A stretch of 64,000 nucleotides of DNA from Limibacter armeniacum (lineage in GTDB: Bacteria > Bacteroidota > Bacteroidia > Cytophagales > Flammeovirgaceae), in contig NZ_JBAJNO010000009.1 in assembly GCF_036880985.1 (NCBI RefSeq), positions 372,001 to 436,000 of the forward strand. The letters run 5' to 3'. The notes beneath the pieces were generated by a model. It was not told the origin of the DNA, searched no databases, and saw nothing but the letters and a program-made list of their open reading frames with translations. Each line of letters opens with the position of its first letter. The stretch's first letter is position 1. A program made the translations under genes and the position numbers. Of this stretch, positions 1-64,000 are shown piece by piece.

Positions 1-17
1 ACCTGTTAAAAGAAAGA

Positions 18-782
18 CTAGTCCCACTTCATTTTTTCCTCTGACGAAGATGCTCTTACCATTGAGGTAAGCTCTTTAATAGACGATCCTTCACCTGCAA
101 TCACCATACTGTGGGTCGTCTTCAGGATCATTGTCTCAAAGCCTTTTGTATAAACGACTTCCTCGGGCTGTCCCTCATCAGTATAAATCGTTTCTTTCAA
201 ACAGATGATCGTCACGCTGTATCTGGACCGCACTTTTACTTCCAATATTGACTTGCCGACAAACTCATCCGGCACAGGCACCTCAATAATGTAAACCTGA
301 GGAGCAATCTCATCCATTGTTTTCACCTTCTGGTTCAGCAATGCCAACCCTAGTCTTTTCCCTTCCTGCTTCTCAGGGAAGACCACCTTTCTCACACCCA
401 TTTCACTCAATATCCTGGCATGAGATTCTCTCGTAGCTCTGGCATAAATATTCTTGACACCTATCTGTTTTAGCGCATCAACGGTCAAAATCTTTGTCTC
501 AAAGTCCTTACCGTGAGACAGGACAACACAATCACTAGGCTTAACGTGCCTGTTCAAGGCATTAGGGTTGGTTACATCGGTCTCATAAACATGCTGAAAG
601 CCTTCTTGCCTCATTCTGTCCAATGAAAAATAATCATCTAATGCTTTGTTAGGGTTATCACCTTCTACATGAAGAATAATCATAAAATCTGCTCCATGCT
701 TTTGAAGTGTTCTGGCGATCTCCAAGCCAAAGGCTCCCATTCCAATCAGAACATATCGCTGATTTGAACTAAAATGTATCAT
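18..782 (-). CDS. ktrA: TrkA/KtrA-type K+ uptake regulatory subunit (RCK domains)
   Basis: Cytoplasmic gating subunit of a K+ uptake channel. The N-terminus carries a Rossmann NAD(P)/ATP-binding glycine motif (GMGAFGLEIA, about residues 14-23), typical of the TrkA-N/RCK_N domain. The last 90 residues fit an RCK_C domain (EVPVPDEFVGKSI). At 254 residues it has one RCK_N plus one RCK_C, the KtrA size, rather than the doubled TrkA of E. coli. It lies 63 nt downstream of the TrkH/KtrB gene on the same strand, so the two very likely form one operon and one complex. The ATG start gives a normal N-terminus. Family assignment is firm; the Ktr versus Trk name is inference from size. Confidence 0.9.
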   Translation of the reverse strand: MIHFSSNQRYVLIGMGAFGLEIARTLQKHGADFMIILHVEGDNPNKALDDYFSLDRMRQEGFQHVYETDVTNPNALNRHVKPSDCVVLSHGKDFETKILTVDALKQIGVKNIYARATRESHARILSEMGVRKVVFPEKQEGKRLGLALLNQKVKTMDEIAPQVYIIEVPVPDEFVGKSILEVKVRSRYSVTIICLKETIYTDEGQPEEVVYTKGFETMILKTTHSMVIAGEGSSIKELTSMVRASSSEEKMKWD

Positions 783-819
783 CGTTTTTTTAAGGTCTTA
801 TCAATAAAAATGGCTCCAC

Positions 820-834
820 TTTGAGCTGCTCAAA
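820..834. repeat. interrupted palindrome between the K+ channel genes
   Basis: TTTGAGC and GCTCAAA face each other across a single base in the 63-nt gap between the channel gene and the RCK gene. It could be a protein-binding site or a small mRNA hairpin that tunes translation of the second gene. Nothing in the sequence decides between these. Confidence 0.3.
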
Positions 835-845
835 CATATAACAAA

Positions 846-2663
846 TCAACCTACTATTATGTGCGCCTCAGGGTATCGGCAAGGGTAAGAGTTGTCATCA
901 CTACCCAAGAATGAGATAATCGTAATCAACCCAATTTTCCCTGAGAACATTAATCCACACAATACAATCTTACTGAAGTTGGAAAAGTCACCCGTAATCC
1001 CCCTTGAAAGCCCTACGGTACCTATTGAAGAAAACACTTCAAAGAAGACATCAACAAACGCCATATTCGTTTCTCTGATTGAAATCAGTAAGATTGACCC
1101 AAAGATGAGTAGGTTTGAAATAATAAAAATCAGAATAGCTCTCCTTATACTGGCCTTCTCCAAAGTATTCCAACCAATATTTACATGATCCTTACCTCTG
1201 CTGTCTGCCCAAAAAGACATCAGCAGGATAAAAACAGTCGTAACTTTCACCCCTCCTGCTGTCGAGTTGGGTGCTCCACCGATGTACATCAGCAGACACA
1301 TGACCATCACACCGGCAGTTGTCATATCTCCCATTTCAATAATGGAAAACCCAGCTGTCCGAGCTGTCACACTAGTAAAAAATGCATTCTGCGCTTGCTG
1401 TATGATGGATAAATCCTTCCAGTTTTCATATTCTGTTAGCCAAAACATGATCGCACCACCAAAGAACAAGATAATTGTTGCATACAAAATGATCTTGGTC
1501 TGAAGCGTAACCCCTCTTGGGTTCAACTGTAGAAAGATTGGAGACTTTTTAAATAGGTCCAAGTAAGTGTAATACCCTAATCCTCCCGTAAGGATAATCA
1601 TCATAAAGACAATATTGGAGAAAAGGTTGGTTGCCAGTGCCGGTTCCTGCAAGCCAGCAGGAAATATCGAGAAGCCTGCATTACAGAATGCGGATACGGA
1701 ATGAAATATTGCCTTGAAGGCTCTCTCACCAAAAGGCATCCCCAAGTCATGCCAAGACACAAATAGACCTATAGCACCAATCAGTTCAGCAGAGAAGGTG
1801 ATGTAAATAATATTTCTCAGGATTTGAGTTACTGTTCTGGTATTATCGCTCCCCAATGTGTCCATAATCACGTACTCCTCCTTAAAGTGAACCCCTTTCC
1901 GAAGCATTAGTCCAAAGAAAGTGGTCAAGGAAATAATACCCAATCCACCAACCTGAAACAGAAACAGCAAAACCAGTTGTCCTTTCATGGTCAATACCTC
2001 CGAGACATTGAATGGTGAAAGCCCCGTCACACAAACTGCGGATGTTGCCGTAAATAAAGCATCCACAAATGTAATATGGGAGTTGGAGCATACAGGAAGT
2101 TGTAAAAGTCCAGTACCAACTATAATCAGCAGCAGAAAGGATGAAACGAAAGTAATGGTTGCCTTACCTGAAAAGTACAGCCATAAATGGCGGTTTCGGG
2201 CAAATACAACCAAGGTCAACCCCGCAACCAACAAAGCTAGTGTAAAGTGGTAGTACTTGAATATTTCAATTGTGTAAGGAGTCAGTTCATGAAAGCGAGG
2301 TAAAAACAGCCCCCTATATACGAGAAAGAAAAAAAACAGGGAGATAAGAATGGCTTCCAGTATGTTATCTTTCAAAAACTGGTACTTATCCCTAGTAAAC
2401 AGGAATCGGAGTATCATAATGGTAAACAGAATTGTCACCACTTGGCGCTCCAATCTCACCATCTTCACAATCTCTTCCATTTCCAAGTAAAAACCGTGTG
2501 TATAAATAAGCAAACCAATAATAAAGAGGCCTAACAACATCTCTACCTTGCCTATATTATTGGAAATGAAATTTTCAATCTGCCAAACAAAAGACGGTCC
2601 TTTTGTAGATACCTTTCTGGCACCTCTCTTAAAAAGGGCCTTTAAGTCTCGGAAAATGTTCAT
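846..2663 (-). CDS. ktrB: TrkH/KtrB family K+ channel subunit
   Basis: Integral inner-membrane pore subunit for K+ (possibly Na+-coupled) uptake. All four pore-loop signatures of the SKT superfamily are visible in order: ATSAVCVTGLS, SVSAFCNAGFS, SVTARTAGFS and SSIGTVGLS, each with the filter glycine. At 605 residues it is longer than KtrB (about 450) because of an extra N-terminal membrane region of about 180 residues with four or more hydrophobic segments ahead of the first repeat; long TrkH-like proteins of this type are common in Bacteroidota. The RCK partner gene follows 63 nt downstream. The start is the ATG at 2663. Confidence 0.93.
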   Translation of the reverse strand: MNIFRDLKALFKRGARKVSTKGPSFVWQIENFISNNIGKVEMLLGLFIIGLLIYTHGFYLEMEEIVKMVRLERQVVTILFTIMILRFLFTRDKYQFLKDNILEAILISLFFFFLVYRGLFLPRFHELTPYTIEIFKYYHFTLALLVAGLTLVVFARNRHLWLYFSGKATITFVSSFLLLIIVGTGLLQLPVCSNSHITFVDALFTATSAVCVTGLSPFNVSEVLTMKGQLVLLFLFQVGGLGIISLTTFFGLMLRKGVHFKEEYVIMDTLGSDNTRTVTQILRNIIYITFSAELIGAIGLFVSWHDLGMPFGERAFKAIFHSVSAFCNAGFSIFPAGLQEPALATNLFSNIVFMMIILTGGLGYYTYLDLFKKSPIFLQLNPRGVTLQTKIILYATIILFFGGAIMFWLTEYENWKDLSIIQQAQNAFFTSVTARTAGFSIIEMGDMTTAGVMVMCLLMYIGGAPNSTAGGVKVTTVFILLMSFWADSRGKDHVNIGWNTLEKASIRRAILIFIISNLLIFGSILLISIRETNMAFVDVFFEVFSSIGTVGLSRGITGDFSNFSKIVLCGLMFSGKIGLITIISFLGSDDNSYPCRYPEAHIIVG

Positions 2664-2953
2664 AGCTGTGGAATTGGTATTGTTATATTGTCAGCTTAGA
2701 ATGGCAAGATGATTATCCTGTGTATAGTATTCTTGGGATGAAGCCGATCATAATGCCTTATTTACTACAATCTCTTTGGCCTAAGCTTAAAATCAATACC
2801 TATAGTTATTTGGTTATTAAAAGGCAGGAACAAACATGCCTCCCTTATTTTGGGGGCAAAAGTTAGTGCTTTCTTACATGAAAAGCACAGGTAAAAGTCA
2901 TCTATTTCCAATCACATTGAATGGCAGAGGATTAGTTTGAGCCTTGATACTAC

Positions 2954-3505
2954 TTACTTTCTCAGCATGATTGAGGTCAGTGAGGATGATTTAGCTTTTT
3001 TCAACAAAAAAAGGATAAAGTCAGCAACCGTTTTCTCAGGACCTTCTACCTTTCTAAAAGTTTGTAAGGCTTGATCAAAAGTTTTCATTTCAGACTCACT
3101 CATCCGGACGGTCAAGGTGTACTCTTCTAAGGGTTTTGAGACTTGAGCTTCTTTTTTAGGGTGGGTAGGCATCGCACGAGGACCTTCAGGAAGCTTTACT
3201 TTCTGTCTCTGCTGATTGTTTTTACTGTTAAACAACCTTCTGATCGCCTCCCCATCTATCCCAAAGGCATACCGGACTGCCAATTCCCTATTCGGAAAAA
3301 ACGCCTCCAAATACCACTTCCAGGTCGCTTGTTTGTCTGAATACCGTTTCCTTCTCAATTGACACAGCCCATTTTCCAGTTCCTTGATACAATAGGTGGC
3401 TTCCCCCGAAAAGAATTCCACCAAATTTCTTTCTGCATCAAACATTGCTAACACCTTCTCAGAGGCTTTAATTTTTTCCAATAATTCGAATTCTGTTGAA
3501 TGCAT
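2954..3505 (-). CDS. hypothetical protein, 183 aa
   Basis: I do not recognise this protein. It is soluble-looking, with no signal peptide or membrane segment. The first 90 residues are rich in aromatic and charged residues (ATWKWYLEAFF, LAVRYAFGIDGEAIRRLF). A Pro/Lys linker follows at about 105-125, then a helical C-terminal part with the stretch KTVADFILFLLKKAKS. Its ATG lies just downstream of the ferrochelatase terminator hairpin, so it is probably transcribed on its own. The function is unknown; coding potential is supported by length and isolation from any competing frame. Confidence 0.7.
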   Translation of the reverse strand: MHSTEFELLEKIKASEKVLAMFDAERNLVEFFSGEATYCIKELENGLCQLRRKRYSDKQATWKWYLEAFFPNRELAVRYAFGIDGEAIRRLFNSKNNQQRQKVKLPEGPRAMPTHPKKEAQVSKPLEEYTLTVRMSESEMKTFDQALQTFRKVEGPEKTVADFILFLLKKAKSSSLTSIMLRK

Positions 3506-3522
3506 AGTAGTGAATATAAAAA

Positions 3523-3555
3523 AAGGGAAAAGGTATACAGGACACCTTTTCCCTT
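3523..3555 (-). terminator. intrinsic terminator after ferrochelatase
   Basis: AAGGGAAAAGGT and ACCTTTTCCCTT form a 12-bp perfect stem. On the minus strand it is followed by a T-run. It sits about 85 nt past the hemH stop and just before the next gene's start. Confidence 0.75.
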
Positions 3556-3640
3556 ATTGAGTCAATGGTTAATCTGTCCTACAATGGTAGAACAATCTCA
3601 AGCATGACTTTTATTCACATCTTGTCAAGATTTAAGTCTT

Positions 3641-4669
3641 TCAGACAATAGATTTGCCATTTTTAGCCAAATCGACAAGGCACTCTACCCATTGCGGATG
3701 GTCATTCAGGCTTTCCACCATCTGCCAGTGTTCGCCGCCTTCTTCCTCAAACTGTTCTTTATATTCCTCCCCTACTTCAATTACTGTCTCCAGACAGTCA
3801 GCAACAAACGCAGGACAGAATGCCAACACTCTCTTTTTACCTTCTTGTGCCAATTGCTTCACCACATCTTCCGTATATGGCTGGATCCAAGGATCTTTTC
3901 CCAACCTTGACTGGAAACAAACCGTGTATTGGTCCTCACTCAGTCCCAATTCAGCTGCCAAAAGCCTAGAAGTCTCAAAACAAGCAGAACGGTAACAGTA
4001 AGTATTTGCCTCTGCATTACAGCTACATGACGTGTCTTGCAGCTTACAACAACTTTCAGTTGCCGCCTTGATAATTTGACGCTCAGGCAAACCATGATAA
4101 CTGAAAACTACCTGATCATACTGCTCTTTTTCCAAGTATTTCTTGCCAATCTCTGCAAACGTCTTGATAAAGAGCGGATGCCTGTGGAAGTGCTGTACAA
4201 ATTTGATATCAGGAATAATCTGCCAACCTCGTACGATCTCCATCACCTTGTCTGCCACTGACCCTGAAGTAGCTGAAGCATACTGAGGGAAGAGTGGAAT
4301 TACCGTAATGTCTTTCACCTTCGCTGCTTTCAGCTCCTCCAAAGCTCGCTCGATACTAGGGCTCTGATAACGCATTCCCAATGCCACATGATATTCATCC
4401 CCTAGCTCTTGCTTCAGCATTGCCAATACTTTTTCACCATAAATCAGCAACGGCGACCCTTCTTTCGTCCATACCTTTTTGTACTCCTTGGAAGACTTTG
4501 GAGCTCTAAATGGTGCTATAATCAGGTTAACCAACATCCAACGTTTCCAACCATCGATGTCGATCACCCTGCCATCCATCAGGAATTCTCTCAAATACTT
4601 TCTTACATCCGGAGTTTCTGGGCTATCCGGCGTTCCCAAGTTTACAATCAGTATTCCCTTTTTTGCCAT
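3641..4669 (-). CDS. hemH: ferrochelatase
   Basis: Inserts Fe2+ into protoporphyrin IX (or coproporphyrin III), the last metal step of haem synthesis. The N-terminal GILIVNLGTPDSPE block is the family signature. The motifs SYHGLPER (active-site His) and the C-terminal PAFVADCLETVIEVGEEY (active-site Glu region) are all present. Three cysteines in CCKLQDTSCSC resemble the Cys cluster of some bacterial enzymes, but I cannot say whether it binds Fe-S. An upstream in-frame ATG at 4711 would add 14 residues; I prefer ATG 4669 because the conserved NLGTPDSP block then begins at the usual distance. A TAnnTTTG promoter lies at 4820-4853. Confidence 0.95.
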   Translation of the reverse strand: MAKKGILIVNLGTPDSPETPDVRKYLREFLMDGRVIDIDGWKRWMLVNLIIAPFRAPKSSKEYKKVWTKEGSPLLIYGEKVLAMLKQELGDEYHVALGMRYQSPSIERALEELKAAKVKDITVIPLFPQYASATSGSVADKVMEIVRGWQIIPDIKFVQHFHRHPLFIKTFAEIGKKYLEKEQYDQVVFSYHGLPERQIIKAATESCCKLQDTSCSCNAEANTYCYRSACFETSRLLAAELGLSEDQYTVCFQSRLGKDPWIQPYTEDVVKQLAQEGKKRVLAFCPAFVADCLETVIEVGEEYKEQFEEEGGEHWQMVESLNDHPQWVECLVDLAKNGKSIV

Positions 4670-4819
4670 GAATTGCAAGTGATTTTTTATCTGTAAGGCA
4701 ATTTTGCCCACCTATCAATTTATTACCAAGGAGACCAAACAACTGTTTAAGTGTTTTGTCTATTCAATTCGCACAAATTTCTAAAATTTCTGCTTTTAAT
4801 TGGATAATTTTTATCAATG

Positions 4820-4853
4820 CAAAGATAAACACTTCTTACAACACTGCTTACAA
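4820..4853 (-). promoter_or_regulatory. Bacteroidota-type promoter for hemH
   Basis: On the minus strand TATCTTTG (4827-4820) matches the -7 consensus TAnnTTTG, and a TTG at 4853-4851 lies 23 nt upstream. It predicts a 5' leader of about 145 nt for hemH. The -33 box abuts the amylase terminator. The spacing is at the long end of the accepted range. Confidence 0.5.
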
Positions 4854-4855
4854 AA

Positions 4856-4886
4856 AAACAAGCCACTAAATTTTAGTGGCTTGTTT
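4856..4886 (-). terminator. terminator after the amylase gene
   Basis: Near-perfect 15-bp arms (AAACAAGCCACTAAA with its complement) around one base, followed by Ts on the minus strand, about 30 nt past the amylase stop codon. Confidence 0.8.
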
Positions 4887-4913
4887 GATCAGAATAACAA
4901 TCTGATATCTCAA

Positions 4914-6829
4914 TTACTTGGTATCCTCCTCAGCTGATTTTTCCAATTCTAAAATCAATGCTGTTTTGGCTGGAACTGTCACTTTATCCAAAGAGTAAGC
5001 TTTTCCGGAGATAACATCCTCTCCTCTGAAATAGCCATTTGTTTCCTCCTTGAACCTTGCCATATCAAGCTCCACATCCTTGTCATTATTACCTATAATG
5101 ACCATCACTTTCTCATTCTGGCTACTGCGGAAGTATACATAAACCTCATCTTGTGGCACCCAGTGCTTCAATTTTCCTTCACGGATAGCTTCGCTGTTCT
5201 TTCTCCAGTTCAGGATATTTTTAAGGTAATCGTAATACTCGTTTTCATCGGCAGTACGTCCTTCAGCTGTAAAAGCATCACGCTTGTCTCCATTCCACCC
5301 TCAGGGAAATCCTCACGGATATCACCATGGTCGCCTCTGTTAGCCATCAGTACTTCTGTACCATAGAAAATCTGAGGAATGCCACGTGTTGTCAACAGAA
5401 AGGCTGTTGCCATTTTCATACTTTCCAAATCCTTATTGAATGAACCAAATGCACGGTCTACATCATGGTTATCCATAAATATCTTATTCTGGATTGGGTT
5501 CTCGTACAAGAAATCTTGTGTCAACGCTGTATGCAGTTCATGCACACTTCTGTTATCTCGCCAAACCTTGTTGATTGCATCCCAAATAGGAAAATCAGAG
5601 ATACTCTCCAAATTGGTTACATAACCATCAGGGTTTGGTCTACCTTTTTTCCAGTATGATTCATAGACTGTTCCCCAAAGCCAAGTTTCACCTACGATAT
5701 AAAAATCCGGATATTCTTCTTTAACTGTTTTCACCCATTCAGACATCGTCTCTTTGTCGTTGTATGGGTATGTATCCATCCTAATCCCATCAATACCAGT
5801 ATACTCAATCCACCATTCAGACATCTGAATCAGGTATTTGGCAAGGTATGGGTTTGAGTTGTTCAAGTCAGGCATATGCCCATCAAACCAACCTTTTTCC
5901 ATAATGGTCTTGTCATACTCAGAAGCATTAGGGTCTGAGATTACTTCTCCTTTGAAGTTGGATCTTGTAAACGTGTCCCACTGGTGTACCCAATCTTCTG
6001 TTGGCAAATCAGCCATCCACCAGTGTTTATCCCCGATATGGTTAAACACCAAGTCCATCACAACTTTCATCCCACGCTTATGCGCCTCATCTACTAGACG
6101 CTTGTAATCTTCATTGGTACCGTGGCGTGGATCAGCCTTATAGAAATTGGTGATTGCATAACCGTGATAAGACCACTCCGGCTCATTATTTTCAAGGAAA
6201 GGCGTTAACCATACCGTCGTAATCCCCAGTTCCTGCAAATAATCCAGCTTTGAAATTACCCCCTCAATATCTCCACCATGTCTGCCTCCTCTGAAGTCAC
6301 GATCAGCAGCCTGTTTCATTTCCTTTACCGTATCATTGTCAGGGTTTCCATTCACAAATCGGTCAGGCATGATCAGGTACATCACATCTCCTGCATCCAA
6401 ACCCTGAGCCTTACCCGGATCATTGGATTTAGCTTTCAGTTCGTACTCATATGTCAAGGGTTTGCGTTTGCCAGTATCAAACTTCAGCAGAACCTTTCCT
6501 GGCTGTGCTCCTTTTAAATCTAATGTCAGAAAAAGATAATTCGGGTTGTCTTTAGTAACCGCTTCTACCACTTTCACTCCTGGGTAATCGACAGACACTT
6601 TTGAATTTCCAATATTCTGTCCATGAACCATCAGCATAACGGAAGTGTTTTTCATTCCTGCCCACCAGAAGGCTGGTTCTATTTTATCAATAGCAGTGGT
6701 ATTCTTTTTCAGTTCGCTAACACTGATTGTTGTATTATCAGCACTAACTGGGGTCGTTGCATGTAAACTCCCCGACATCAAACCGAATGAGAGTACGAGC
6801 GCTCCCACAGACATTGTTAGTTTGTTCAT
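4914..6829 (-). pseudogene. GH13 alpha-amylase/cyclomaltodextrinase-like protein, frameshifted
   Basis: Secreted or periplasmic glycoside hydrolase of family 13 with a signal peptide (residues 1-24), an N-terminal Ig-like domain as in cyclomaltodextrinase/neopullulanase, and a catalytic barrel. All four GH13 regions are present: DLVFNH (His264), GIRMD (nucleophile Asp352), VGETW (acid/base Glu381) and FMDNHD (Asp456). At about 5298-5303 the frame breaks: after DFP the reading frame gives EGGMETS and ends at 5210, whereas the -1 frame continues as GWNGDKRDAF through the C-terminal beta domain to 4914. Restoring a single G gives about 638 residues, the normal family size. It is either a recent inactivation or a sequencing error. 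The catalytic residues lie before the break, but a truncated form would lose the C-terminal sheet. Confidence 0.88.
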
Positions 6830-6928
6830 CTTTCCTTGAAATGTTGTTCACCTAAAATTTGATAGTTAAAATAGTCCAATTCACAATCCCTCAAAATGAC
6901 TATGCTTCCCAACAAGTAAAACACAGTT

Positions 6929-6944
6929 TTGCAACCCGTTGCAA
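6929..6944. promoter_or_regulatory. LacI-family operator upstream of the amylase gene
   Basis: TTGCAACCCGTTGCAA has 7-bp perfect arms around CC and the same length and shape as LacI/MalR-type operators (TTGCAAnCGnTTGCAA). It lies about 100 nt upstream of the amylase start, where repression or activation by a maltodextrin-responsive LacI-type regulator is expected. No such regulator gene is in the window. Confidence 0.5.
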
Positions 6945-7054
6945 GAAAATAAATTAACATTTTTTGGATTATACCATGTTATCATGAGTTTCATTAACTT
7001 TAATTCCTCCTAAAAAATTCCTGCATTTGGCATTGTTAATAATAGATCTATTCA

Positions 7055-7071
7055 TGAACTTCGGGAGTTCA
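7055..7071 (+). repeat. small hairpin before arsC
   Basis: TGAACT and AGTTCA are 6-bp perfect arms with a 5-nt loop, ending 29 nt before the arsC start. It could be a leader hairpin or an operator. Confidence 0.25.
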
Positions 7072-7099
7072 CACTGAAGACATAATTGTAAATATTCTT

Positions 7100-7441
7100 A
7101 TGAAGATTTTCCATAATCCACGTTGTACCAAAAGCAGGCAAACACTGCAACTGATTGAAGAAAAAGGGGCAGATGTAGAAATAGTGAAGTACTTGGATGA
7201 CACTCCTTCCAAAAGTGAGTTGAAGGAAGTATTGAAAAAACTAGGGATGCAACCTTCCCAAATTATCCGTAAAGGAGAAAGCATTTATAAGGAACAGTTT
7301 AAAGGCAAAGACCTTAGTGAAGATGAGTGGCTGGATGTACTGGTAAACAATCCCAAACTGATCGAGCGTCCAATTGTTGTAAAAGGAGACAAGGCTGTAA
7401 TAGGTAGACCACCTGAAAATGTCTTGAGCCTACTTGACTAA
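7100..7441 (+). CDS. arsC: ArsC/Spx family thioredoxin-fold protein (arsenate reductase-like)
   Basis: A 113-residue glutaredoxin-fold protein of the ArsC family. The N-terminal [13 protein letters not shown] holds the catalytic Cys (about residue 9). The ArsC Arg triad region is represented by IRKGE and by [17 protein letters not shown] near the C-terminus, which fits glutathione/glutaredoxin-linked arsenate reductase. The single-Cys CTKS pattern argues against a CxxC Spx regulator. No ars efflux genes are nearby, so the physiological substrate is open. An intrinsic terminator follows directly. Confidence 0.85.
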
Positions 7442-7445
7442 GCAA

Positions 7446-7484
7446 AAAACACCTAAAGTTAACACCAATACTTTAGGTGTTTTT
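7446..7484 (+). terminator. arsC terminator
   Basis: ACACCTAAAGT pairs with ACTTTAGGTGT and is followed by TTTT. It lies inside the unsupported 5' extension of the next gene, which argues for the downstream start of that gene. Confidence 0.85.
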
Positions 7485-7553
7485 ATTTTGTTACCTCCCT
7501 TTTGTATTTTAAAGTATTGCATTCCAAATTTTCTTCACCTTAACAACTTTAAA

Positions 7554-7874
7554 ATGCTAATCACCACCACAGAATCAATTGAAGGTAAACGCATAACACA
7601 TTACTACGGACTGGTTACGGGAGAAACAATTATCGGAGCCAACGTATTTAAGGACTTCTTTGCTGGAATCAGGGATATCGTTGGCGGACGTTCTGGCTCC
7701 TACGAAAAAGTTCTGCGAGAAGCCAAAGATGAAGCTGTAAAAGAAATGCAGGAAAAAGCGCAAAAAATGGGCGCTAATGCCGTCATCGGTATTGACCTAG
7801 ACTACGAGACAGTAGGACCTAATGGAGGTATGCTTATGGTAGCAGCCAGTGGCACTGCTGTCAAGGTAGAATAA
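7554..7874 (+). CDS. YbjQ/UPF0145 family protein
   Basis: A 106-residue protein of the YbjQ (heavy-metal-binding-domain, DUF74) family. Diagnostic blocks are [43 protein letters not shown] and the tail [18 protein letters not shown]. Family members form pentameric small proteins of unknown role; metal binding was proposed but is not established. The frame is open back to 7434, but the first 40 codons overlap the arsC terminator and have no family similarity, so I start at the ATG at 7554. Confidence 0.88.
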
Positions 7875-7903
7875 TATTTACACAAAAGAGGCTATTAAAT
7901 GAT

Positions 7904-7934
7904 ACGGTTGGGAAATTCTTCTCAACCGTTTTTA
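7904..7934 (+). terminator. terminator after ybjQ-like gene
   Basis: ACGGTTG and CAACCGT form a 7-bp stem (12-nt loop) followed by TTTTATTT. Confidence 0.7.
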
Positions 7935-8086
7935 TTTCCAATTCATCCAATTGGTTTACTATTATTATAATTATTTTGGAACAGTGTTGTAGTATATTTA
8001 TGTTACATCACCACAAACAACCTAACAAACAAACTGTTTCATATTAGTAAACAGCCATTTACTATCTGATTTTCTGCAATCTATCT

Positions 8087-9163
8087 ATGAAAAAGAAACT
8101 GACACTGCTTTTTATGATGCTATGCTGCACAAAGGGATTTTGTCAGCAAGCTGATCCTAATACCAAAAAGACCCAATCGCTTGTATTCCCACTGATCTAC
8201 TGCAAACCAGAATCCGGTTTTGCTTTTGGGGCTGGTGGTCGAATCTTCCTTATGAAACACCCAAACGTATACAACAACCGTTTTTCTGACATTACCTTTA
8301 TAGCCTCTTACACTACACAAGGGCAAATCAACCTCAATTTTGCTCCCACAATCTTCCTTAATGATGGAGACTATATTCTTGACCTTAAGTTCAAATACAA
8401 AAAAGCACCATTCAGCTTTTGGGGATTAGGTTCTGACAACCCTGACAATGCAGAAGAACAGTTCCTAATGAATGACTTCCTGATTAGGGCTGCCTTGCTA
8501 AAAAGAATGGGGAAAGATTCTTATGTAGGGATCGAATACCTTCACCAAAGTTACATCATCAACGAAGTGGAAGAAGGAGGTATTCTTGATGAGCAAGACA
8601 TAAATGGTGATGCAGGAGCTGCTGTTAATGGCCTAGGTTTCGTCTATCGCTATGACAGTCGAGACAATGACTCCGCTCCCAATTCAGGTGCTTATATAGA
8701 GTTCAAGAACCACGTACTTGAAAATGAACGAACCGAAACATGGTTTACGAAAAACTCCATTGATGTCCGAAAATACATTGGCATCAGCCCTAAAAGTGTT
8801 TTAGCTCTTCAAGGCTATGGAGAAGGCACTTTTGGAGACGCTCCGTTTCAAATGATGGCGTGGTATGGTGGTGAGGATCATGGGCGTGGTTATCACAATG
8901 GTAGAATGATCAATAACTTCTTGGCAATGGCGCGTGCAGAATATCGTTACCGCTTCTTACCAAGATGGGGCGCTGCCGTCTTTGGTGAAGTTGGTGGAGT
9001 TTCTGAAAACCTTCAGGATGTTCTCAAGCATGCTAACTTAAGTGCAGGTACAGGGCTTAGGTTTCAGCTTAGCAAAAAGTCACCAACCTTGTTAAGAGCT
9101 GACATTGGAGTTGGACAGGACGGCAGTACTGGTTTCTATTTGGGTATCAATGAGGTATTCTAA
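8087..9163 (+). CDS. Omp85-family (BamA/TamA-like) outer-membrane beta-barrel protein
   Basis: A 358-residue protein with a signal peptide (cleavage likely after GFCQ) and no POTRA domains, so only the surface-antigen (D15-type) barrel is present. Features are GFAFGAGGRIFL at the first strand, YRYDSRDND(x)nPNSGAY, the GRGY(x)nGR motif (DHGRGYHNGR, the conserved Arg-Gly-Tyr of the Omp85 lid loop), EYRYRFLP and a final strand ending in Phe (LGINEVF). Stand-alone POTRA-less barrels of this type are common in Bacteroidota and their cargo is not known. It is probably not the essential BamA. Confidence 0.85.
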   Translation: MKKKLTLLFMMLCCTKGFCQQADPNTKKTQSLVFPLIYCKPESGFAFGAGGRIFLMKHPNVYNNRFSDITFIASYTTQGQINLNFAPTIFLNDGDYILDLKFKYKKAPFSFWGLGSDNPDNAEEQFLMNDFLIRAALLKRMGKDSYVGIEYLHQSYIINEVEEGGILDEQDINGDAGAAVNGLGFVYRYDSRDNDSAPNSGAYIEFKNHVLENERTETWFTKNSIDVRKYIGISPKSVLALQGYGEGTFGDAPFQMMAWYGGEDHGRGYHNGRMINNFLAMARAEYRYRFLPRWGAAVFGEVGGVSENLQDVLKHANLSAGTGLRFQLSKKSPTLLRADIGVGQDGSTGFYLGINEVF

Positions 9164-9322
9164 TTATTGGAGGGTATAAGTAATCAATTATAATTGTACG
9201 ATTTGGTGAAAATTTTGTCTTTTATAAAAAGATAATGCAAATTTGCGGCTTCAACCAACAACAATAGCTGTCAGAAAACCAGACTGATAGCCTTGAAGAA
9301 TAGTCGAATTTTCATTATCAAC

Positions 9323-9535
9323 ATGAAAGACCTAAAAGCCGCTATCATTTCCTTTCTGATTGCCTTCGGATGCCTTTTGTCATACTTGTTTCTATGCGTT
9401 TCTGACAAAAGCTGGAGTGAGGAATCAATGAGAATGACGACCAATACCTTAGGGGGAGTCATTGTAGCCATTATCAGCTGGATGGCTATCTTCTTTCACC
9501 TGAAAAAAAGGTGTGAGGATACACAAGACAATTAA
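9323..9535 (+). CDS. small two-helix membrane protein, 70 aa
   Basis: Not recognised. Two hydrophobic segments (about residues 5-26 and 41-57) are separated by a charged loop with SWSEESMRMT; the short C-terminus is polar. A TTG at 9293 would add 10 residues, but the ATG at 9323 is preferred. It lies between the barrel protein and the convergent lycopene cyclase. Confidence 0.55.
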   Translation: MKDLKAAIISFLIAFGCLLSYLFLCVSDKSWSEESMRMTTNTLGGVIVAIISWMAIFFHLKKRCEDTQDN

Positions 9536-9542
9536 AGTCAAC

Positions 9543-10766
9543 TTACCACTTTCCTTTCTTCAATGTTCTTGTTACCAACCTTACAATTGACTTCATAAAC
9601 GGAGCTGATGGGACTGATGCCATAATTTTCAGTTCTTCCCAAAAGTTCGTTTGTTCATCCAAAAACCTCAGAAGCGTTGTAATCTGATTTTCCCTAAAAA
9701 GGGTGGTGAAAATTGAGGCAATACGACCACCATCACGCTTCATAATATCTAGCATCAGTGCATCATATAACTTAAACCGTTTTGGCAGACGTCGTAGTTG
9801 ACCAATACCCTGATGCCGAACCAATGCACTGACAATTAGCTTACAGTCCCGTTGTATCCTTAAAAAAGCATATCCTGTTGATGGCTTACACATCCCTCCT
9901 TTTGTACCAATATAGTAGACTGGTACACCTTGCTCCTGCTGTTTTAACGGTACATCCGTCATTGGAATCACGCCACTCTCTTTCTCTAAAATGGTAAATT
10001 CTGAAAGGTTTAAGCGCTTCGTTATGTAAGATTGCAACTGCTTCTTGTATGCGCTTTCGCCCAATAAATCAGTAGAGAAAACTGTAAACTCCACCAATGC
10101 TTCAGTTGTGGATGATGGAATTAAATAGACAAACCTAACCTCATTGTTTTGTGGAATCCTGAAGTCAAACATCTGCATCACTTCAGGGTCAAATGTTGGT
10201 GCACTTGTTTTTATTTTCCACCCTTCAAAATGCTGTAACAGTACATTATACTGATCTTTTAAGGGTTCGATCCATCCTTTACCAATAGCACTGTCAAATA
10301 CTTTCCCTCCTCTAAAACAACCTGACTCAGTATGTACTAACACTGTCTCATCACCTACCGCCTTGATATCAATTACCTTTTCATTTACAATACTGACATG
10401 CTCACATTCTGCTAGCGCATTTCTAACTTTCCTGTAAAAGTCAATACTGTCTATCTTGAAATAAGAAAACTTTCCAAGGTCAAATGTCTTTTGCATTTCA
10501 TCACTTAGAAAAGCTATTTTCTTCCACTTACCACTTACTTCACTTTCAAATGGAAAAGGCTTGTCAGTCCAGAAACACCATGTTTTGTCATTATCAGTTT
10601 TATCATCCGGCTCAATTATCATGATTTTTAGGTCTGAAAGCGTTTCTTCCTTGCTTATATGATAGGCTAAACTCAAGCCAGCACAACCGCCACCTACAAT
10701 AATGATATCGTAATACGCTTTGGATATAATATTTTCCTGATCTAACTGATTTTGTAATGCTTGCAT
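9543..10766 (-). CDS. crtY: lycopene cyclase family protein (CrtY/CrtL type)
   Basis: A flavoprotein that cyclises the psi-ends of lycopene to beta-rings, leading to beta-carotene and related pigments at the membrane. The N-terminal dinucleotide motif IIVGGGCAGLSLAYH (about residues 22-36) and the block DKTWCFWTDKPFP are typical of lycopene beta-cyclases; YIGTKGGMCKPSTGYAF is the conserved substrate-side motif. At 407 residues it is slightly longer than usual. It stands alone, with no crtBI or crtZ in the window. It converges with the small membrane gene, and no clear terminator lies between them. Confidence 0.88.
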   Translation of the reverse strand: MQALQNQLDQENIISKAYYDIIIVGGGCAGLSLAYHISKEETLSDLKIMIIEPDDKTDNDKTWCFWTDKPFPFESEVSGKWKKIAFLSDEMQKTFDLGKFSYFKIDSIDFYRKVRNALAECEHVSIVNEKVIDIKAVGDETVLVHTESGCFRGGKVFDSAIGKGWIEPLKDQYNVLLQHFEGWKIKTSAPTFDPEVMQMFDFRIPQNNEVRFVYLIPSSTTEALVEFTVFSTDLLGESAYKKQLQSYITKRLNLSEFTILEKESGVIPMTDVPLKQQEQGVPVYYIGTKGGMCKPSTGYAFLRIQRDCKLIVSALVRHQGIGQLRRLPKRFKLYDALMLDIMKRDGGRIASIFTTLFRENQITTLLRFLDEQTNFWEELKIMASVPSAPFMKSIVRLVTRTLKKGKW

Positions 10767-10875
10767 AAAAAATGAAAAGTGTACTTGTACTATATGGTTT
10801 TACACAATTGGAATTATTCTGCCTTTACCTGTTCTGAAAACCATTAAAACAGCAATAAGTTACAAAAAAAGAAAA

Positions 10876-10896
10876 CCCCGGCACTATGTACCGGGG
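10876..10896 (-). terminator. fbp terminator
   Basis: CCCCGG and CCGGGG flank a 9-nt loop, followed on the minus strand by TTTTCTTTTTTT. Confidence 0.85.
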
Positions 10897-10937
10897 CTAC
10901 TAAAACCAATTGATCTATATTTGACGGCAAGTCAATA

Positions 10938-11981
10938 TTAGCTTGATACTTTCATTTTTTTCGTTTTTTGCGCCAGAAAGGGCTCCTCCTCTTCATTTAA
11001 AAAATCCATTGCTTTCTGAACCATTTTAGGAGAGCCTACAAAGAAAGGCGTCCTTTGGTGTAGTTCAGTAGGCTTGATATTCAATATCCTTCTAGAGCCA
11101 TCAGTTGCCATACCGCCTGCCTGCTCAGCCAAAAACGATAGTGCATTACACTCATAAAGCAACCTCAGTTTTCCTTTCTGGTACTTTGAAGTGGCTGGGT
11201 AGATATAAATTCCTCCCTTCAGCATGTTTCTGTGGAAATCACCTACTAATGAGCCTATATAACGTCCTGAGTACTCCTCTTCCTTACAGTAATCAATGTA
11301 GTCTCTGACACCCTGAGGGAATGAGTAATAACCACCCTCATTGATGGAATATATATTCCCCGTGTCCTTGATCTTCATTCCAGGATGAGAAAGGAAATAT
11401 TCACCTAGTGAAGGCTCATAAGTAAACCCATTGACACCATATCCGGTTGAATACACCAGCATAGTTGAGGAACCGTAAAGCACATAGCCTGCTGCTACCT
11501 GCTCAGTTCCTTCCTGTAGCATATCCTGCATTGTAGGAGGTGTTCCGATAGGTGACTTTCTGCGGTAAATGGAGAAAATTGTTCCAACAAGTACATTTAC
11601 ATCGATATTAGAAGAACCGTCGAGCGGGTCTATTGCTACGATGTACTTGGCATGTGGATTCCCTGTATCGATAATGTTGTCACATTCTTCGGATACAATA
11701 CCACAAGTTTCTCCCCCTTTTTGTAGAGCTCTGGTAAAACGTACATCCGCTACCACATCAAGTTTTTGCTGTGATTCACCTTGTACATTTTCCTGACCTG
11801 CCGCACCTTCAATGCCCGACAAGCCAGCTCTATTGATTTCTCTGTTGATGATTTTGGAGGCTAATGCGATATCCCTAAGCAGCTGGGATAGCTCTCCTGT
11901 TGCGTAAGGAAACTGTTCCTGTTTCTGAGCAATAAAACGGTCTAGTGTTGTACCTACAGGAGCTGTGAATCTGTCAAGCAT
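10938..11981 (-). CDS. fbp: class I fructose-1,6-bisphosphatase
   Basis: Hydrolyses fructose 1,6-bisphosphate to fructose 6-phosphate in gluconeogenesis. The metal- and phosphate-binding motif [11 protein letters not shown] is present, as are ISEECD-equivalent IVSEECDN and the substrate loop [20 protein letters not shown]. At 347 residues it is full length. It has its own promoter (12039-12070) and a strong terminator, so it is a single-gene transcript. Confidence 0.97.
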
Positions 11982-12038
11982 ATGTTACAGAAGTAAGTAA
12001 ATAGTAGTTTTCTTGATTTGTTGTGTTGTATGGTAAAA

Positions 12039-12070
12039 CAAAAGTAAGAAGAAAATTGAAATGTCCGCAA
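12039..12070 (-). promoter_or_regulatory. Bacteroidota-type promoter for fbp
   Basis: On the minus strand TACTTTTG (12046-12039) matches TAnnTTTG exactly and a TTG lies 21 nt upstream (12070-12068). The predicted leader is about 50 nt. Confidence 0.65.
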
Positions 12071-12167
12071 CCGATTGAGAAATATTGAAAGAATGGTTTG
12101 AAAGGAAAATATTGGGCAGAGGAACATTCTATAATTTAGTGGGGTTCAACAAAAGGGCACTAAAAAA

Positions 12168-12194
12168 GCCAGTGCCCATAATGGGTCACTGGCT
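12168..12194 (-). terminator. terminator after phasin-like gene
   Basis: GCCAGTG(c)CCCAT / ATGGG(t)CACTGGC stem, followed on the minus strand by TTTTTT. Confidence 0.85.
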
Positions 12195-12224
12195 TGCACA
12201 CATCACAAAAAAGTACCAGAAAAT

Positions 12225-12575
12225 TTAGGCTTTTGAACCTTCAGTTGCCGTTGTTTTTGCAGACGAAGACTTTGCAGTCTTTTGTCTTGCTTCTAGCGCT
12301 TCTATTCTTGCTTTGAGATCCTCAACATCTTCCGTTTTGGCATCTTTCATAGAGAATACACTTGAAAATTTCTCTGCCAATACTTTCAGTTGGGACTCAA
12401 ATTCATCTTTTCTTGATTCTGTATTGCTCAGGAATTCATCTACTATCTTTTTACCTTCCTCTTCAGTTAGTTTTTCCTCAGCCACCAGTTTGTCAACAAT
12501 CTCTTTTACTTTTTCAGCAGTAAAAGCTACGATTCCTACACCAGTATAAACGAATCTCTTAATTAGTTCTTCCAT
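12225..12575 (-). CDS. phasin-like coiled-coil protein
   Basis: A 116-residue, almost fully helical, charged protein. A short amphipathic N-terminus (MEELIKRFVYTGVGIVAFTAEKVKEIVDKLV) is followed by a helical hairpin and an Ala/Lys/Thr-rich tail (KTAKSSSAKTTATEGSKA). The layout fits the phasin-like proteins once called PHA synthesis regulators (COG3937 type), found in many bacteria with and without PHA granules. No PHA synthase gene is nearby, so a granule role is not supported. It has its own strong promoter and terminator, suggesting high expression. The start is ATG 12575. Confidence 0.65.
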   Translation of the reverse strand: MEELIKRFVYTGVGIVAFTAEKVKEIVDKLVAEEKLTEEEGKKIVDEFLSNTESRKDEFESQLKVLAEKFSSVFSMKDAKTEDVEDLKARIEALEARQKTAKSSSAKTTATEGSKA

Positions 12576-12681
12576 TTTTTTGAGTTATTTAGTTGACTGA
12601 AAATTATGTTATTAAATAGGGTTCTATTCAAATTTAAAGGTTGTAGATGGGGATGCAAATTATCCTGTTCTTATCTTAGCT

Positions 12682-12711
12682 CAAAGATACGAAAGGTTAG
12701 TGAATGAACAA
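12682..12711 (-). promoter_or_regulatory. strong Bacteroidota-type promoter for phasin-like gene
   Basis: On the minus strand TATCTTTG (12689-12682) and TTG (12711-12709) are separated by 19 nt, a full match to the TTG-N19-TAnnTTTG consensus. The leader would be about 100 nt. Confidence 0.7.
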
Positions 12712-12819
12712 TCATTTTTATGAATATTTCTGCAATTATTTTCATCAAATCACCACAACATATCCATCATTTAACCAACCTATTACTTCCAATACCCCTT
12801 GTGTGAATCATAAATAAAA

Positions 12820-12850
12820 ATGGCTTCACCAGCTATAGCTGGGAAGCCAT
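12820..12850 (-). terminator. terminator after esterase gene
   Basis: ATGGCTTCaCCAGCTA / TAGCTGGgAAGCCAT, followed on the minus strand by TTTTATTT. Confidence 0.8.
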
Positions 12851-12874
12851 ACCATTCATGATGACGACCTTAAG

Positions 12875-13783
12875 TTACGGGTTCTTCGATGAGAAAAATG
12901 GAAATTCTGCAATTTTTTTAATAGATATTTCTGCTTCTGGGATGATTCGCCAAAACAGGTGCCACCAGTGTATTAATCCATTCCAAACCTGAAAGTCCAC
13001 TTCCACTCCTGCCTTTTTTGCCGCTTCCACAAGCCTGACCGCATCAGAGTAGAGTACTTCCCCATCCGAAGCCTGAACCATCATTGGTGGAAAACCTGTA
13101 AAATCACCATACAATGGCGAAACCATAGGATTTTCTACAGGCAGTTCACCTGCGTATATGCGTCCCCACCTTTTCATCGCATTGATCCGGATAAATGGAT
13201 CATACAACTCAGAAGCTTTGGCATCTTTTCCTTTTACAGCAAGGTCTACCCAAGGCGACAAACAGATACAACCGGCAGGCATCGGCAGTTTATTTTCCTT
13301 AATTGCAAAAATAGTAGACAATGCCAGTCCCCCACCCGCAGAGTCTCCAGCAATGACTATCTGATTACCATCATACCCCTGATCCAACAACCAGCAATAT
13401 GCTGCAAAAGCATCTTCTATTGCAGCAGGACATGGTGCTTCTGGTATTTTGCGATAATCTACCATCAAAGCTGGTACACGTGTAAGTTTTACAATTTGCC
13501 CCACCATTGATCTATGTGTCTGGGTAGACCCTAAAGCATACCCCCCTCCATGCAAATACAGCATCATTTTATTCTGGACACGTTTCCCAACTGGTGCAAT
13601 TATTTCAGCTTGCATATTTCCAATCAAAAACCTGTCAAACTTTATCCCCCAAGGACTTAACATCCAAATGGTTCCCACTTCTAATAACCCTCTTAGGTAT
13701 TCAAATGTGATCACCTTATCTGAAACTACTCTTGAAGTACTGTTTAGTGAGAGACGTAAGACATTATGTATGAATGATGCCAT
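12875..13783 (-). CDS. alpha/beta hydrolase, hormone-sensitive-lipase type esterase
   Basis: A carboxylesterase/lipase of the HSL (family IV) group. The oxyanion-hole motif HGGGYALGS and the nucleophile motif GDSAGG are both present. The catalytic Asp is likely in MVQASDGEVLYSDA and the His in NGLIHWWHLF. At 302 residues it has the usual length, with no signal peptide. It is probably a cytoplasmic enzyme on short-chain esters; the natural substrate is unknown. It stands alone with its own terminator. Confidence 0.88.
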   Translation of the reverse strand: MASFIHNVLRLSLNSTSRVVSDKVITFEYLRGLLEVGTIWMLSPWGIKFDRFLIGNMQAEIIAPVGKRVQNKMMLYLHGGGYALGSTQTHRSMVGQIVKLTRVPALMVDYRKIPEAPCPAAIEDAFAAYCWLLDQGYDGNQIVIAGDSAGGGLALSTIFAIKENKLPMPAGCICLSPWVDLAVKGKDAKASELYDPFIRINAMKRWGRIYAGELPVENPMVSPLYGDFTGFPPMMVQASDGEVLYSDAVRLVEAAKKAGVEVDFQVWNGLIHWWHLFWRIIPEAEISIKKIAEFPFFSSKNP

Positions 13784-13928
13784 GTGTATAGAAAAGAATG
13801 TTGCCTATTAAAAAATTGGACAGAAATATTGAGAAAACTTCAACCTCTATCTCCTATTGTTCACAAAACAATAGTGTAAAAATAACACTTCATTAATAAT
13901 GAGAGTTCACAAACATTCATTAAAACAA

Positions 13929-13956
13929 AAAGACACTCTTAATTAGAGTGTCTTTC
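13929..13956 (-). terminator. terminator after acyltransferase gene
   Basis: AAAGACACTCT and AGAGTGTCTTT, T-run on the minus strand. Confidence 0.85.
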
Positions 13957-13984
13957 GAATATTTTCAAGCTATTCATACAGTCT

Positions 13985-15367
13985 TTAATCATCTCCCCTA
14001 AACATGGATATCAAACCAACAACTGGAGTATAAAGCAATAGTATTTCAGGGTTTTTCAGTACAGTGTCCACCACTGACAGTACAGTCACTTCTTGCTCCC
14101 CTCTGGCTTCATGTACTTCTTGCATTTTCCTGATACGGTCAGCGTCATCCTTTGGCAAAATCCCCATATTATCCATTCGATCTCTCAAGCTTGTGTACTG
14201 CCTTTCATGTTCTCTAAACAAGATTGGCCAAACAAGAGGTATAAAGTGCATAATCTTGGAAGCATTACTTAAAGTAACACGCATCAGCTCCCACAAGTCA
14301 TAAGGTTTTTTTCCATACTTAGCGACAGCTGCATCCAATTCTCGTTGCATCTGTTGTTGGAGTTTATCCCTTAGCTCTTGAATTTCTTCTTCACTTACTT
14401 CTTCCAATGGTCTGTTGCCTACCAGTTCGTAAGGCTTGATTCGCTTACCTCTTACAAAAGTTAGTTTTGCTGGAAATGCAAAGTAAAACAACCAAGGCTG
14501 AAACGGAATCAGGAACAAAGCAGGTCCTATAGGAAGAAATGGAATTCCCAACTTCTGAACAAGGTCATTCAGTTTTGCAATACTATAACTGAACGGGTTG
14601 ATATACTCTCCATTTACCGTTGCAAATGGGATAATATCAGTTTTGTACTTGATACTCATTCTTAAAGATGATGTAGCAAGCCTTTGAAGCTGGTACTTAT
14701 TATTATACCCTTTGGCAATACCAGGCACTCCTTCTGGATAGATCATAACATTGGCACCTTTATAATGCATGGCTGCCTCAAAGTTGAGCCGCGTAGCATC
14801 AATTGCACCCAAGCGCTTCCAAAAGTTGTCAATCAAGAATGGACTCATGATATGGGTCCTTGAAAGCGCAGGTGCTGTCAGTGCTCTTGCTGACTGCGTC
14901 ATATCAAAGCCTGTCTTGGCAAAAAGACCTGAAGTAAACGAAATAGCATCCCATGGAAAAGCCATTCCCGAATGGTTACTGGCATAAATTAAAGGATGGT
15001 CAGGGTTATTGCGTTTAGGCAATTCATCAAAGCCTATAAACTCTACCCTGAAATAATACTTATTGATGTAAGATAAAATCCTCTTTGTAATACTATATGC
15101 ATATCCGGGGTCAAAGTCTTTATTAATCTCACTGATATTGCTGATCGCTTGTTCCTCAGAGATTGACTCCGGTTGTAACAAGACCGCATTATCAGACTGG
15201 GTTTTGGGTTTTATCTGGGGGTTCTGTTCAGTTTTGGGGTTATAATAGGGTTCACTATCAATCAGCTCAACTCCTACCTCTATTGTTTCGGGTTCTACCT
15301 CAGCAATAGCAGCCTGCATTGTCTGATTAACTGTTGAATGACTTCTTGTCTTGACTTGTTTCTCCAT
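13985..15367 (-). CDS. PlsC-like acyltransferase (lysophospholipid acyltransferase family)
   Basis: A 460-residue protein. Residues 1-90 are a low-complexity acidic/polar leader (QTMQAAIAEVEPETIEVG and so on). The acyltransferase domain follows: YASNHSGMAFPWDAI is an NHSG-x4-D version of the catalytic HX4D motif, and MIYPEGVPGIAKG is motif III. Substrate specificity (glycerolipid, lipid A-like or ornithine lipid) cannot be read from the sequence. The C-terminal 100 residues are helical with a hydrophobic end (LLLYTPVVGLISMF). Similar long acyltransferases with extra N- and C-terminal parts occur in Bacteroidota. Confidence 0.8.
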   Translation of the reverse strand: MEKQVKTRSHSTVNQTMQAAIAEVEPETIEVGVELIDSEPYYNPKTEQNPQIKPKTQSDNAVLLQPESISEEQAISNISEINKDFDPGYAYSITKRILSYINKYYFRVEFIGFDELPKRNNPDHPLIYASNHSGMAFPWDAISFTSGLFAKTGFDMTQSARALTAPALSRTHIMSPFLIDNFWKRLGAIDATRLNFEAAMHYKGANVMIYPEGVPGIAKGYNNKYQLQRLATSSLRMSIKYKTDIIPFATVNGEYINPFSYSIAKLNDLVQKLGIPFLPIGPALFLIPFQPWLFYFAFPAKLTFVRGKRIKPYELVGNRPLEEVSEEEIQELRDKLQQQMQRELDAAVAKYGKKPYDLWELMRVTLSNASKIMHFIPLVWPILFREHERQYTSLRDRMDNMGILPKDDADRIRKMQEVHEARGEQEVTVLSVVDTVLKNPEILLLYTPVVGLISMFRGDD

Positions 15368-15486
15368 GGATTCTAAATAGGTTATCGTAAATAAAGGGGT
15401 CTGATTTTATTACGTCAAACCTGTCAATTGCTTTTAAATTTATAACAGATTCAAATAAGTCATTGTCCATCTTAATCAAAAATAAA

Positions 15487-15510
15487 AACCTAGACTGTAA
15501 AGTCTAGGTT
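15487..15510 (-). terminator. terminator after small membrane protein gene
   Basis: AACCTAGACT and AGTCTAGGTT with a 4-nt loop; T-runs on both sides make it usable in both directions. Confidence 0.8.
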
Positions 15511-15558
15511 TTTTTATAGAAAATATTTAACTCTAAAAAGATCGTGAATGAATAATCA

Positions 15559-15771
15559 CTATTGTCTTAAAGCTATAAATATGCTAGTATTGTTGGTCAC
15601 AGCATCATAAAATGCGAAATTGAACAACGCAAGCAACAATAAAATGATACTACCTGTCAACAGCCCCTTTGAAGTAGGCATGCTACCCAAAAATGAGCGA
15701 TAACATTTTGCCATGATAGCCACTGAAGACACTAACAGGTATATTAGAAAGACTGCTTCGAATAGTTGCAT
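15559..15771 (-). CDS. small membrane protein, 70 aa
   Basis: Not recognised. Two hydrophobic segments (about residues 5-22 and 37-55) with a short basic loop (KCYRSFLGSMPTSKG) between them. It has its own terminator 50 nt downstream, which supports a real transcript. Confidence 0.5.
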   Translation of the reverse strand: MQLFEAVFLIYLLVSSVAIMAKCYRSFLGSMPTSKGLLTGSIILLLLALFNFAFYDAVTNNTSIFIALRQ

Positions 15772-15987
15772 TATTGTAATGGATTGTTTGGTTCAATGTA
15801 AATAGCTGATTATTGGGCTAGAAAAGCATCCTAGTCTATTCAATATACAAAATAATGTTATTGACAAAAGCAGAATTAAAGGTTGTTAAAACTATATTAA
15901 AATGAATTAAGAAATATTTCATTATTCCAATAAACATACATGCTTGAAAAGCTACTTTAATTCAAGCATTTCTACCAATAAAACAAC

Positions 15988-16512
15988 ATGGATAACACAA
16001 CTCAAACAGCTGTCAAACTTAATGGCGCACAGCAGGCTTTCAAAAAGAAAATGATGAATGCCTTAGCATTTAATACATTTACCCTAACGCAAGTACCACT
16101 GGGATACTTGGCGGGAATGCGGATGAAAAAGCTAGAGGCAGACTCATGTGAGACAACCATGCCTTTTACATGGCTAAATAAGAACCCCTTCAAGTCAATT
16201 TATTTTGCGGCGCAAAGCATGGCTGCTGAACTTTCGACAGCAGCGATCTGTATGCTGGCGGTACAAGGGTACTCTCCATCAGTTGCATTCATTATCGTAG
16301 ATCTTCAAGCTACTTTTCCTAAAAAAGCTACTGGAAAAGTCACCTTTACTTGTGTAGATGGCGATAAAATCTTTGAGGCTGTCAGAAAAGCGATTGAAAC
16401 TGGCGAGGCTGCAACTGTAAAGGCAAAGACTGTTGGTAAGATGAAAGATGGAACCATTGTTTCTGAATTCTACTTCACATGGTCTTTCAAACAACGCAGC
16501 AAGAAAAAGTAA
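15988..16512 (+). CDS. DUF4442/hotdog-fold thioesterase-like protein
   Basis: A 174-residue protein resembling the DUF4442 hotdog family (PaaI-like thioesterase fold). The conserved part is the helix YFAAQSMAAELSTAAICMLA followed by strands VAFIIVDLQATFPKKATGKVTFTC and the C-terminal GTIVSEFYFTWSFKQR. Such proteins are thought to act on acyl-CoA-like thioesters; no substrate is known here. A basic N-terminal segment precedes the domain. A bidirectional terminator is shared with the convergent META lipoprotein gene. Confidence 0.65.
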   Translation: MDNTTQTAVKLNGAQQAFKKKMMNALAFNTFTLTQVPLGYLAGMRMKKLEADSCETTMPFTWLNKNPFKSIYFAAQSMAAELSTAAICMLAVQGYSPSVAFIIVDLQATFPKKATGKVTFTCVDGDKIFEAVRKAIETGEAATVKAKTVGKMKDGTIVSEFYFTWSFKQRSKKK

Positions 16513-16520
16513 TAAAAAAA

Positions 16521-16551
16521 GGGATTGCCTGATGTTTTGTCAGACAATCCC
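16521..16551. terminator. bidirectional terminator
   Basis: GGGATTGcCTGA / TCAGaCAATCCC with T-runs on both sides, between two convergent genes. The single C-A mismatch becomes a G-U pair on the minus strand. Confidence 0.85.
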
Positions 16552-16571
16552 TTTTTTTATCCTGATGTGAT

Positions 16572-17033
16572 CTATTTGGTAAACACCAATTTCCCACCGT
16601 CATAAGTCAAAGTCAACTTATTGTCTGTTAACTCATAGGCATTTGCTTTCTGAATAGCACCTACAAACTTATTCTCAGGCTCAGGATTCGGAGGCATCAT
16701 ACGTGTCATCGCAATAGGTGTCACTTTCAGGTTATGGTTATCCAGTACCTCAAACCCGCCATTGAAACTATTGAATATTTTCCCTCCGAAACGGATGTTA
16801 CCCTCTTTATCTTCTACGACCTTCAGGTTTACAGGCACCTCAGGAGCCTCTTTTTCACCATTAGAACTTTCGTAATAAGCAAATTTCCAATCACCTACCA
16901 TAGTTACATTATTTTCACTTTTCTGTTCGATGATTTCAGTTGTATTATCTTCAGCTACGGTCTTAGTGGTCTGTTTAGTTCCTGCACAAGCAGTCACGGC
17001 AAAAGCTGCTGCAATCCAAAAAATCTTCCTCAT
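16572..17033 (-). CDS. META-domain (HslJ-like) lipoprotein
   Basis: A 153-residue predicted lipoprotein: the hydrophobic signal ends in the lipobox VTAC (Cys16), followed by a Thr/Glu-rich linker. The C-terminal 100 residues match the META/HslJ fold: GDWKFAYY, NIRFGGKIFNSFNGGFEV, a Met/Pro stretch TPIAMTRMMPPNPEPENKF, and a final hairpin LTLTYDGGKLVF. It is the last gene of a probable operon behind pssA (34-nt gap). HslJ-type proteins are linked to envelope stress tolerance, but no function is fixed. Confidence 0.75.
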   Translation of the reverse strand: MRKIFWIAAAFAVTACAGTKQTTKTVAEDNTTEIIEQKSENNVTMVGDWKFAYYESSNGEKEAPEVPVNLKVVEDKEGNIRFGGKIFNSFNGGFEVLDNHNLKVTPIAMTRMMPPNPEPENKFVGAIQKANAYELTDNKLTLTYDGGKLVFTK

Positions 17034-17066
17034 GTCTGTCGATCAGTTTAATTTTCATTCACTGGT

Positions 17067-17765
17067 TTACTTCCCTCCTGTACTTCCCGCCATATTATTT
17101 ACAACAGAAAGCACAATGTATGCCGCTACTACCAATGGTACCGACAACGCTTTAAATGCTACGATCAGTATTAAAGCTGTTCCTATCAAAATGAACCTGA
17201 ACTTGTTGTTTGCAAAGTTGAAATCCTTGAATTTCAGTGCCAATAACGGCAACTCCGCCACTAACAACAGGGACATTATAACAGTGACAGCTATCAGTAG
17301 CCAAAGATTATCAATGTATGGTGCATACTCTGGGTGAAAAACCTTTATCACTGGCAAAGACCCAATCAGCAAAGCATTGGTTGGAGTAGGTACCCCAATA
17401 AATGAATCACTTTGCCTTGTATCAATATTGAACTTAGCCAATCTCAGTGCAGAAAACGCCACGATCAACATACTTATCAGTGGCAAGTACGGGTCTCCTG
17501 TTACGCCTTGCATCAGCTTATACATGATCATGGCAGGCAATACACCAAAAGACACCATGTCAGCCATAGAGTCCAGCTCTTTCCCCATTGGAGAAGAAAC
17601 TTTCAGCATTCTAGCAGCAAAACCATCAAAAAAATCAAATACAGCAGCAATCAGAATCATCGCTGCAGCTTCATGTAATGCTCCTTCAAAGCATTTTACA
17701 ATCCCTATTCCACCTGATACAGCATTGGCACAGGTAAGGGCATTTGGAATATGTTTCTTAATCAT
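17067..17765 (-). CDS. pssA: CDP-diacylglycerol-serine O-phosphatidyltransferase
   Basis: Makes phosphatidylserine from CDP-diacylglycerol and L-serine, on the way to phosphatidylethanolamine. The CDP-alcohol phosphotransferase signature DFFDGFAARMLKVSSPMGKELDSMAD (D-x2-D-G-x2-A-R-x8-G-x3-D-x3-D form) is intact. There are six or more hydrophobic segments over 232 residues, the size of Bacteroidota/Bacillus-type PssA. No decarboxylase gene (psd) is adjacent. It starts 28 nt after the stop of the upstream hydrolase gene. Confidence 0.93.
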   Translation of the reverse strand: MIKKHIPNALTCANAVSGGIGIVKCFEGALHEAAAMILIAAVFDFFDGFAARMLKVSSPMGKELDSMADMVSFGVLPAMIMYKLMQGVTGDPYLPLISMLIVAFSALRLAKFNIDTRQSDSFIGVPTPTNALLIGSLPVIKVFHPEYAPYIDNLWLLIAVTVIMSLLLVAELPLLALKFKDFNFANNKFRFILIGTALILIVAFKALSVPLVVAAYIVLSVVNNMAGSTGGK

Positions 17766-17792
17766 AAAAAATCCTAGTTAGGGAGTCTCCTA

Positions 17793-18437
17793 TTACACAG
17801 CTCTCACAAATGGGTTCATTCTTTTTTCTTCTCCAATAGTAGTCGATGGGCCGTGTCCGCAATGAACAACCGTATCTTCAGGTAACTGATACATCACCTT
17901 TCTGATACTATCCGTCAAGGTTGCCATATCTCCACCTGGCAAGTCTGTACGCCCAATACTCTGCTTGAACAACACATCCCCTCCTATTACAAATGCGCCT
18001 TCTTTATTGTAAAAAGCTAGATGTCCAGGCGAATGTCCTGGTACAAAAAGGATTTCCAACACTTCGTTTCCCAGTGTTAGCTTGCCTTCATTCGGTATAA
18101 ATTCGTCAGGTTCCGTTTCTTCAAAACCCGGGATTCCCCACTTGTCTGCTGAAAGCTTACCCCAAGCCAGCACTTGCGCCTCATCTTTAGGGATATAAAG
18201 TTTTACACCAAAGTGTTCCTTTACAAACTTATTTCCGAATATATGGTCAATATGACAATGGGTATTCACTACTTTCTCTACCTTCAAGCCATTGTCACTG
18301 ATAAAATTGGTCAGCTCCAAGCGTTCTCCCTCATCCATACACCCTGGATCTACAACGATACAGTTCTTGTTCTCATCGTAGAGTATGTAAGTGTTTTCGG
18401 CAAACGCTCCGAATGTGAATTTTTCTATATGAATCAT
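17793..18437 (-). CDS. MBL-fold hydrolase, glyoxalase II-like (YcbL type)
   Basis: A 214-residue metallo-beta-lactamase-fold hydrolase. The metal motif THCHIDH (HxHxDH) is intact, followed by VPGHSPGHLAFY, GGDVLF and a final VHCGHGPSTTIGEE, all ligands in their expected order. The size matches YcbL-type type-II glyoxalases or related thioesterases rather than full hydroxyacylglutathione hydrolase, which has an extra C-terminal helical domain. It is the first gene of a probable operon with pssA and the META lipoprotein. Confidence 0.85.
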   Translation of the reverse strand: MIHIEKFTFGAFAENTYILYDENKNCIVVDPGCMDEGERLELTNFISDNGLKVEKVVNTHCHIDHIFGNKFVKEHFGVKLYIPKDEAQVLAWGKLSADKWGIPGFEETEPDEFIPNEGKLTLGNEVLEILFVPGHSPGHLAFYNKEGAFVIGGDVLFKQSIGRTDLPGGDMATLTDSIRKVMYQLPEDTVVHCGHGPSTTIGEEKRMNPFVRAV

Positions 18438-18487
18438 TTACTCAATATTTTAGACAAAATAATCCGTTTTCCATTTTCAATAGCCAC

Positions 18488-18515
18488 CAAAGGTACACAA
18501 AAAGCCTCGCCGATT
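18488..18515 (-). promoter_or_regulatory. candidate promoter for the hydrolase-pssA operon
   Basis: On the minus strand TACCTTTG (18495-18488) is a full -7 match about 50 nt before the ATG. The -33 region is only TTTAA, with no exact TTG at the usual distance. Confidence 0.4.
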
Positions 18516-18579
18516 AAACCGAGCGAATCCGCTTCAGGAGAAAAAAAAGGATTTTTCTAACAAATTTTAATGTTTAGCG

Positions 18580-18587
18580 TAAGTTTG
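18580..18587 (+). promoter_or_regulatory. candidate -7 box immediately before the FAD oxidoreductase
   Basis: TAAGTTTG matches TAnnTTTG and ends 5 nt before the ATG at 18593, which would give a leaderless or nearly leaderless mRNA. No good -33 TTG is seen, so it may be chance. Confidence 0.3.
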
Positions 18588-18592
18588 CTCTT

Positions 18593-19654
18593 ATGAACAC
18601 GAAATATGACTATCTGATTGTAGGGCAAGGTATTGCCGGAACGGTTCTGGCACATACACTTATGAAAAATGGGAAAACTGTGGTCATCGCTGACAGACAC
18701 AACCCCAACAGTTCTTCACGAATGGCTGGAGGGATTGTCAATCCGATCACAGGTAGAAAAATGGTCAAAACATGGCTTGCTGACCAACTCTTTGAAAAAC
18801 TCCACAGCTTTTACAGTGACCTCAATGAGTCACTTGGTCAGGCGTTTTTTCACAAAATGAATCTTTTCTTTCCTTTTGAAAATCAGGAAAAGCAAACTGA
18901 CTGGCTTTCAGCAAGTGCAGAAGAAAAATATGAGACTTATATCAAAGGCTTTCATCCAAATGGGTTGTACGATACCGTCAATGGGAAATTTGGCGGAATG
19001 GAAGTAACCCAGTCTGGTTATCTGGAAATCGGTCCTTTATTGGATGCCTTTGCAAAATACATGGAATCTAAAGGGGCTTTTATCAAGGAAAAGGTGAAAG
19101 CTGAAGAACTGGAAGTGACCGATACTTCTGTAAAATGGAAGGGCATTGAAGCAAATAAACTTGTATTCTGTGAAGGTGCCGAAAATGTAGAAAACCCTCT
19201 CTTTGGCGATCTGGATTTCCGTAATGTAAAAGGTGAGCTTTTACTTGTCAGGTTCAAGAATGCCCGTTTTAAGCATATCATCAACCGGAATGGATTTATC
19301 TTACCTATTGATGATGATGGAACCTGCAAGATTGGTGCTACCTATGACTATAAGGATATGTCTACCGATGCCACTGAGAAAGGCAGGATCCAACTGGTGG
19401 AAAAACTTGATGCATTGATCAATGATGAATATGAAATTTTGGATCAATGGGCAGGAATACGTCCAGCTACTTATGACAGAAGACCATTCCTAGGCACGCA
19501 TGAGGAGTTTCCAAACCTAGCCATCTTTAATGGACTTGGAACCAAAGGAGTTTCATTGGCGCCATTTTTTGCTCAACACCTTTTTGAGCACCTTGAGGAA
19601 GGTAAAGTGCTGATGCCAGAAGTGGATCACAGAAGAAAAAAGAAGAAAAAGTGA
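18593..19654 (+). CDS. FAD-dependent oxidoreductase of the D-amino-acid oxidase family
   Basis: A 353-residue flavoenzyme. The N-terminal FAD motif YLIVGQGIAGTVLAHTL (about residues 6-22), SSSRMAGGIVNPITGRK and the C-terminal GIRPATYDRRPFLGTH and GLGTKGVSLAPFFAQHL are DAO-fold features (glycine/D-amino-acid oxidase relatives). The tail is a run of lysines (RRKKKKK). The exact substrate is not readable. No thiamine genes lie nearby, which argues against ThiO. Confidence 0.82.
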   Translation: MNTKYDYLIVGQGIAGTVLAHTLMKNGKTVVIADRHNPNSSSRMAGGIVNPITGRKMVKTWLADQLFEKLHSFYSDLNESLGQAFFHKMNLFFPFENQEKQTDWLSASAEEKYETYIKGFHPNGLYDTVNGKFGGMEVTQSGYLEIGPLLDAFAKYMESKGAFIKEKVKAEELEVTDTSVKWKGIEANKLVFCEGAENVENPLFGDLDFRNVKGELLLVRFKNARFKHIINRNGFILPIDDDGTCKIGATYDYKDMSTDATEKGRIQLVEKLDALINDEYEILDQWAGIRPATYDRRPFLGTHEEFPNLAIFNGLGTKGVSLAPFFAQHLFEHLEEGKVLMPEVDHRRKKKKK

Positions 19655-19661
19655 TTTTTAG

Positions 19662-19759
19662 GTCTTAAGACATTAGATTTGAGAACAAAGGCAAAATGCA
19701 ACGATAAATTGTCATCTTTATTGATCATAACTTTTAGGTGCAATCTGATGTCTTAAGAC
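19662..19759. repeat. long inverted repeat between two genes
   Basis: An 18-nt arm starting GTCTTAAGACATTAGATT (19662-19679) is repeated inverted at 19742-19759 (AATCTGATGTCTTAAGAC) with one G-T type difference, enclosing 62 nt. Each arm itself contains the palindrome GTCTTAAGAC. It is not followed by a T-run like a normal terminator; it could be a dispersed repeat or a structured RNA. Confidence 0.5.
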
Positions 19760-19798
19760 TTTTAATCGAAAAGGATAATACTTTTTAGACCCGAACAA

Positions 19799-20407
19799 AT
19801 GAAAAAGTTTTTTTGGCTACTTCTCCTAATTACTTTTGGCTGTGGTAAGCAAGAACATAAAACCAATGTAAAACAAGCTGCGCTGGATCAACCAAATTTG
19901 GCTTATTTTACTGATGGAGAAATCGCTACCTACCAGAACAAAAACTTTAGCTTTCTAGCGCAGTTTTCGAGTGATTTCAAGCCATTGGAAAATCCTGTTC
20001 CAGTTCATTCGGATGGCACTGAGTTCAGTGATGGAAAAGCACAACTTTCTGTTTGGGGCTCTCTTGGATTTATGGCAGATGAAGAGAAACTTTTTGACAA
20101 CCTACACCCGTCTCTCCTTGAGTTTGTTGGAACAGATCTCGCTTCTTTTAAAAAGGCTTCCGATCTCAAAAAGCTTTACTTAAGTGACCTGCTTCTTGGT
20201 GCTGATCATGAGCGCATCACTTACAAGCTTCTGAAGGATAATTATTATGTCATCTCTGGATATGATGACAAAGGAAACATCTTTTATCAGAAGACGGTAA
20301 AACTGCTGAATCACTTTGCCAACTTCCGTATGGTTTACCCTTCTGAAAAACAGAAAAAGTATGAAAGCACAATTAACCAAATTGAAATGGCTATCAGCTA
20401 TTTTTAA
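19799..20407 (+). CDS. hypothetical lipoprotein, 202 aa
   Basis: Not recognised. The signal MKKFFWLLLLITFGCG ends in a lipobox-like FGC (Cys15), so it is probably lipid-anchored in the envelope. The remaining 185 residues look like one globular domain with strands such as NKNFSFLAQF and YYVISGYDDKGNIFYQKTVKLL; no motif is visible. Its stop overlaps the stop of the convergent phosphatase gene. Confidence 0.7.
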   Translation: MKKFFWLLLLITFGCGKQEHKTNVKQAALDQPNLAYFTDGEIATYQNKNFSFLAQFSSDFKPLENPVPVHSDGTEFSDGKAQLSVWGSLGFMADEEKLFDNLHPSLLEFVGTDLASFKKASDLKKLYLSDLLLGADHERITYKLLKDNYYVISGYDDKGNIFYQKTVKLLNHFANFRMVYPSEKQKKYESTINQIEMAISYF

Positions 20408-21165
20408 ATATCCTCTATATTAGCTTGAATGGTAAGCTCTGAGGTATCAAGGTTAAAACAAAGCAAGTGTCCGACACCTTTGTCCATCATGGTGTAAACA
20501 CACCCATTATCCAAACAGATTTTAGCTGCATTCTTTTCAATTTCCCTTTCTATTGCTGAAAGTGGCATTGGTGTATGCCCATGAATCAACTTTCTACCAT
20601 TCAGTTTTTCAGCGGGTACCGTATTCCACCTAATCCAAAGCATATGATAAGTATCTTCAAAAGGGTTAGGTACTTCGAAATTGAACCCTGCATGCACCAG
20701 ATAATAATCACCTAAGTCAAAGTAAAATGGCAAACTGCTCATCCACGTTTTGTAAGGTTCAAGCATCTGCATATGCTTATCAAAAAGGTTATTTGTCCTG
20801 CAAGTCTTGACATACTGCTCCAGTTCCTCAGCAGGCAACGAGAGATAATCCAACAGCATCTGTTCATGATTTCCTCGAAGCATATATAATTGATACCCTT
20901 CTTCTTTTAGATCAAGCAAAGTGTCAATTACCGCTTTTGAGTTTGGTCCACGATCTATGTAATCGCCCAATAAAAACAGCTGATCTGATTTGGTCAATTC
21001 CACACGATCTAACAGTCGGAGAAAAGTACGGATACACCCATGTATATCTGAGACCACAAGCCTTCTGCCACCTTCCGAAACAGTTGGTACCTCATAAGTA
21101 ATCGGTGTATTAGAAGATAATTCCATAGGCTTAAGCTGATTGGTTAAATACATGACACAAACCAT
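20404..21165 (-). CDS. metallophosphoesterase, PPP serine/threonine phosphatase-like
   Basis: A 253-residue calcineurin-like phosphoesterase of the bacterial PPP (PrpA/ApaH-like) type. The three motifs are VVSDIHGC (GDxHG form), LLGDYIDRGPNSK (GDxVDRG form) and MLRGNHEQ (GNHE), followed by HAGFNF and IHGHTPM. It probably dephosphorylates proteins or small phosphoesters; no partner kinase is adjacent. Three in-frame ATGs (21165, 21153, 21126) could start it; the last leaves 25 fewer residues and still keeps the whole domain, so the true start is uncertain. Confidence 0.85.
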   Translation of the reverse strand: MVCVMYLTNQLKPMELSSNTPITYEVPTVSEGGRRLVVSDIHGCIRTFLRLLDRVELTKSDQLFLLGDYIDRGPNSKAVIDTLLDLKEEGYQLYMLRGNHEQMLLDYLSLPAEELEQYVKTCRTNNLFDKHMQMLEPYKTWMSSLPFYFDLGDYYLVHAGFNFEVPNPFEDTYHMLWIRWNTVPAEKLNGRKLIHGHTPMPLSAIEREIEKNAAKICLDNGCVYTMMDKGVGHLLCFNLDTSELTIQANIEDI

Positions 21166-21264
21166 AAAAGGTGACTATCCCTTTTCATGTAATATAAAAG
21201 TAACAAATTGACAAGACTAGACAACCCATCTTCCAAACAGTATCTCCAGCATGCCAAAATAAAA

Positions 21265-21292
21265 GCGCCATTCCCTAAATTGGGAATGGCGC
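21265..21292 (-). terminator. terminator after ompA-like gene
   Basis: GCGCCATTCCC and GGGAATGGCGC, 11-bp perfect stem, followed on the minus strand by TTTTATTTT. Confidence 0.9.
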
Positions 21293-21321
21293 CTTGATCA
21301 TCTCAATCAATATTTTTATCA

Positions 21322-22146
21322 CTAGTTGGTTTTCACAATCGATACACGTCTGTTACGGAGTCTACCCTTTTCGGTACTGTTGTCTGCAACAGGCTTCTCT
21401 TGTCCCCAACCTTGAGTCTGCATTCTTCTAGGGTCAATCCCCTTAGCTATCAATGCCTTCTTTACAGAAATTGCCCTGTCTTCTGAAAGTTGCTTGTTTT
21501 TAGCAGGAGAACCTACATTATCGGTATGTCCTTCGATACTGATAGACATCTTAGGTGCAAAACGAAGTAACTCAACAATCTCGTTGATAGTAGAGTTAGA
21601 AGCTGGAGACAGGTCTGCACTACCTGTTGAGAAAATAATATACAGGTCAAGCTGACCTTTCGTATTCAACAGTGCCAACATTTCTTTCGCTCTGGTAGCT
21701 TCCTGCATTTCCTCTTTCAGGATAACAGATACAGCATAAGATTTTCCTTCATCATATGCTTCAATCACACAGTAATATTCTTTCCCATTAGACTTAACCT
21801 GAAACGTAGCATGAGAATTACCCTTAAAGATAGGGCGTCCTCTCATCGAACGAATACGGTCATAATAGGCTGTCAGAATTTGTTGTGGGTTTGGATGGCG
21901 GCTCGTGGATCCTTCTTTGAACTTGTAAGAAGCATACACTTTATCTCCTGCCACAGTAACGTTTTCCACATCACTCATTGGAAACTCAAGTTTATCAAAC
22001 CCGTTCTCAGCATGTACCTGCTCATAGAATCTCAAATTCATCAAAAAAGGGTTCTGACTAAGTTGAGCCTTAGCTTCAAGTCCGACACCTGCCAATAGAA
22101 TGGTAATCGTCCAGATCAACAGGTGATACTTGTGTTTTATTCTCAT
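21322..22146 (-). CDS. OmpA-family peptidoglycan-binding envelope protein
   Basis: A 274-residue secreted protein with a signal peptide (likely cleaved after KAQA). The N-terminal 140 residues match a region seen in many Bacteroidota OmpA-like proteins (parameters such as TAYYDRIRSMRGRPIFKGNSHATFQV). Residues about 160-274 are an OmpA C-terminal domain: FSTGSADLSPASNSTINEIVELL, IEGHTDNVGSPAKNKQLSEDRA and GWGQEKPVADNSTEKGRLRNRRVSI, which hold the Asp and Arg that bind peptidoglycan. It likely links the outer membrane to the wall. Confidence 0.9.
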   Translation of the reverse strand: MRIKHKYHLLIWTITILLAGVGLEAKAQLSQNPFLMNLRFYEQVHAENGFDKLEFPMSDVENVTVAGDKVYASYKFKEGSTSRHPNPQQILTAYYDRIRSMRGRPIFKGNSHATFQVKSNGKEYYCVIEAYDEGKSYAVSVILKEEMQEATRAKEMLALLNTKGQLDLYIIFSTGSADLSPASNSTINEIVELLRFAPKMSISIEGHTDNVGSPAKNKQLSEDRAISVKKALIAKGIDPRRMQTQGWGQEKPVADNSTEKGRLRNRRVSIVKTN

Positions 22147-22407
22147 AAAAAAATCACTTTTTAACTGGTGTTTTTTTGCTTGTTTCGCTATCGTACGTTT
22201 GCTTTTACAATGAGTACGCTCTTCGATTTATTCAAGTTTCAATACCCTCCTAACGCTATAAAAGCCTTAATATTTCACCTAAAAATCTTCAAAAGATAAT
22301 AAAATTATTACAAGAATAGTGATTATAGACCTGAAAAATACAATTGGGATGTTGAGATCATGAATAGCTTTAGAAGAGAACGTCATCCCTAGAATGATCC
22401 AAATGTC

Positions 22408-22453
22408 ATGTTGGGGCAGTTTTTACTATAGAAACAAAAAAAGCCCCAACATG
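22408..22453 (-). repeat. inverted repeat that overlaps a terminator stem
   Basis: CATGTTGGGGC (22408-22418) and GCCCCAACATG (22443-22453) are 11-bp perfect arms. The right arm shares bases with the terminator hairpin at 22441-22459, so on the minus-strand RNA the two folds exclude each other. Confidence 0.5.
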
Positions 22454-22552
22454 GAGCTTCTTTTGCATTTACCCAAAAACTAATTACATCTAGTATTTAC
22501 TTTTCAATATTTATACAGCAGGCGAATGAATCCCCCTACTTTGCTTCTATTT
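22437..22552 (-). ncRNA. candidate small RNA, unit B
   Basis: Minus-strand unit of about 115 nt. A -7-like AATATTTG lies at 22566-22559, then a G-rich segment, AAAAGTA, the block TTAGTTTTTGGGT (22483-22471), and a hairpin AAGCTCC / GGGGCTT (22459-22441) followed by TTTTTTT. Order and spacing parallel unit A next to it. No open reading frame of note. The transcript ends are inferred. Confidence 0.4.
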
Positions 22553-22599
22553 TCTTATCAAATATTCACACAAGTAATTGCCATTTTGAATACAAAATA

Positions 22600-22737
22600 A
22601 AAAAGCCTCGGAAACCGAGGCTTTTTTACAAGTAACCCAAAAACTAACTATTTCTCATTCTACTTTTTGCTATGAACTAATGCTTTCTTAGCTGCTTTCT
22701 AATACTAATACAACCCACTTTTAGAGTACCCCACCCT
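22600..22737 (-). ncRNA. candidate small RNA, unit A
   Basis: Minus-strand unit of about 135 nt. A -7-like AAGGTTTG lies at 22751-22744, then a G-rich segment, AAAAGTA, the 13-nt block TTAGTTTTTGGGT (22647-22635) and a perfect hairpin GCCTCGG / CCGAGGC (22621-22605) followed by TTTTTT. The same layout recurs in unit B about 165 nt further on. The start site is inferred; the promoter match is imperfect. Confidence 0.42.
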
Positions 22738-22790
22738 TTTTTTCAAACCTTAATACTTGTTTGAATTCAATAAATATTATTTATAAAAAA

Positions 22791-22821
22791 AGCTGCATTT
22801 GCCTTCTAGACAAATGCAGCT
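22791..22821 (-). terminator. terminator of the ABC permease/adaptor operon
   Basis: AGCTGCATTTG and CAAATGCAGCT, 11-bp perfect stem, followed on the minus strand by TTTTTTAT. Confidence 0.9.
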
Positions 22822-22851
22822 TTGGAATGAAAATAAGTAGCTATCTTCTAA

Positions 22852-23925
22852 TTACAACTTTTTAATTTCATCGTCTTTCGTAATTCCTGAAAGAACCTCG
22901 ATATTAATACCATCAGAAAGACCTGTTTTCAGCAAACGCTTCTCAAACTTGTCCTCTCCTATTTTCACCTCAACAAAAGTAGAATCGTTATTGAAAGTAA
23001 CATTACTTTCCTCCACTGTCAGTACGTTCAGGCGTTTATCCAATACGATATCTGCATTGGCGCTATAACCAGCACGTAAGAAAACACTGTCGATCAACGC
23101 TACATTTGCTTTCACATCAAACTTGATAGCTCCTTCTTCCGTGATACCTTTTGGTGAAATGTAATTCAGGTTAGCATTGAACTCCACACCATCAATAGCA
23201 CCAACCTTCAGTTTTAGTGGCATTCCTTTCTGAAGCTTACCCACCTCAGACTCATCCACTTTACCTTCGAAGATCATCTCACCCATATCTGCAATAGTGG
23301 CGATTGTACTACCCTCGTTAAAGTTATTACTCATAATCACCTGGCTACCTTCTTTAAATGGCGTATCCAATACCATTCCGTCAACTGTTGAGCGAACAAG
23401 TGTAGTAGATGCTCCTGCATCGCTTGCTGTACCTTCCTTGATAATCTTCAGGTTCTCTTTGCCACTTTCCACATTTTCTTTCGCCAGATCAAATTCACGT
23501 TTGAAAGTCTGGAATTCCTGACTTGAGATCACCCCTTGCTCATAAAGTCTCTGCTGACGTTTCAGTTCCTTGTCTGCATTCTCCAATGTGATCTTAGCTC
23601 TTCTTAACTGAGACTCCGCATTACTTAAGCTAGACATGTCTGGAATTACCTGAATTTTGGCAAGCAACTGTCCTTTTTTCACTTTTTGACCTGGCTCGAT
23701 ATATAGTTTATCCAAAATACCCGAAACCTGAGGCTTGATCGTGATTTCTTTCTTTGGCATAATAGAGCCTGTTGCGACTGTCTTCTTGAATACATCGCTC
23801 ATTTCAGGCTTTACTGTTGCATACTTTTCTGTCGGCTCATCATTATTTTTATAGAAATAATACCCCATACCAACGGCACTACCAACCACTGCTACAATTG
23901 CCAATATTGTTAAGACTTGTTTCAT
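22852..23925 (-). CDS. HlyD/MacA-type periplasmic adaptor of an efflux pump
   Basis: A 357-residue membrane-fusion protein. An N-terminal membrane anchor (VLTILAIVAVVGSAVGMGYYFY) is followed by the biotinyl-lipoyl-like half ITIKPQVSGILDKLYIEPGQKVKKGQLLAKI, an alpha-helical hairpin (about residues 95-165), the second lipoyl half STVDGMVLDTPFKEGSQV, and beta-barrel and membrane-proximal domains. It bridges inner-membrane transporter and outer-membrane channel. Last gene of the operon after two MacB-like permeases (65-nt gap) and directly followed by a strong terminator, with no ATPase or TolC gene. Confidence 0.9.
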   Translation of the reverse strand: MKQVLTILAIVAVVGSAVGMGYYFYKNNDEPTEKYATVKPEMSDVFKKTVATGSIMPKKEITIKPQVSGILDKLYIEPGQKVKKGQLLAKIQVIPDMSSLSNAESQLRRAKITLENADKELKRQQRLYEQGVISSQEFQTFKREFDLAKENVESGKENLKIIKEGTASDAGASTTLVRSTVDGMVLDTPFKEGSQVIMSNNFNEGSTIATIADMGEMIFEGKVDESEVGKLQKGMPLKLKVGAIDGVEFNANLNYISPKGITEEGAIKFDVKANVALIDSVFLRAGYSANADIVLDKRLNVLTVEESNVTFNNDSTFVEVKIGEDKFEKRLLKTGLSDGINIEVLSGITKDDEIKKL

Positions 23926-23990
23926 GACTATACTAGAATTAATTTGACTGTGTATTTATACGATTTTAGTTTTCAATTTTGAAATTAGCA

Positions 23991-25238
23991 TTACTCATCT
24001 CTCAATGCTTCTACAGGGCTAACAGCAGCTGCCTTAATAGCAGGAAGAATCCCTGCAAACATTCCTGAAACAACCAAAAATGCTAAAGCACTAAGGGCGA
24101 CACTACCATCTATGGAAGGAGATGCGAACATGCTTACGCCTCCTGCCACTTCATCTACCAGATAACGGATACCATCCACTACCATAATCCCAAAAAACAA
24201 CCCTACATACCCTGACATTGCTGTGATAAAAACAGACTCCTGTATAATCAGGGAGATGATAGAAAAAGGAGTTGCTCCCAATGCCTTTCTCAGTCCAATT
24301 TCTTTGGTACGTTCCTTCACCACAATCAGCATGATGTTACTCACGCCAATCACTCCAGCGAGAATGGTAAATACTCCCACAATCCAGATAAGACCATTAA
24401 TACCTAAAAACATACCCTGTATTTTGGCAAACTCTTCCTCCATGTTCCAAGAACCGATAGCATTCTTATCTTCAGGACTCACTTTATGTATTTTCCTCAA
24501 TTCTTCCTTTACTGCTTTCTCTACATCTGACACCGCCACATCTGGCAAAGCTGTAAAGGTAAAGTAGTCAATGCGCTCGTTGTTCGTCAGCGCCTGTTGC
24601 ATGGTTGGGAGTGGTATATACAGGTTCTTTTCCTGTTCCAAAGCCCATTCGTCATTTCTTTTTGACTGGAAAATCCCGACAACCTTGAAAAACACACCTT
24701 TGATCTTCACGAAATCGCCAATGGCTTCTTCTTCCTCATCAAAAAGCAACTGCTTGGCTCTCCTGCCAATCACCACTACTTTCCGCTTTTCCTTGATATC
24801 CAGTTCATTCAAAAAACGACCTTTCGATACATTTTTAGGGTCGATCTTCTGAAGATCCGGAACATCTCCCCTAATCTGAAGTGACTCACTTTTGTTGCTT
24901 CTTGATACTAGAAAAGATCGGTTGGAATGTGGCGCCAAAAGGTCTATTCCTTTCACTTTATTCCTTATGATTTCCATATCACGGTAGGTAAAACTTACAT
25001 ACCGTCCAGCCTGTAGCCCCGCATATGGCATACTGGTTCTTCGTCCCCAAACTTCTCCACTGTTGGTTGCATAGTCCCCGAAGCCCCGTAGTATACCATG
25101 TTCCAGTCCACTACCAGCCCCAAGCATAAAAACCAACATATAAAGTCCCCAAGCCACACTCATTGCGGTCAGAAACGTCCGTAATTTATTTTTACTGATC
25201 GTAGCAAGTATTTCCTGCCACTTATCTATATCAAACAT
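23991..25238 (-). CDS. MacB-like ABC transporter permease (FtsX/MacB_PCD)
   Basis: A 415-residue permease: one N-terminal membrane helix (LRTFLTAMSVAWGLYMLVFMLGAG), a periplasmic MacB_PCD domain of about 220 residues and three C-terminal helices. The cytoplasmic coupling segment VVKERTKEIGLRKALGATPFSIISLIIQES is the hallmark of FtsX-domain permeases. It lacks a nucleotide-binding domain, so it needs a separate ATPase. It is a paralogue of the next upstream permease (31-nt gap), and the two probably form a heterodimer. Confidence 0.92.
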   Translation of the reverse strand: MFDIDKWQEILATISKNKLRTFLTAMSVAWGLYMLVFMLGAGSGLEHGILRGFGDYATNSGEVWGRRTSMPYAGLQAGRYVSFTYRDMEIIRNKVKGIDLLAPHSNRSFLVSRSNKSESLQIRGDVPDLQKIDPKNVSKGRFLNELDIKEKRKVVVIGRRAKQLLFDEEEEAIGDFVKIKGVFFKVVGIFQSKRNDEWALEQEKNLYIPLPTMQQALTNNERIDYFTFTALPDVAVSDVEKAVKEELRKIHKVSPEDKNAIGSWNMEEEFAKIQGMFLGINGLIWIVGVFTILAGVIGVSNIMLIVVKERTKEIGLRKALGATPFSIISLIIQESVFITAMSGYVGLFFGIMVVDGIRYLVDEVAGGVSMFASPSIDGSVALSALAFLVVSGMFAGILPAIKAAAVSPVEALRDE

Positions 25239-25269
25239 ATACTTTCAGGTTTTTGAGTTATGAAATGAA

Positions 25270-26517
25270 TCATTCAGCACGCATCGCTACTACTGGATTC
25301 ACTTTGGCAGCCCTGACTGATGGAATCAGTCCTGCAATCGCGCCAAAAGCAACCAGAATCAAGGTAGCTGCGACAATTACACCGAAAGGCACTTCCGGAT
25401 GTCGGAAAAAGCCCGTATCAATTTCATTCTTATCAATGATGTAATTGAAAAGCTGCAAGACACTCAAACCTGCCAATAAGCCTATATATCCTGCGACACC
25501 TGTAATGACAACAGATTCCTGTAAAATCAAGCTGACAATAGACCAAGGAGTAGCTCCCAACGCTTTGCGAACCCCGATTTCTCTCGTACGCTCCTTTACA
25601 ATAATCATCATGATATTACTCACACCAATGATCCCTGAAAAGATAGACCCCAGCGCCACCAGCCAAACAAATGCCTTGATTCCTGTAAAGAGATTCTGAA
25701 ACTTCTGGAAATTCTCCACATTATTCCTGATCCATACTGCTCGGTCATCGGTTCTGTCAAAACTGTGTCTGGCGGCAAGCTTTTCCCTCAGTTTTCTTTC
25801 CACTTCAGCCGCTTCCGCTACAGATGCATCCCCCAATGTGAACATCATTTGGTTAATGTTCTTTTTACCGCCATTGAATGCCAGTTGTGCAGTAGTAACA
25901 GGTAAGTATATGATTTCCATCTCACGCTCACCCCCAGTGTCTTCATACACCCCGACTACCTTAAACACTACTCCTTTGATAATGATATTCTCCCCGACAG
26001 CATTTTCTTCCTTAAACAGTCGCTCCTTCACGGTCTTGCCAATGATAGCGACTTTACGTTTTTCCTTGATGTCAATATCATTCAGGTATCGACCATCAGT
26101 CACTATGGAATTTTCAAGAAATTGATGACCGGGATGGACACACCGTACAGAAAATGCCGATGTTTCCTGTTTATAAACTACCGTAAACTCCCCGCCCAGA
26201 TAAAACCGGGCTGAAGTATGTTCAGCCAGTTCAAAGTCTTCTTTCAAACCATCGTGATCAACATTGGTAAGCTGAATTGGTCGATTGATAGGCAACCCCT
26301 TAAAAGGCTTACTCGCCCTACCGGGCCACACCCAGATACTGTTTACAGCATCATCGCGCATCTCGTGTTCTGCGCCATTTTGCAGAGCATTACCTGCTCC
26401 CAACAGGATTACAAGCATAAAAATCCCCCAGCCAACCCCAAATGCTGTCAGAGCAGTTCGCAGTTTATGCCGGCGGATTGTTTCATAGATCTCCTGCCAT
26501 TTGTCGAAATCAAACAT
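25270..26517 (-). CDS. MacB-like ABC transporter permease (FtsX/MacB_PCD)
   Basis: First gene of the three-gene efflux operon. Same 415-residue length and layout as its downstream paralogue: N-terminal helix with LRTALTAFGVGWGIFMLVILLGAG, large periplasmic domain and coupling segment IVKERTREIGVRKALGATPWSIVSLILQES before the last helices. No ATP-binding domain. Exports via MacAB-type systems include lipopeptides, antibiotics and lipoproteins, but no substrate is indicated. Confidence 0.92.
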   Translation of the reverse strand: MFDFDKWQEIYETIRRHKLRTALTAFGVGWGIFMLVILLGAGNALQNGAEHEMRDDAVNSIWVWPGRASKPFKGLPINRPIQLTNVDHDGLKEDFELAEHTSARFYLGGEFTVVYKQETSAFSVRCVHPGHQFLENSIVTDGRYLNDIDIKEKRKVAIIGKTVKERLFKEENAVGENIIIKGVVFKVVGVYEDTGGEREMEIIYLPVTTAQLAFNGGKKNINQMMFTLGDASVAEAAEVERKLREKLAARHSFDRTDDRAVWIRNNVENFQKFQNLFTGIKAFVWLVALGSIFSGIIGVSNIMMIIVKERTREIGVRKALGATPWSIVSLILQESVVITGVAGYIGLLAGLSVLQLFNYIIDKNEIDTGFFRHPEVPFGVIVAATLILVAFGAIAGLIPSVRAAKVNPVVAMRAE

Positions 26518-26859
26518 GATAAGTTGTTAGCATTAATTTGACACAAAAAAATTGTTTTAGTTGTAGTTATTGACTCCTGCCTTCCGTAATTGGCAACAGA
26601 ACAGGAGTAATTATCTTCACACTCAGTTTTCTATAAAAGAGTAGATATGAAAATAATATTTGGTCTTGACAATTTACAAATATTTATCACTATTGCACAT
26701 AAAAAATAATCACCCACAAAATTCTGTACAATGAAATATTAGGATACTTAAACGGCATCACGATCCCTATAGAATTTTATGTTAATCCATCAGAATTTGT
26801 ATTTTGCGTGATTGTTAAATACGTATCGCATATTCAGAACATATACAACACTAGACTAA
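26518..26859. other. divergent promoter region, 342 nt
   Basis: No gene. It separates the divergent efflux operon and symporter gene. The only structure seen is an inverted pair ACTCCTG (26573-26579) / CAGGAGT (26602-26608), which could be an operator or a leader hairpin. No full TAnnTTTG box was found for either gene. Confidence 0.4.
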
Positions 26860-28173
26860 ATGAAGAAACTTGCTCTGCACTGGAAGATTATTATCGGGAT
26901 GGTTCTTGGCGTAGTCTTGGGCTTGATACTCAGCTCTGCGGGACTTAACCAATTCACCTCAGATTGGATAAAACCATTCGGTACTATTTTCATCCGCCTA
27001 CTAAAACTAATTGCTGTTCCGCTGGTGCTGGTATCACTGATCAATGGTATCACTTCCATGACAGATATTTCAAAACTCTCTAAGATGGGTTCCCGAACAA
27101 TCGGTATCTACATCTTGACTACCTTTATTGCAGTATCAATAGGCTTGGTACTTGTTAATATCTTCAAGCCTGGCAGCGGTTTTTCTCCAGAAACGCGTCA
27201 GATGTTTGCCGAGAAGTTTGGTAGTGATACCGCTACCCGACTGGCAACAGCAGAAAGTGTAAGTAAACAAGGTCCATTACAGCCTCTGCTGGACATGATC
27301 CCTTCCAACATATTTGAATCTGCTGGAGATAATGGCGCAATGCTACAAGTAATTTTCTTCGCCATCATTTTCGGTATTTCAATGGTAATGATAGACCAGA
27401 AAAAAGTGGCACCAGTCAAAGCTTTTTTCCAAGGTGTGGATGCCGTTATACTTCAGATGGTAAACCTGATTATGGAATTTGCTCCATACGGTGTATTTGC
27501 ACTACTAGCCTCACTTATTGCTGACTTTGCAGGTGACGACCCTGCAAGTGCTATCGACTTGCTAGGTGTTCTTGCCAAATACTCATTGGTAGTAGTACTA
27601 GGCTTGGCAATTATGGCATTTGGTGTTTATCCGCTGATGCTTAAGCTAATTGGACGATATGATGTCGGTAAGTTCCTTAAAGGAATTTTCCCTGCTCAAA
27701 TGATGGCATTCTCTACAAGTTCAAGTGCTGCTACACTTCCTGTTACGATGAAACAGGTAGAAAACGAACTGGGTGTACATGAAGATACAGCTAGTTTTGT
27801 ACTTCCAATGGGGGCTACTATCAATATGGATGGTACAAGCTTATACCAAGGTGTTGCTGCTGTATTCATTGCACAGGTTTATGGCATTGACCTGACAATC
27901 ATGCAACAGTTGGGTATCGTAATGACAGCTACATTGGCATCTATTGGTGCTGCAGCTGTACCGGGTGCTGGTATTGTAATGCTGATCATTGTATTGGAAC
28001 AAGCAGGTCTTCCTGTAGAAGGAATTGCTTTGATCATGGCTCCTGACAGAATCCTAGATATGTGTCGTACAGTGGTCAATGTAACAGGTGATGCCTCTGT
28101 ATGTGTCATGGTTGAGCAAATGACTGGTCATCCTAACGAAGAACAAGCAGCTACTATAGCACAGAAAGTCTAA
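26860..28173 (+). CDS. dicarboxylate/amino acid:cation symporter (DAACS family)
   Basis: Inner-membrane Na+- or H+-coupled importer of glutamate, aspartate or C4-dicarboxylates (GltP/GltT/DctA family). The serine-rich re-entrant loop FSTSSSAATLPVTM and the MGATINMDGTSLY motif (NMDGT) are intact, and GAAAVPGAGIVML plus the CRTVVNVTGDASV block carry the substrate-binding Asp/Asn. At 437 residues it is full length with about eight membrane helices and two hairpins. Single-gene unit with its own terminator. Confidence 0.95.
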   Translation: MKKLALHWKIIIGMVLGVVLGLILSSAGLNQFTSDWIKPFGTIFIRLLKLIAVPLVLVSLINGITSMTDISKLSKMGSRTIGIYILTTFIAVSIGLVLVNIFKPGSGFSPETRQMFAEKFGSDTATRLATAESVSKQGPLQPLLDMIPSNIFESAGDNGAMLQVIFFAIIFGISMVMIDQKKVAPVKAFFQGVDAVILQMVNLIMEFAPYGVFALLASLIADFAGDDPASAIDLLGVLAKYSLVVVLGLAIMAFGVYPLMLKLIGRYDVGKFLKGIFPAQMMAFSTSSSAATLPVTMKQVENELGVHEDTASFVLPMGATINMDGTSLYQGVAAVFIAQVYGIDLTIMQQLGIVMTATLASIGAAAVPGAGIVMLIIVLEQAGLPVEGIALIMAPDRILDMCRTVVNVTGDASVCVMVEQMTGHPNEEQAATIAQKV

Positions 28174-28198
28174 GGACTTTCCCATATGAAATTATCAA

Positions 28199-28237
28199 AG
28201 CCCATCTGTCAAGCTGATTTGACAGGTGGGCTTTTTT
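28199..28237 (+). terminator. symporter terminator
   Basis: AGCCCAtCTGTCAA / TTTGACAGgTGGGCT followed by TTTTTTATTT. Confidence 0.9.
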
Positions 28238-28363
28238 ATTTCAGATTACCCAAGATACACACAGGCTTATTTTACCTCAGGAATGGTTGTAGATTGCTGC
28301 GAAGTTCAGTTACTTCATATTTGAAGTAAAAACTATTTTCAAATCAGCTTAATATCAACATTG

Positions 28364-29818
28364 ATGCAAGACTTAAATAATCCAAAGCTGTTCAAGCAAC
28401 AAGCATTTATTGATGGTCAGTGGGTAGGGGCGAATGACAACAAAACATTTTCTGTTAGAAACCCTTTTGATGAAAGTGTAATAGCCGAACTGCCTGACAT
28501 GGGAAAAGCAGAAACCCAAAAAGCCATTGAAGCAGCTCACGATGCATTTCCGGCATGGAAAGACAAAACTGCAGCTGAACGTTCTGCTATCCTCCGAAAA
28601 TGGTTTGACCTCCAAATGGAATATGTTGATGATCTAGGTAAAATTCTAACTACTGAACAGGGAAAACCACTTGAAGAAGCCAAAGGAGAAATCCGATATG
28701 GGGCGTCTTTTGTTGAGTGGTTTGCAGAAGAAGCCAAACGAATTTACGGGGATGTAATTCCTGGTCATGCGGCAGATAAAAGAATTGTTGTAATCAAGCA
28801 ACCCATTGGCGTGGTTGGTGCCATCACCCCTTGGAATTTCCCAAATGCCATGATTACCCGTAAGATTGCTCCTGCATTGGCCGCTGGTTGTCCTGTAGTA
28901 GTAAAGCCAAGTAAAGATACTCCCCTATCTGCATTAGCATTGGCTGAACTTGCCGAACAGGCAGGCTTTCCAAAAGGTGTTTTTAATGTCATTACATCCA
29001 GCAACTCTAAAGTGATTGGAGAAGAAATCACGACCAACCCTCTTGTCAAGAAAGTCTCCTTTACAGGCTCTACAGAAGTTGGTAAAATCCTGATGAAACA
29101 GGCTTCAGGAACAGTAAAAAAAGTATCATTGGAGTTGGGTGGAAACGCTCCTTTTATTGTCTTTGATGATGCTGATCTAGATGCTGCTGTTGAAGGAGCC
29201 ATTGCATCCAAATACAGAAATGCAGGACAAACTTGTGTCTGTGCCAATAGGTTATATGCTCAGGAAGGCATTTATGACCAATTTGTAGAGAAATTGGCAG
29301 AGGCTGTCCGTAACCTGAAAGTAGGTAACGGAATGGAAAAAAAAGTCAATATTGGCCCTCTGATCAATCAGGATGCACTGGACAAGGTTGAGGACTTTGT
29401 AGATGATGCTAAACAAAAAGGTGCAAAAGTGATTACTGGTGGAAATAAGCACAAACTTGGTGGCACGTTCTATGAGCCTACTGTGCTTTCTGAAGCCAAC
29501 GAAAAAATGAAACTGACCCATGAAGAGATATTTGGACCAGTTGCACCAGTCTACCGTTTCAAAACCGATGAAGAAGCGATAAAAGTAGCAAATGACACTC
29601 CATTTGGACTTGCCTCATACTTTTATGGAAGAGATATCAGCAGAATCTGGAATGTAGCGGAGGGACTGGAATACGGCATGGTAGGTATTAACACAGGCAT
29701 GATTTCAACAGCTGTAGCTCCTTTCGGTGGTATCAAGGAAAGTGGTATGGGCAGAGAAGGCTCCAAGTATGGCATTGAGGATTATATTGTGATCAAATAC
29801 TTGTGCTTTGGAATCTAA
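28364..29818 (+). CDS. gabD: succinate-semialdehyde dehydrogenase [NAD(P)+]
   Basis: A 484-residue aldehyde dehydrogenase that oxidises succinate semialdehyde to succinate (GABA and related catabolism). ALDH motifs are in place: PWNFPNAM, KPSKDTPLSALALAELA, FTGSTEVGKILM (cofactor), LELGGNAPFIVFDDAD (general-base Glu) and NAGQTCVCANR (nucleophile Cys, with the second Cys of GabD redox control). I start at ATG 28364, not the TTG three bases earlier. Downstream of a glutamate-type symporter, so a glutamate/GABA link is plausible, but each gene has its own terminator. Confidence 0.92.
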   Translation: MQDLNNPKLFKQQAFIDGQWVGANDNKTFSVRNPFDESVIAELPDMGKAETQKAIEAAHDAFPAWKDKTAAERSAILRKWFDLQMEYVDDLGKILTTEQGKPLEEAKGEIRYGASFVEWFAEEAKRIYGDVIPGHAADKRIVVIKQPIGVVGAITPWNFPNAMITRKIAPALAAGCPVVVKPSKDTPLSALALAELAEQAGFPKGVFNVITSSNSKVIGEEITTNPLVKKVSFTGSTEVGKILMKQASGTVKKVSLELGGNAPFIVFDDADLDAAVEGAIASKYRNAGQTCVCANRLYAQEGIYDQFVEKLAEAVRNLKVGNGMEKKVNIGPLINQDALDKVEDFVDDAKQKGAKVITGGNKHKLGGTFYEPTVLSEANEKMKLTHEEIFGPVAPVYRFKTDEEAIKVANDTPFGLASYFYGRDISRIWNVAEGLEYGMVGINTGMISTAVAPFGGIKESGMGREGSKYGIEDYIVIKYLCFGI

Positions 29819-29850
29819 CTTTTAGCACCAGAAGCAATTGTTTGTTAAAG

Positions 29851-29884
29851 AAGGTTTTCAGACATCCTCTGAAGACCTTTTTCT
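29851..29884 (+). terminator. gabD terminator
   Basis: AAGGTtTTCAGA / TCTGAAgACCTT followed by TTTTC. Confidence 0.8.
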
Positions 29885-29959
29885 TTTCCTTATCAATGCA
29901 AAATCAATAACTTGTATAGATATGCCAAAATAAACTACCCTCTCAACTTTCACACTCCA

Positions 29960-30979
29960 ATGCATAGAAGATCTTTCCTCAAATCCACTTCTATATTATT
30001 AGCCAGTTCTTTCTTACCCATTCCTTCAGTACTTGGCAATGATAATACCTCCCTGATAAAACCAGCTTCTTTGGCTTCAGGTGATAAAGTGGCTGTGATG
30101 GCACCTGCTGGAGCCGTTTTCAACACACGTTATATCTCAAGAATCAGGCAAGCCTTAGATAGCTTAGGTATGGAGGTTGTTTTGGGAGACAGTGTTTACA
30201 GTAAGTATGGCTATTTGGCAGGTACAGATCGGCAAAGGGCAGAAGAATTCAATCGGTTTATAGCTGACAGCAGCGTTAAAGCCATTATCGCAATGCGGGG
30301 AGGATGGGGTTGTTCCAGAATGTTACCATTGATCAATTATGAATTGGTCAAACAAAACCCAAAAATCGTGATGGGACTAAGTGACATCACCTCTCTTCTG
30401 CTTGGACTGTACACAAAAGCGAACCTAGTTACTTTTCATGGATTGGTCGGTTATGCCAGCTGGAATGATTTCTCTGTGGGGCACTTCAAGAAAGTAGTGA
30501 TGGAAAATAAGGCCTACAGCATGGTCAATGACGACAATACCCAAAGAAGTGCCTATACCATAGTTGGAGGAAAAGCCGAAGGAATATTGGCAGGAGGAAA
30601 TCTCACTGTACTCTCAACCATGTTAGGCTCTGAGTATGTGCCTAACTGGTCAGGAAAAATCCTTTTTCTGGAAGACCTCAATGAAGAACCTTACAGTATT
30701 GACAGGATGTTGACACACCTCAAAATTGCAGGTGTACTTGACCAGATCAATGGATTAATTTTTGGCAATTGCAAAAGATGTTACTCTTCAGACCCAAAAG
30801 CCTCATTTACCATAAAACAATTACTCAAACAGCATATAGAGCCATTGGGAATCCCTGCCTACTACGGTTCTAACATTGGTCACATCTCCAATAAATTCAC
30901 TGTTCCCATTGGCGTAAAAGCTAGTATTGATGCAGACAATAAGGTCATTACCTTATTGGACTCTGCCATGAGACCTTGA
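29960..30979 (+). CDS. LD-carboxypeptidase (peptidase S66), exported
   Basis: A 339-residue serine peptidase of family S66 (LdcA/MccF), cleaving the L-Lys/DAP-D-Ala bond of murein tetrapeptides during wall recycling. Motifs: VAVMAPAGAV near the start, IIAMRGGWGCSRML, KIVMGLSDITSLLLG (nucleophile Ser) and the C-terminal ANIGH-like YYGSNIGHISNKFTVPIG (catalytic His). From ATG 29960 the N-terminus is MHRRSFLKSTSILLASSFL, a twin-arginine signal, so this member is likely exported by Tat, unlike cytoplasmic LdcA of E. coli. An earlier TTG at 29912 would bury the signal and is rejected. Confidence 0.88.
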   Translation: MHRRSFLKSTSILLASSFLPIPSVLGNDNTSLIKPASLASGDKVAVMAPAGAVFNTRYISRIRQALDSLGMEVVLGDSVYSKYGYLAGTDRQRAEEFNRFIADSSVKAIIAMRGGWGCSRMLPLINYELVKQNPKIVMGLSDITSLLLGLYTKANLVTFHGLVGYASWNDFSVGHFKKVVMENKAYSMVNDDNTQRSAYTIVGGKAEGILAGGNLTVLSTMLGSEYVPNWSGKILFLEDLNEEPYSIDRMLTHLKIAGVLDQINGLIFGNCKRCYSSDPKASFTIKQLLKQHIEPLGIPAYYGSNIGHISNKFTVPIGVKASIDADNKVITLLDSAMRP

Positions 30980-30984
30980 GCGAA

Positions 30985-31414
30985 TCATGATGTCCTGTTT
31001 ATATTAAACAGCTTATATAAACTCCCCAACAACAGGAATACTATTAAGCATAGAGTAATTATAAATCCCTTATGAATGATGGCTAAATCGATACCTCTCT
31101 CCAATTCACCAATCGTTGCAAATACTTTATAATATGTAAAAGCTAGCGCCATAACTATCATCCCACTTAACACGGTGATCATAATATTAAGCCATTTACT
31201 TTTGACTCTTAACAAGAACGATAATATCAGTACCATTAGTAAAACATTAAAGTAATGCTACCATCTTGGGGGTAGACAGGAAAGTGTCATGTAGTTGGAT
31301 CTCAAATGTTCCTCCTACAAAAAGTCTTTCTCCAAATAGTGAAAAACCTAACAATATTGTAATAACAATAGCTCCAATCAGCCAATATATTTCCTTCAAG
31401 AAACGTTTTTTCAT
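30985..31414 (-). pseudogene. small membrane protein gene, apparently frameshifted
   Basis: Two minus-strand frames adjoin. The first (ATG 31414 to stop 31247) encodes MKKRFLKEIYWLIGAI, a helix and then EIQLHDTFLSTPKMVALL. The second frame picks up without a gap as HYFNVLLMVLILSFLLRVKSKWL and continues to 30985 with three more hydrophobic stretches. Bacteroidota have a small membrane-protein family in which an IDIxLHDT(Y/F) segment is directly followed by such helices, so one gene with an indel near 31247-31260 is more likely than two genes. Alternatively, the second frame may start at ATG 31236. Confidence 0.5.
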
Positions 31415-31436
31415 CTTGCCTACTTTATCAATTGAA

Positions 31437-31467
31437 AACCCCACCCTTTTAACAAGGTGAGGTTTTT
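31437..31467 (-). terminator. terminator after penicillin acylase gene
   Basis: On the minus strand AACCTCACCTT pairs along its full length with AGGGTGGGGTT using G-U pairs, followed by TTTTC. Confidence 0.65.
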
Positions 31468-31482
31468 CTTTTATTACTTTAA

Positions 31483-33897
31483 TCAGTTTACAGGTTTAAG
31501 TAATAATCTACCTTCCTGATGAGTTTCAATGTCTTTTCTGTTCATCCATTGCGTTTTGAACATACCAACATTATACATCTCAGCCTGATCATCATAATGC
31601 TTACTCATAAAGTGTCCAGCTTGTCCAGTAGGCAAAATACTGTTTCCATTCTCAATATCTGACAGGTCAATTACAACTCTCATGGCTGGCCCGCCAGTTT
31701 TGTGATACTGCCCATCCAGTGGCAGCTTAAAATAAGAGTTGTCTATCACTTCCCATCCGCCTCTTACTTTCATCGGACCTACATTCAGCAGTTTGTCCAG
31801 TGGCTTTACTTTTCCTAGGGGGTGTTGATGCTCCAATGTATGAACATTGCCCCATTGCCAAGCTGAAATATCACTTCCCAATTCCTGTTGCAAATCAATT
31901 ACACTTTGATTGAATGATTTGACAAAAATAGCCGTCCTTGTTTCTGTTACACCATCTGTAGAAAGGTCATCCCACCATACAGAATTCTCTTTAAACATCA
32001 ATGTATTCAGTGTACGGTACATCAAATGTGTGTGATGCAGGTTACCGTACATCTCCTCTCCCATTTCATCCATCATCGCATTTGATAATGTCCTAGCCAA
32101 CATCTTGTAAAAAACCACAGGTCCTACTTGTGGTGTCTTATGTCCTCCATCCCAATTTTTTAGTACTTCCAACACTTTTGCAGAAAACGGATCAGTAGCC
32201 ACCGCTTCACTTTCAAGTACCGCTACCATCTCGTTGGCTAAGGTTTTCAATTGAGCAGATTTCACATCACTGACCATTTCTTGTACCATTTCAGGAGACC
32301 ATTTCTCATTTTCTTCAAGCAGTGATACAATCCTGTCTGCACGGTTTTCGGGGGCATAATAGCCCGGATACAAAACACCATCTACAGAATCAGGTTGGTT
32401 ATTTGCAGAATAAATATAACCTGAAGGAGGATTTTCAGACTGCGGATTCTGACTGAACTTATGGAAACCTAAATAGTCATCTGCTTTTATGCTTCCATCC
32501 AATATTCTTTTAGAATGAACACTGTCATTTCTGTGGAGGATTTTTGCAGCTGCCCACCAAGCAATATTACCATCTCGATCGGCATACATAATATTCAAGC
32601 CTGGAGCATGAATCATGGAAGCCGCTTTACGTGCATCATCAATATGTTCTGTATGGGCCAAGCTATATACCGCTTTAATAAGTTTACCTGGAGCGTGCAG
32701 ATATGTCCAGTAAAGGGACATCGGATACGAATCCGCTACGCCTACGTCATACATCAGGGCATCATTCATAATAGGTCCGTGACGTGTCTCTTTGACTTCA
32801 ATGGTAACAGGCTCTTCCTGTCCTTTGACATAAATTTCTTCCTTGCGTAATTGAATTGCCTCGTAGCCTCCCTCATACAGCACTTCGTCAGGATTGTTCG
32901 GATTTACCTTTTCGGCGAAAAAGTCCATATCGTCATTCTCAAACATGGTCATTCCCCATACCGCAAACCTATTATGACCAACAACAACCATCGGTGCACC
33001 AGCCAAATGTTTACCATACACACTTAAGCCAGGAGCTTCCAAATGTGCCTCATACCATACTGCGGGTTGGGTATGTCCCATATGCGTATCATTGGCAAAA
33101 ATCGGGAAACCTGTTGTTGACTTCTCTGCACTTATAATCCAACTGTTACTCCCTATCAGTAAAGGAACTGGAGACAACTTATCTACCATTGCCATAGTTT
33201 TACCCATACCTGCCAAGACATCTGTTGTCGAAGGATGAACCGGAATTTTTTGGGTATTAGGAGTGTAATCAATCGAAAGATCTTTCAGGTAAGCATCACC
33301 ATATTGCTGAGCTATTTGCTCCAAATAAGGGTCAATTCGCACACCGTAGCCAAAGCTGAATGACATATAACCAGCAATCAGGCCGGTATCTTTTAGGTCA
33401 AATGGCTGCTTGGGGATTCCTAATAATGTAAATTCAGGAGGTGTAGTACCCAACTCAATAAACTGATTTACACCTGACAAATATGCTTTACAAGCATTGT
33501 AATAAGGCTCTCCTTTATCTACCTCCATATCAGCGACAATCTTTTCTGCTGCTTTATTTAATCCAATTGTCCTGAAGTACTTATCAATTGGAAGCAAATC
33601 ACTCCCCAGTACTTCAGCCAACTTACCCGCAGCTAACCGCCTCATCATTTCCATCTGAAAAAGCCTGTCTTGGGCATGTACATAACCCAAAGCGAAATAG
33701 GCATCTTCCTCACTCTTTGCATAGATATGTGGTACGCCATATTCATCGTAAAGGACTTCTACATCACCATTCAAACCTTTCAGAGTCACCTCTCCATTAT
33801 ACTGAGGTAGTGAACTGGACAGAAAAACATAGATTCCGCTTGCTCCAGCGAGTAATATTACGACCAGTATTGTCAGAATTAGTTTCAGCTTTTTCAT
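31483..33897 (-). CDS. penicillin acylase family protein (Ntn-hydrolase)
   Basis: An 804-residue secreted precursor of the penicillin G acylase/AHL acylase family. A signal peptide or anchor covers residues 1-25. The alpha-chain motif YGVPHIYAKSEEDAYFALGYVHAQDRLFQMEMMRR is followed by a linker and the autocatalytic cleavage site IG/SNSW with the nucleophile Ser at residue 250, then NDTHMGHTQPAVWYEAHL and the oxyanion/Asn region of the beta-chain. Such enzymes cleave amide bonds of acyl-homoserine lactones, penicillins or lipopeptides; the substrate is not readable. Quorum quenching is a reasonable hypothesis, not shown. Confidence 0.92.
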   Translation of the reverse strand: MKKLKLILTILVVILLAGASGIYVFLSSSLPQYNGEVTLKGLNGDVEVLYDEYGVPHIYAKSEEDAYFALGYVHAQDRLFQMEMMRRLAAGKLAEVLGSDLLPIDKYFRTIGLNKAAEKIVADMEVDKGEPYYNACKAYLSGVNQFIELGTTPPEFTLLGIPKQPFDLKDTGLIAGYMSFSFGYGVRIDPYLEQIAQQYGDAYLKDLSIDYTPNTQKIPVHPSTTDVLAGMGKTMAMVDKLSPVPLLIGSNSWIISAEKSTTGFPIFANDTHMGHTQPAVWYEAHLEAPGLSVYGKHLAGAPMVVVGHNRFAVWGMTMFENDDMDFFAEKVNPNNPDEVLYEGGYEAIQLRKEEIYVKGQEEPVTIEVKETRHGPIMNDALMYDVGVADSYPMSLYWTYLHAPGKLIKAVYSLAHTEHIDDARKAASMIHAPGLNIMYADRDGNIAWWAAAKILHRNDSVHSKRILDGSIKADDYLGFHKFSQNPQSENPPSGYIYSANNQPDSVDGVLYPGYYAPENRADRIVSLLEENEKWSPEMVQEMVSDVKSAQLKTLANEMVAVLESEAVATDPFSAKVLEVLKNWDGGHKTPQVGPVVFYKMLARTLSNAMMDEMGEEMYGNLHHTHLMYRTLNTLMFKENSVWWDDLSTDGVTETRTAIFVKSFNQSVIDLQQELGSDISAWQWGNVHTLEHQHPLGKVKPLDKLLNVGPMKVRGGWEVIDNSYFKLPLDGQYHKTGGPAMRVVIDLSDIENGNSILPTGQAGHFMSKHYDDQAEMYNVGMFKTQWMNRKDIETHQEGRLLLKPVN

Positions 33898-34104
33898 ATA
33901 TAGATTCTTGCAGTAAAAAGTAAAAATTCACAACTCAACACCCCAAAAAAGGGTTATAAAGTTAAAGGCTGGTTTGCGAATGTTTTTTAATAATCAAGGC
34001 GCTCTAATTGTGTGCAAGGCTTTTCTTTACACACTTTCAAATCAGACTTATATATTCAATATAAAAATAATACTATTCCATGATAAGATTGACCGTATTA
34101 TAAA

Positions 34105-34602
34105 ATGAATTTTCTACCAAAAGACGACATAACGCTTGTACTCCCATTCTCAGCAGCAGAAGCTAAAAGCAGGTTGGAAGAAGCCACACTTCCTCCTGGG
34201 TATAAACCTGAGCATGGCTTTGAGAACTTCTTTCAGTTTAATGGAATAATAAAGAAAGACACCTTTACTTTTTCCAGAAGGATCAGAACAGCCCAAAACT
34301 TTCTCCCTGTTGTAACGGGTGAAATCGAATGCAGCAACCCTGGCTCGTTGGTATTTGTTCATTTCAGAATGTTTGAAAGCACCAAACTCTACCTGTACCT
34401 CGGAACACTGATTTGTTTAACCTTATTGGTATTATTCGTTTTCGTGAAGCCTAATATAGTTTATGCCTCCATTTGCTTAATGATGTTGGTGTTAAATTAC
34501 CTCACCACCTTACTCAGCTTTCATCGGCAAGTGAAAATCACCCAACAAGTGATTGAAGAAATTCTGTTCTCTACCCGTCATCGGGAAAGACTGAAAGAAT
34601 AA
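34105..34602 (+). CDS. hypothetical membrane protein, 165 aa
   Basis: Not recognised. A polar 90-residue N-terminal part (KDDITLVLPFSAAEAKSRLEEAT at the start) is followed by two hydrophobic helices (about residues 96-112 and 116-135) and a short charged tail ending in FSTRHRERLKE. The N-terminal domain would face the cytoplasm if there is no signal. The terminator after it is shared with the convergent Lrp-type gene. Confidence 0.6.
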   Translation: MNFLPKDDITLVLPFSAAEAKSRLEEATLPPGYKPEHGFENFFQFNGIIKKDTFTFSRRIRTAQNFLPVVTGEIECSNPGSLVFVHFRMFESTKLYLYLGTLICLTLLVLFVFVKPNIVYASICLMMLVLNYLTTLLSFHRQVKITQQVIEEILFSTRHRERLKE

Positions 34603-34605
34603 GTA

Positions 34606-34632
34606 AAGCCGTTCTCTTATCCGGAACGGCTT
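34606..34632. terminator. shared terminator between convergent genes
   Basis: AAGCCGTTC / GAACGGCTT, 9-bp perfect stem, between the membrane protein gene and the Lrp-type gene. Confidence 0.7.
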
Positions 34633-34658
34633 AATTGTTTCAATATATCACGGAGTTA

Positions 34659-35120
34659 TCATTCCCCTATTGCCACACCTCTATCTATAGCAGTCCTGAA
34701 CGCAATATTTGTTTCAGTAGCTGCCACTCCTTCTATAATACTGATCTGATCCAAGAGTATGTCACTTAGGTTGTCGCTGTCCTTGGCAAAGATTTTCACG
34801 AGCAAGGTGAATTGTCCACTCATAAAATGGCACTCCACCACCTCGTCTATCGCCTTTAGCTTCTTCACTACATCATTTACCTTTCTCCCACTCTCCACTG
34901 TAATATTCACAAAAGCACAACACTCCATGCCTAGTTTCTTGGGATCCAAACGTATGCTTGGATCTGAAATAACCCCTGCTTCTCGAAGCTTATTGATCCG
35001 TTGATGAACCAAAGAGTTCGAAATCTTCAGGTCCTTTGCTATTTGAAGGTAAGACTTCCTCGCATTTCGGTGAAGTTCGGCAATAATCTGTCGGTCTGTA
35101 TAATCTATATGGTACTCCAT
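34659..35120 (-). CDS. Lrp/AsnC family transcriptional regulator
   Basis: A 153-residue regulator: N-terminal AsnC helix-turn-helix (DRQIIAELHRNARKSYLQIAKDLKISNSLVHQRINKLREAGVI) followed by the RAM/AsnC ligand-binding ferredoxin-like domain (CAFVNITVESGRKVNDVVKKLKAIDEVVECHFMSGQFTLLVKIF). Divergent from the DUF1338 gene with 173 nt between, so it probably regulates that gene and itself in response to an amino acid; lysine or a breakdown product would fit, but that is inference. Confidence 0.92.
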   Translation of the reverse strand: MEYHIDYTDRQIIAELHRNARKSYLQIAKDLKISNSLVHQRINKLREAGVISDPSIRLDPKKLGMECCAFVNITVESGRKVNDVVKKLKAIDEVVECHFMSGQFTLLVKIFAKDSDNLSDILLDQISIIEGVAATETNIAFRTAIDRGVAIGE

Positions 35121-35228
35121 TGATAGTAAAATAGTCTTAAAAGTGTTATTTTAACAATTACTAAAATACAAAAAAATTAATTTGACATAAAATTAAGCAA
35201 AAAATAAAAATTGAAATCTTTCAATCGA

Positions 35229-35256
35229 TTGTATAGAGTTATTTTGATTACATTTG
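35229..35256 (+). promoter_or_regulatory. promoter for the DUF1338 gene
   Basis: TTG (35229-35231), 17-nt spacer, TACATTTG (35249-35256), a full match to the Bacteroidota consensus, about 38 nt before the ATG at 35294. Confidence 0.65.
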
Positions 35257-35293
35257 CTTCATAATAATGAAATATTGACAACAAACACAACCA

Positions 35294-36106
35294 ATGAACA
35301 AAGATCAACTGCTGCAAAAGCTTTGGGATCAGTATGTGACACTTGCGCCATCTGCGCATAAGATTCACAACATCTTTGACGAGCAATATGGCAACGTAAA
35401 AAATGACCACATTGCTTTCCGTACTTTCAATGATCCGCGCGTGAACATTGAAGCCATGTCAAAGGTATTCACCGCTTGTGGTTATGAAGAGAAGGGACAG
35501 TATGAATTTACTGCCAAGAAGCTTCTGGCAAAGCACTATGAGCATAAGACTGATAAGGATGCGCCAAAGATTTTTATCAGTGAACTTAGGCTAGAGCTTT
35601 GCAGTGAGTACGTTCAGGAAATTGTTGACTGCCTATTGGCAATCAGCGATCTGCACCTGATTGACCCTCTGGAGTTAGTATTCCAAGGAAGACTTTGGGG
35701 TAAACCTTCTCATCAGATTTACGAGCGTTTAAGAGAGGAATCTGAATATGCTGCATGGATGTATGTGTACGGCTTCTGCCCTAACCACTTCACTGTATTT
35801 GTGAATAAACTGGACAAGGAAACATCCCTTGAAAGTGTAAACCAACTGTTGAAAGACAATGGTTTCAAGATGAATGGCTCAGGAGGCGAAATAAAAGGTA
35901 CGCCAGAGCAAATGCTCGAACAGTCGAGTATTCTTGCTGACAGATTAGCTGTTGACTTTGTAGAGGGTACTTACGAAATCCCTGCCTGCTACTATGAGTT
36001 CGCCAAGCGCTATGAAGACAAGGACGGGGAACTGTTCGACGGATTTATTGCTGGCTCAGCAGACAAGATTTTTGAAAGTACAAACGTTACTTTACCGAAT
36101 CAATAA
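35294..36106 (+). CDS. DUF1338 protein, 2-oxoadipate dioxygenase/decarboxylase-like (HglS family)
   Basis: A 270-residue member of the DUF1338 (VOC-related) family. Pseudomonas HglS of this family is an Fe(II) enzyme that converts 2-oxoadipate to D-2-hydroxyglutarate in lysine breakdown. Conserved elements here are NDHIAFRTFND (His39 metal ligand, Arg43 substrate binding), CPNHFTVFVN (His165) and YEIPACYYEFAKRY (Glu about residue 235). The protein is much shorter than HglS (about 450 residues), as in the compact family members of Bacteroidota. The divergent Lrp-type regulator supports an amino-acid-catabolic role. Confidence 0.8.
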   Translation: MNKDQLLQKLWDQYVTLAPSAHKIHNIFDEQYGNVKNDHIAFRTFNDPRVNIEAMSKVFTACGYEEKGQYEFTAKKLLAKHYEHKTDKDAPKIFISELRLELCSEYVQEIVDCLLAISDLHLIDPLELVFQGRLWGKPSHQIYERLREESEYAAWMYVYGFCPNHFTVFVNKLDKETSLESVNQLLKDNGFKMNGSGGEIKGTPEQMLEQSSILADRLAVDFVEGTYEIPACYYEFAKRYEDKDGELFDGFIAGSADKIFESTNVTLPNQ

Positions 36107-36424
36107 ACGTATTTGATACGTATAATATAATAAGAGGCTGGAGACACACACCCTGGCCTCTTAAGAATAATTGATTAATAGCCTTAATCAATAAAAACAC
36201 ACGCACAGATAGAATAAACACACACGCAGAAAAGCCGGGGTCCTTGAGTCCGGCTTTTTTTTATGCTTTACTACCAAATGTGTATAGGCTATAAAATTTG
36301 CTAAATTAGCAGCCCCGTAAGCCGTACGGTCCACTGACATATTGTTTTTTCACTTGTCAGTCACTAGCTTGCGTGGCTATTTCAATGGCTAAATGCCAGT
36401 TCGATAATCACTAACAATAAACTT
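36107..36424 (+). other. 318-nt intergenic region before the condensin-like operon
   Basis: Contains a hairpin AAGAGGC / GCCTCTT (36132-36162), a near-direct repeat of AAACACACGCACAGA at about 36194 and 36217, and a terminator AAGCCGG / CCGGCTT followed by eight Ts (36232-36262) that closes the DUF1338 transcript. The 160 nt before the operon hold CCGTACGG, CTGACA / TGTCAG and TATAAAATTTG, a weak promoter-like match. Confidence 0.5.
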
Positions 36425-37681
36425 ATGCCTGCATTTCAATCAGTCGATCAACTACTCTTGGAACTTGGCAACAACAAGGTCCGAAGAATCATTGATATGC
36501 TGTTCAAACATCGGGAAGTTTCATTTGACCTGATGGTGGACATGCTGGATGGAGATGAGAAGTTTATCCGCAGTTTGATTGCCAAAGGAGTACTGGTTTC
36601 CGAAGATGAAGATAAGGTTCAGTTGGATGAGCAACTGATGTCGTTTCTTGAGGGATTCATGGAAATCCGCGATGATATCCAAAACTTTGAGATCGATGCC
36701 CGAATCAAGGGAATCAAAAGAAGAATCAGGCTCTACTTCCTTGAAGATGACATCTCTGAAAAAGACAAGTATGTTGACAAGATCAAAGATGAACTGAAAC
36801 GACTCGGAAAGGTCATCAGACGTAACGTGATTGACCTGAGCAGGCTGGTCATGCAGGATTATAAGACTGCTGACAATCCTGAAGTCCGTAAGCTTAAGAT
36901 TCAGAACCACAATGAAAAGGCCGATAAGCTGATTGAACTGATTGAGGCACTGGAAGGCATCCTTAAGGATGATTACTTCTTTACGGCTGTACAGGATGAA
37001 CAACTCAACCGTCTTGCCAATCACCTTAGGCATGATTATCTGAAACCTGCCCGAACAAACCTGCTCGAACTCAGTCAGGAAATTGTAGCGTTCATTAACC
37101 GCATTGTTTACCATCAGCGCATATTCAAGAAGCTGATGAAAATCAAGCGGCTGAGAGATCACTATGAGTTGGAAAAATACACCAATATCGAGGAAGTTCT
37201 CGCTCAGGACAGAACACTTTTCATGGACACTCGTCCACAGTTCAGGACTCGTCCGTCACTTGACCACTTAAGAAGTGACGAGGGGTATGACATGATCCTG
37301 AAATTGGCAGGCAAACAACAACACCGCTCCCAGAAACTGATAAAAGCAGGTGAGGTATTGGATCTTGACATGATCAATACCAAGCCAGTAATAGAACAGC
37401 GAATTAACTATGGTAGCATCAAGGATAAGTTTATCTCTTCAGATAAAGACCTTTTCTCATTTATAATGGACTTCCCATTTAAGGTTGAAACACCATTTGA
37501 AGAGCGAACCAAGGTTTTCTGTAAGATTGCCCTGCTCTATGAAAGTGAGATGGAGTTTTCTGCCGAAAAAGAAGACAGGCTACAGCTAAACGGAAAAGAG
37601 TTTGCTAAAGTAACGCCTAAAAAAGGGAATAAAAGCAAAAGTAAAGCAACAGAGCTAGTCATGGACAGTGACGTTAATTAA
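36425..37681 (+). CDS. MksF/JetA-like candidate kleisin subunit of an SMC complex
   Basis: A 418-residue, mostly helical, charged protein, first gene of a three-gene operon with a small MksE-like and a large SMC-like gene. The first 80 residues look like a winged helix (RRIIDMLFKHREVSFDLMVDML and SLIAKGVLVSEDEDKVQLD). A long helical middle (about 85-260) and a separate C-terminal domain (about 320-400, FSFIMDFPFKVETPFEERTKVFCKIALLYE) follow. This is the layout of MukF/MksF and JetA kleisins. I cannot see a diagnostic motif in the protein itself; the call rests on size, fold impression and context. The tail is Lys/Ser-rich. Confidence 0.6.
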   Translation: MPAFQSVDQLLLELGNNKVRRIIDMLFKHREVSFDLMVDMLDGDEKFIRSLIAKGVLVSEDEDKVQLDEQLMSFLEGFMEIRDDIQNFEIDARIKGIKRRIRLYFLEDDISEKDKYVDKIKDELKRLGKVIRRNVIDLSRLVMQDYKTADNPEVRKLKIQNHNEKADKLIELIEALEGILKDDYFFTAVQDEQLNRLANHLRHDYLKPARTNLLELSQEIVAFINRIVYHQRIFKKLMKIKRLRDHYELEKYTNIEEVLAQDRTLFMDTRPQFRTRPSLDHLRSDEGYDMILKLAGKQQHRSQKLIKAGEVLDLDMINTKPVIEQRINYGSIKDKFISSDKDLFSFIMDFPFKVETPFEERTKVFCKIALLYESEMEFSAEKEDRLQLNGKEFAKVTPKKGNKSKSKATELVMDSDVN

Positions 37682-37749
37682 CCGTCCAGTTATAGGTTTC
37701 TGATTCCTTTTGTTCAATATCTTATGTCTAGACTCTAGCATCTATTAAA

Positions 37750-38298
37750 ATGGATCATATCAAGAAATATATCAACAAGGCTTTTGAAGTAATGAGTGCT
37801 GGCCACTTTGTCAGTGCCAACAGTTCCAAAGCCGAAGTCCGCAAACTTTACGAGGTGATCGAACAGTACTTTGAAGACTTCTACCAATACTTCCAACCAC
37901 TTAATTTTGTCTTGGAAAGAGGAACAAACTACTTCTGTTTTTCCCGTGAACAACCTCGCCAAATGGTGGAACAAAAGGTAGAGCGATTTTACAAGTATAT
38001 TGACTACCTCGCATTTTTCCGTACTTATGACAACATGTTTTCAGAAGGTACACGCTTTACGTTAAGTGATATCGAGCAACGCTGCAAGACTAACACCGAC
38101 CTGCTAGAGATTCTGAATAGAATGAATTTCGACAAGGACACCATACGTGAACGGATCACCAAAATCATCGAGCAGATGACAAGAGACTCCTTCTTTGAAT
38201 GTGAAAATCCAGAAACTGAGAGCTACAAGGTACTCTCCTCTTACAACTATTTTGAAGAGATTATAGAAATGCTGGATGTAGACCAGGTCGAGAAGTGA
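37750..38298 (+). CDS. MukE/MksE/JetB-like small subunit of an SMC complex
   Basis: A 182-residue helical protein between the candidate kleisin gene (68-nt gap) and the SMC-like gene (107-nt gap). The sequence fits a KITE-type tandem winged-helix protein: an N-terminal domain with FEVMSAGHFVSANSSKAEVRKLYEVIEQYFEDFYQYFQPL, a beta-hairpin FVLERGTNYFCFSRE (the usual wing), then ERFYKYIDYLAFFRTYD and a C-terminal winged helix with TLSDIEQRCKTNTDLLEILNRM. In MukBEF/MksBEF and Wadjet this subunit dimerises on the kleisin and contacts DNA. Confidence 0.65.
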   Translation: MDHIKKYINKAFEVMSAGHFVSANSSKAEVRKLYEVIEQYFEDFYQYFQPLNFVLERGTNYFCFSREQPRQMVEQKVERFYKYIDYLAFFRTYDNMFSEGTRFTLSDIEQRCKTNTDLLEILNRMNFDKDTIRERITKIIEQMTRDSFFECENPETESYKVLSSYNYFEEIIEMLDVDQVEK

Positions 38299-38405
38299 TA
38301 AATAAGCCTGCCAGAAGTTTTTGAAAAAGACTTTCAAGTTTCAATCTCAGGCACACATAACTCACTATCCCTCAACCTAACGTCTAAACATACTAACTGA
38401 CAGAC

Positions 38406-41400
38406 ATGACAAACCAAGATAGATATCTCAAAAAACTGATATTCATCAACAGTGCTTCTCTTCCTTATTCGGAGGTTGAAGTTGAAGGCAATATTCACTT
38501 TGTAGGATCCAATGGTTTTGGTAAAACAACCGTATTGCGTGCGATCCTCTTCTTTTATAATCCGACCAGCAACAAGGCTGACTTAGGTATTCGAGAAAAT
38601 CAACGATCATTCTCTGATTACTACTTTGAACAGCTTAACTCTTATATCATCTACGAAGTAGCCCGTGAAGAGGGAGATTACTGTATCGTTTGCTATAAGC
38701 ACGGAGGCAGACTGCAATTCCGTATTCTGGACAGTGGTTATGACCCAAGCATTTTCATCACTGAAGAAAGACAGGTTCTTTTACCTGAAACTGTATGGGA
38801 AACATGTAACAATCGTGAAATCCGTCATTCTGAAGAACCAATCATCAAGTATGGTGACCTAAGAAATATCATCTATGGTTCTACCCTGTTGCGTCGTTAC
38901 CGCAACTATGGACTTCTTCAGGCTAGGTCTGGACAGGTGGCCAAACGTACCACCAGTATCCCTAAAGCCATTGCCAACATCTTCAAGACTTCTTCCCTCA
39001 ACTCTGACTATATCAAGAAATCAATTATTGACGCTGTCGTAGAGGAAGAGCAAAAACCTATTGACCTAACAGTCATTGAGCGACATCTGAAAAAATTCAG
39101 GGAAGAGCTGAATGCTTTGGAGACTTTTGAAAGACAAAGGGAAACTGCGGATGAACTGATTGAGCTATATTATGAGCTAATTGGTAAAGAAAAAGAGCTT
39201 GACAAGGTGGCAAACCTACTTGGTTTGGCTGCAAAAGCCACCGAAAAGCAACTTAAGCTTGACAAAAACAAGAGAGATCAACTTGAGATCACACTGCACG
39301 ATATTGAGCAGGCATTTGAGGTAAAGGCTCAAGAAAATGAAGAGGAGGTTCGAGAACTTAACCAACAGATTGGTGAACCTAAAAGTGCTCTCAAACAGAT
39401 CGAACAGCTCAAGAAACAATATGCTTCTATCTCGATTAATGGTGAAAAATATTCGATAGAAGAAATACTGGATAAAGTAGCTGAAGAAATAGCGATCAAG
39501 GATAAAATCACCAACCTTGAGGCCACACTCAGAACACTGACTGCCAAAGCTGAAGAAGTTCAGCAATTGTACACTGCTCAGGAAGCTCAATTGAAGGGTA
39601 ACTTTGAAAACTTCAAGCTAACTACAGAGCGAGAGTTAAACAATGCAAAGACTGAGTTCCATGAGAAAGCAGAGGCTATCCGCATAGAAAATGCTGAAAA
39701 GCAGAAGCAATCTACTGTACAGTTACAAAAAGACCTTGCTGCGGCTGAACAGGATGTAGACATCCGCAGGTTAAAAGTCAATGAATTACAGCTGGACAAA
39801 GAAAGGGCTAAGATTGGTTCTGAAGGAAATAGCGCAATAGAAATTCATCAGAAGAAAATCAGTGAAGAAGCGCAAAAGCTAACAGCCCTGAAAGGCGAGC
39901 ATGAGCTAAAAAAGGCAGCACTCAAAAACCAGAGGGTGCTTTTTGAAAGCAAGAAAGAAAGCCTTGAACAAAAGCTGAATACAGAAGAAAAAGTACTGCT
40001 ACAAGAGCGTAGTAACATTGAAGATAAGATCAACCTTCAACAAAAAAGATTGGAAGAATTTGAAGGATCACTTCAAGACTTCCTGAACCTGAATGTCGAG
40101 GGCTGGGAAAACACGATCGGAAAAGTCTGCCGTGAAGAGGTATTGTTATCGAAAGGGCTTATGCCAGAAATTTCTGATGACAGCAATAACATCTTTGGGA
40201 TCAAGCTAGACCTGAGCACCATCGATATCAAACCACAACAAGCTGATGATTTTAGATCTGAGTTAGAGAAACTGGAGAAAAAACTCACTAACTGGCATAA
40301 GAAACTGGATAGTTTCCAACAGGACCGTGAACTACAACTCAGGCAACTGACAGACACTTCCCGCCAGCAAGTACGCCAACTGGACGAAGAGGTACAGCAA
40401 GTCTATGCGCAACTGGCTAGCTCTGAAAATAAGGTCAAAAGACTTCACCTTGAGATGGAAGAATTGAAGGATTCTCACCAATCAAGCAAGGACACAGTCA
40501 TTCAACGCATAGAGGGTGACCTGCAAACAGCCTTTACTGACTTGGAAGCTTCCCGTGAAGTACTACAACAGTACAGGGACAAGCTCACTCAACAGCAAGA
40601 GACATTTGACAAGCTGAAAGAAGAGGCTATTGACAAGCTGAAGCTTTCGTTGGAACAGCAACAAGCAAAAGCTGCTGAAAACCTAGAAAAATACGAAGCT
40701 GAATTCAAGAAAAACCTTGATGAGCTGGAAGCGAACAGGAATGAACAATTGCACAGTTCAGGTGTGGACACTGATAAAGTAACTGCGACACAACGTCAAA
40801 TTTCAGCACTGAAAGCTACTTTAGAGTTAATAGAAGAGTGTAAAAATTGGGCTACACAGTATAAGGTACATGAGCCTCAGCTGTCCAAAGAGGCACATTA
40901 CAGCCAAATGCTAGAAGAGCTGGAAGAACGTCTTCAAATGCTGAAGTCCAAGTTTGAACAGGATAAGGCAAGGCATATCAGCGAAACAAAGTCACTAAGG
41001 GAAGAGCTTCAGCAAGTCTTAACTGCCATCAGGGATGGTGAGCGTGAGCTTTACGAAGATTTTGCATTCTTCAAGCAAGACCATACCAGTCCATATTTCC
41101 TTTATGCCCATTTGATTGATGAGCCAAAAGAAATGGATGAAGCTCCTGACACATTCAACTTGAAAGGTTTGGTGAATAAAATCAATACCTCATTCAAGGA
41201 GAAAAACCTAGTTTCGGGCAAGCTTCGGGATAAGACCAAAAAATTCACAGAGAAATTCCCTGAAAACAATATCCTGAATTTCCCGACTAAGTTCAGTTCA
41301 GTGGATGATAGTGAACAACGAGCTTTTATCAGCTCCTTGTTGATCCCATTTGTAAAAGAGGAAAGATTCATTCAGGTCCGAGAACAAATTGAGAGGCAGC

Positions 41401-42113
41401 ATGGAGGTATTATTCGAAATATTGCCAACGAAATTCAGGACTTATCCTCTGCTTCGTCCAAAATTTCGGAAACCATCAAGCAGATCAATGGCGATTTTGA
41501 AAACTCCAACTTTGTAGGTGTTGTCAAGTCCATACAGCTCGATTTTAGGAAGAATGACTCTCCTATTATCCGATTACTGAAAAGAGTCAAAGAGTTGGAA
41601 GGACAGAATGTATTTGGCGATCAGTCTGAAATTTTCAGGCCACAAAGTACAATGGACGTCAATAAGGATTCCAAAAAGCTATTGAACGAACTGATCAAGG
41701 CTATTGATGATGACAACCGTAAGACTATTTCTATTCAGGACAATTTCGATTTGCTTTTCCGTGTAAGGGAAAATAACAACGACACCAACTGGGTAGAAAA
41801 ACTTTCGAGTGTTGGTTCGGAAGGTACTGACATTCTGGTCAAGTCCATGATTTACATCACACTATTGAATGTCTTTAAGCAAAATGCATTCAAAAATGCC
41901 GATAATTACCTGCTACACTGTATGATTGATGAGGTAGGTAAACTATCTGACAGTTACCTGAGTGACTTGATTCAGTTTACTAATGACAAAAACATCAGGC
42001 TGATCTTTGGTTCACCAAATGAAAATGATCCACTGATCTACAACCACGTTTATAAAATCCACCGAGTTGCCGGAAACAAGGCACAAGTAGTCAAACTTGT
42101 TGGAGAAGCCTAA
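38406..42113 (+). CDS. SMC/MukB-like condensin ATPase (MksB/JetC-like)
   Basis: A 1235-residue SMC-type ATPase. The N-terminal head carries the Walker A GSNGFGKT (residues 34-41). Long coiled coils run from about 215 to 550 and 615 to 900, broken at about 552-615 by a compact block (DFLNLNVEGWENTIGKVCREEVLLSKGL) that is the likely hinge. The C-terminal head has a signature-like SSVGSEGT (about 1134-1141) in place of LSGGQ and a Walker B HCMIDEVGKL (Asp1175, Glu1176). Two halves of one ATPase head joined by a folded coil are typical of SMC/MukB/JetC proteins. With MksF- and MksE-like genes before it, it likely forms a loop-extruding condensin or a plasmid-acting complex. The operon ends at a strong terminator, with no fourth gene. 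Confidence 0.8.
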   Translation: MTNQDRYLKKLIFINSASLPYSEVEVEGNIHFVGSNGFGKTTVLRAILFFYNPTSNKADLGIRENQRSFSDYYFEQLNSYIIYEVAREEGDYCIVCYKHGGRLQFRILDSGYDPSIFITEERQVLLPETVWETCNNREIRHSEEPIIKYGDLRNIIYGSTLLRRYRNYGLLQARSGQVAKRTTSIPKAIANIFKTSSLNSDYIKKSIIDAVVEEEQKPIDLTVIERHLKKFREELNALETFERQRETADELIELYYELIGKEKELDKVANLLGLAAKATEKQLKLDKNKRDQLEITLHDIEQAFEVKAQENEEEVRELNQQIGEPKSALKQIEQLKKQYASISINGEKYSIEEILDKVAEEIAIKDKITNLEATLRTLTAKAEEVQQLYTAQEAQLKGNFENFKLTTERELNNAKTEFHEKAEAIRIENAEKQKQSTVQLQKDLAAAEQDVDIRRLKVNELQLDKERAKIGSEGNSAIEIHQKKISEEAQKLTALKGEHELKKAALKNQRVLFESKKESLEQKLNTEEKVLLQERSNIEDKINLQQKRLEEFEGSLQDFLNLNVEGWENTIGKVCREEVLLSKGLMPEISDDSNNIFGIKLDLSTIDIKPQQADDFRSELEKLEKKLTNWHKKLDSFQQDRELQLRQLTDTSRQQVRQLDEEVQQVYAQLASSENKVKRLHLEMEELKDSHQSSKDTVIQRIEGDLQTAFTDLEASREVLQQYRDKLTQQQETFDKLKEEAIDKLKLSLEQQQAKAAENLEKYEAEFKKNLDELEANRNEQLHSSGVDTDKVTATQRQISALKATLELIEECKNWATQYKVHEPQLSKEAHYSQMLEELEERLQMLKSKFEQDKARHISETKSLREELQQVLTAIRDGERELYEDFAFFKQDHTSPYFLYAHLIDEPKEMDEAPDTFNLKGLVNKINTSFKEKNLVSGKLRDKTKKFTEKFPENNILNFPTKFSSVDDSEQRAFISSLLIPFVKEERFIQVREQIERQHGGIIRNIANEIQDLSSASSKISETIKQINGDFENSNFVGVVKSIQLDFRKNDSPIIRLLKRVKELEGQNVFGDQSEIFRPQSTMDVNKDSKKLLNELIKAIDDDNRKTISIQDNFDLLFRVRENNNDTNWVEKLSSVGSEGTDILVKSMIYITLLNVFKQNAFKNADNYLLHCMIDEVGKLSDSYLSDLIQFTNDKNIRLIFGSPNENDPLIYNHVYKIHRVAGNKAQVVKLVGEA

Positions 42114-42119
42114 ACATAA

Positions 42120-42152
42120 AAGAGGCTGTCCTATCGATTAAGACAGCCTCTT
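42120..42152. terminator. bidirectional terminator after the SMC operon
   Basis: AAGAGGCTGTC and GACAGCCTCTT, 11-bp perfect stem with T-runs on both strands, between the SMC-like gene and the convergent peroxidase gene. Confidence 0.9.
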
Positions 42153-42174
42153 CTTTTTTAAGCCGCAAATTTCC

Positions 42175-43551
42175 CTATTGCTCCATGCCTAGATCTTTTC
42201 TACTCTGCTCATCATTATTAGGGAAAGCATAACCTGACGGTAGTGTTGTTGGCACATATCGCTGAAGGTTATCATCATACAATGCCTCCTCCAAGAAAAT
42301 GACAATGGCAGCTACTTCATCCGCTGACAATCCCAGTGGGACAAATTTATCTGAAAGTTTTTCTGACGGAAGATCCTGCATTTGAGGAACTCCTTCATTC
42401 TTATATTTCACTACTTCATCTAGTGTATGTAAAGTACCTCCATGCCCAAAGAATTCCATATGCTTTAAGTTATATAACTGAGGAACCTTAAACTTATAAT
42501 TATCCTCTTCCTTTCCAGTAAACCCGCCTCTTCCTGCATCTTCTTTTGTAAAGTCAACTGCATTTTCCAATACTCCTTCTCCTCTCAAATCTCCCATTCC
42601 CAAGGCGTAAAAAGATTCCGTCACTTCCAAACTACTATTAGAGCTTAAAGCAGGTCCTGTATGACAGCCTGAACAACCCGCTTCTCCAAAAAACAGGATA
42701 GCACCTTCCTTTTGAGCAGGTGTCATAGCTCCCTTATCCCCTTTTAACCATTGCTGGAATGGTGATTTATTTGCAAGCAGTGTACGCTCATAAGCAGCCA
42801 TTGCCAACCCTGCCTCTATCTTGGTAAACTCTGTTTTATCAGGATAAGCCGCTTCAAAAAGCTCTTTATATCCCATTGTCAACAGCTCTTCATCTACACC
42901 AAGTCTATGTACATCCTGAGCAGCAATTGCCTGTGTCTCTACACCATCAAAGCCCAAAACATTTTTCTCTTTTGGTGTGCCTACAGTCCACTGTGCATCT
43001 GTACCAATATTTTGACCAAGTGCTCCAAACTGACCATTCCACAACATTTCTTTTTGATAAGCCACGTTTAAGGCAGTAGGTGAACGTTCTGGCTGTACAT
43101 CAACCATTGCTTTATCCATTTCACTGTCAGGAACTCTAGTTTCGCCATGGCTCCCAAAACCTACACCTCCTTCACCAATTCCCTGCCTAGCGCCTGCCTG
43201 AAAATCTGCGGCAACATGATGACAGCTTGCACAAGAGAAGGTATGTTTGTTGGATGTTATTTTAGGGTTAATCGCCATCGCTGTTTCATGAAATAGAAAC
43301 TTCCCTAAGGTCACTTTTTCGGCAGTTAGAGGGTTGTTCGGGTCAGCAGGAATCTTTGATAATTCAGCACTTTCAGGCATTGTAAAATACTCCAAAGCAG
43401 CAGATGCATCTGATTTTCCTGAAGCTGTTTGTAAAACCTCTACCAAGTCATTATCCAAGTTGGTGTCGTTTGTGTTGGTATCCTCACTATCGTCATTACA
43501 CCCAGCAAACACAAAGGCTGATAGGGCAAGTATCAAGTATAACTTTTTCAT
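42175..43551 (-). CDS. di-haem cytochrome c peroxidase/MauG family lipoprotein
   Basis: A 458-residue periplasmic protein with two CxxCH haem sites (SCASCHH and CSGCHTG), the pattern of bacterial cytochrome c peroxidases that reduce H2O2, or MauG-like oxidases. The signal ends in the lipobox FAGC followed by an Asp/Asn/Thr-rich linker, so it is lipid-anchored. It is longer than classic CCPs (about 330), mainly through the N-terminal linker region and loops. Motifs KVPQLYNLKHMEFFGHGGTLHTLDEVV and GLSADEVAAIVIFLEEAL are typical of the second haem domain. Confidence 0.9.
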   Translation of the reverse strand: MKKLYLILALSAFVFAGCNDDSEDTNTNDTNLDNDLVEVLQTASGKSDASAALEYFTMPESAELSKIPADPNNPLTAEKVTLGKFLFHETAMAINPKITSNKHTFSCASCHHVAADFQAGARQGIGEGGVGFGSHGETRVPDSEMDKAMVDVQPERSPTALNVAYQKEMLWNGQFGALGQNIGTDAQWTVGTPKEKNVLGFDGVETQAIAAQDVHRLGVDEELLTMGYKELFEAAYPDKTEFTKIEAGLAMAAYERTLLANKSPFQQWLKGDKGAMTPAQKEGAILFFGEAGCSGCHTGPALSSNSSLEVTESFYALGMGDLRGEGVLENAVDFTKEDAGRGGFTGKEEDNYKFKVPQLYNLKHMEFFGHGGTLHTLDEVVKYKNEGVPQMQDLPSEKLSDKFVPLGLSADEVAAIVIFLEEALYDDNLQRYVPTTLPSGYAFPNNDEQSRKDLGMEQ

Positions 43552-43706
43552 AATTTTGGTTATAGTTTAAGTAGGTATTGTATTGTTACAAGGTTAGTGT
43601 GTGTTGTTAAGGAGTTTTGTATGTATATAAGTGTCTTGGTCTGCTGTTTTGTGCCTAAAAAAAGTAGAGAAATACTGGCAGGATAAGAGTTATTTCAAAT
43701 AACAAA

Positions 43707-43730
43707 GCCCCTCAGCAACAAATGAGGGGC
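43707..43730 (-). terminator. terminator after the small PUR-alpha-like gene
   Basis: GCCCCTCA / TGAGGGGC with an 8-nt loop, followed on the minus strand by TTTGTTATTT. Confidence 0.7.
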
Positions 43731-43799
43731 TAATTGCTTTTAACAAAAATATTAATTTTGGTTATAAAAACCACTCCTTCAAAACAATATTACGAAAAA

Positions 43800-44057
43800 T
43801 TAGTTATGTGCCTTTAATGTTACCAGAAGCCCTTGATCAATCTCAGGTCTGCCTTCTCGTTGCTCCCTTTGGAACATGGATATTGCCCTTTGTAATACTT
43901 TTTCGAATGCTTCCACATCATCTTCAAAAACAAGGATCTTCTGCCTATTGTATTCCTTGTTACCTGACATGCCTTTCTTCGTGACTATTAGTTGGCATTT
44001 GTAGTCTTCTGTCTGAACAATTTCCAGTTGCAATGATTTAGTAATGGTCTTCTTCAT
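43800..44057 (-). CDS. small DUF3276/PUR-alpha-like protein, 85 aa
   Basis: An 85-residue protein with one apparent PUR-like repeat: strands LQLEIVQTEDYKCQLIVTKKGM and RQKILVFEDDVEAFEKVLQRAISMF. This resembles the small nucleic-acid-binding PUR-alpha proteins (DUF3276) of Bacteroidota, which bind ssDNA or RNA. The similarity is by eye only, and the basic Lys/Arg surface is modest. Own terminator downstream. Confidence 0.45.
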   Translation of the reverse strand: MKKTITKSLQLEIVQTEDYKCQLIVTKKGMSGNKEYNRQKILVFEDDVEAFEKVLQRAISMFQREQREGRPEIDQGLLVTLKAHN

Positions 44058-44267
44058 ACCGCAAATATTTGGTTAAGTTGAATGGTTTAGCTAGCTCCCA
44101 GCAGGATACTGCTAAATCTGTCTAGGTTGTCCATTGGTTATTGGGTTGTGGGCTGTACACTCCATTTAATGGATCAAAAAAATGAAATGGTGAAACGATT
44201 GTAACCCACAGGTTTAGAGGCTTGTTATCTCTTTCTATTAAAATAGTGATCTAAATTCTAAGAAAAA

Positions 44268-44305
44268 AATAAGCTGAATGACCTTTTTCGATCTTTCAGC
44301 TTATT
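44268..44305 (-). terminator. terminator after the haem-oxygenase-like gene
   Basis: AATAAGCTGAA / TTCAGCTTATT, 11-bp perfect stem, followed on the minus strand by TTTTTTCTT. Confidence 0.85.
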
Positions 44306-44346
44306 TTGACCTAAAAGTCACTTTTTAGGAGCAGATAATATGGATA

Positions 44347-45066
44347 TCAGTTCATTATAAAACTGACATTACACTTGTTCCACACTTCAAACATTTCATT
44401 AAACCGATTAAACAGTCTTACGACGTTTTCCTCAACAGCTTCACATTCCTCTTCTCCAAATCCATGATATAAAGAGGCTACTTTCTCCAAATCATCATAA
44501 TCCCACTCATGAGAACTGTGCCCTTCTTCAGAATCTACATGCATTTTTCCAAAATAATACAAATCTTCCCACTTGTCCATTTGTTGAATACAAGGGCTTA
44601 CCGAACTATTGAATGCATCAAATGTTGACTCCAGCACCTGCAATACTGCCATCCTATTCAGAATAGAAGGATTGGACTTAATCGAGTGAATAATGTCATA
44701 TGTAGTGTTTCTTACTAAGAACCATTCGTCACTCCATACTTTATTCTGATTAACCTTAAGGTCTTCATCACTGATCACCTTATGCTCTTGCAGCCATTGA
44801 AGGTCTTGCAAATACCACCTCCAATGTTCAGAATCTTCCTTACAATGTTCATTGATCATCCTCTGCAACTCATTGTTAGAGCTAGTATCTTCCAAATACT
44901 TTAAAGAGTCTCTAAAACCCATTACAAAAAAATACATGGAAGGAATGAATTGGAGTTTTAGTTCAGGAGAAATGTGTTGGTTTGTCCTCATATTCTGACA
45001 AAATGACGACGCTGTAAGCTTAGCTTTTTCTGCTCTAAGCCTTTGTATTACTTTTTTCACTGACAT
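44347..45066 (-). CDS. iron-containing redox enzyme family protein (haem-oxygenase-like fold)
   Basis: A 239-residue all-helical protein of the haem-oxygenase/TenA/PqqC-like superfamily, subgroup with a di-iron (HDO) site. Candidate ligands are in INEHCKEDSEHWRWYLQDL (Glu, His), LQVLESTFDAFNSS (Glu) and GKMHVDSEEGHSSHEWD (His, Asp, His), the usual E/H..E..HxxxD/H order. Such proteins do oxidative C-C cleavage or N-oxygenation on fatty acids or amino acids. No biosynthetic neighbours suggest a substrate. It starts with ATG 45066; a strong terminator follows. Confidence 0.6.
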   Translation of the reverse strand: MSVKKVIQRLRAEKAKLTASSFCQNMRTNQHISPELKLQFIPSMYFFVMGFRDSLKYLEDTSSNNELQRMINEHCKEDSEHWRWYLQDLQWLQEHKVISDEDLKVNQNKVWSDEWFLVRNTTYDIIHSIKSNPSILNRMAVLQVLESTFDAFNSSVSPCIQQMDKWEDLYYFGKMHVDSEEGHSSHEWDYDDLEKVASLYHGFGEEECEAVEENVVRLFNRFNEMFEVWNKCNVSFIMN

Positions 45067-45627
45067 TGTGTAGTAAGTTTTGAGTTAATTTTTCATACCA
45101 CTTTAATGTCCCTAATATTAATAACAACATTGTTCATTTCTCACATAAGGTTTTTTTTCACAATGTTATATATACAAGTAAATTAGGCTTGCTTTACTTC
45201 ATTCTATGTAAGAGATCGTGTATTGGTGATACACTGTCATTAAAAAATCTTATTCTTTCTATAATCACTCATAAGCGATCGAAATATACCATTCCATACC
45301 GAATGTGAGGTAGTAAGGTATATTCTTCAGCATACGGATTACTAAAATGCCTATAAAAGCACAAAGCATCAGTAGTATGTACTGATGCCTTTGCGCATTT
45401 ATCTAGTCCCGTGTAGCATATAACCTGCTATATACTACACTAATAATACAATTCACTCCCCCAATCCCCCTCATTCAAATTTGTTATTAATCTTTAACCC
45501 TAAAACGCTTTAGCTATTTCAACTCAAATGAGGGTAATTATTCTCCTTTAATATTAGAATAAGCTTAATTTTAATTATCAGGTATTTAGGACATTAAAAT
45601 GAGAAACCCAATAACATACAACTCGCC
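45067..45627. other. 561-nt gene-free region rich in hairpins
   Basis: No open reading frame of note and no TAnnTTTG box found. Between 45176 and 45440 lie five inverted repeats: AAGTAAA/TTTACTT (45176-45200), GTGTAT/ATACAC (45219-45235), AATATACC/GGTATATT enclosing ATTC/GAAT (45283-45324), GCATCAGTA/TACTGATGC (45366-45388) and GTGTAGCATATA/TATATACTACAC (45411-45440). No clear T-run shows the direction. It may be a structured RNA or regulatory leader. Confidence 0.45.
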
Positions 45628-46536
45628 ATGATTAATAATTATCTAGACATTCTCCCAGAAGTAAGGGAAGCATTGCTATCTGGCAAACCGGTAGTTGCAC
45701 TGGAGTCAACTATTATTGCACAAGGAATGCCCTACCCTGAGAATGTTTCCACTGCCAAAAAACTCTCACAGACCATTCGTGACAGAGGTGCCATGCCTGC
45801 CACAATAGCGATTATTAAAGGTCGGATTAAAGTTGGACTTGAGTTAGATGACCTCACCTACATCGGTAAATCCGAAAGTGTTATAAAAGTAAGCAGACGG
45901 GACCTACCGTTTATCATCGCACAACAGGGCGACGGAGCCACAACAGTTGCTTCTACCATGATTATTGCCGCACTCGCAGGCATCAAGGTATTTGTAACAG
46001 GTGGAATAGGTGGTGTACACCGAGGAGCTGACAAAACCATGGACATTTCAGCAGACCTAATGGAACTTGCCAGAACAAATGTAGCGGTAATCTGTGCAGG
46101 CGTTAAATCAGTACTCGATATTGGATTGACTCTTGAATACCTTGAAACACATGGGGTTCCTGTTCTGGGATATCAGACCTCTAATTTCCCTGCCTTTTAC
46201 CTCAGAAACAGCGGTTTTGGTGTTGATCGAAAAATAGACTCACCAGAAGTGCTGGCTAAAGTGATAAAGACAAAGTGGGAACTGGGCTTAAATGGAGGAG
46301 TTGTAATTGGAAATCCAGTTCCTATTGACCATGAAATGGATGAAGATACCATCAACAAAGCCATTGAGGATGCCTTGAAAGAAGCAAACACTCAACAGGT
46401 TTCGGGCAAAGAAATTACCCCTTTCCTGTTAAGTAAAATCAAATCTATTACTGAAGGAAAAAGCCTTGAAACCAATATAGCTCTGGTCTTGAACAATGCT
46501 CGTTTAGGCGCTGACTTGGCTAAGGCCATGTCCTAA
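45628..46536 (+). CDS. psuG: pseudouridine-5'-phosphate glycosidase
   Basis: Splits pseudouridine 5'-phosphate into uracil and ribose 5-phosphate (reversible C-glycosidic bond cleavage). The N-terminal VALESTIIAQGMPYPENVSTA and the block GDGATTVASTMIIAALAGIKVFVTGGIGGVHRG (catalytic Lys/Asp region and phosphate-binding loops) are diagnostic. At 302 residues it is full length. The partner kinase PsuK and a nucleoside transporter, usually linked, are not next to it, so the pathway is split or incomplete here. Confidence 0.95.
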   Translation: MINNYLDILPEVREALLSGKPVVALESTIIAQGMPYPENVSTAKKLSQTIRDRGAMPATIAIIKGRIKVGLELDDLTYIGKSESVIKVSRRDLPFIIAQQGDGATTVASTMIIAALAGIKVFVTGGIGGVHRGADKTMDISADLMELARTNVAVICAGVKSVLDIGLTLEYLETHGVPVLGYQTSNFPAFYLRNSGFGVDRKIDSPEVLAKVIKTKWELGLNGGVVIGNPVPIDHEMDEDTINKAIEDALKEANTQQVSGKEITPFLLSKIKSITEGKSLETNIALVLNNARLGADLAKAMS

Positions 46537-46542
46537 AAAAAG

Positions 46543-46572
46543 CAGGACAAGAATTTGGTAATCCTTGTCCTG
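46543..46572. terminator. shared terminator of psuG and the PBP gene
   Basis: CAGGACAAG / CTTGTCCTG, T-runs on both strands, between convergent genes. Confidence 0.9.
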
Positions 46573-46579
46573 TTTTGAT

Positions 46580-49123
46580 TTATCTGTTTCTTCTTTTCTT
46601 CTTTTTAAAAATTCGCTCGAAGAAGTTCTGGTTATTTTTTCTTTGAGGCGATTTCCTTCTGACCTCCTGCCTTCTTCTTTCTCCATTTTGTTGCTTATGA
46701 ACAGGGGCTCCTGTTATAGGATCAACAGCAGACTCGTCATTAGGGTTACCGTATTCCTCATTATGCTCATTTTCTTTATCCTTTGAGAAAAGTCCATTAA
46801 AGAAATCAAACAATTCTGGTCTTTCGTTAATTGGCTCCATACTGAAGTCTTCACAGTCCATTTCTCTTCTAACTGACCTTGACAACAATGGAAACTCAGG
46901 TCTTGTGTACATTTTGTAACGTCGATCCTTATTAAGTTGCTGATAGAATTTTGCCGCTATCGGCAATGCCATTCTGGCCCCCTGACCATACTTGATCGTT
47001 CTGAAGTGAATGGATGGATATGCTGACCCAACCCATGCACCAGTTACAAGTCGAGGTGTAAATCCAATAAACCAACCATCTGCCTGAGATTGAGTCGTAC
47101 CTGTTTTTCCACCAAAATCATTCGGCAGGTTATAGGTCGAACGTAAACTTGCCGCCGTTCCCCTATTGACAACTCCTCTGAGCATCTCAACTATCGCCTC
47201 CCAATTGTCTTGAGCAATGACTGGCTCTTGCTTTTTCAATGCCTTATTTTGCCAAATCACTTTACCGTTTCCATCGGTAATTTTAGTAATGACTGTTGGT
47301 TCGACACGGTACCCTCCATTTGAGAATGCCCCATATGCCCCAACCATTTCATATAGAGAGATATCAGCCGCTCCCAATGCCAATGCAGGCACTTCATCCA
47401 ATTCGCTTTGGATACCCAATTCCCTAGCCTTATCCGCAACTTTATCAGGTCCAACATCCATCATTACTTTTACAGATACTGTATTGACAGAGTTAGTCAA
47501 AGCTCCTTTCAGTGTATAATACCCTTCATGGTCACCACCTGCATTTCCTGGCGACCAGTCATCATACTCCTCATATGTCACTTGCTCATTGGAGAAGTAA
47601 TCACAAGGAGTAAATCCTTCCTCTAAGGCTGTTGTATATAGGAATGGTTTAAATGTTGACCCTACTTGTCTTTTTGCATTGATATTGACATGGTCATACT
47701 TAAAGTACTGATAGTTGATACCCCCTACCCATGCTTTGACTTCTCCTGTTTCTGAATCCATTGCCATAAAACCACAGTCCAAAAACATCAGGTAATGCTT
47801 AACAGAATCTAGAGGACTCATCTTCATTTCTTTTTCACCACCCCAAGTAAAGACTTCCATCTGAACAGGCTTATCAAACTCCTTGAGTATTTCCTTCTCA
47901 TTCTTTCCTCCTGCCTTCAACCGTTTATACCTGTCTGACTTTCTTACCTCCTGTAGCACTACCTCAGGTGTTTTCGCCCAAGGTTCTCTTCCTTTCCAAT
48001 GACTATTGAATAACTTCTGCAACGATGCCATATGAGACTTAGCGGCACTTTCTGCATACTGTTGCATCTTGCTATCAACTGTTGTGAAAATTTTCAAGCC
48101 ATCAGTATATATATTATAAGGTTCTCCATTCTCCTTCTCGATCCCACTACAAATACCTTCCACTTTCTTGCGAAGATACTCCCTGAAATATGTCGCCAAC
48201 CCCTCATCATGACTTTCTGACTTATACTCCAAAACCATTGGCTTATCGGACAGGCTCTCTAGCTCCTCAGCTGTCAAGTAGCCGTTCTTATGCATTTGAC
48301 TCAATACGACATTTCTCCTTTGTTTAGCCCTTTCAGGGAAAAGTCGTGGGTTAAAACTGTATGTTGCTTTCAACATCCCCACCAATGTAGCTGCCTGTTC
48401 TACTTCAAGCTTTCCTGGTGTTGTATTGAAAAAACGCTCCGAGGCAGTTCTGATACCAAAAGCATTTTCACCAAAAGAAACGGTATTCAAATAAAGCGTC
48501 AGAATTTGCTCTTTCGAATAGACTTCTTCGAGTCTTTGTGCTACAATAGCTTCCTTGATTTTGCTGACTGGCAATGAAAGCAAACCAAAATTTTCTCTTG
48601 GATAAAGGTTTTTCAGCAGCTGCTGGCTCAAGGTACTTCCACCACCTGAACTCTCATTTCCTAATAGAAGTGTTTTCAGAATTACCCTGCCATAACTTCT
48701 CCAGTCCACACCATTGTGTTCAAAAAAGCGGCTGTCCTCTGTCGCCACAAGGGCATTGATCATTACAGGATTTATTTCTTCAAAAGATACATCTGACCTC
48801 TCCTGAATGTAGTATTTACCCAACCTCACACCATCACTGGCATAAATTTCAGAGGCCAGATGGTTATCAATATTAAGTAGGTCTGTTTTATTTGGAAGCT
48901 TACCGAACAATCCGACATATACGCCACCAATCAACAGCAGTACACTTAATACACCTGCTGCAAATAATGCCAATGCTGTTTGGAGAGTTCGCTTTTTGGG
49001 GTCCTCCCGATAAAAGGCTACCAGCTTGTCATAATAGACTGCTGCGAAACGTTTTGAAATTCTGTAAAATACATGGATGTAGTAAGAGACCTCGTGCAAT
49101 AAATGCTGTAGTTTTTCTTTCAT
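46580..49123 (-). CDS. class A penicillin-binding protein (PBP1A type)
   Basis: An 847-residue bifunctional murein synthase. One membrane anchor (about residues 52-73) leads to the GT51 glycosyltransferase domain with ATEDSRFFEHNG (catalytic Glu129), GGGSTLSQQLLKN and KIKEAIVAQRLE. The transpeptidase domain has GSTFKPFLY (nucleophile Ser489, Lys492), NSVNTVS (SxN) and GGKTGTT (Lys673). A 70-residue charged C-terminal tail ends KKKKRRNR, likely contacting nucleic acid or acidic lipids; the N-terminus is cytoplasmic. Full-length PBP1A layout. The gene is single, with its terminator shared with psuG. Confidence 0.95.
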   Translation of the reverse strand: MKEKLQHLLHEVSYYIHVFYRISKRFAAVYYDKLVAFYREDPKKRTLQTALALFAAGVLSVLLLIGGVYVGLFGKLPNKTDLLNIDNHLASEIYASDGVRLGKYYIQERSDVSFEEINPVMINALVATEDSRFFEHNGVDWRSYGRVILKTLLLGNESSGGGSTLSQQLLKNLYPRENFGLLSLPVSKIKEAIVAQRLEEVYSKEQILTLYLNTVSFGENAFGIRTASERFFNTTPGKLEVEQAATLVGMLKATYSFNPRLFPERAKQRRNVVLSQMHKNGYLTAEELESLSDKPMVLEYKSESHDEGLATYFREYLRKKVEGICSGIEKENGEPYNIYTDGLKIFTTVDSKMQQYAESAAKSHMASLQKLFNSHWKGREPWAKTPEVVLQEVRKSDRYKRLKAGGKNEKEILKEFDKPVQMEVFTWGGEKEMKMSPLDSVKHYLMFLDCGFMAMDSETGEVKAWVGGINYQYFKYDHVNINAKRQVGSTFKPFLYTTALEEGFTPCDYFSNEQVTYEEYDDWSPGNAGGDHEGYYTLKGALTNSVNTVSVKVMMDVGPDKVADKARELGIQSELDEVPALALGAADISLYEMVGAYGAFSNGGYRVEPTVITKITDGNGKVIWQNKALKKQEPVIAQDNWEAIVEMLRGVVNRGTAASLRSTYNLPNDFGGKTGTTQSQADGWFIGFTPRLVTGAWVGSAYPSIHFRTIKYGQGARMALPIAAKFYQQLNKDRRYKMYTRPEFPLLSRSVRREMDCEDFSMEPINERPELFDFFNGLFSKDKENEHNEEYGNPNDESAVDPITGAPVHKQQNGERRRQEVRRKSPQRKNNQNFFERIFKKKKRRNR

Positions 49124-49347
49124 GAAAATTAGTCAAAAAGCTTCCTGAGCCAGAAGCCGTATGGTGATCGGTTAAGAGTTAGGTTGTCAGATTATAAGGT
49201 TTTTTCGCCGTCTTGACGATGCTCTAAAACTCGCTAAGATCTTGCCACAGCTTGCGAATAACGTATGTTCATCTGTTTTATCGTGTTAAAAAAATCATAA
49301 TAATTCTTACCAAAACTCCCAACATTGTTAATTCGATACATTTCGAG

Positions 49348-50121
49348 CTATTCTCCCAAAAAATGCGCCACTGACTGCCACAATTTTTCATTTTCAATTT
49401 TCCCCAAACTTTTTTCTGCGATGATCAAATGATGCCATTTTCTTCCATTTAAACGTCTCGTCACGACGATTTCCTTCACTTTCCAATTTGTAAGGTGATA
49501 TTGTGCCAAACCCCTTTTCAATTTTTTGTAACTGACCATTTCATCCTTGGTATCCATGATTACCAAAGTGGGCAAATTTGTATTTCTGAATTGGTTCCTT
49601 TCAAGTGTACGCTTGAGTGTCAATAGATTTTGGTAAAAGTTTATGGGCAAGAATCTCAGTTGCTGAAACTCGGCAGGTGTAAAGCCAGGTACTTTCCAGC
49701 TACGTCCCCATACAGCCAGCTTTCTGAGCAGAGGTGTATCAAAATGGGTAAATGAGGCAGGTGCCAACAAGATTACTTTATCAACTATACTCTGTTCCGG
49801 AAGAATGCTACAATAGGTAAGGAAAGTAAGGGCTCCTAATGAAAAACCCACAAAATAAACAGGCAGTTGGCTGTTGCTTTTTAATTCAGCTGCCTTTGCA
49901 ATAGCTTCCTCAATGTCCTGAAGCCAATCCTTTTCGCTTATATTTTTCAATGGCAAATTCCCACATCCATGACCATTCAGTCCTACCAATAATGTATGGT
50001 ACTGAGCCTGATAGAACTTCTTTCCCAACTCAGCCATAACTGTTGGCTTATTATTCAAACCATGCAAGAGAATTACAATCCCTTTCGGGTTTTCGTGCTG
50101 CTCAACTTTACAAATGGGCAT
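49348..50121 (-). CDS. alpha/beta hydrolase (serine aminopeptidase/monoacylglycerol-lipase-like)
   Basis: A 257-residue hydrolase. The oxyanion motif VILLHGLNNKPTV, nucleophile motif VGFSLGAL, Asp candidate VIMDTKDEMVSY and His candidate RKWHHLIIAEKSLG are in canonical order. No signal peptide. It might act on acyl esters such as lysophospholipids; the substrate is unknown. Confidence 0.82.
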   Translation of the reverse strand: MPICKVEQHENPKGIVILLHGLNNKPTVMAELGKKFYQAQYHTLLVGLNGHGCGNLPLKNISEKDWLQDIEEAIAKAAELKSNSQLPVYFVGFSLGALTFLTYCSILPEQSIVDKVILLAPASFTHFDTPLLRKLAVWGRSWKVPGFTPAEFQQLRFLPINFYQNLLTLKRTLERNQFRNTNLPTLVIMDTKDEMVSYKKLKRGLAQYHLTNWKVKEIVVTRRLNGRKWHHLIIAEKSLGKIENEKLWQSVAHFLGE

Positions 50122-50243
50122 ATTCTATTTTTGACTTATAGAAATTAATGGTATTTAACTAAAATTAAATTGTGTTTCTTCATGAAATTACGGTTATTAC
50201 TCATGAATTAACATTCACTTTAATAAACTACTAACAAACAAAA

Positions 50244-50270
50244 AATCCGGTTCAAATGAACCGGATTTTT
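50244..50270. terminator. terminator between hydrolase and TonB receptor genes
   Basis: AAATCCGGTTCA / TGAACCGGATTT with T-runs on both strands; serves the TonB-receptor transcript on the minus strand. Confidence 0.9.
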
Positions 50271-50283
50271 TGTTTTTATATAC

Positions 50284-52653
50284 TTAAAATGAAATTCTGT
50301 AGCTGAGCACTGGTAGCATTCCCAACTGTGTATTCTCTTTTATCTCATCCGAGAAGGTACTGTAGTAATAAGATGTAATCCCCTGATAGTTGGTTACATT
50401 CTGAATGTCCAATTTCCATGTTCGGGTCGATTTTGCCTTATCTGTTCTCAAGCTTAACTGAAGATCCCATCTGAAAAAGTCATCTCCTTGCTTGCCATAC
50501 ATCTGCTCATAGTCATAAACACCTTTCCCTTCTTTCAAGGACTGGCCCTCATCTAATGGCGTATAGCGTTGCCCTCCTGCATAAGTTCCTTTGGTACTGA
50601 CCATAAATGTCCTTTTCTTCCCTTTTTTATTTATCCACTCAAACTCTTTTCCTCCCAAAACATTGAATGCTGTATTTCCATTGAACCTTGTATTCCGTTC
50701 AACTCCATCCAATGCCTTATATGTTGAGTTGTACAAGGAACCTGTCACCAACAGGTAATAGCTATCCGCAAAAAACCGCTCTACTGTTACCTCCAAACCA
50801 TAATTGGTACCACTCCCTTCATTGACCATGGGCACTGTCGCATATGCAGCTGTATAATTCAAGGATGAAAAAGGCTCTTCCAGACTATACTTGACAGGTA
50901 CATTATATAAATCCTGATAGTATACCTCAGCTTTAAGGTTCAGGTTTTCAGTCATAAAATACTGGTAACCCAATACGTAATGAAGTGCTTTTGAAAAGTC
51001 TAAATCCTTATTTGGAAAACTCACCTGTCCATCACCTTCTTCACGAACATAATATACCGAAAGAGGTTCTATACGGCTATGCTGCCCTACTCCTACTGTT
51101 ATGGCATGTTGTGGGTTCAAGTGCCATTTCAATGCTAGCCTTGGTTCTACCACGTGATTGCCATTCAATTGAAAGTACATGGAGTGCATCCCAATATTGG
51201 CTGTCAGACTGTTACTGAATCGGTGTTGCCAATTGGCAAATCCCTGCCAAAGCCAAGCACTGCCGGAAGCATCCAATGTATAATCCCACACTTCCTCGTC
51301 TGTATCATACCAGTTGTCATACATATTGAAGCCCAACAAGCTTCCTGTCACTCCTACTTTTAGTTTATTTTTAGAATTGAATTTATGAGACCAAGCTGTT
51401 TGTAGTCTTAAAGCAGTATTGTCAAACTTGCTTTTGCCCCAGTATTCTAATATTGGGGTATCCCAATCAAAAACTCGGTCGGCTTCACTCCTTTTCTGCG
51501 TAATGGAGTACAGTACCGTTGATTCCAGAAAACCATTCTTTCCTGTCGATATTTTATGTCGGATGCCCGCATTTCCTGTAATGCCTGAATATTTCCCTCT
51601 GTATGCCAAAGCATCTCCCTGAGTCTCTTCAAACTCTTCCTCATTGATATAATTGTAGCCTCCCAAACCAAACAGGGTAAATGTTCCCGCTTTTTTCGTT
51701 GGCAGGTTCACTTTAAAAGATAGGTCTTGGAAGTTTGGCACATTATCTCCTGTAATATCCACGCCTATTAAGTTCAGTAGCTTTAGGGTTGAATACCTGT
51801 AGTTTAAAAGATATGATCCAGCTCCTTCCTTACGGAATGGACCTTCAGCTGTAAAATCAGTCCCTAGTAAACCAAACTCTAAAGCATATTCACGCTTGTA
51901 GGCATTACCGTTTCTGAGACTGATATCAAACACCCCAGACATTGCATTGCCATACTCAGCAGTAAAAGCACCAGTAAGAAAATCCGAGTTATCCAATACA
52001 CTGCTGTTAAGCATGGAAATACCGCCTCCAGAACCTCCCTCATCCCCAAAGTGATTAGGGTTTGGAATCTCAACTCCCTCAAGTTTCCATAACATCCCTT
52101 TTGGGGAATTACCCCTAATCACAATATCATTATTTCCACTAGGGTCTCCTGTAACTCCAGCAAAAGACACTGCCATTCTTGCAGGGTCATTGAAGCTCCC
52201 GGCAAAACGTTTGGTTTCTTCTACCGTAAAAGGACGAGATGATACCATTGACAGTTCATTTCCAGCAGAAGCAGGGTCATCTCCTGCTTCCACAGTTACC
52301 TCATCCAAGGTTTCTGCATATTCTGTCAACCTGACCTCAAGAATTGTTTCTTTTGCCGCTGTTACAATCAGGTTTGATACAACCTGCTCCTCATATCCCA
52401 CAAAAGATATTTTAACGGTTTGTCTTCCTAACGGCACATCTTTAATGATAAACTTGCCATCATAGTTGGTTGTAGCACCTAATTGCACTCCTGTCACCAA
52501 AACAGTACATCCAGGTAAAGGCTGCCTAGTATCTGCATCAGTGACTGTTCCCCTGATTGTCTGCAAAGGTTGCTGAGCATTCAGATAAGTAGAAGTAAAT
52601 ATTAAAAACACTAGAAGGCTAACAGTCCAATTGGTCTTCATGATCGTTTTCAT
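50284..52653 (-). CDS. TonB-dependent receptor with carboxypeptidase-regulatory-like domain
   Basis: A 789-residue outer-membrane importer. After a signal peptide (cleavage likely after LNAQ), residues about 30-110 form the CarboxypepD_reg-like beta-sandwich (TIRGTVTDADTRQPLPGCTV and TTNYDGKFIIKDVPLGRQTV), followed by a plug domain (NDIVIRGNSPKGMLWKLEGVEIPNPNHFGDEGGSGGGISMLNSSVLDNSDFLTGAFTAEYGN) and a 22-strand barrel ending in aromatic VLSYRISF. No SusD-like partner is adjacent, so it is not a SusCD pair. The first two in-frame ATGs (52653, 52641) are equally likely. Confidence 0.93.
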   Translation of the reverse strand: MKTIMKTNWTVSLLVFLIFTSTYLNAQQPLQTIRGTVTDADTRQPLPGCTVLVTGVQLGATTNYDGKFIIKDVPLGRQTVKISFVGYEEQVVSNLIVTAAKETILEVRLTEYAETLDEVTVEAGDDPASAGNELSMVSSRPFTVEETKRFAGSFNDPARMAVSFAGVTGDPSGNNDIVIRGNSPKGMLWKLEGVEIPNPNHFGDEGGSGGGISMLNSSVLDNSDFLTGAFTAEYGNAMSGVFDISLRNGNAYKREYALEFGLLGTDFTAEGPFRKEGAGSYLLNYRYSTLKLLNLIGVDITGDNVPNFQDLSFKVNLPTKKAGTFTLFGLGGYNYINEEEFEETQGDALAYRGKYSGITGNAGIRHKISTGKNGFLESTVLYSITQKRSEADRVFDWDTPILEYWGKSKFDNTALRLQTAWSHKFNSKNKLKVGVTGSLLGFNMYDNWYDTDEEVWDYTLDASGSAWLWQGFANWQHRFSNSLTANIGMHSMYFQLNGNHVVEPRLALKWHLNPQHAITVGVGQHSRIEPLSVYYVREEGDGQVSFPNKDLDFSKALHYVLGYQYFMTENLNLKAEVYYQDLYNVPVKYSLEEPFSSLNYTAAYATVPMVNEGSGTNYGLEVTVERFFADSYYLLVTGSLYNSTYKALDGVERNTRFNGNTAFNVLGGKEFEWINKKGKKRTFMVSTKGTYAGGQRYTPLDEGQSLKEGKGVYDYEQMYGKQGDDFFRWDLQLSLRTDKAKSTRTWKLDIQNVTNYQGITSYYYSTFSDEIKENTQLGMLPVLSYRISF

Positions 52654-52780
52654 TCAGTTTTTGAAAGTAATTTATAATGGGCATGACAATTATATTATGT
52701 CAAGTATTTTCCCTTTTCCACTTTCATGATTATCCAAACGATGCTTACCCTTACCTGTCAATTAAAAAAATGACAAAAAA

Positions 52781-52821
52781 AAGCTTCTTACTGTCAGTAC
52801 ACACCAAACAGTCAGAAGCTT
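52781..52821 (-). terminator. terminator of lipoprotein gene
   Basis: AAGCTTCTTACTGT / ACAGTCAGAAGCTT (13 of 14 paired), followed on the minus strand by TTTTTTTTG. Confidence 0.85.
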
Positions 52822-52848
52822 ACTTCTCTTATTAATTATGTAAAAATT

Positions 52849-53583
52849 CTATTTACATTCTTTTTCAGGATCTAGTTTGATTACATCTGTTATCACAAGT
52901 GCTTGCTCCGTACCATCACCTTCCATAGCAGGCTGCTCTTCTACATAAGCCATTACTTCAACATAGACTTTCTCTCCTGCTTTCTTTGTTGTCAGCTCCA
53001 TATATTGGTGTTCCAGTAACTCATAAGCCGGCGTCATCTTAACAGGAAAAGCTTGTTCCTGATCACACGTATAAAACATCGGTGCATCAGCCATATAGGA
53101 AAATGCGCCAACATATTTCTGCGTCTTTATTTTCTCATATTTACCTGCCAAGCTTCCTCCACCTCTACAAGCGTACATCAAGCCCATTAAATCCTCTTCT
53201 TTTGTCGTTGATACAGATACTGTGTTATCCTCAGGAGTAAGTGTCATTATTATCGTCTTGTTTCCCCACAAGAATGGAATTTCAAACCTATTGGCTTTCC
53301 ATTCACCAGTACCTTGAAAGGAGCAACCTGCCCTACCTTTCAAATTAGAAGCGGTAAACTTCACCTTAACCTGATCATTCCCAAGGTCTGAAACATAGAT
53401 TTTTTGGAAATACCCTTCACTGTACCCCTCGGTTATGTAATCTCCCAAATAATCCTGATAAGCAGGCAGCAGTCTACCTCCCCTTGTCGACATTGTCTCT
53501 TGGTCACCAGTTTTTCGGTTACAACTTAACAAGGCTGCTAGCAAGCTTAAGATTATCAGTAGAAAATTGCTTTTACTTATCAT
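52849..53583 (-). CDS. hypothetical lipoprotein, 244 aa
   Basis: Not recognised. Signal peptide with lipobox LLSC (Cys21) and a beta-rich body that may hold two related halves (GDYITEGYSEGYFQKIYVSDL and so on). A short acidic tail ends the protein. It may be an envelope sensor or binding protein; I see no motif to say more. Own terminator. Confidence 0.7.
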   Translation of the reverse strand: MISKSNFLLIILSLLAALLSCNRKTGDQETMSTRGGRLLPAYQDYLGDYITEGYSEGYFQKIYVSDLGNDQVKVKFTASNLKGRAGCSFQGTGEWKANRFEIPFLWGNKTIIMTLTPEDNTVSVSTTKEEDLMGLMYACRGGGSLAGKYEKIKTQKYVGAFSYMADAPMFYTCDQEQAFPVKMTPAYELLEHQYMELTTKKAGEKVYVEVMAYVEEQPAMEGDGTEQALVITDVIKLDPEKECK

Positions 53584-53865
53584 AGTACATTTCCATTATA
53601 ATTTATTGTCATAGCTAGTAATAGGTCTATAAGTCAAATTGATGCCAAACTTCTATTATCAATGGATTTTAAGAAGAATTAGGTTTAGAGATTCGTTGTT
53701 TAACTTTTTTAGTGAAACAGGATGTTTTTATGATAAATCAAACAACAACAATGAACATAACTCACTAAAATTCAATCAAATTAATCCATCATCACTTGTA
53801 CATTAACAAAGTATTAATTAGATTTTTCTAGGAAATAATGCTAAACCCAAAAACAACACATCACT

Positions 53866-54297
53866 ATGACCTCATTATTTATCAATTTACTCCTATTTGC
53901 CATTATGGTATTTGGAGTGATCATGCTTGCCAATGGCATCAGCGGTATTTTAAAGGGACTTGCTAGCAGCAAGTGGGCTACAACTGAAGGAATCGTCACC
54001 AAAGTAAGTCAGGAGAAATCACTTAAGGCAACCAACGCTAAAATTGAGCTTGCCCCCGGAGGAAAGGTAAAGATCTCTTACAAATACAAAACCGGTCATA
54101 AGTTCGAACATGGCAACTTTGTTTTAGACCTTGGAACAGCTGAATCCGTAAACCGTGGCGACATCATCGATATTTATTACAATCCGGAAGACCCCAAACA
54201 ATCTGTAATGGAAAAAGGGATTCAGGGTAAGAGTGTACAACAGCTTGTTATTGGTGGGTTGGTTGTCGTATTCGTTTCTTACATGATATTTTTCTAA
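53866..54297 (+). CDS. DUF3592-like small membrane protein, 143 aa
   Basis: A 143-residue protein: an N-terminal hydrophobic helix (about 4-26), a beta-rich soluble middle (WATTEGIVTKVSQEK, KVKISYKYKTGHKFEHGNF and DIIDIYYNPEDPKQSVMEKG) and a C-terminal helix (VIGGLVVVFVSYMIFF). This is the DUF3592 pattern; function unknown. It lies divergently from the lipoprotein gene and convergently with the Ser-rich lipoprotein genes. Confidence 0.7.
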   Translation: MTSLFINLLLFAIMVFGVIMLANGISGILKGLASSKWATTEGIVTKVSQEKSLKATNAKIELAPGGKVKISYKYKTGHKFEHGNFVLDLGTAESVNRGDIIDIYYNPEDPKQSVMEKGIQGKSVQQLVIGGLVVVFVSYMIFF

Positions 54298-54317
54298 CAT
54301 CATCTTGTAAAAAAAAA

Positions 54318-54346
54318 TCCCCGACAGACTATTTATCTGCCGGGGA
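54318..54346 (-). terminator. terminator after the Ser-rich lipoprotein pair
   Basis: TCCCCGaCAGA / TCTGcCGGGGA; the single mismatch becomes a G-U pair on the minus strand, followed by TTTTTTTT. Confidence 0.85.
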
Positions 54347-54365
54347 CTTTTCTGAACAAGTACAT

Positions 54366-55895
54366 TTATTTTCCTCCTCTGCTTGATGACCTTTTACGGT
54401 AAGATGATGAACTTGAGCTGCTACTGGAGGAGGAGCTACTTGAGCTTCCATATCTCAAAGAAGAGTGACTAGTCTTTGAAGTAGTTGTCGTGCTTGGCTT
54501 GGACCTTGTTCCTGCCTGAACAGAAGCAGAGCTGCTTGCTACACTTGTCTTGACCATCTCCTTAAAACGGTCATTTCTGGCAAACTTTTGTGTAAATGTA
54601 CTTTTGCCTGCGGTAGAGGTTAAGGATGAGGTTGAAAAAGTCCCATATTTTGGTTTACCTGATACCGAAGCACCATAATATGACTTACTGACTTGTCTGT
54701 TTTTTAGATGTGTATGATAGTGTTTCCGGTAAACAGGTTGGTGAAATGTTGAACCAAATATAGTTCTAAGCATGGCATACCTGCCATAAAATGACCAATA
54801 GCTCTCATTGTTGCGATCTGTTTTCCACTCTCCATATTCAGGGTTACCTACATACTGAGAAAATCCTTCTGGAGTTACCTGAAACGAAAGGAGATTATCC
54901 TGCCTTGAGACAAGTTCCATCCCCATGTCATTGACATGTTCATCAAAAAGCCACTTCTGGATCTCATACCAATCTGACACATACACTTCAGGAATTGAAG
55001 TAGAATCTTTAGCACGCTGCTCCATTTGAACCACTTTGTACTTATGCTTATAGATATGCTTCCCACCTACAGAGTCCTCTTCTATATTCATATCTTCCAG
55101 TATAATGCTACAATCACCTTGATGCGCTTTCATCAGCCTCATCACTGGGTAAAAATCTGTATAAAGCAACCTGTAATTGTCAAAAACATTACCTCCTATT
55201 CCTCCTCTCATAAAAAGAAAGTCGCTTATATCTTCAGGATTGTACTTACTATAAAATTTCCTTGAACTCAACTCATCCTTCATTGCCAATGCTGTAGTTG
55301 AGACAGATCCAAACCTCAATGCAACCTCTTCCCTTTGTCTTTGAGATGTTGCAGCTTTATACTTGCCAAACAAGCCCTTACTAACAGGACGATAAAAGGT
55401 CATGTCAAACAAGCTTGCTATCTCTGCATATTTAGGATTAAACTGCCAAACTTCCACTCCCCTATCATTCACTACCCAATTTCCCAACCTTACATCATCA
55501 ACATATTTAAAACCAGCCGGAACCCCATGAGCATGATACCCTCCATCAGTCCTGATTTTGCCATTTTCTCTGGTGCCTACTTTCATCCCGATATAATTCC
55601 AGTACCCTTTAAATGTATAAGAAGAGACTGGTAGCCAATTAGAGTAATAAACCTTTGGCTTAATGGAACCATCCTTCTCATTATAATTGACAGCTACTGC
55701 CTTATACTTATGTTTAAAGTCCTTATCAACTCCGTTCTTATTTTTTCCCTTAACAGTAAAGTCTACATCATATAATGTGACGATCAGGTTTTCTTTTGTT
55801 TCAATACTCTTGATAAACTTTTCAAGAGGGGCATCTTCAGGAGTACAGGAGCAAAAGGCTATGACAAGAATTAGAAAGGTGTGTACACATTTCAT
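54366..55895 (-). CDS. lipoprotein with duplicated domain and Ser-rich tail, 509 aa
   Basis: Signal with lipobox FCSC (about Cys17). It has two copies of a domain of about 130 residues (about 22-150 and 242-382), each with (I/V)xLxDM, HKYK, a central W, PxGF and a final YAxxxxLFxxxFxxPV pattern. The C-terminal about 130 residues are a disordered Ser/Thr/Lys-rich tail: YGTFSTSSLTSTAG, then a run of 14 or more Ser and the end SSSRGGK. The Ser run uses mixed codons, so the protein sequence seems selected. The paralogue just upstream has a single copy of the domain and the same RGGK end. Such tails resemble those of E. coli YgiB/YjfM. Function unknown. Confidence 0.78.
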   Translation of the reverse strand: MKCVHTFLILVIAFCSCTPEDAPLEKFIKSIETKENLIVTLYDVDFTVKGKNKNGVDKDFKHKYKAVAVNYNEKDGSIKPKVYYSNWLPVSSYTFKGYWNYIGMKVGTRENGKIRTDGGYHAHGVPAGFKYVDDVRLGNWVVNDRGVEVWQFNPKYAEIASLFDMTFYRPVSKGLFGKYKAATSQRQREEVALRFGSVSTTALAMKDELSSRKFYSKYNPEDISDFLFMRGGIGGNVFDNYRLLYTDFYPVMRLMKAHQGDCSIILEDMNIEEDSVGGKHIYKHKYKVVQMEQRAKDSTSIPEVYVSDWYEIQKWLFDEHVNDMGMELVSRQDNLLSFQVTPEGFSQYVGNPEYGEWKTDRNNESYWSFYGRYAMLRTIFGSTFHQPVYRKHYHTHLKNRQVSKSYYGASVSGKPKYGTFSTSSLTSTAGKSTFTQKFARNDRFKEMVKTSVASSSASVQAGTRSKPSTTTTSKTSHSSLRYGSSSSSSSSSSSSSSSYRKRSSSRGGK

Positions 55896-55960
55896 AGTAA
55901 AATAAAAGTTGGATTAATGATAATTCTATTGGTTTCAGACTATTTTTAATATAAAATAAA

Positions 55961-55991
55961 AAAGGAGTGGAAGCCTAGCTTCCACTCCTTT
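55961..55991 (-). terminator. hairpin terminator between the two Ser-rich lipoprotein genes
   Basis: AAAGGAGTGGAAGC / GCTTCCACTCCTTT, 14-bp perfect stem, followed on the minus strand by TTTATTTT. It should end or attenuate transcription before the 509-residue paralogue. Confidence 0.85.
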
Positions 55992-56013
55992 TCAATGCTG
56001 TAAAGTAATCCGA

Positions 56014-56838
56014 TTACTTACCTCCTCTTCCTGAAGAACGACTTCTTGAAGAAGACGAAGAAGAGCTTCCGTATCTTGATGAAGAACGAGAGGTTTTAGA
56101 ACGTGTACCTGCTGCCACAGAAGATGGACTTCTTGATACACTTCTGTTTACTTTATTTCTGAATGAGCTATTAGAACTCAACTTACTTGTAAATGATCTA
56201 TTAGCCATTGATGATGACTTTGATGCAGCTGAAAATGTGCCATAGCGTGACGTTTTTGTTACCCCTACTGTAGTAGTACCATAATAAGGACGTCCTGCTG
56301 TTCTGTAACGTGAGTAGTCCGTATAGTAGCTTCTGTACACTGGCTGGTAGAATGTCATACCGAACAGGGAACGCATCATGGCATACTTACCATAAAACGA
56401 CCAGAAGCTTTCACCACTACTGTTTGTTTCCCAACGACCGTATTTTGAATTGCCTACATACTGAGAATATCCTGCTGGAGCTACCTGTTTTGTTACTTTA
56501 CCATCTTGCTTAGCAGCGATTTCCATTCCCATATCATTGACATGGTCATCAAAATACCACTCCGGTACTTCATACCACTCTGTTTCGATTGACTTTGGTG
56601 TAACTGTTGAGTCAGCAGCGTTCTCCTCCAAAGTCACTACCTTATATTTATGTCTGTAGATATCTGAAGAAAATGTATGCTCCTCCAAATCCATGTCGTA
56701 CAGTACAATGGTAAAATTATCTTTCTTGTCCATCGTCTTGATTAGCTCATCGACAGGAGTCTTCTGAAACCTGCGATCACTTGATGAACAAGCTGTTACG
56801 GCAAGTGCTAATACGATAAAAGTGATTATTCTTTTCAT
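56014..56838 (-). CDS. lipoprotein with Ser-rich tail, 274 aa
   Basis: Signal with lipobox VTAC (Cys17). It has one copy of the domain found twice in its downstream paralogue (about residues 30-170): IVLYDMDLEEH, YRHKYKVVTLEEN, WYEVPEWYFDDHVNDMGMEI, APAGYSQYVGN and FWSFYGKYAMMRSLFGMTFYQPVY. It ends in a Ser/Arg-rich tail (about 200-274) with YGTFSAASKSSSM and the terminal SSGRGGK. The two genes are tandem duplicates. Surface or periplasmic location is expected; role unknown. Confidence 0.8.
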   Translation of the reverse strand: MKRIITFIVLALAVTACSSSDRRFQKTPVDELIKTMDKKDNFTIVLYDMDLEEHTFSSDIYRHKYKVVTLEENAADSTVTPKSIETEWYEVPEWYFDDHVNDMGMEIAAKQDGKVTKQVAPAGYSQYVGNSKYGRWETNSSGESFWSFYGKYAMMRSLFGMTFYQPVYRSYYTDYSRYRTAGRPYYGTTTVGVTKTSRYGTFSAASKSSSMANRSFTSKLSSNSSFRNKVNRSVSRSPSSVAAGTRSKTSRSSSRYGSSSSSSSRSRSSGRGGK

Positions 56839-56897
56839 TTTTGAATTTAAATCAACTAAAAAAATTTATGGATAATTATAGTTTGAATAAGCTGATA

Positions 56898-57446
56898 CTA
56901 CATCTCAATTGGCAAGATATTACTAAAGTCACTCTCACTTTCCACTTTTCCAATTGAAGCCTCAAAATCCTCATCTCCCCATTGCTCTATCACCAATACC
57001 TGCTTCTCTGAGTCATCATAATATTCCCAAGAAACAAATGGCTGGAAAGAGGTATCCTTGATATTTCTGAAATATCCAGCGTGCTCTCCATCTCGATAAA
57101 ATACAGTGCCGTTGTAAATGATCTGTCTTGGAGGTTTTCCTTTACTAAGGATCGCTTCCTCGATCTCTTCATCCAACTTATTGAAGTTAAGTTTGCGAGT
57201 TACAGTACACTCAACAAAGTCATCTTCTTCTACACTCAAGAAAACAACATCATCCGCAGAGACAAGTTTAAACTCATAACTAAAGTTATTGTCTCCCCAA
57301 TCATACTCATACTCGTCCTGCACTTCCCAAGTTTTCAGGTCATAGTCAAGTACAAACCCTTTCCGAATGTCTGTCACTTTGATATTGGTCGGGTCATAAT
57401 GAGGCTCTTCCTCTTTTTTGTTTTTCTTAAAAAAACCAAATGGCAT
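56898..57446 (-). CDS. DUF4178-domain protein, 182 aa
   Basis: A 182-residue, soluble, acidic beta-rich protein that fits DUF4178: IRKGFVLDYDLKTWEVQDEYEYDWGDNNFSYEFKLVSADDVVFLSVEEDD, then GTVFYRDGEHAGYFRN. The basic N-terminus FGFFKKNKKEEE has no signal. DUF4178 genes recur elsewhere in clusters with spermidine-synthase-like, DUF350 and PspA-type genes; here it lies just upstream of two Ser-rich lipoproteins on the same strand. Its biochemical function is not known to me. Confidence 0.72.
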   Translation of the reverse strand: MPFGFFKKNKKEEEPHYDPTNIKVTDIRKGFVLDYDLKTWEVQDEYEYDWGDNNFSYEFKLVSADDVVFLSVEEDDFVECTVTRKLNFNKLDEEIEEAILSKGKPPRQIIYNGTVFYRDGEHAGYFRNIKDTSFQPFVSWEYYDDSEKQVLVIEQWGDEDFEASIGKVESESDFSNILPIEM

Positions 57447-57752
57447 ATCAGTATACTTTAGTGTTATTTCTTACTACTCTAGTAAATGGTACTTAACCCT
57501 TCTTAGAATAAAGTTCTTTAATTACCATACATTTTTAGCAATTGTACCATTATGTCGAAATATAGCAATTCTTGGACAGATGCCTAAAAAGGTTAGCGAT
57601 TCTGTCTTCCGATTTCCCTGACGTTTTCTTCCTTTATGGTGCAGTGCTATTCTATATTAAAAAAATAATATAGTAGATTGCATCCTGTTTTTAAAACTCG
57701 ATCCTTATTCGAAAATTGTATTCTACCATTATTTGAAAGCGCACTTTTAGTC
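57447..57752. other. 306-nt AT-rich intergenic region
   Basis: Divergent region between the DUF4178 gene and the tRNA-modifying synthetase gene. The frame of the latter is open back to a TTG at 57678 but this stretch has no similarity to the family. I see no promoter box that fits the consensus and no stable hairpin. Confidence 0.4.
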
Positions 57753-58625
57753 ATGAGAACCAGATTTGCCCCTACTCCTAGCGGATATCTTCATATTGGA
57801 AATGCCTTTTCATTTATACTTACTTGGTTATTAGCCAAATCGAGGAATGGCTCTATTCTGCTTCGAATAGATGACATTGACGCTTCTCGCTCCCGTCCAG
57901 AGTTTTTAGATGATATCTTTCAGACTCTTGAATGGTTACAATTAGATTACGATGAAGGACCATCTGGGGTTGAGAATTTTCTTCAGCACTATTCTCAGAC
58001 GCTCAGGACTGACCAATATGAAAAATTGCTTTCTAAGCTGATTGACAACAACTTGGTATATGCCTGTAAGTGTACCAGATCACAGATAAAAAAATTTTCT
58101 AACGATGGGCATTACCCTTTGACCTGTCGTAACCTTCATAAAGACCTTTCCAGTGAAAATGTAGCTTGGCGCATTAAAACGGTACCTGAAAAAATTCTTG
58201 TACCTGATTTAAAACAAGGGCTAATCTCTGTAAACCTTTATGAAGAAATGAGGGATTTTATTGTTAGGAGAAAGGATGAGATCATTGCATATCAAGTTGC
58301 GTCTCTTGCGGATGATCTAGCCTACGAAATTGATTTTATCGTAAGAGGTGAAGATTTGCTTTCCTCAACAGCAGCTCAACTTTATCTGGCAAAATCTTCC
58401 AACTATGAAGCTTTTACTAATGCCAGTTTTTATCACCACCCGCTTATTACTGACAATGGAGTCAAACTATCCAAATCAGAAGGAGCTACTTCTATTCGGG
58501 ACATCAAACAACAAACCCATCCGTCAGCAATCTATCAACTAGTTGCACGCCAGATGGGTTGGAAGTATCAAAATATCAATTCTCTCCAAGACCTTTTGGA
58601 AGAGAGTATCCGTTCAAACTTCTGA
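57753..58625 (+). CDS. gluQ: glutamyl-Q tRNA(Asp) synthetase
   Basis: A 290-residue truncated glutamyl-tRNA synthetase paralogue lacking the anticodon-binding domain. The N-terminus RFAPTPSGYLHIGNA carries the HIGH-type motif, the late GVKLSKSEGA the KMSKS-type motif. Zn ligands Cys-x-Cys...Tyr-x3-Cys are in ACKCTRSQIKKFSNDGHYPLTC. It attaches glutamate to the queuosine base of tRNA(Asp). From ATG 57753 the family-typical start MRTRFAPTPSG is used. It is not next to dksA as in many Proteobacteria. Confidence 0.93.
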   Translation: MRTRFAPTPSGYLHIGNAFSFILTWLLAKSRNGSILLRIDDIDASRSRPEFLDDIFQTLEWLQLDYDEGPSGVENFLQHYSQTLRTDQYEKLLSKLIDNNLVYACKCTRSQIKKFSNDGHYPLTCRNLHKDLSSENVAWRIKTVPEKILVPDLKQGLISVNLYEEMRDFIVRRKDEIIAYQVASLADDLAYEIDFIVRGEDLLSSTAAQLYLAKSSNYEAFTNASFYHHPLITDNGVKLSKSEGATSIRDIKQQTHPSAIYQLVARQMGWKYQNINSLQDLLEESIRSNF

Positions 58626-58637
58626 AGTTGGATCTAA

Positions 58638-60122
58638 TTATTTAAACAAGGTAACTACTTTTGGTTTCATGACTTTCCCCATTGCATTTCGGGGTAAGTC
58701 ATCTACCAATAAATATTTTTTAGGCACCTTATAACTAGCCAATTGACCTTTCAGCCAATCCTCAAGGACTTTTGTATCTACTTTTTCTTCCTTGGGCACA
58801 ATCGCTGCTGCTATAACCTGTCCCCATTCTTCATCAGGAATTCCAACAACAGCACATTCTGCTACTTGCTCGTTTTGTCTTAAAACTTCCTCTATCTCCA
58901 ATGCAGAAACCTTATAGCCTCCCGTCTTGATAATATCTACAGACTTTCTACCTACAATCTTGAAAACTCCCTCCTCATTAAATTCTACCATATCTCCAGT
59001 CCTGAACCAACCTCCTTCCAGAAAAGCCTTCTGGGTTTCTTCAACCCGATTCCAATATTCAAGAAACACCGTATCACTCTTTACATATAACTCGCCGACT
59101 TCATTAGTACCTACTGCAGCTCCAGCTTCATTCAACACCCTAACTTTCACACCAGGCAATGGCTTACCTACACACCCTGCTTGACGCGTTTCATGATAAG
59201 GATTCGAAAGTGCCATTCCTATTTCAGTCATTCCATATCTTTCTAGCAGGAAATGCCCACTGATTTCCTCCCACTTCTTCATGACACTCACTGGCAATGC
59301 CGCAGATCCGGAAACCATCAGTCTCATCTTTGAACAAGCCATTTTCAACTCACGCTGTTCCTCCTCACTAGCCTGGTCAAAGTATTGTATCAATTTGCTG
59401 TAAATAGTTGGTACAGCCATAAATACGGTAAACGGTTCTTGACCGAACAATTGCCAAACTTCTTTCGCATCAAACCTTGGTAACATCATACACTTTGCCC
59501 CTGACCACATGGCACATGTCAACACATTGACCACACCATGAACATGATGGAGCGGAAGCACATTCAGAATATAGTCATCAGCTCCCCATTCCCAAGCATC
59601 AGTTAATGCCTGTACCTGAGCCATAATATTAGCATGCGTTGTTACGACTCCTTTCGGTTTACCAGTGGTACCACTTGTATAAATCATCATTGCCCTTCGA
59701 TAAAGGTCAACATCTGGCAATTGGCATACTTTACTTTCCTTAGCCTGATAATATGAAAGCGTCTCAACCCCAGTCTCATTGGCTAGTTCACCTACCCTAT
59801 CTTGAAATGATTCATGAAATAGAAGTAACTCAGCTTTAGCATCTTCCAATACATATTGCATCTCTGGCTTAGGATGTGATACACATAGTGGAACTGCTAT
59901 TCCTCCAGCTCTCCATATTCCCCATTGCATTACTACATATGCATATGATGAGGGAGCCAAGAAAGCAATCGTTTTTTCGGATAAATCCTGACTTCCTGCA
60001 AGAAGAGAGGCTGCGACTTTTGATGAATCCTGTAGTAATTGTTGGTATGTAAAACTACCTTCTTTGTCGCACAATGCGGTACGTGGGCTGTACCTTTTGG
60101 CTCTTTCGACTAGATCTAACAT
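58638..60122 (-). CDS. acyl-CoA synthetase, ACSF3/malonyl-CoA synthetase-like
   Basis: A 494-residue ANL-family adenylate-forming enzyme. The P-loop IYTSGTTGKPKGV, LPLHHVHGVVNVL, FMAVPTIYSKLIQYFD, RLMVSGSAALPVSVMKKW and LERYGMTEIGMALSNPY strongly recall human ACSF3 and bacterial MatB, which activate malonate or methylmalonate. The C-terminal Lys-acceptor region (PRNAMGKVMKP) is intact. I use ATG 60122; a GTG at 60173 would add 17 residues. Convergent with gluQ, whose stop is 13 nt away. Confidence 0.85.
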   Translation of the reverse strand: MLDLVERAKRYSPRTALCDKEGSFTYQQLLQDSSKVAASLLAGSQDLSEKTIAFLAPSSYAYVVMQWGIWRAGGIAVPLCVSHPKPEMQYVLEDAKAELLLFHESFQDRVGELANETGVETLSYYQAKESKVCQLPDVDLYRRAMMIYTSGTTGKPKGVVTTHANIMAQVQALTDAWEWGADDYILNVLPLHHVHGVVNVLTCAMWSGAKCMMLPRFDAKEVWQLFGQEPFTVFMAVPTIYSKLIQYFDQASEEEQRELKMACSKMRLMVSGSAALPVSVMKKWEEISGHFLLERYGMTEIGMALSNPYHETRQAGCVGKPLPGVKVRVLNEAGAAVGTNEVGELYVKSDTVFLEYWNRVEETQKAFLEGGWFRTGDMVEFNEEGVFKIVGRKSVDIIKTGGYKVSALEIEEVLRQNEQVAECAVVGIPDEEWGQVIAAAIVPKEEKVDTKVLEDWLKGQLASYKVPKKYLLVDDLPRNAMGKVMKPKVVTLFK

Positions 60123-60325
60123 AAAGTGTTTATTGGCATTAATGATTAGGTTGCTGAATTCCTTTTTCAGCACTAACTAGATTAAAATACCGAAGCTGCT
60201 CCACAAATCCATGTATTTAATCGAAAATTATATGATTTTATTATTCTACAGATAATATTTTTCTAATAATTGACTTATATTACTAAACTAATAAAATATT
60301 GTACATATAACCTTTTATTCATTAT

Positions 60326-62536
60326 ATGAACTATCCTAGCGTCAGGGCCTTGTCCTTGATAGTGATACTACTAACAAGCCTACTTGCCAACGGACAAAGC
60401 AACTCAGAACTAACTTTGGATCAAAATTTTGATGTAATTGACCCAACACCCAACATATCCATTTACATTGACCCAGAGAATGAGAAAACCATTGAAGACA
60501 TTGCTACAGACAGTTTTGATGGTTTTATTCCAAACACAGATACAGGCATCTTAGATTTAGGTTTTTCGACCAATATCTTTTGGTTCAAAACCGACATCAT
60601 CAACCAAGATCACACTTCCATCAATGATTGGCTGCTGGAGATTGGTTATCCGTCACTTGATTATTTGGACATTTACCTGAAAGACCCAGATGGAAACATC
60701 AGCAGTTACCAAACAGGTGACCGCTATAATTTCAGTAAGCGGCCACTCAAGCACAGGCACTTTCTATACCCCTTGGATTTGAGGAAAGAAGGTAAATATT
60801 CACTCTTCCTGAGAGTACAGACAGAAGGCCCCATCACATTACCGCTTAAGATCTACCGAGAAAACAAATTCGTTGAGGTCAGCACAAAGAAAGAGCTAGG
60901 TAATGGTATCTTCTTCGGAATGATGATGCTCTTGTGTCTTTACAACATATTCCTGTATTTCTCGATTCGTGATAACAGCTACCTTGTGTACGCATTGCCT
61001 GTAATCATGAGTACGCTCTTTTACCATTCGCTTGAAGGGCATGTGTTCCAATATATCCTGTATGATTACCCTGCTATTGCCAATAGGGTAACTCTGATGG
61101 TTATCGGAATTTGGGTAATTGGTTCCACTTGGTTTACATTCAAATTTCTCAATCCGAAAAAGTATGCCCCTGCTACAGCTATACTTCTATATTCGATGTA
61201 TGGCTTAGGTATCCTAAATATCATTTCTGAACCAATTTTTGGATATGCAACGGCAACCATGATTGCCCGTGTAACGGCAATGCCTGCTGGATTCTCAATT
61301 TTGTTCACTGGCTTTACGGCATGGGCGAAAGGACATCGATATGCCAGATTCTTTACAATGGCTTGGTTCTTTTACCTAATTGGTATTGGTATCTATGTAG
61401 TAAAAATCACCAACGTTGTTCCTGCTAATTTCTGGACGGAAAATGCCATGACCATCGGTAATATCATTCAGGTTGCCTTCCTTTCCATGGCTCTAGGTGA
61501 TCGATACAGAATCTATCGTGAAGAGCATAAGCATGCAATACAGGAACGTATAAGGGTTGAAAAAGAAGCTAAGGAAACTTTAGAAGCAAAAGTACAAGAA
61601 CGTACAGAAGAGCTGGCTCAAAGAAATGAGGAGATACTCTCCCAATCCGAAAAGCTTCGCCAGATCAACCTCGACATGCAGGAAATGAATCTTGAACTGG
61701 AACAGCAAAATGAGGAGATCGCCGCACAGCGTGACGTGGTTGAGGAAAATGGAAAACTTATTGAAGAGAAGAATAAAAAGATTACTGCTAGCATCAACTA
61801 TGCTCACAAGATTCAGAAAGCTATTCTTCCTTCTACAGAGGCTGTACAGGAAATGCTTCCTCAATCATTTATCTTCTACAAGCCAAAAGATATCGTCAGT
61901 GGAGACTTCTATTGGTTAGAAGACACAGGTGACAAATTAATTGTTGCTGCTGTAGACTGTACAGGTCATGGTGTTCCAGGCGCATTGATGTCTATGCTAG
62001 GAGATAGCTTCTTAAGACAAGCTGTCACCATCAAAAAAGAAACTTCTCCTGAGAAGATCTTAGACTTACTAAACAAAAGTGTTCAGGAACAACTCCACAA
62101 AGATGGCTCCCTTTCACGAGACGGAATGGATATTGCCATTTGTGTTTGGGATAAGGAGAAAAAGATATTGGAATTTGCTGGAGCCAAGAATCCACTGATT
62201 TATATCAAAAACCAAAAGGTATTCCGCATCAAAGGAGATAAGTTCTCAATTGGTAATGCTGAGGTAGGTTTCCAATACAGCAAACACCGTATAAAGGTTG
62301 ATACGCCAACTACTTTCTATATTTTCTCAGATGGTTATGCCGATCAGTTTGGAGGTCCAGAAGGACGAAAACTGATGAATAAACGATTCCTAGAGCTTCT
62401 TTATGTGATCCATTCAAAGCCAATGGATGAGCAGGAAAAAGTACTTGCTGATTTTGTCAAAAAATGGAGTCACAGTGGCTCAAAACCTCAAAGTCAGATA
62501 GATGACCTACTGGTAGTAGGATTTAAGCTGAGTTAA
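60326..62536 (+). CDS. 7TMR-DISM / SpoIIE-family PP2C phosphatase
   Basis: A 736-residue membrane signalling protein. Signal peptide, extracellular 7TMR-DISMED2 beta-sandwich (about 40-185; FWFKTDIINQ, WLLEIGYPSLDYLDIYL and GKYSLFLRVQTEG), seven membrane helices (about 190-395), a coiled coil (about 400-500, RTEELAQRNEEILSQ) and a SpoIIE/RsbU phosphatase domain (about 515-736) with KDIVSGDFYWL, AAVDCTGHGVPGALMSMLG, SRDGMDIAICVWD and YIFSDGYADQFGG holding the metal-binding Asp residues. It likely senses an external ligand and dephosphorylates an anti-sigma antagonist or similar; no partner gene is adjacent. Confidence 0.92.
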   Translation: MNYPSVRALSLIVILLTSLLANGQSNSELTLDQNFDVIDPTPNISIYIDPENEKTIEDIATDSFDGFIPNTDTGILDLGFSTNIFWFKTDIINQDHTSINDWLLEIGYPSLDYLDIYLKDPDGNISSYQTGDRYNFSKRPLKHRHFLYPLDLRKEGKYSLFLRVQTEGPITLPLKIYRENKFVEVSTKKELGNGIFFGMMMLLCLYNIFLYFSIRDNSYLVYALPVIMSTLFYHSLEGHVFQYILYDYPAIANRVTLMVIGIWVIGSTWFTFKFLNPKKYAPATAILLYSMYGLGILNIISEPIFGYATATMIARVTAMPAGFSILFTGFTAWAKGHRYARFFTMAWFFYLIGIGIYVVKITNVVPANFWTENAMTIGNIIQVAFLSMALGDRYRIYREEHKHAIQERIRVEKEAKETLEAKVQERTEELAQRNEEILSQSEKLRQINLDMQEMNLELEQQNEEIAAQRDVVEENGKLIEEKNKKITASINYAHKIQKAILPSTEAVQEMLPQSFIFYKPKDIVSGDFYWLEDTGDKLIVAAVDCTGHGVPGALMSMLGDSFLRQAVTIKKETSPEKILDLLNKSVQEQLHKDGSLSRDGMDIAICVWDKEKKILEFAGAKNPLIYIKNQKVFRIKGDKFSIGNAEVGFQYSKHRIKVDTPTTFYIFSDGYADQFGGPEGRKLMNKRFLELLYVIHSKPMDEQEKVLADFVKKWSHSGSKPQSQIDDLLVVGFKLS

Positions 62537-62561
62537 GCTAGGATACGATTATAATTAATTG

Positions 62562-62596
62562 AAAAGCCATCTTTATGAGATATAAAGATGGCTTTT
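62562..62596 (+). terminator. terminator after SpoIIE gene
   Basis: AAAAGCCATCTTTAT / ATAAAGATGGCTTTT, 15-bp perfect stem, followed by ATTATT. Confidence 0.85.
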
Positions 62597-62905
62597 ATTA
62601 TTCTGATAATTGAATAAAACAAAGTTCCACAACCTATTGCATATTCCACTAGTATTTCTCCCTAGCTAGGTTAATCTCTTTATTCTTCTATTTGAGCATC
62701 GCATAGGTATAATTGAAACCGGAAGTTTTACACTCTTCACTAGTTTATGAACACTCTTTATTTGAATAGCTAGATTCAGGATCAATGTGATTTACTTATA
62801 CCACAGGCAAAAAAACATGACTACTTTTGTTCAATCCCTTCGGCATTATTTTCTCTTACAAAAAAGCTCTATTCCAATTCAATACTTGAAGACATAAAAC
62901 AAAAA

Positions 62906-62930
62906 AGGCAGCTCCATTAAGAAGCTGCCT
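62906..62930 (-). terminator. terminator after fecR-like gene
   Basis: AGGCAGCT / AGCTGCCT followed on the minus strand by TTTTTTGTTTT. Confidence 0.8.
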
Positions 62931-62955
62931 CTAGTTTATCTTTAAGTAAGTCTGA

Positions 62956-64000
62956 TCATTTCAGAACAATAGATCCATCCTCCATATAATTGGCCTCAGC
63001 GCCAATTACAGTTACTACTTGCTCTATTGCTTTATCAAACGACTTGTTCTTCAGTACACCTGTAAACTTACGTTCTTTCAGCTCATCACTTTCGATAGTA
63101 ATGTTCTTGCCATAAGCCTTATTCAATGTATTGACAACCTCAGTCATTGTATTTGCCTTGAACTCCAACTCTGATCTCATCAAGGAAGCAGCATGGTCCA
63201 TATCGGTAGCACCTTTGACCATCTTGCCATCAATTAAGGATGCTTTTTCTGTTCCTACTAACAGCACCTTTTCATCATGTAACTTGGTAGAAGAAAACTC
63301 CACCTTACCTGTCACAACTTCCATCTCAATCTGACCTGCTTGATCAGTCAATCTGAACGAAGTTCCAAGAACACGTGTATGGCTATTTTCTGTTTCAATC
63401 ACAAATGGTTTCTTTGGATTCTTAGTCACTTCAAAGAATGCCTGTCCTTTTAGACTAACATTTCGGCTGTTTCCTTGAAATGCTACTGGATATGACAACT
63501 CACTGCCTTCACTAAGCCATACTTCTGAACCGTCGGCAAGTTGTATTCGCTTAGCTTCCTCCTTTGCGATTGCAATTGACATTTCTGGCTTCAGCACCTC
63601 GTTCTTCAATATAAAGAAACCGGCACCCAATACCAGCAATACCACTGCTGCAGCTCCTACATACTTCATCCAAGCTGTACTAGAAGTCTTCATCTGTACA
63701 ACATTAGAAGTTGCTGCTGCAGGTTTTTCAGACTTTGTTACCGTCGTTTGCAAAGGAGTGTTTGTCGCTCCAGTTTCCATCTGGCTGATGCGAGACTTCA
63801 TTTTAGCCATTGCACTATCCAAATCATTATCCGATAGTTTCACTGCTCTTTTAGAAGCAATACTTCCTGCAGCCTTCCATATTTGTTGGGAAGACTGTAA
63901 GAACTCACCATCTGAAACAGACTCGTCAGATGCATCACCTAAAATTCTTGCAATTTTAGATTCTTCAGCTTCGGTTTCACTTAACTTTTGCTTGACTTGC
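62956..64000 (-). CDS. FecR family anti-sigma factor, 5' end outside window
   Basis: At least 347 residues of an anti-sigma regulator; the frame is open through the GTG at 63843 to the window edge (QVKQKLSETEAEESKIARIL and so on), so the true start lies beyond 64000. The cytoplasmic part carries the ECF-sigma-binding region (FLQSSQQIWKAAGS), then a membrane helix (VGAAAVVLLVLGAGFFIL), the periplasmic FecR domain (IQLADGSEVWLSEGSELSYPVAFQGNSRNVSLKGQAFFEV) and a C-terminal secretin/TonB short N-terminal-like (STN/DUF4974) domain. The matching sigma gene would be upstream, off the window. No TonB receptor follows downstream. Confidence 0.9.
   Translation of the reverse strand, partial: QVKQKLSETEAEESKIARILGDASDESVSDGEFLQSSQQIWKAAGSIASKRAVKLSDNDLDSAMAKMKSRISQMETGATNTPLQTTVTKSEKPAAATSNVVQMKTSSTAWMKYVGAAAVVLLVLGAGFFILKNEVLKPEMSIAIAKEEAKRIQLADGSEVWLSEGSELSYPVAFQGNSRNVSLKGQAFFEVTKNPKKPFVIETENSHTRVLGTSFRLTDQAGQIEMEVVTGKVEFSSTKLHDEKVLLVGTEKASLIDGKMVKGATDMDHAASLMRSELEFKANTMTEVVNTLNKAYGKNITIESDELKERKFTGVLKNKSFDKAIEQVVTVIGAEANYMEDGSIVLK

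Follow-up and report, generated by a model that had tools for sequence, protein, structure and literature searches.

The window analysed here, a 64,000-nucleotide stretch of the Limibacter armeniacum genome (assembly GCF_036880985.1, contig NZ_JBAJNO010000009.1, positions 372,001-436,000 of the forward strand; all coordinates below are window-relative), carries three genes, called F, E and B here, that probably encode an MksBEF-type second condensin without a nuclease, which would organise or segregate the large replicon(s) of its host rather than cut plasmids. We infer that F serves as the kleisin, that the three proteins assemble into one complex and extrude DNA loops, and that their target is chromosomal. 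In the mechanism that we propose, B would dimerise via its hinge and close its ATPase head, F would bridge the heads of B, and the KITE protein E would bind F; ATP-driven loop extrusion or bridging of DNA would then organise or segregate the large replicon(s), beside Smc-ScpAB. The retention of all subunits where their genes have become unlinked, their presence in all nine genomes of one genus, the conserved ATPase motifs and the lack of a nuclease fit such a resident second condensin.

Organization of the Locus

The three open reading frames recognised by the first-pass annotation, which worked from the letters of the sequence, are real in position, order and size, and all lie on the plus strand: an mksF-like gene for the presumed kleisin (36425-37681, 418 amino acids), recognised from its reading frame, its homologues in relatives and a helical bundle model, the mksE gene for a KITE-type subunit (37750-38298, 182 amino acids) and an mksB-like gene for an SMC-family ATPase (38406-42113, 1235 amino acids). 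No internal stop codon interrupts any of the three frames, and an open frame of 1235 codons has a chance expectation of about 1e-29 at the base composition of the window. The genes are loosely spaced, with gaps of 68 bp between F and E and 107 bp between E and B; in every other measurable row E and B overlap or are separated by at most 2 bp, and wide gaps between F and E (up to 191 bp) are also found in some relatives.

The terminator of 11 bp proposed to follow the SMC gene is present as a hairpin on the plus strand (42120-42152), with an outer stem of 11 bp, a subsequent T run, a folding energy of -18.8 kcal/mol and a z-score of -4.97; this hairpin is not listed by the consensus terminator scan. 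As had also been described, the next gene (42175-43551) is located behind this terminator on the opposite strand, so that no nuclease gene adjoins the locus. From a reading of its sequence, we take this opposing gene to resemble a cytochrome c peroxidase.

The SMC Subunit

The proposal that B is a MukB/MksB-like SMC ATPase is borne out by its match to the MukB-like Pfam family DUF3584 (PF12128; E 7.2e-58, residues 22-1218), and among its Pfam matches up to E 1 there is no RecN or SbcC family, the type of ATPase that the annotation had set against a MukB-like origin. The Walker A motif GSNGFGKTT (residues 34-42; 38505-38531), the ABC signature-like SSVGSEGT (residues 1134-1141; 41805-41828) and the MIDE ending Walker B (residues 1173-1176; 41922-41933), all encoded on the plus strand, were correctly placed according to motif position and an alignment of 22 SMC subunits and, for the signature, a profile comparison with MukB. 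In this alignment, G34, G39, K40, T42, G1137, S1138, G1140, T1141, D1175 and E1176 are invariant. The signature had been regarded as unusual; its presence at residues 1134-1141 stands, but its conservation in the 22 aligned sequences makes it the normal form of the family and not an oddity of this protein. The hinge, guessed to span residues 552-615, coincides with a conserved block (residues ~556-600, between variable stretches) with invariant L560, W567, G572, L580 and G598.

The nearest SMC relative of B is 38-40% identical to it. When the profile of the 22 SMC subunits was compared with the C-terminal head of Escherichia coli MukB using hhalign, 196 columns were aligned at 22% identity (E 0.0013, at a probability of only 18%), and in this same weak alignment VGSEGTD is found opposite ALSTGEA of MukB and MIDEVGKL opposite FLDEAARL. 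In contrast, the type I JetC proteins of two related genomes (operons L133 and L134, confirmed by PADLOC) have an SGG-type signature, which reads SGGQ in their consensus. Given the co-linear MukB alignment with VGSEGT on the one hand and the SGG-type signature of type I JetC on the other, the head of B looks, on weak scores, more like that of MukB than that of type I JetC. In PADLOC, B scores highest against AriA, an ATPase of phage defence (8.7e-6, residues 24-314), with JetC1 next (0.0027). A search of PDB sequences with B alone gave three chance matches, and a search with the B profile gave 117, of which the best 60 are mostly coiled-coil proteins, including SMC4, SMC6 and archaeal Smc. Note also that two candidates from a named-genome scan for B (L035 and L036) were rejected, as they share only residues 14-56 with it and neither is accompanied by an F or E homologue.

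The MksE Subunit and the Presumed Kleisin

E had been proposed to be a KITE/MukE-type subunit, and the Pfam profile identifies it as MksE (PF21980; 7.8e-32, 111.3 bits at a cut-off of 27), a family matched by 18 of 18 aligned E members. Other comparisons were less informative: the single-sequence AlphaFold model of E is poor (mean pLDDT 43), Foldseek returned 19 matches with it, none at E below 1, and a PDB sequence search with E gave chance matches only. Profile comparison yielded no match between E and E. coli MukE, with a shared fold still possible, and nothing convincing with type I JetB from two related genomes; the JetB models of PADLOC did not match E up to E 1.

F matches no Pfam family over the cut-off (best 0.093), and searches of NCBIfam and PADLOC, the JetA models of the latter included, yielded no match up to E 1; no kleisin or JetA family is matched by any of 30 F homologues up to E 0.1. 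When F was compared by profile, no relationship emerged to E. coli MukF, which would be compatible with a fold in common, or to two type I JetA proteins, and a PDB sequence search returned 14-3-3 proteins and one other. The single-sequence AlphaFold model of F is poor as well (mean pLDDT 46); nevertheless, in a Foldseek search with this model, chains from MukBEF, MukEF and MukF entries rank second, fourth, sixth, ninth, tenth and thirteenth of 928 (E at least 0.019), these six being taken as MukF by their length, with only 1t98 so named. Using VIA-align, residues ~79-258 of the same low-confidence model were superposed on the MukF bundle (Z 12.3-13.0, 143-178 residues, rmsd 2.6-7.3); MukF-type chains account for 8 of 50 rows, syntaxin scores higher (14.7), and STAT and CorA bundles are level. 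At most, this modelling hints at a kleisin fold for F, and the retention of F together with E and B in all 22 genomes that carry MksE (see below) fits a kleisin role.

Phylogeny of the SMC Subunit and a Fourth Gene

In an unrooted tree of the SMC subunits of relatives (35 rows), three groups are resolved with support of 100/100. Left out of this tree were the two halves of a split mksB (L058), two pieces of an SMC gene interrupted by an insertion sequence (L131) and a partial group III copy without a full B (G575). Group I, which contains the window, comprises 15 rows and group II comprises seven, and no adjacent nuclease was seen in either; in two rows (L136 in G047 and L054 in G062) the contig ends at most 300 bases behind mksB, directly behind it in L136, and both genomes are negative for JetD_C and for a profile built from the sister nucleases. 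Group III comprises 13 rows, whose F and B are 24-29% and whose E is 31-38% identical to those of the window, and a short gene resembling Toprim nucleases lies directly behind mksB in 10 of them. This fourth gene encodes about 285 amino acids, starts at -4 to +12 bp from mksB, matches DUF7281 and, weakly, JetD (including the JetD models of PADLOC), and contains invariant E-N-x-E-N-F and G-D-x-D motifs, which we take to be the acidic motifs of Toprim.

The three rows of group III without the fourth gene are Parabacteroides distasonis L128, the viral-collection contig L146 and L147, from a genome of the same class; L146 and L147 adjoin the nuclease-bearing Phocaeicola L127 in the tree. The tblastn searches for a nuclease remnant in these three found nothing convincing, the only match being one in L146 at E 0.78. 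Their position inside the nuclease-bearing group looks as if the nuclease were being lost. Three changes of nuclease content are required on the tree as a whole, and whether these were gains or losses cannot be told, because the tree is unrooted and MukB is too distant to serve as an outgroup. We tentatively propose, as a serious possibility rather than as the probable history, that Bacteroidota possess a Wadjet-like system with a short DUF7281 nuclease, and that its sisters have repeatedly turned into resident chromosome-folding complexes whose genes drift apart.

Nuclease Genes and the Resident Smc-ScpAB

The genome of the window contains no match to JetD_C, to DUF7281 (PF23947) or to the profile made from ten sister nucleases (A7). 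The unlinked nuclease that the first-pass annotation had left as an option is thus without a JetD-like candidate genome-wide, in a search that covered JetD-like families. More broadly, 14 of the 22 MksE-bearing genomes (that of the window and 13 of 21 relatives) match neither JetD_C nor the sister-nuclease profile. The six finds of the A7 profile are genes of its own members, so it provides no independent control, and PF23947 missed one sister nuclease (in G063) that another profile found, so that a diverged nuclease could escape detection. The scan for a canonical Smc-ScpAB, which the annotation had called for, found Smc, ScpA and ScpB all in the genome of the window, and F, B, ScpA and ScpB are all present in each of the 22 MksE-bearing genomes.

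These observations bear on the alternative that the complex restricts plasmids as Wadjet does by recruiting an unlinked or unrecognised nuclease, which we consider unlikely. It draws on the Toprim-like gene of the sister group and on the limited sensitivity of the searches just described, as well as on the N-terminal 'IF' of MksE, the guessed site of a motif resembling IFDR of JetB; this 'IF' is kept in group II (8/8). However, none of the 22 rows in groups I and II shows a nuclease gene next to mksB (two of these rows end early, as noted), the genome-wide searches were negative, and the window's own group has V or A in place of the 'I' of this 'IF' in 13 of its 15 rows. The seven contigs of 18-381 kb in the window's assembly, some of which may be plasmids, also count against plasmid cutting. 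We rejected 'IF' as a marker of nuclease docking, given that the nuclease-free group II keeps it and it is therefore not a clean marker. In two relatives (G081 and G130), a complete type I Wadjet is encoded elsewhere in the genome, besides the nuclease-free copy.

Distribution, Gene Scatter and Selection

Within the order, 22 of 194 genomes, that of the window included, have an MksE homologue, at 26 places in all. In a phylum-wide sample it was found in 3 of 395 genomes, namely that of the window, G532 and one whose match is weak (3.8e-4) and has neither F nor B in its vicinity. Searches of viral contigs gave one SMC match for B and none for F. The complex is patchily distributed within the family of the window, being present in 12 of 18 genomes, and has thus been dispensable over evolution. 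By comparison, the genus g3 has a nuclease-free group I copy in 9/9 genomes, and four of the nine also have a group III copy, one of which (in G575) consists only of fragments at contig ends.

F, E and B are unlinked in five genomes from four lineages of groups I and II, and all three are retained in each: F is apart from E-B in G172 and G081, and all three are apart in G047, G102 and G018. In G102, E lies between aspartokinase-like and S41 peptidase genes. Such scattered copies are found in 4 of 10 nuclease-free lineages versus 0 of 8 in group III, a difference that is not significant (one-sided Fisher test, 0.069); the lineages were grouped by hand, L146 could not be judged, and an earlier grouping (4/11 vs 0/9) gave a p-value of 0.094.

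Pairs were counted for dN/dS only at dS between 0.05 and 1.5, and the near copies L041 and L149 were not used. The nuclease-free copies of g3 gave 0.035 for F (3 of 21 pairs), 0.016 for E (3 of 21) and 0.034 for B (2 of 21), all other pairs falling outside the dS limits. Where the nuclease is present, F, E and B have values of 0.039-0.218, from one to three pairs each. Pairs counted were 3, 3, 3 and 1 of 3 for F, E, B and G in group III of g3, 1/1 each in g28 and 0/1 in Persicobacter.

It is very improbable, in our view, that the locus is a decaying or unused remnant of a defence operon. Its missing nuclease gene, the wide gaps between its genes, the patchy distribution and the split mksB of a relative (L058) would agree with decay; its three frames are open with intact motifs, the few measurable g3 pairs indicate purifying selection, and all subunits are kept even if scattered. 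A non-cutting action on plasmids, such as silencing, compaction or copy-number limitation of small circular DNA, is also improbable, if less so. It would agree with the view, given in the available part of PMC10586767, that the JetABC core and not JetD senses DNA shape and size, and with a nuclease-free copy of Persicobacter located on large plasmids. Yet a resident function would explain presence in all g3 genomes and low dN/dS better than defence would, a point tempered by the patchiness elsewhere.

Replicon Context

The nuclease-free copy of Persicobacter is on plasmids of 380 and 859 kb, which counts against the condensin reading. A weaker idea is that the group of the window favours genomes with several large replicons. 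Second chromosomes are present in Flammeovirga genomes, as stated in the accessible portion of PMC8653839. Second contigs of 1.4-2.2 Mb in three g3 genomes fit the idea of a second chromosome, as does G049, which has a contig of 7.66 Mb plus one of 54 kb and no mks. For the window's own genome a second chromosome was considered and set aside: sampled GC skew is negative and then positive along contig C9, and positive and then negative along C8, which would balance if the two were parts of one chromosome of ~6.35 Mb, and a second chromosome is thus not shown here. The last 210 bases of C9 are found again in C8, ~6 kb in from its end, but this repeat does not decide the matter.

Comparison With Known Systems

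Our literature search, which covered few subscription papers, found among the papers listed no study of such complexes in Bacteroidota, the window's lineage included, and no paper on DUF7281. Compared with MukBEF of E. coli, the locus has the same F-E-B order, and its C-terminal SMC head appears co-linear, unusual signature included, though at a weak score and low probability. Differently from MukBEF, its B is shorter (1235 versus 1486 amino acids in MukB), its F and E are not detectably alike in sequence, and the genome retains Smc, ScpA and ScpB, whose place MukBEF is said to take (in the available part of PMC10586767).

With Wadjet type I (JetABCD, or MksBEFG) the locus shares gene order, A-B-C corresponding to F-E-B, and PADLOC describes JetC as MukB-like and as DUF3584, the family to which Pfam also assigns B. 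It differs in having no JetD, in matching the JetC1 model only at the weak level given above, and in carrying VGSEGT where the JetC proteins of two related genomes have the SGG-type signature. The four-gene operons of group III, also from Bacteroidota, have homologous F, E and B, and differ by the DUF7281 gene with its JetD-like C-terminus behind mksB in most rows.

The closest parallel is MksBEF of Pseudomonas aeruginosa, likened here by description and not by sequence, in which kleisin (presumed for F here), KITE and SMC subunits likewise exist beside a resident Smc complex; unlike it, F of the window's lineage has no family match. A nuclease-free MksBEF acting as chromosome organiser is stated for P. 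aeruginosa in the available parts of PMC10586767 and PMC7485682, the latter also reporting that joint loss of Smc, MksB and ParB is lethal. By contrast, the portion of PMC10123090 at hand shows the operon of strain PA14 with mksG and describes an mksFEBG operon, nuclease included, also in Pseudomonas species. MksB of Borrelia burgdorferi promotes long-range chromosomal contacts, as given in the accessible text of PMC10406323, and MksBEF has been proposed, in the same part of PMC10586767, to derive from JetABCD by loss of JetD. With this precedent and this proposal, the complex of the window belongs to an already known type. On our best reading, the novelty lies in a lineage from Bacteroidota together with the sister that bears a nuclease, the MksBEF type itself being already known from Pseudomonas. 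The group III operons point to a plasmid-defence variant that the JetD models of PADLOC match only weakly, and the occurrence of a complete nuclease-free MksFEB and of sisters that keep the nuclease, sometimes in the same genome, renders the derivation of MksBEF from JetABCD by JetD loss testable. If the nuclease-free sisters in Bacteroidota did turn into resident chromosome-folding complexes, as tentatively proposed above, these lineages would constitute a natural experiment in which a DNA-cutting SMC machine became a chromosome organiser.

Variation in operon structure

In group II, one of the SMC-tree groups in which no nuclease gene was seen beside mksB, the presumed kleisin (MksF) frames of four loci from one genus (L057, L058, L059 and L060) span 522-537 aa and are longer than other MksF, and those of L057 and L059 bear a repetitive and charged C-terminal extension that is missing from the other aligned MksF. 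At L058:6528-10215, in one group II genome, mksB is made up of two overlapping frames, a split that reflects either a frameshift or an assembly error. The KITE gene mksE also occurs alone (L047:10136-10705 and L046:9922-10488), with mksF and mksB located elsewhere in the genome; in both cases it lies directly downstream of an aspartokinase-like gene that overlaps its start by 4 bases.

Replicons and mobile contexts

The sampled GC skew of contigs C8 and C9 of the window's genome would be balanced if both were parts of one ~6.35-Mb chromosome. Seven contigs of smaller size, from 18 to 381 kb, are possibly plasmids. An SMC/MukE-like operon is carried by an IncC plasmid of Enterobacter hormaechei (L131:4977-11879), where it is interrupted by an IS256-family element and adjoined by Tn7-like transposition genes. 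The viral-collection contig L146 starts with a group III mksB, behind which no nuclease gene is found; the genes beyond look phage-like, and the contig perhaps spans a prophage boundary.

Nuclease-bearing operons

In L048-L053, L127, L129, L130 and L132, mksFEB is accompanied by a fourth, DUF7281/JetD-like gene (~285 aa) that adjoins mksB downstream. Directly upstream of the L048 operon lies a 1069-aa helicase-like gene (L048:1388-4597; PADLOC MkoC match, 9.8e-70). PADLOC, a collection of defence-system models, covers the DUF7281-bearing four-gene operons weakly; these operons are a variant of the Wadjet-like type.
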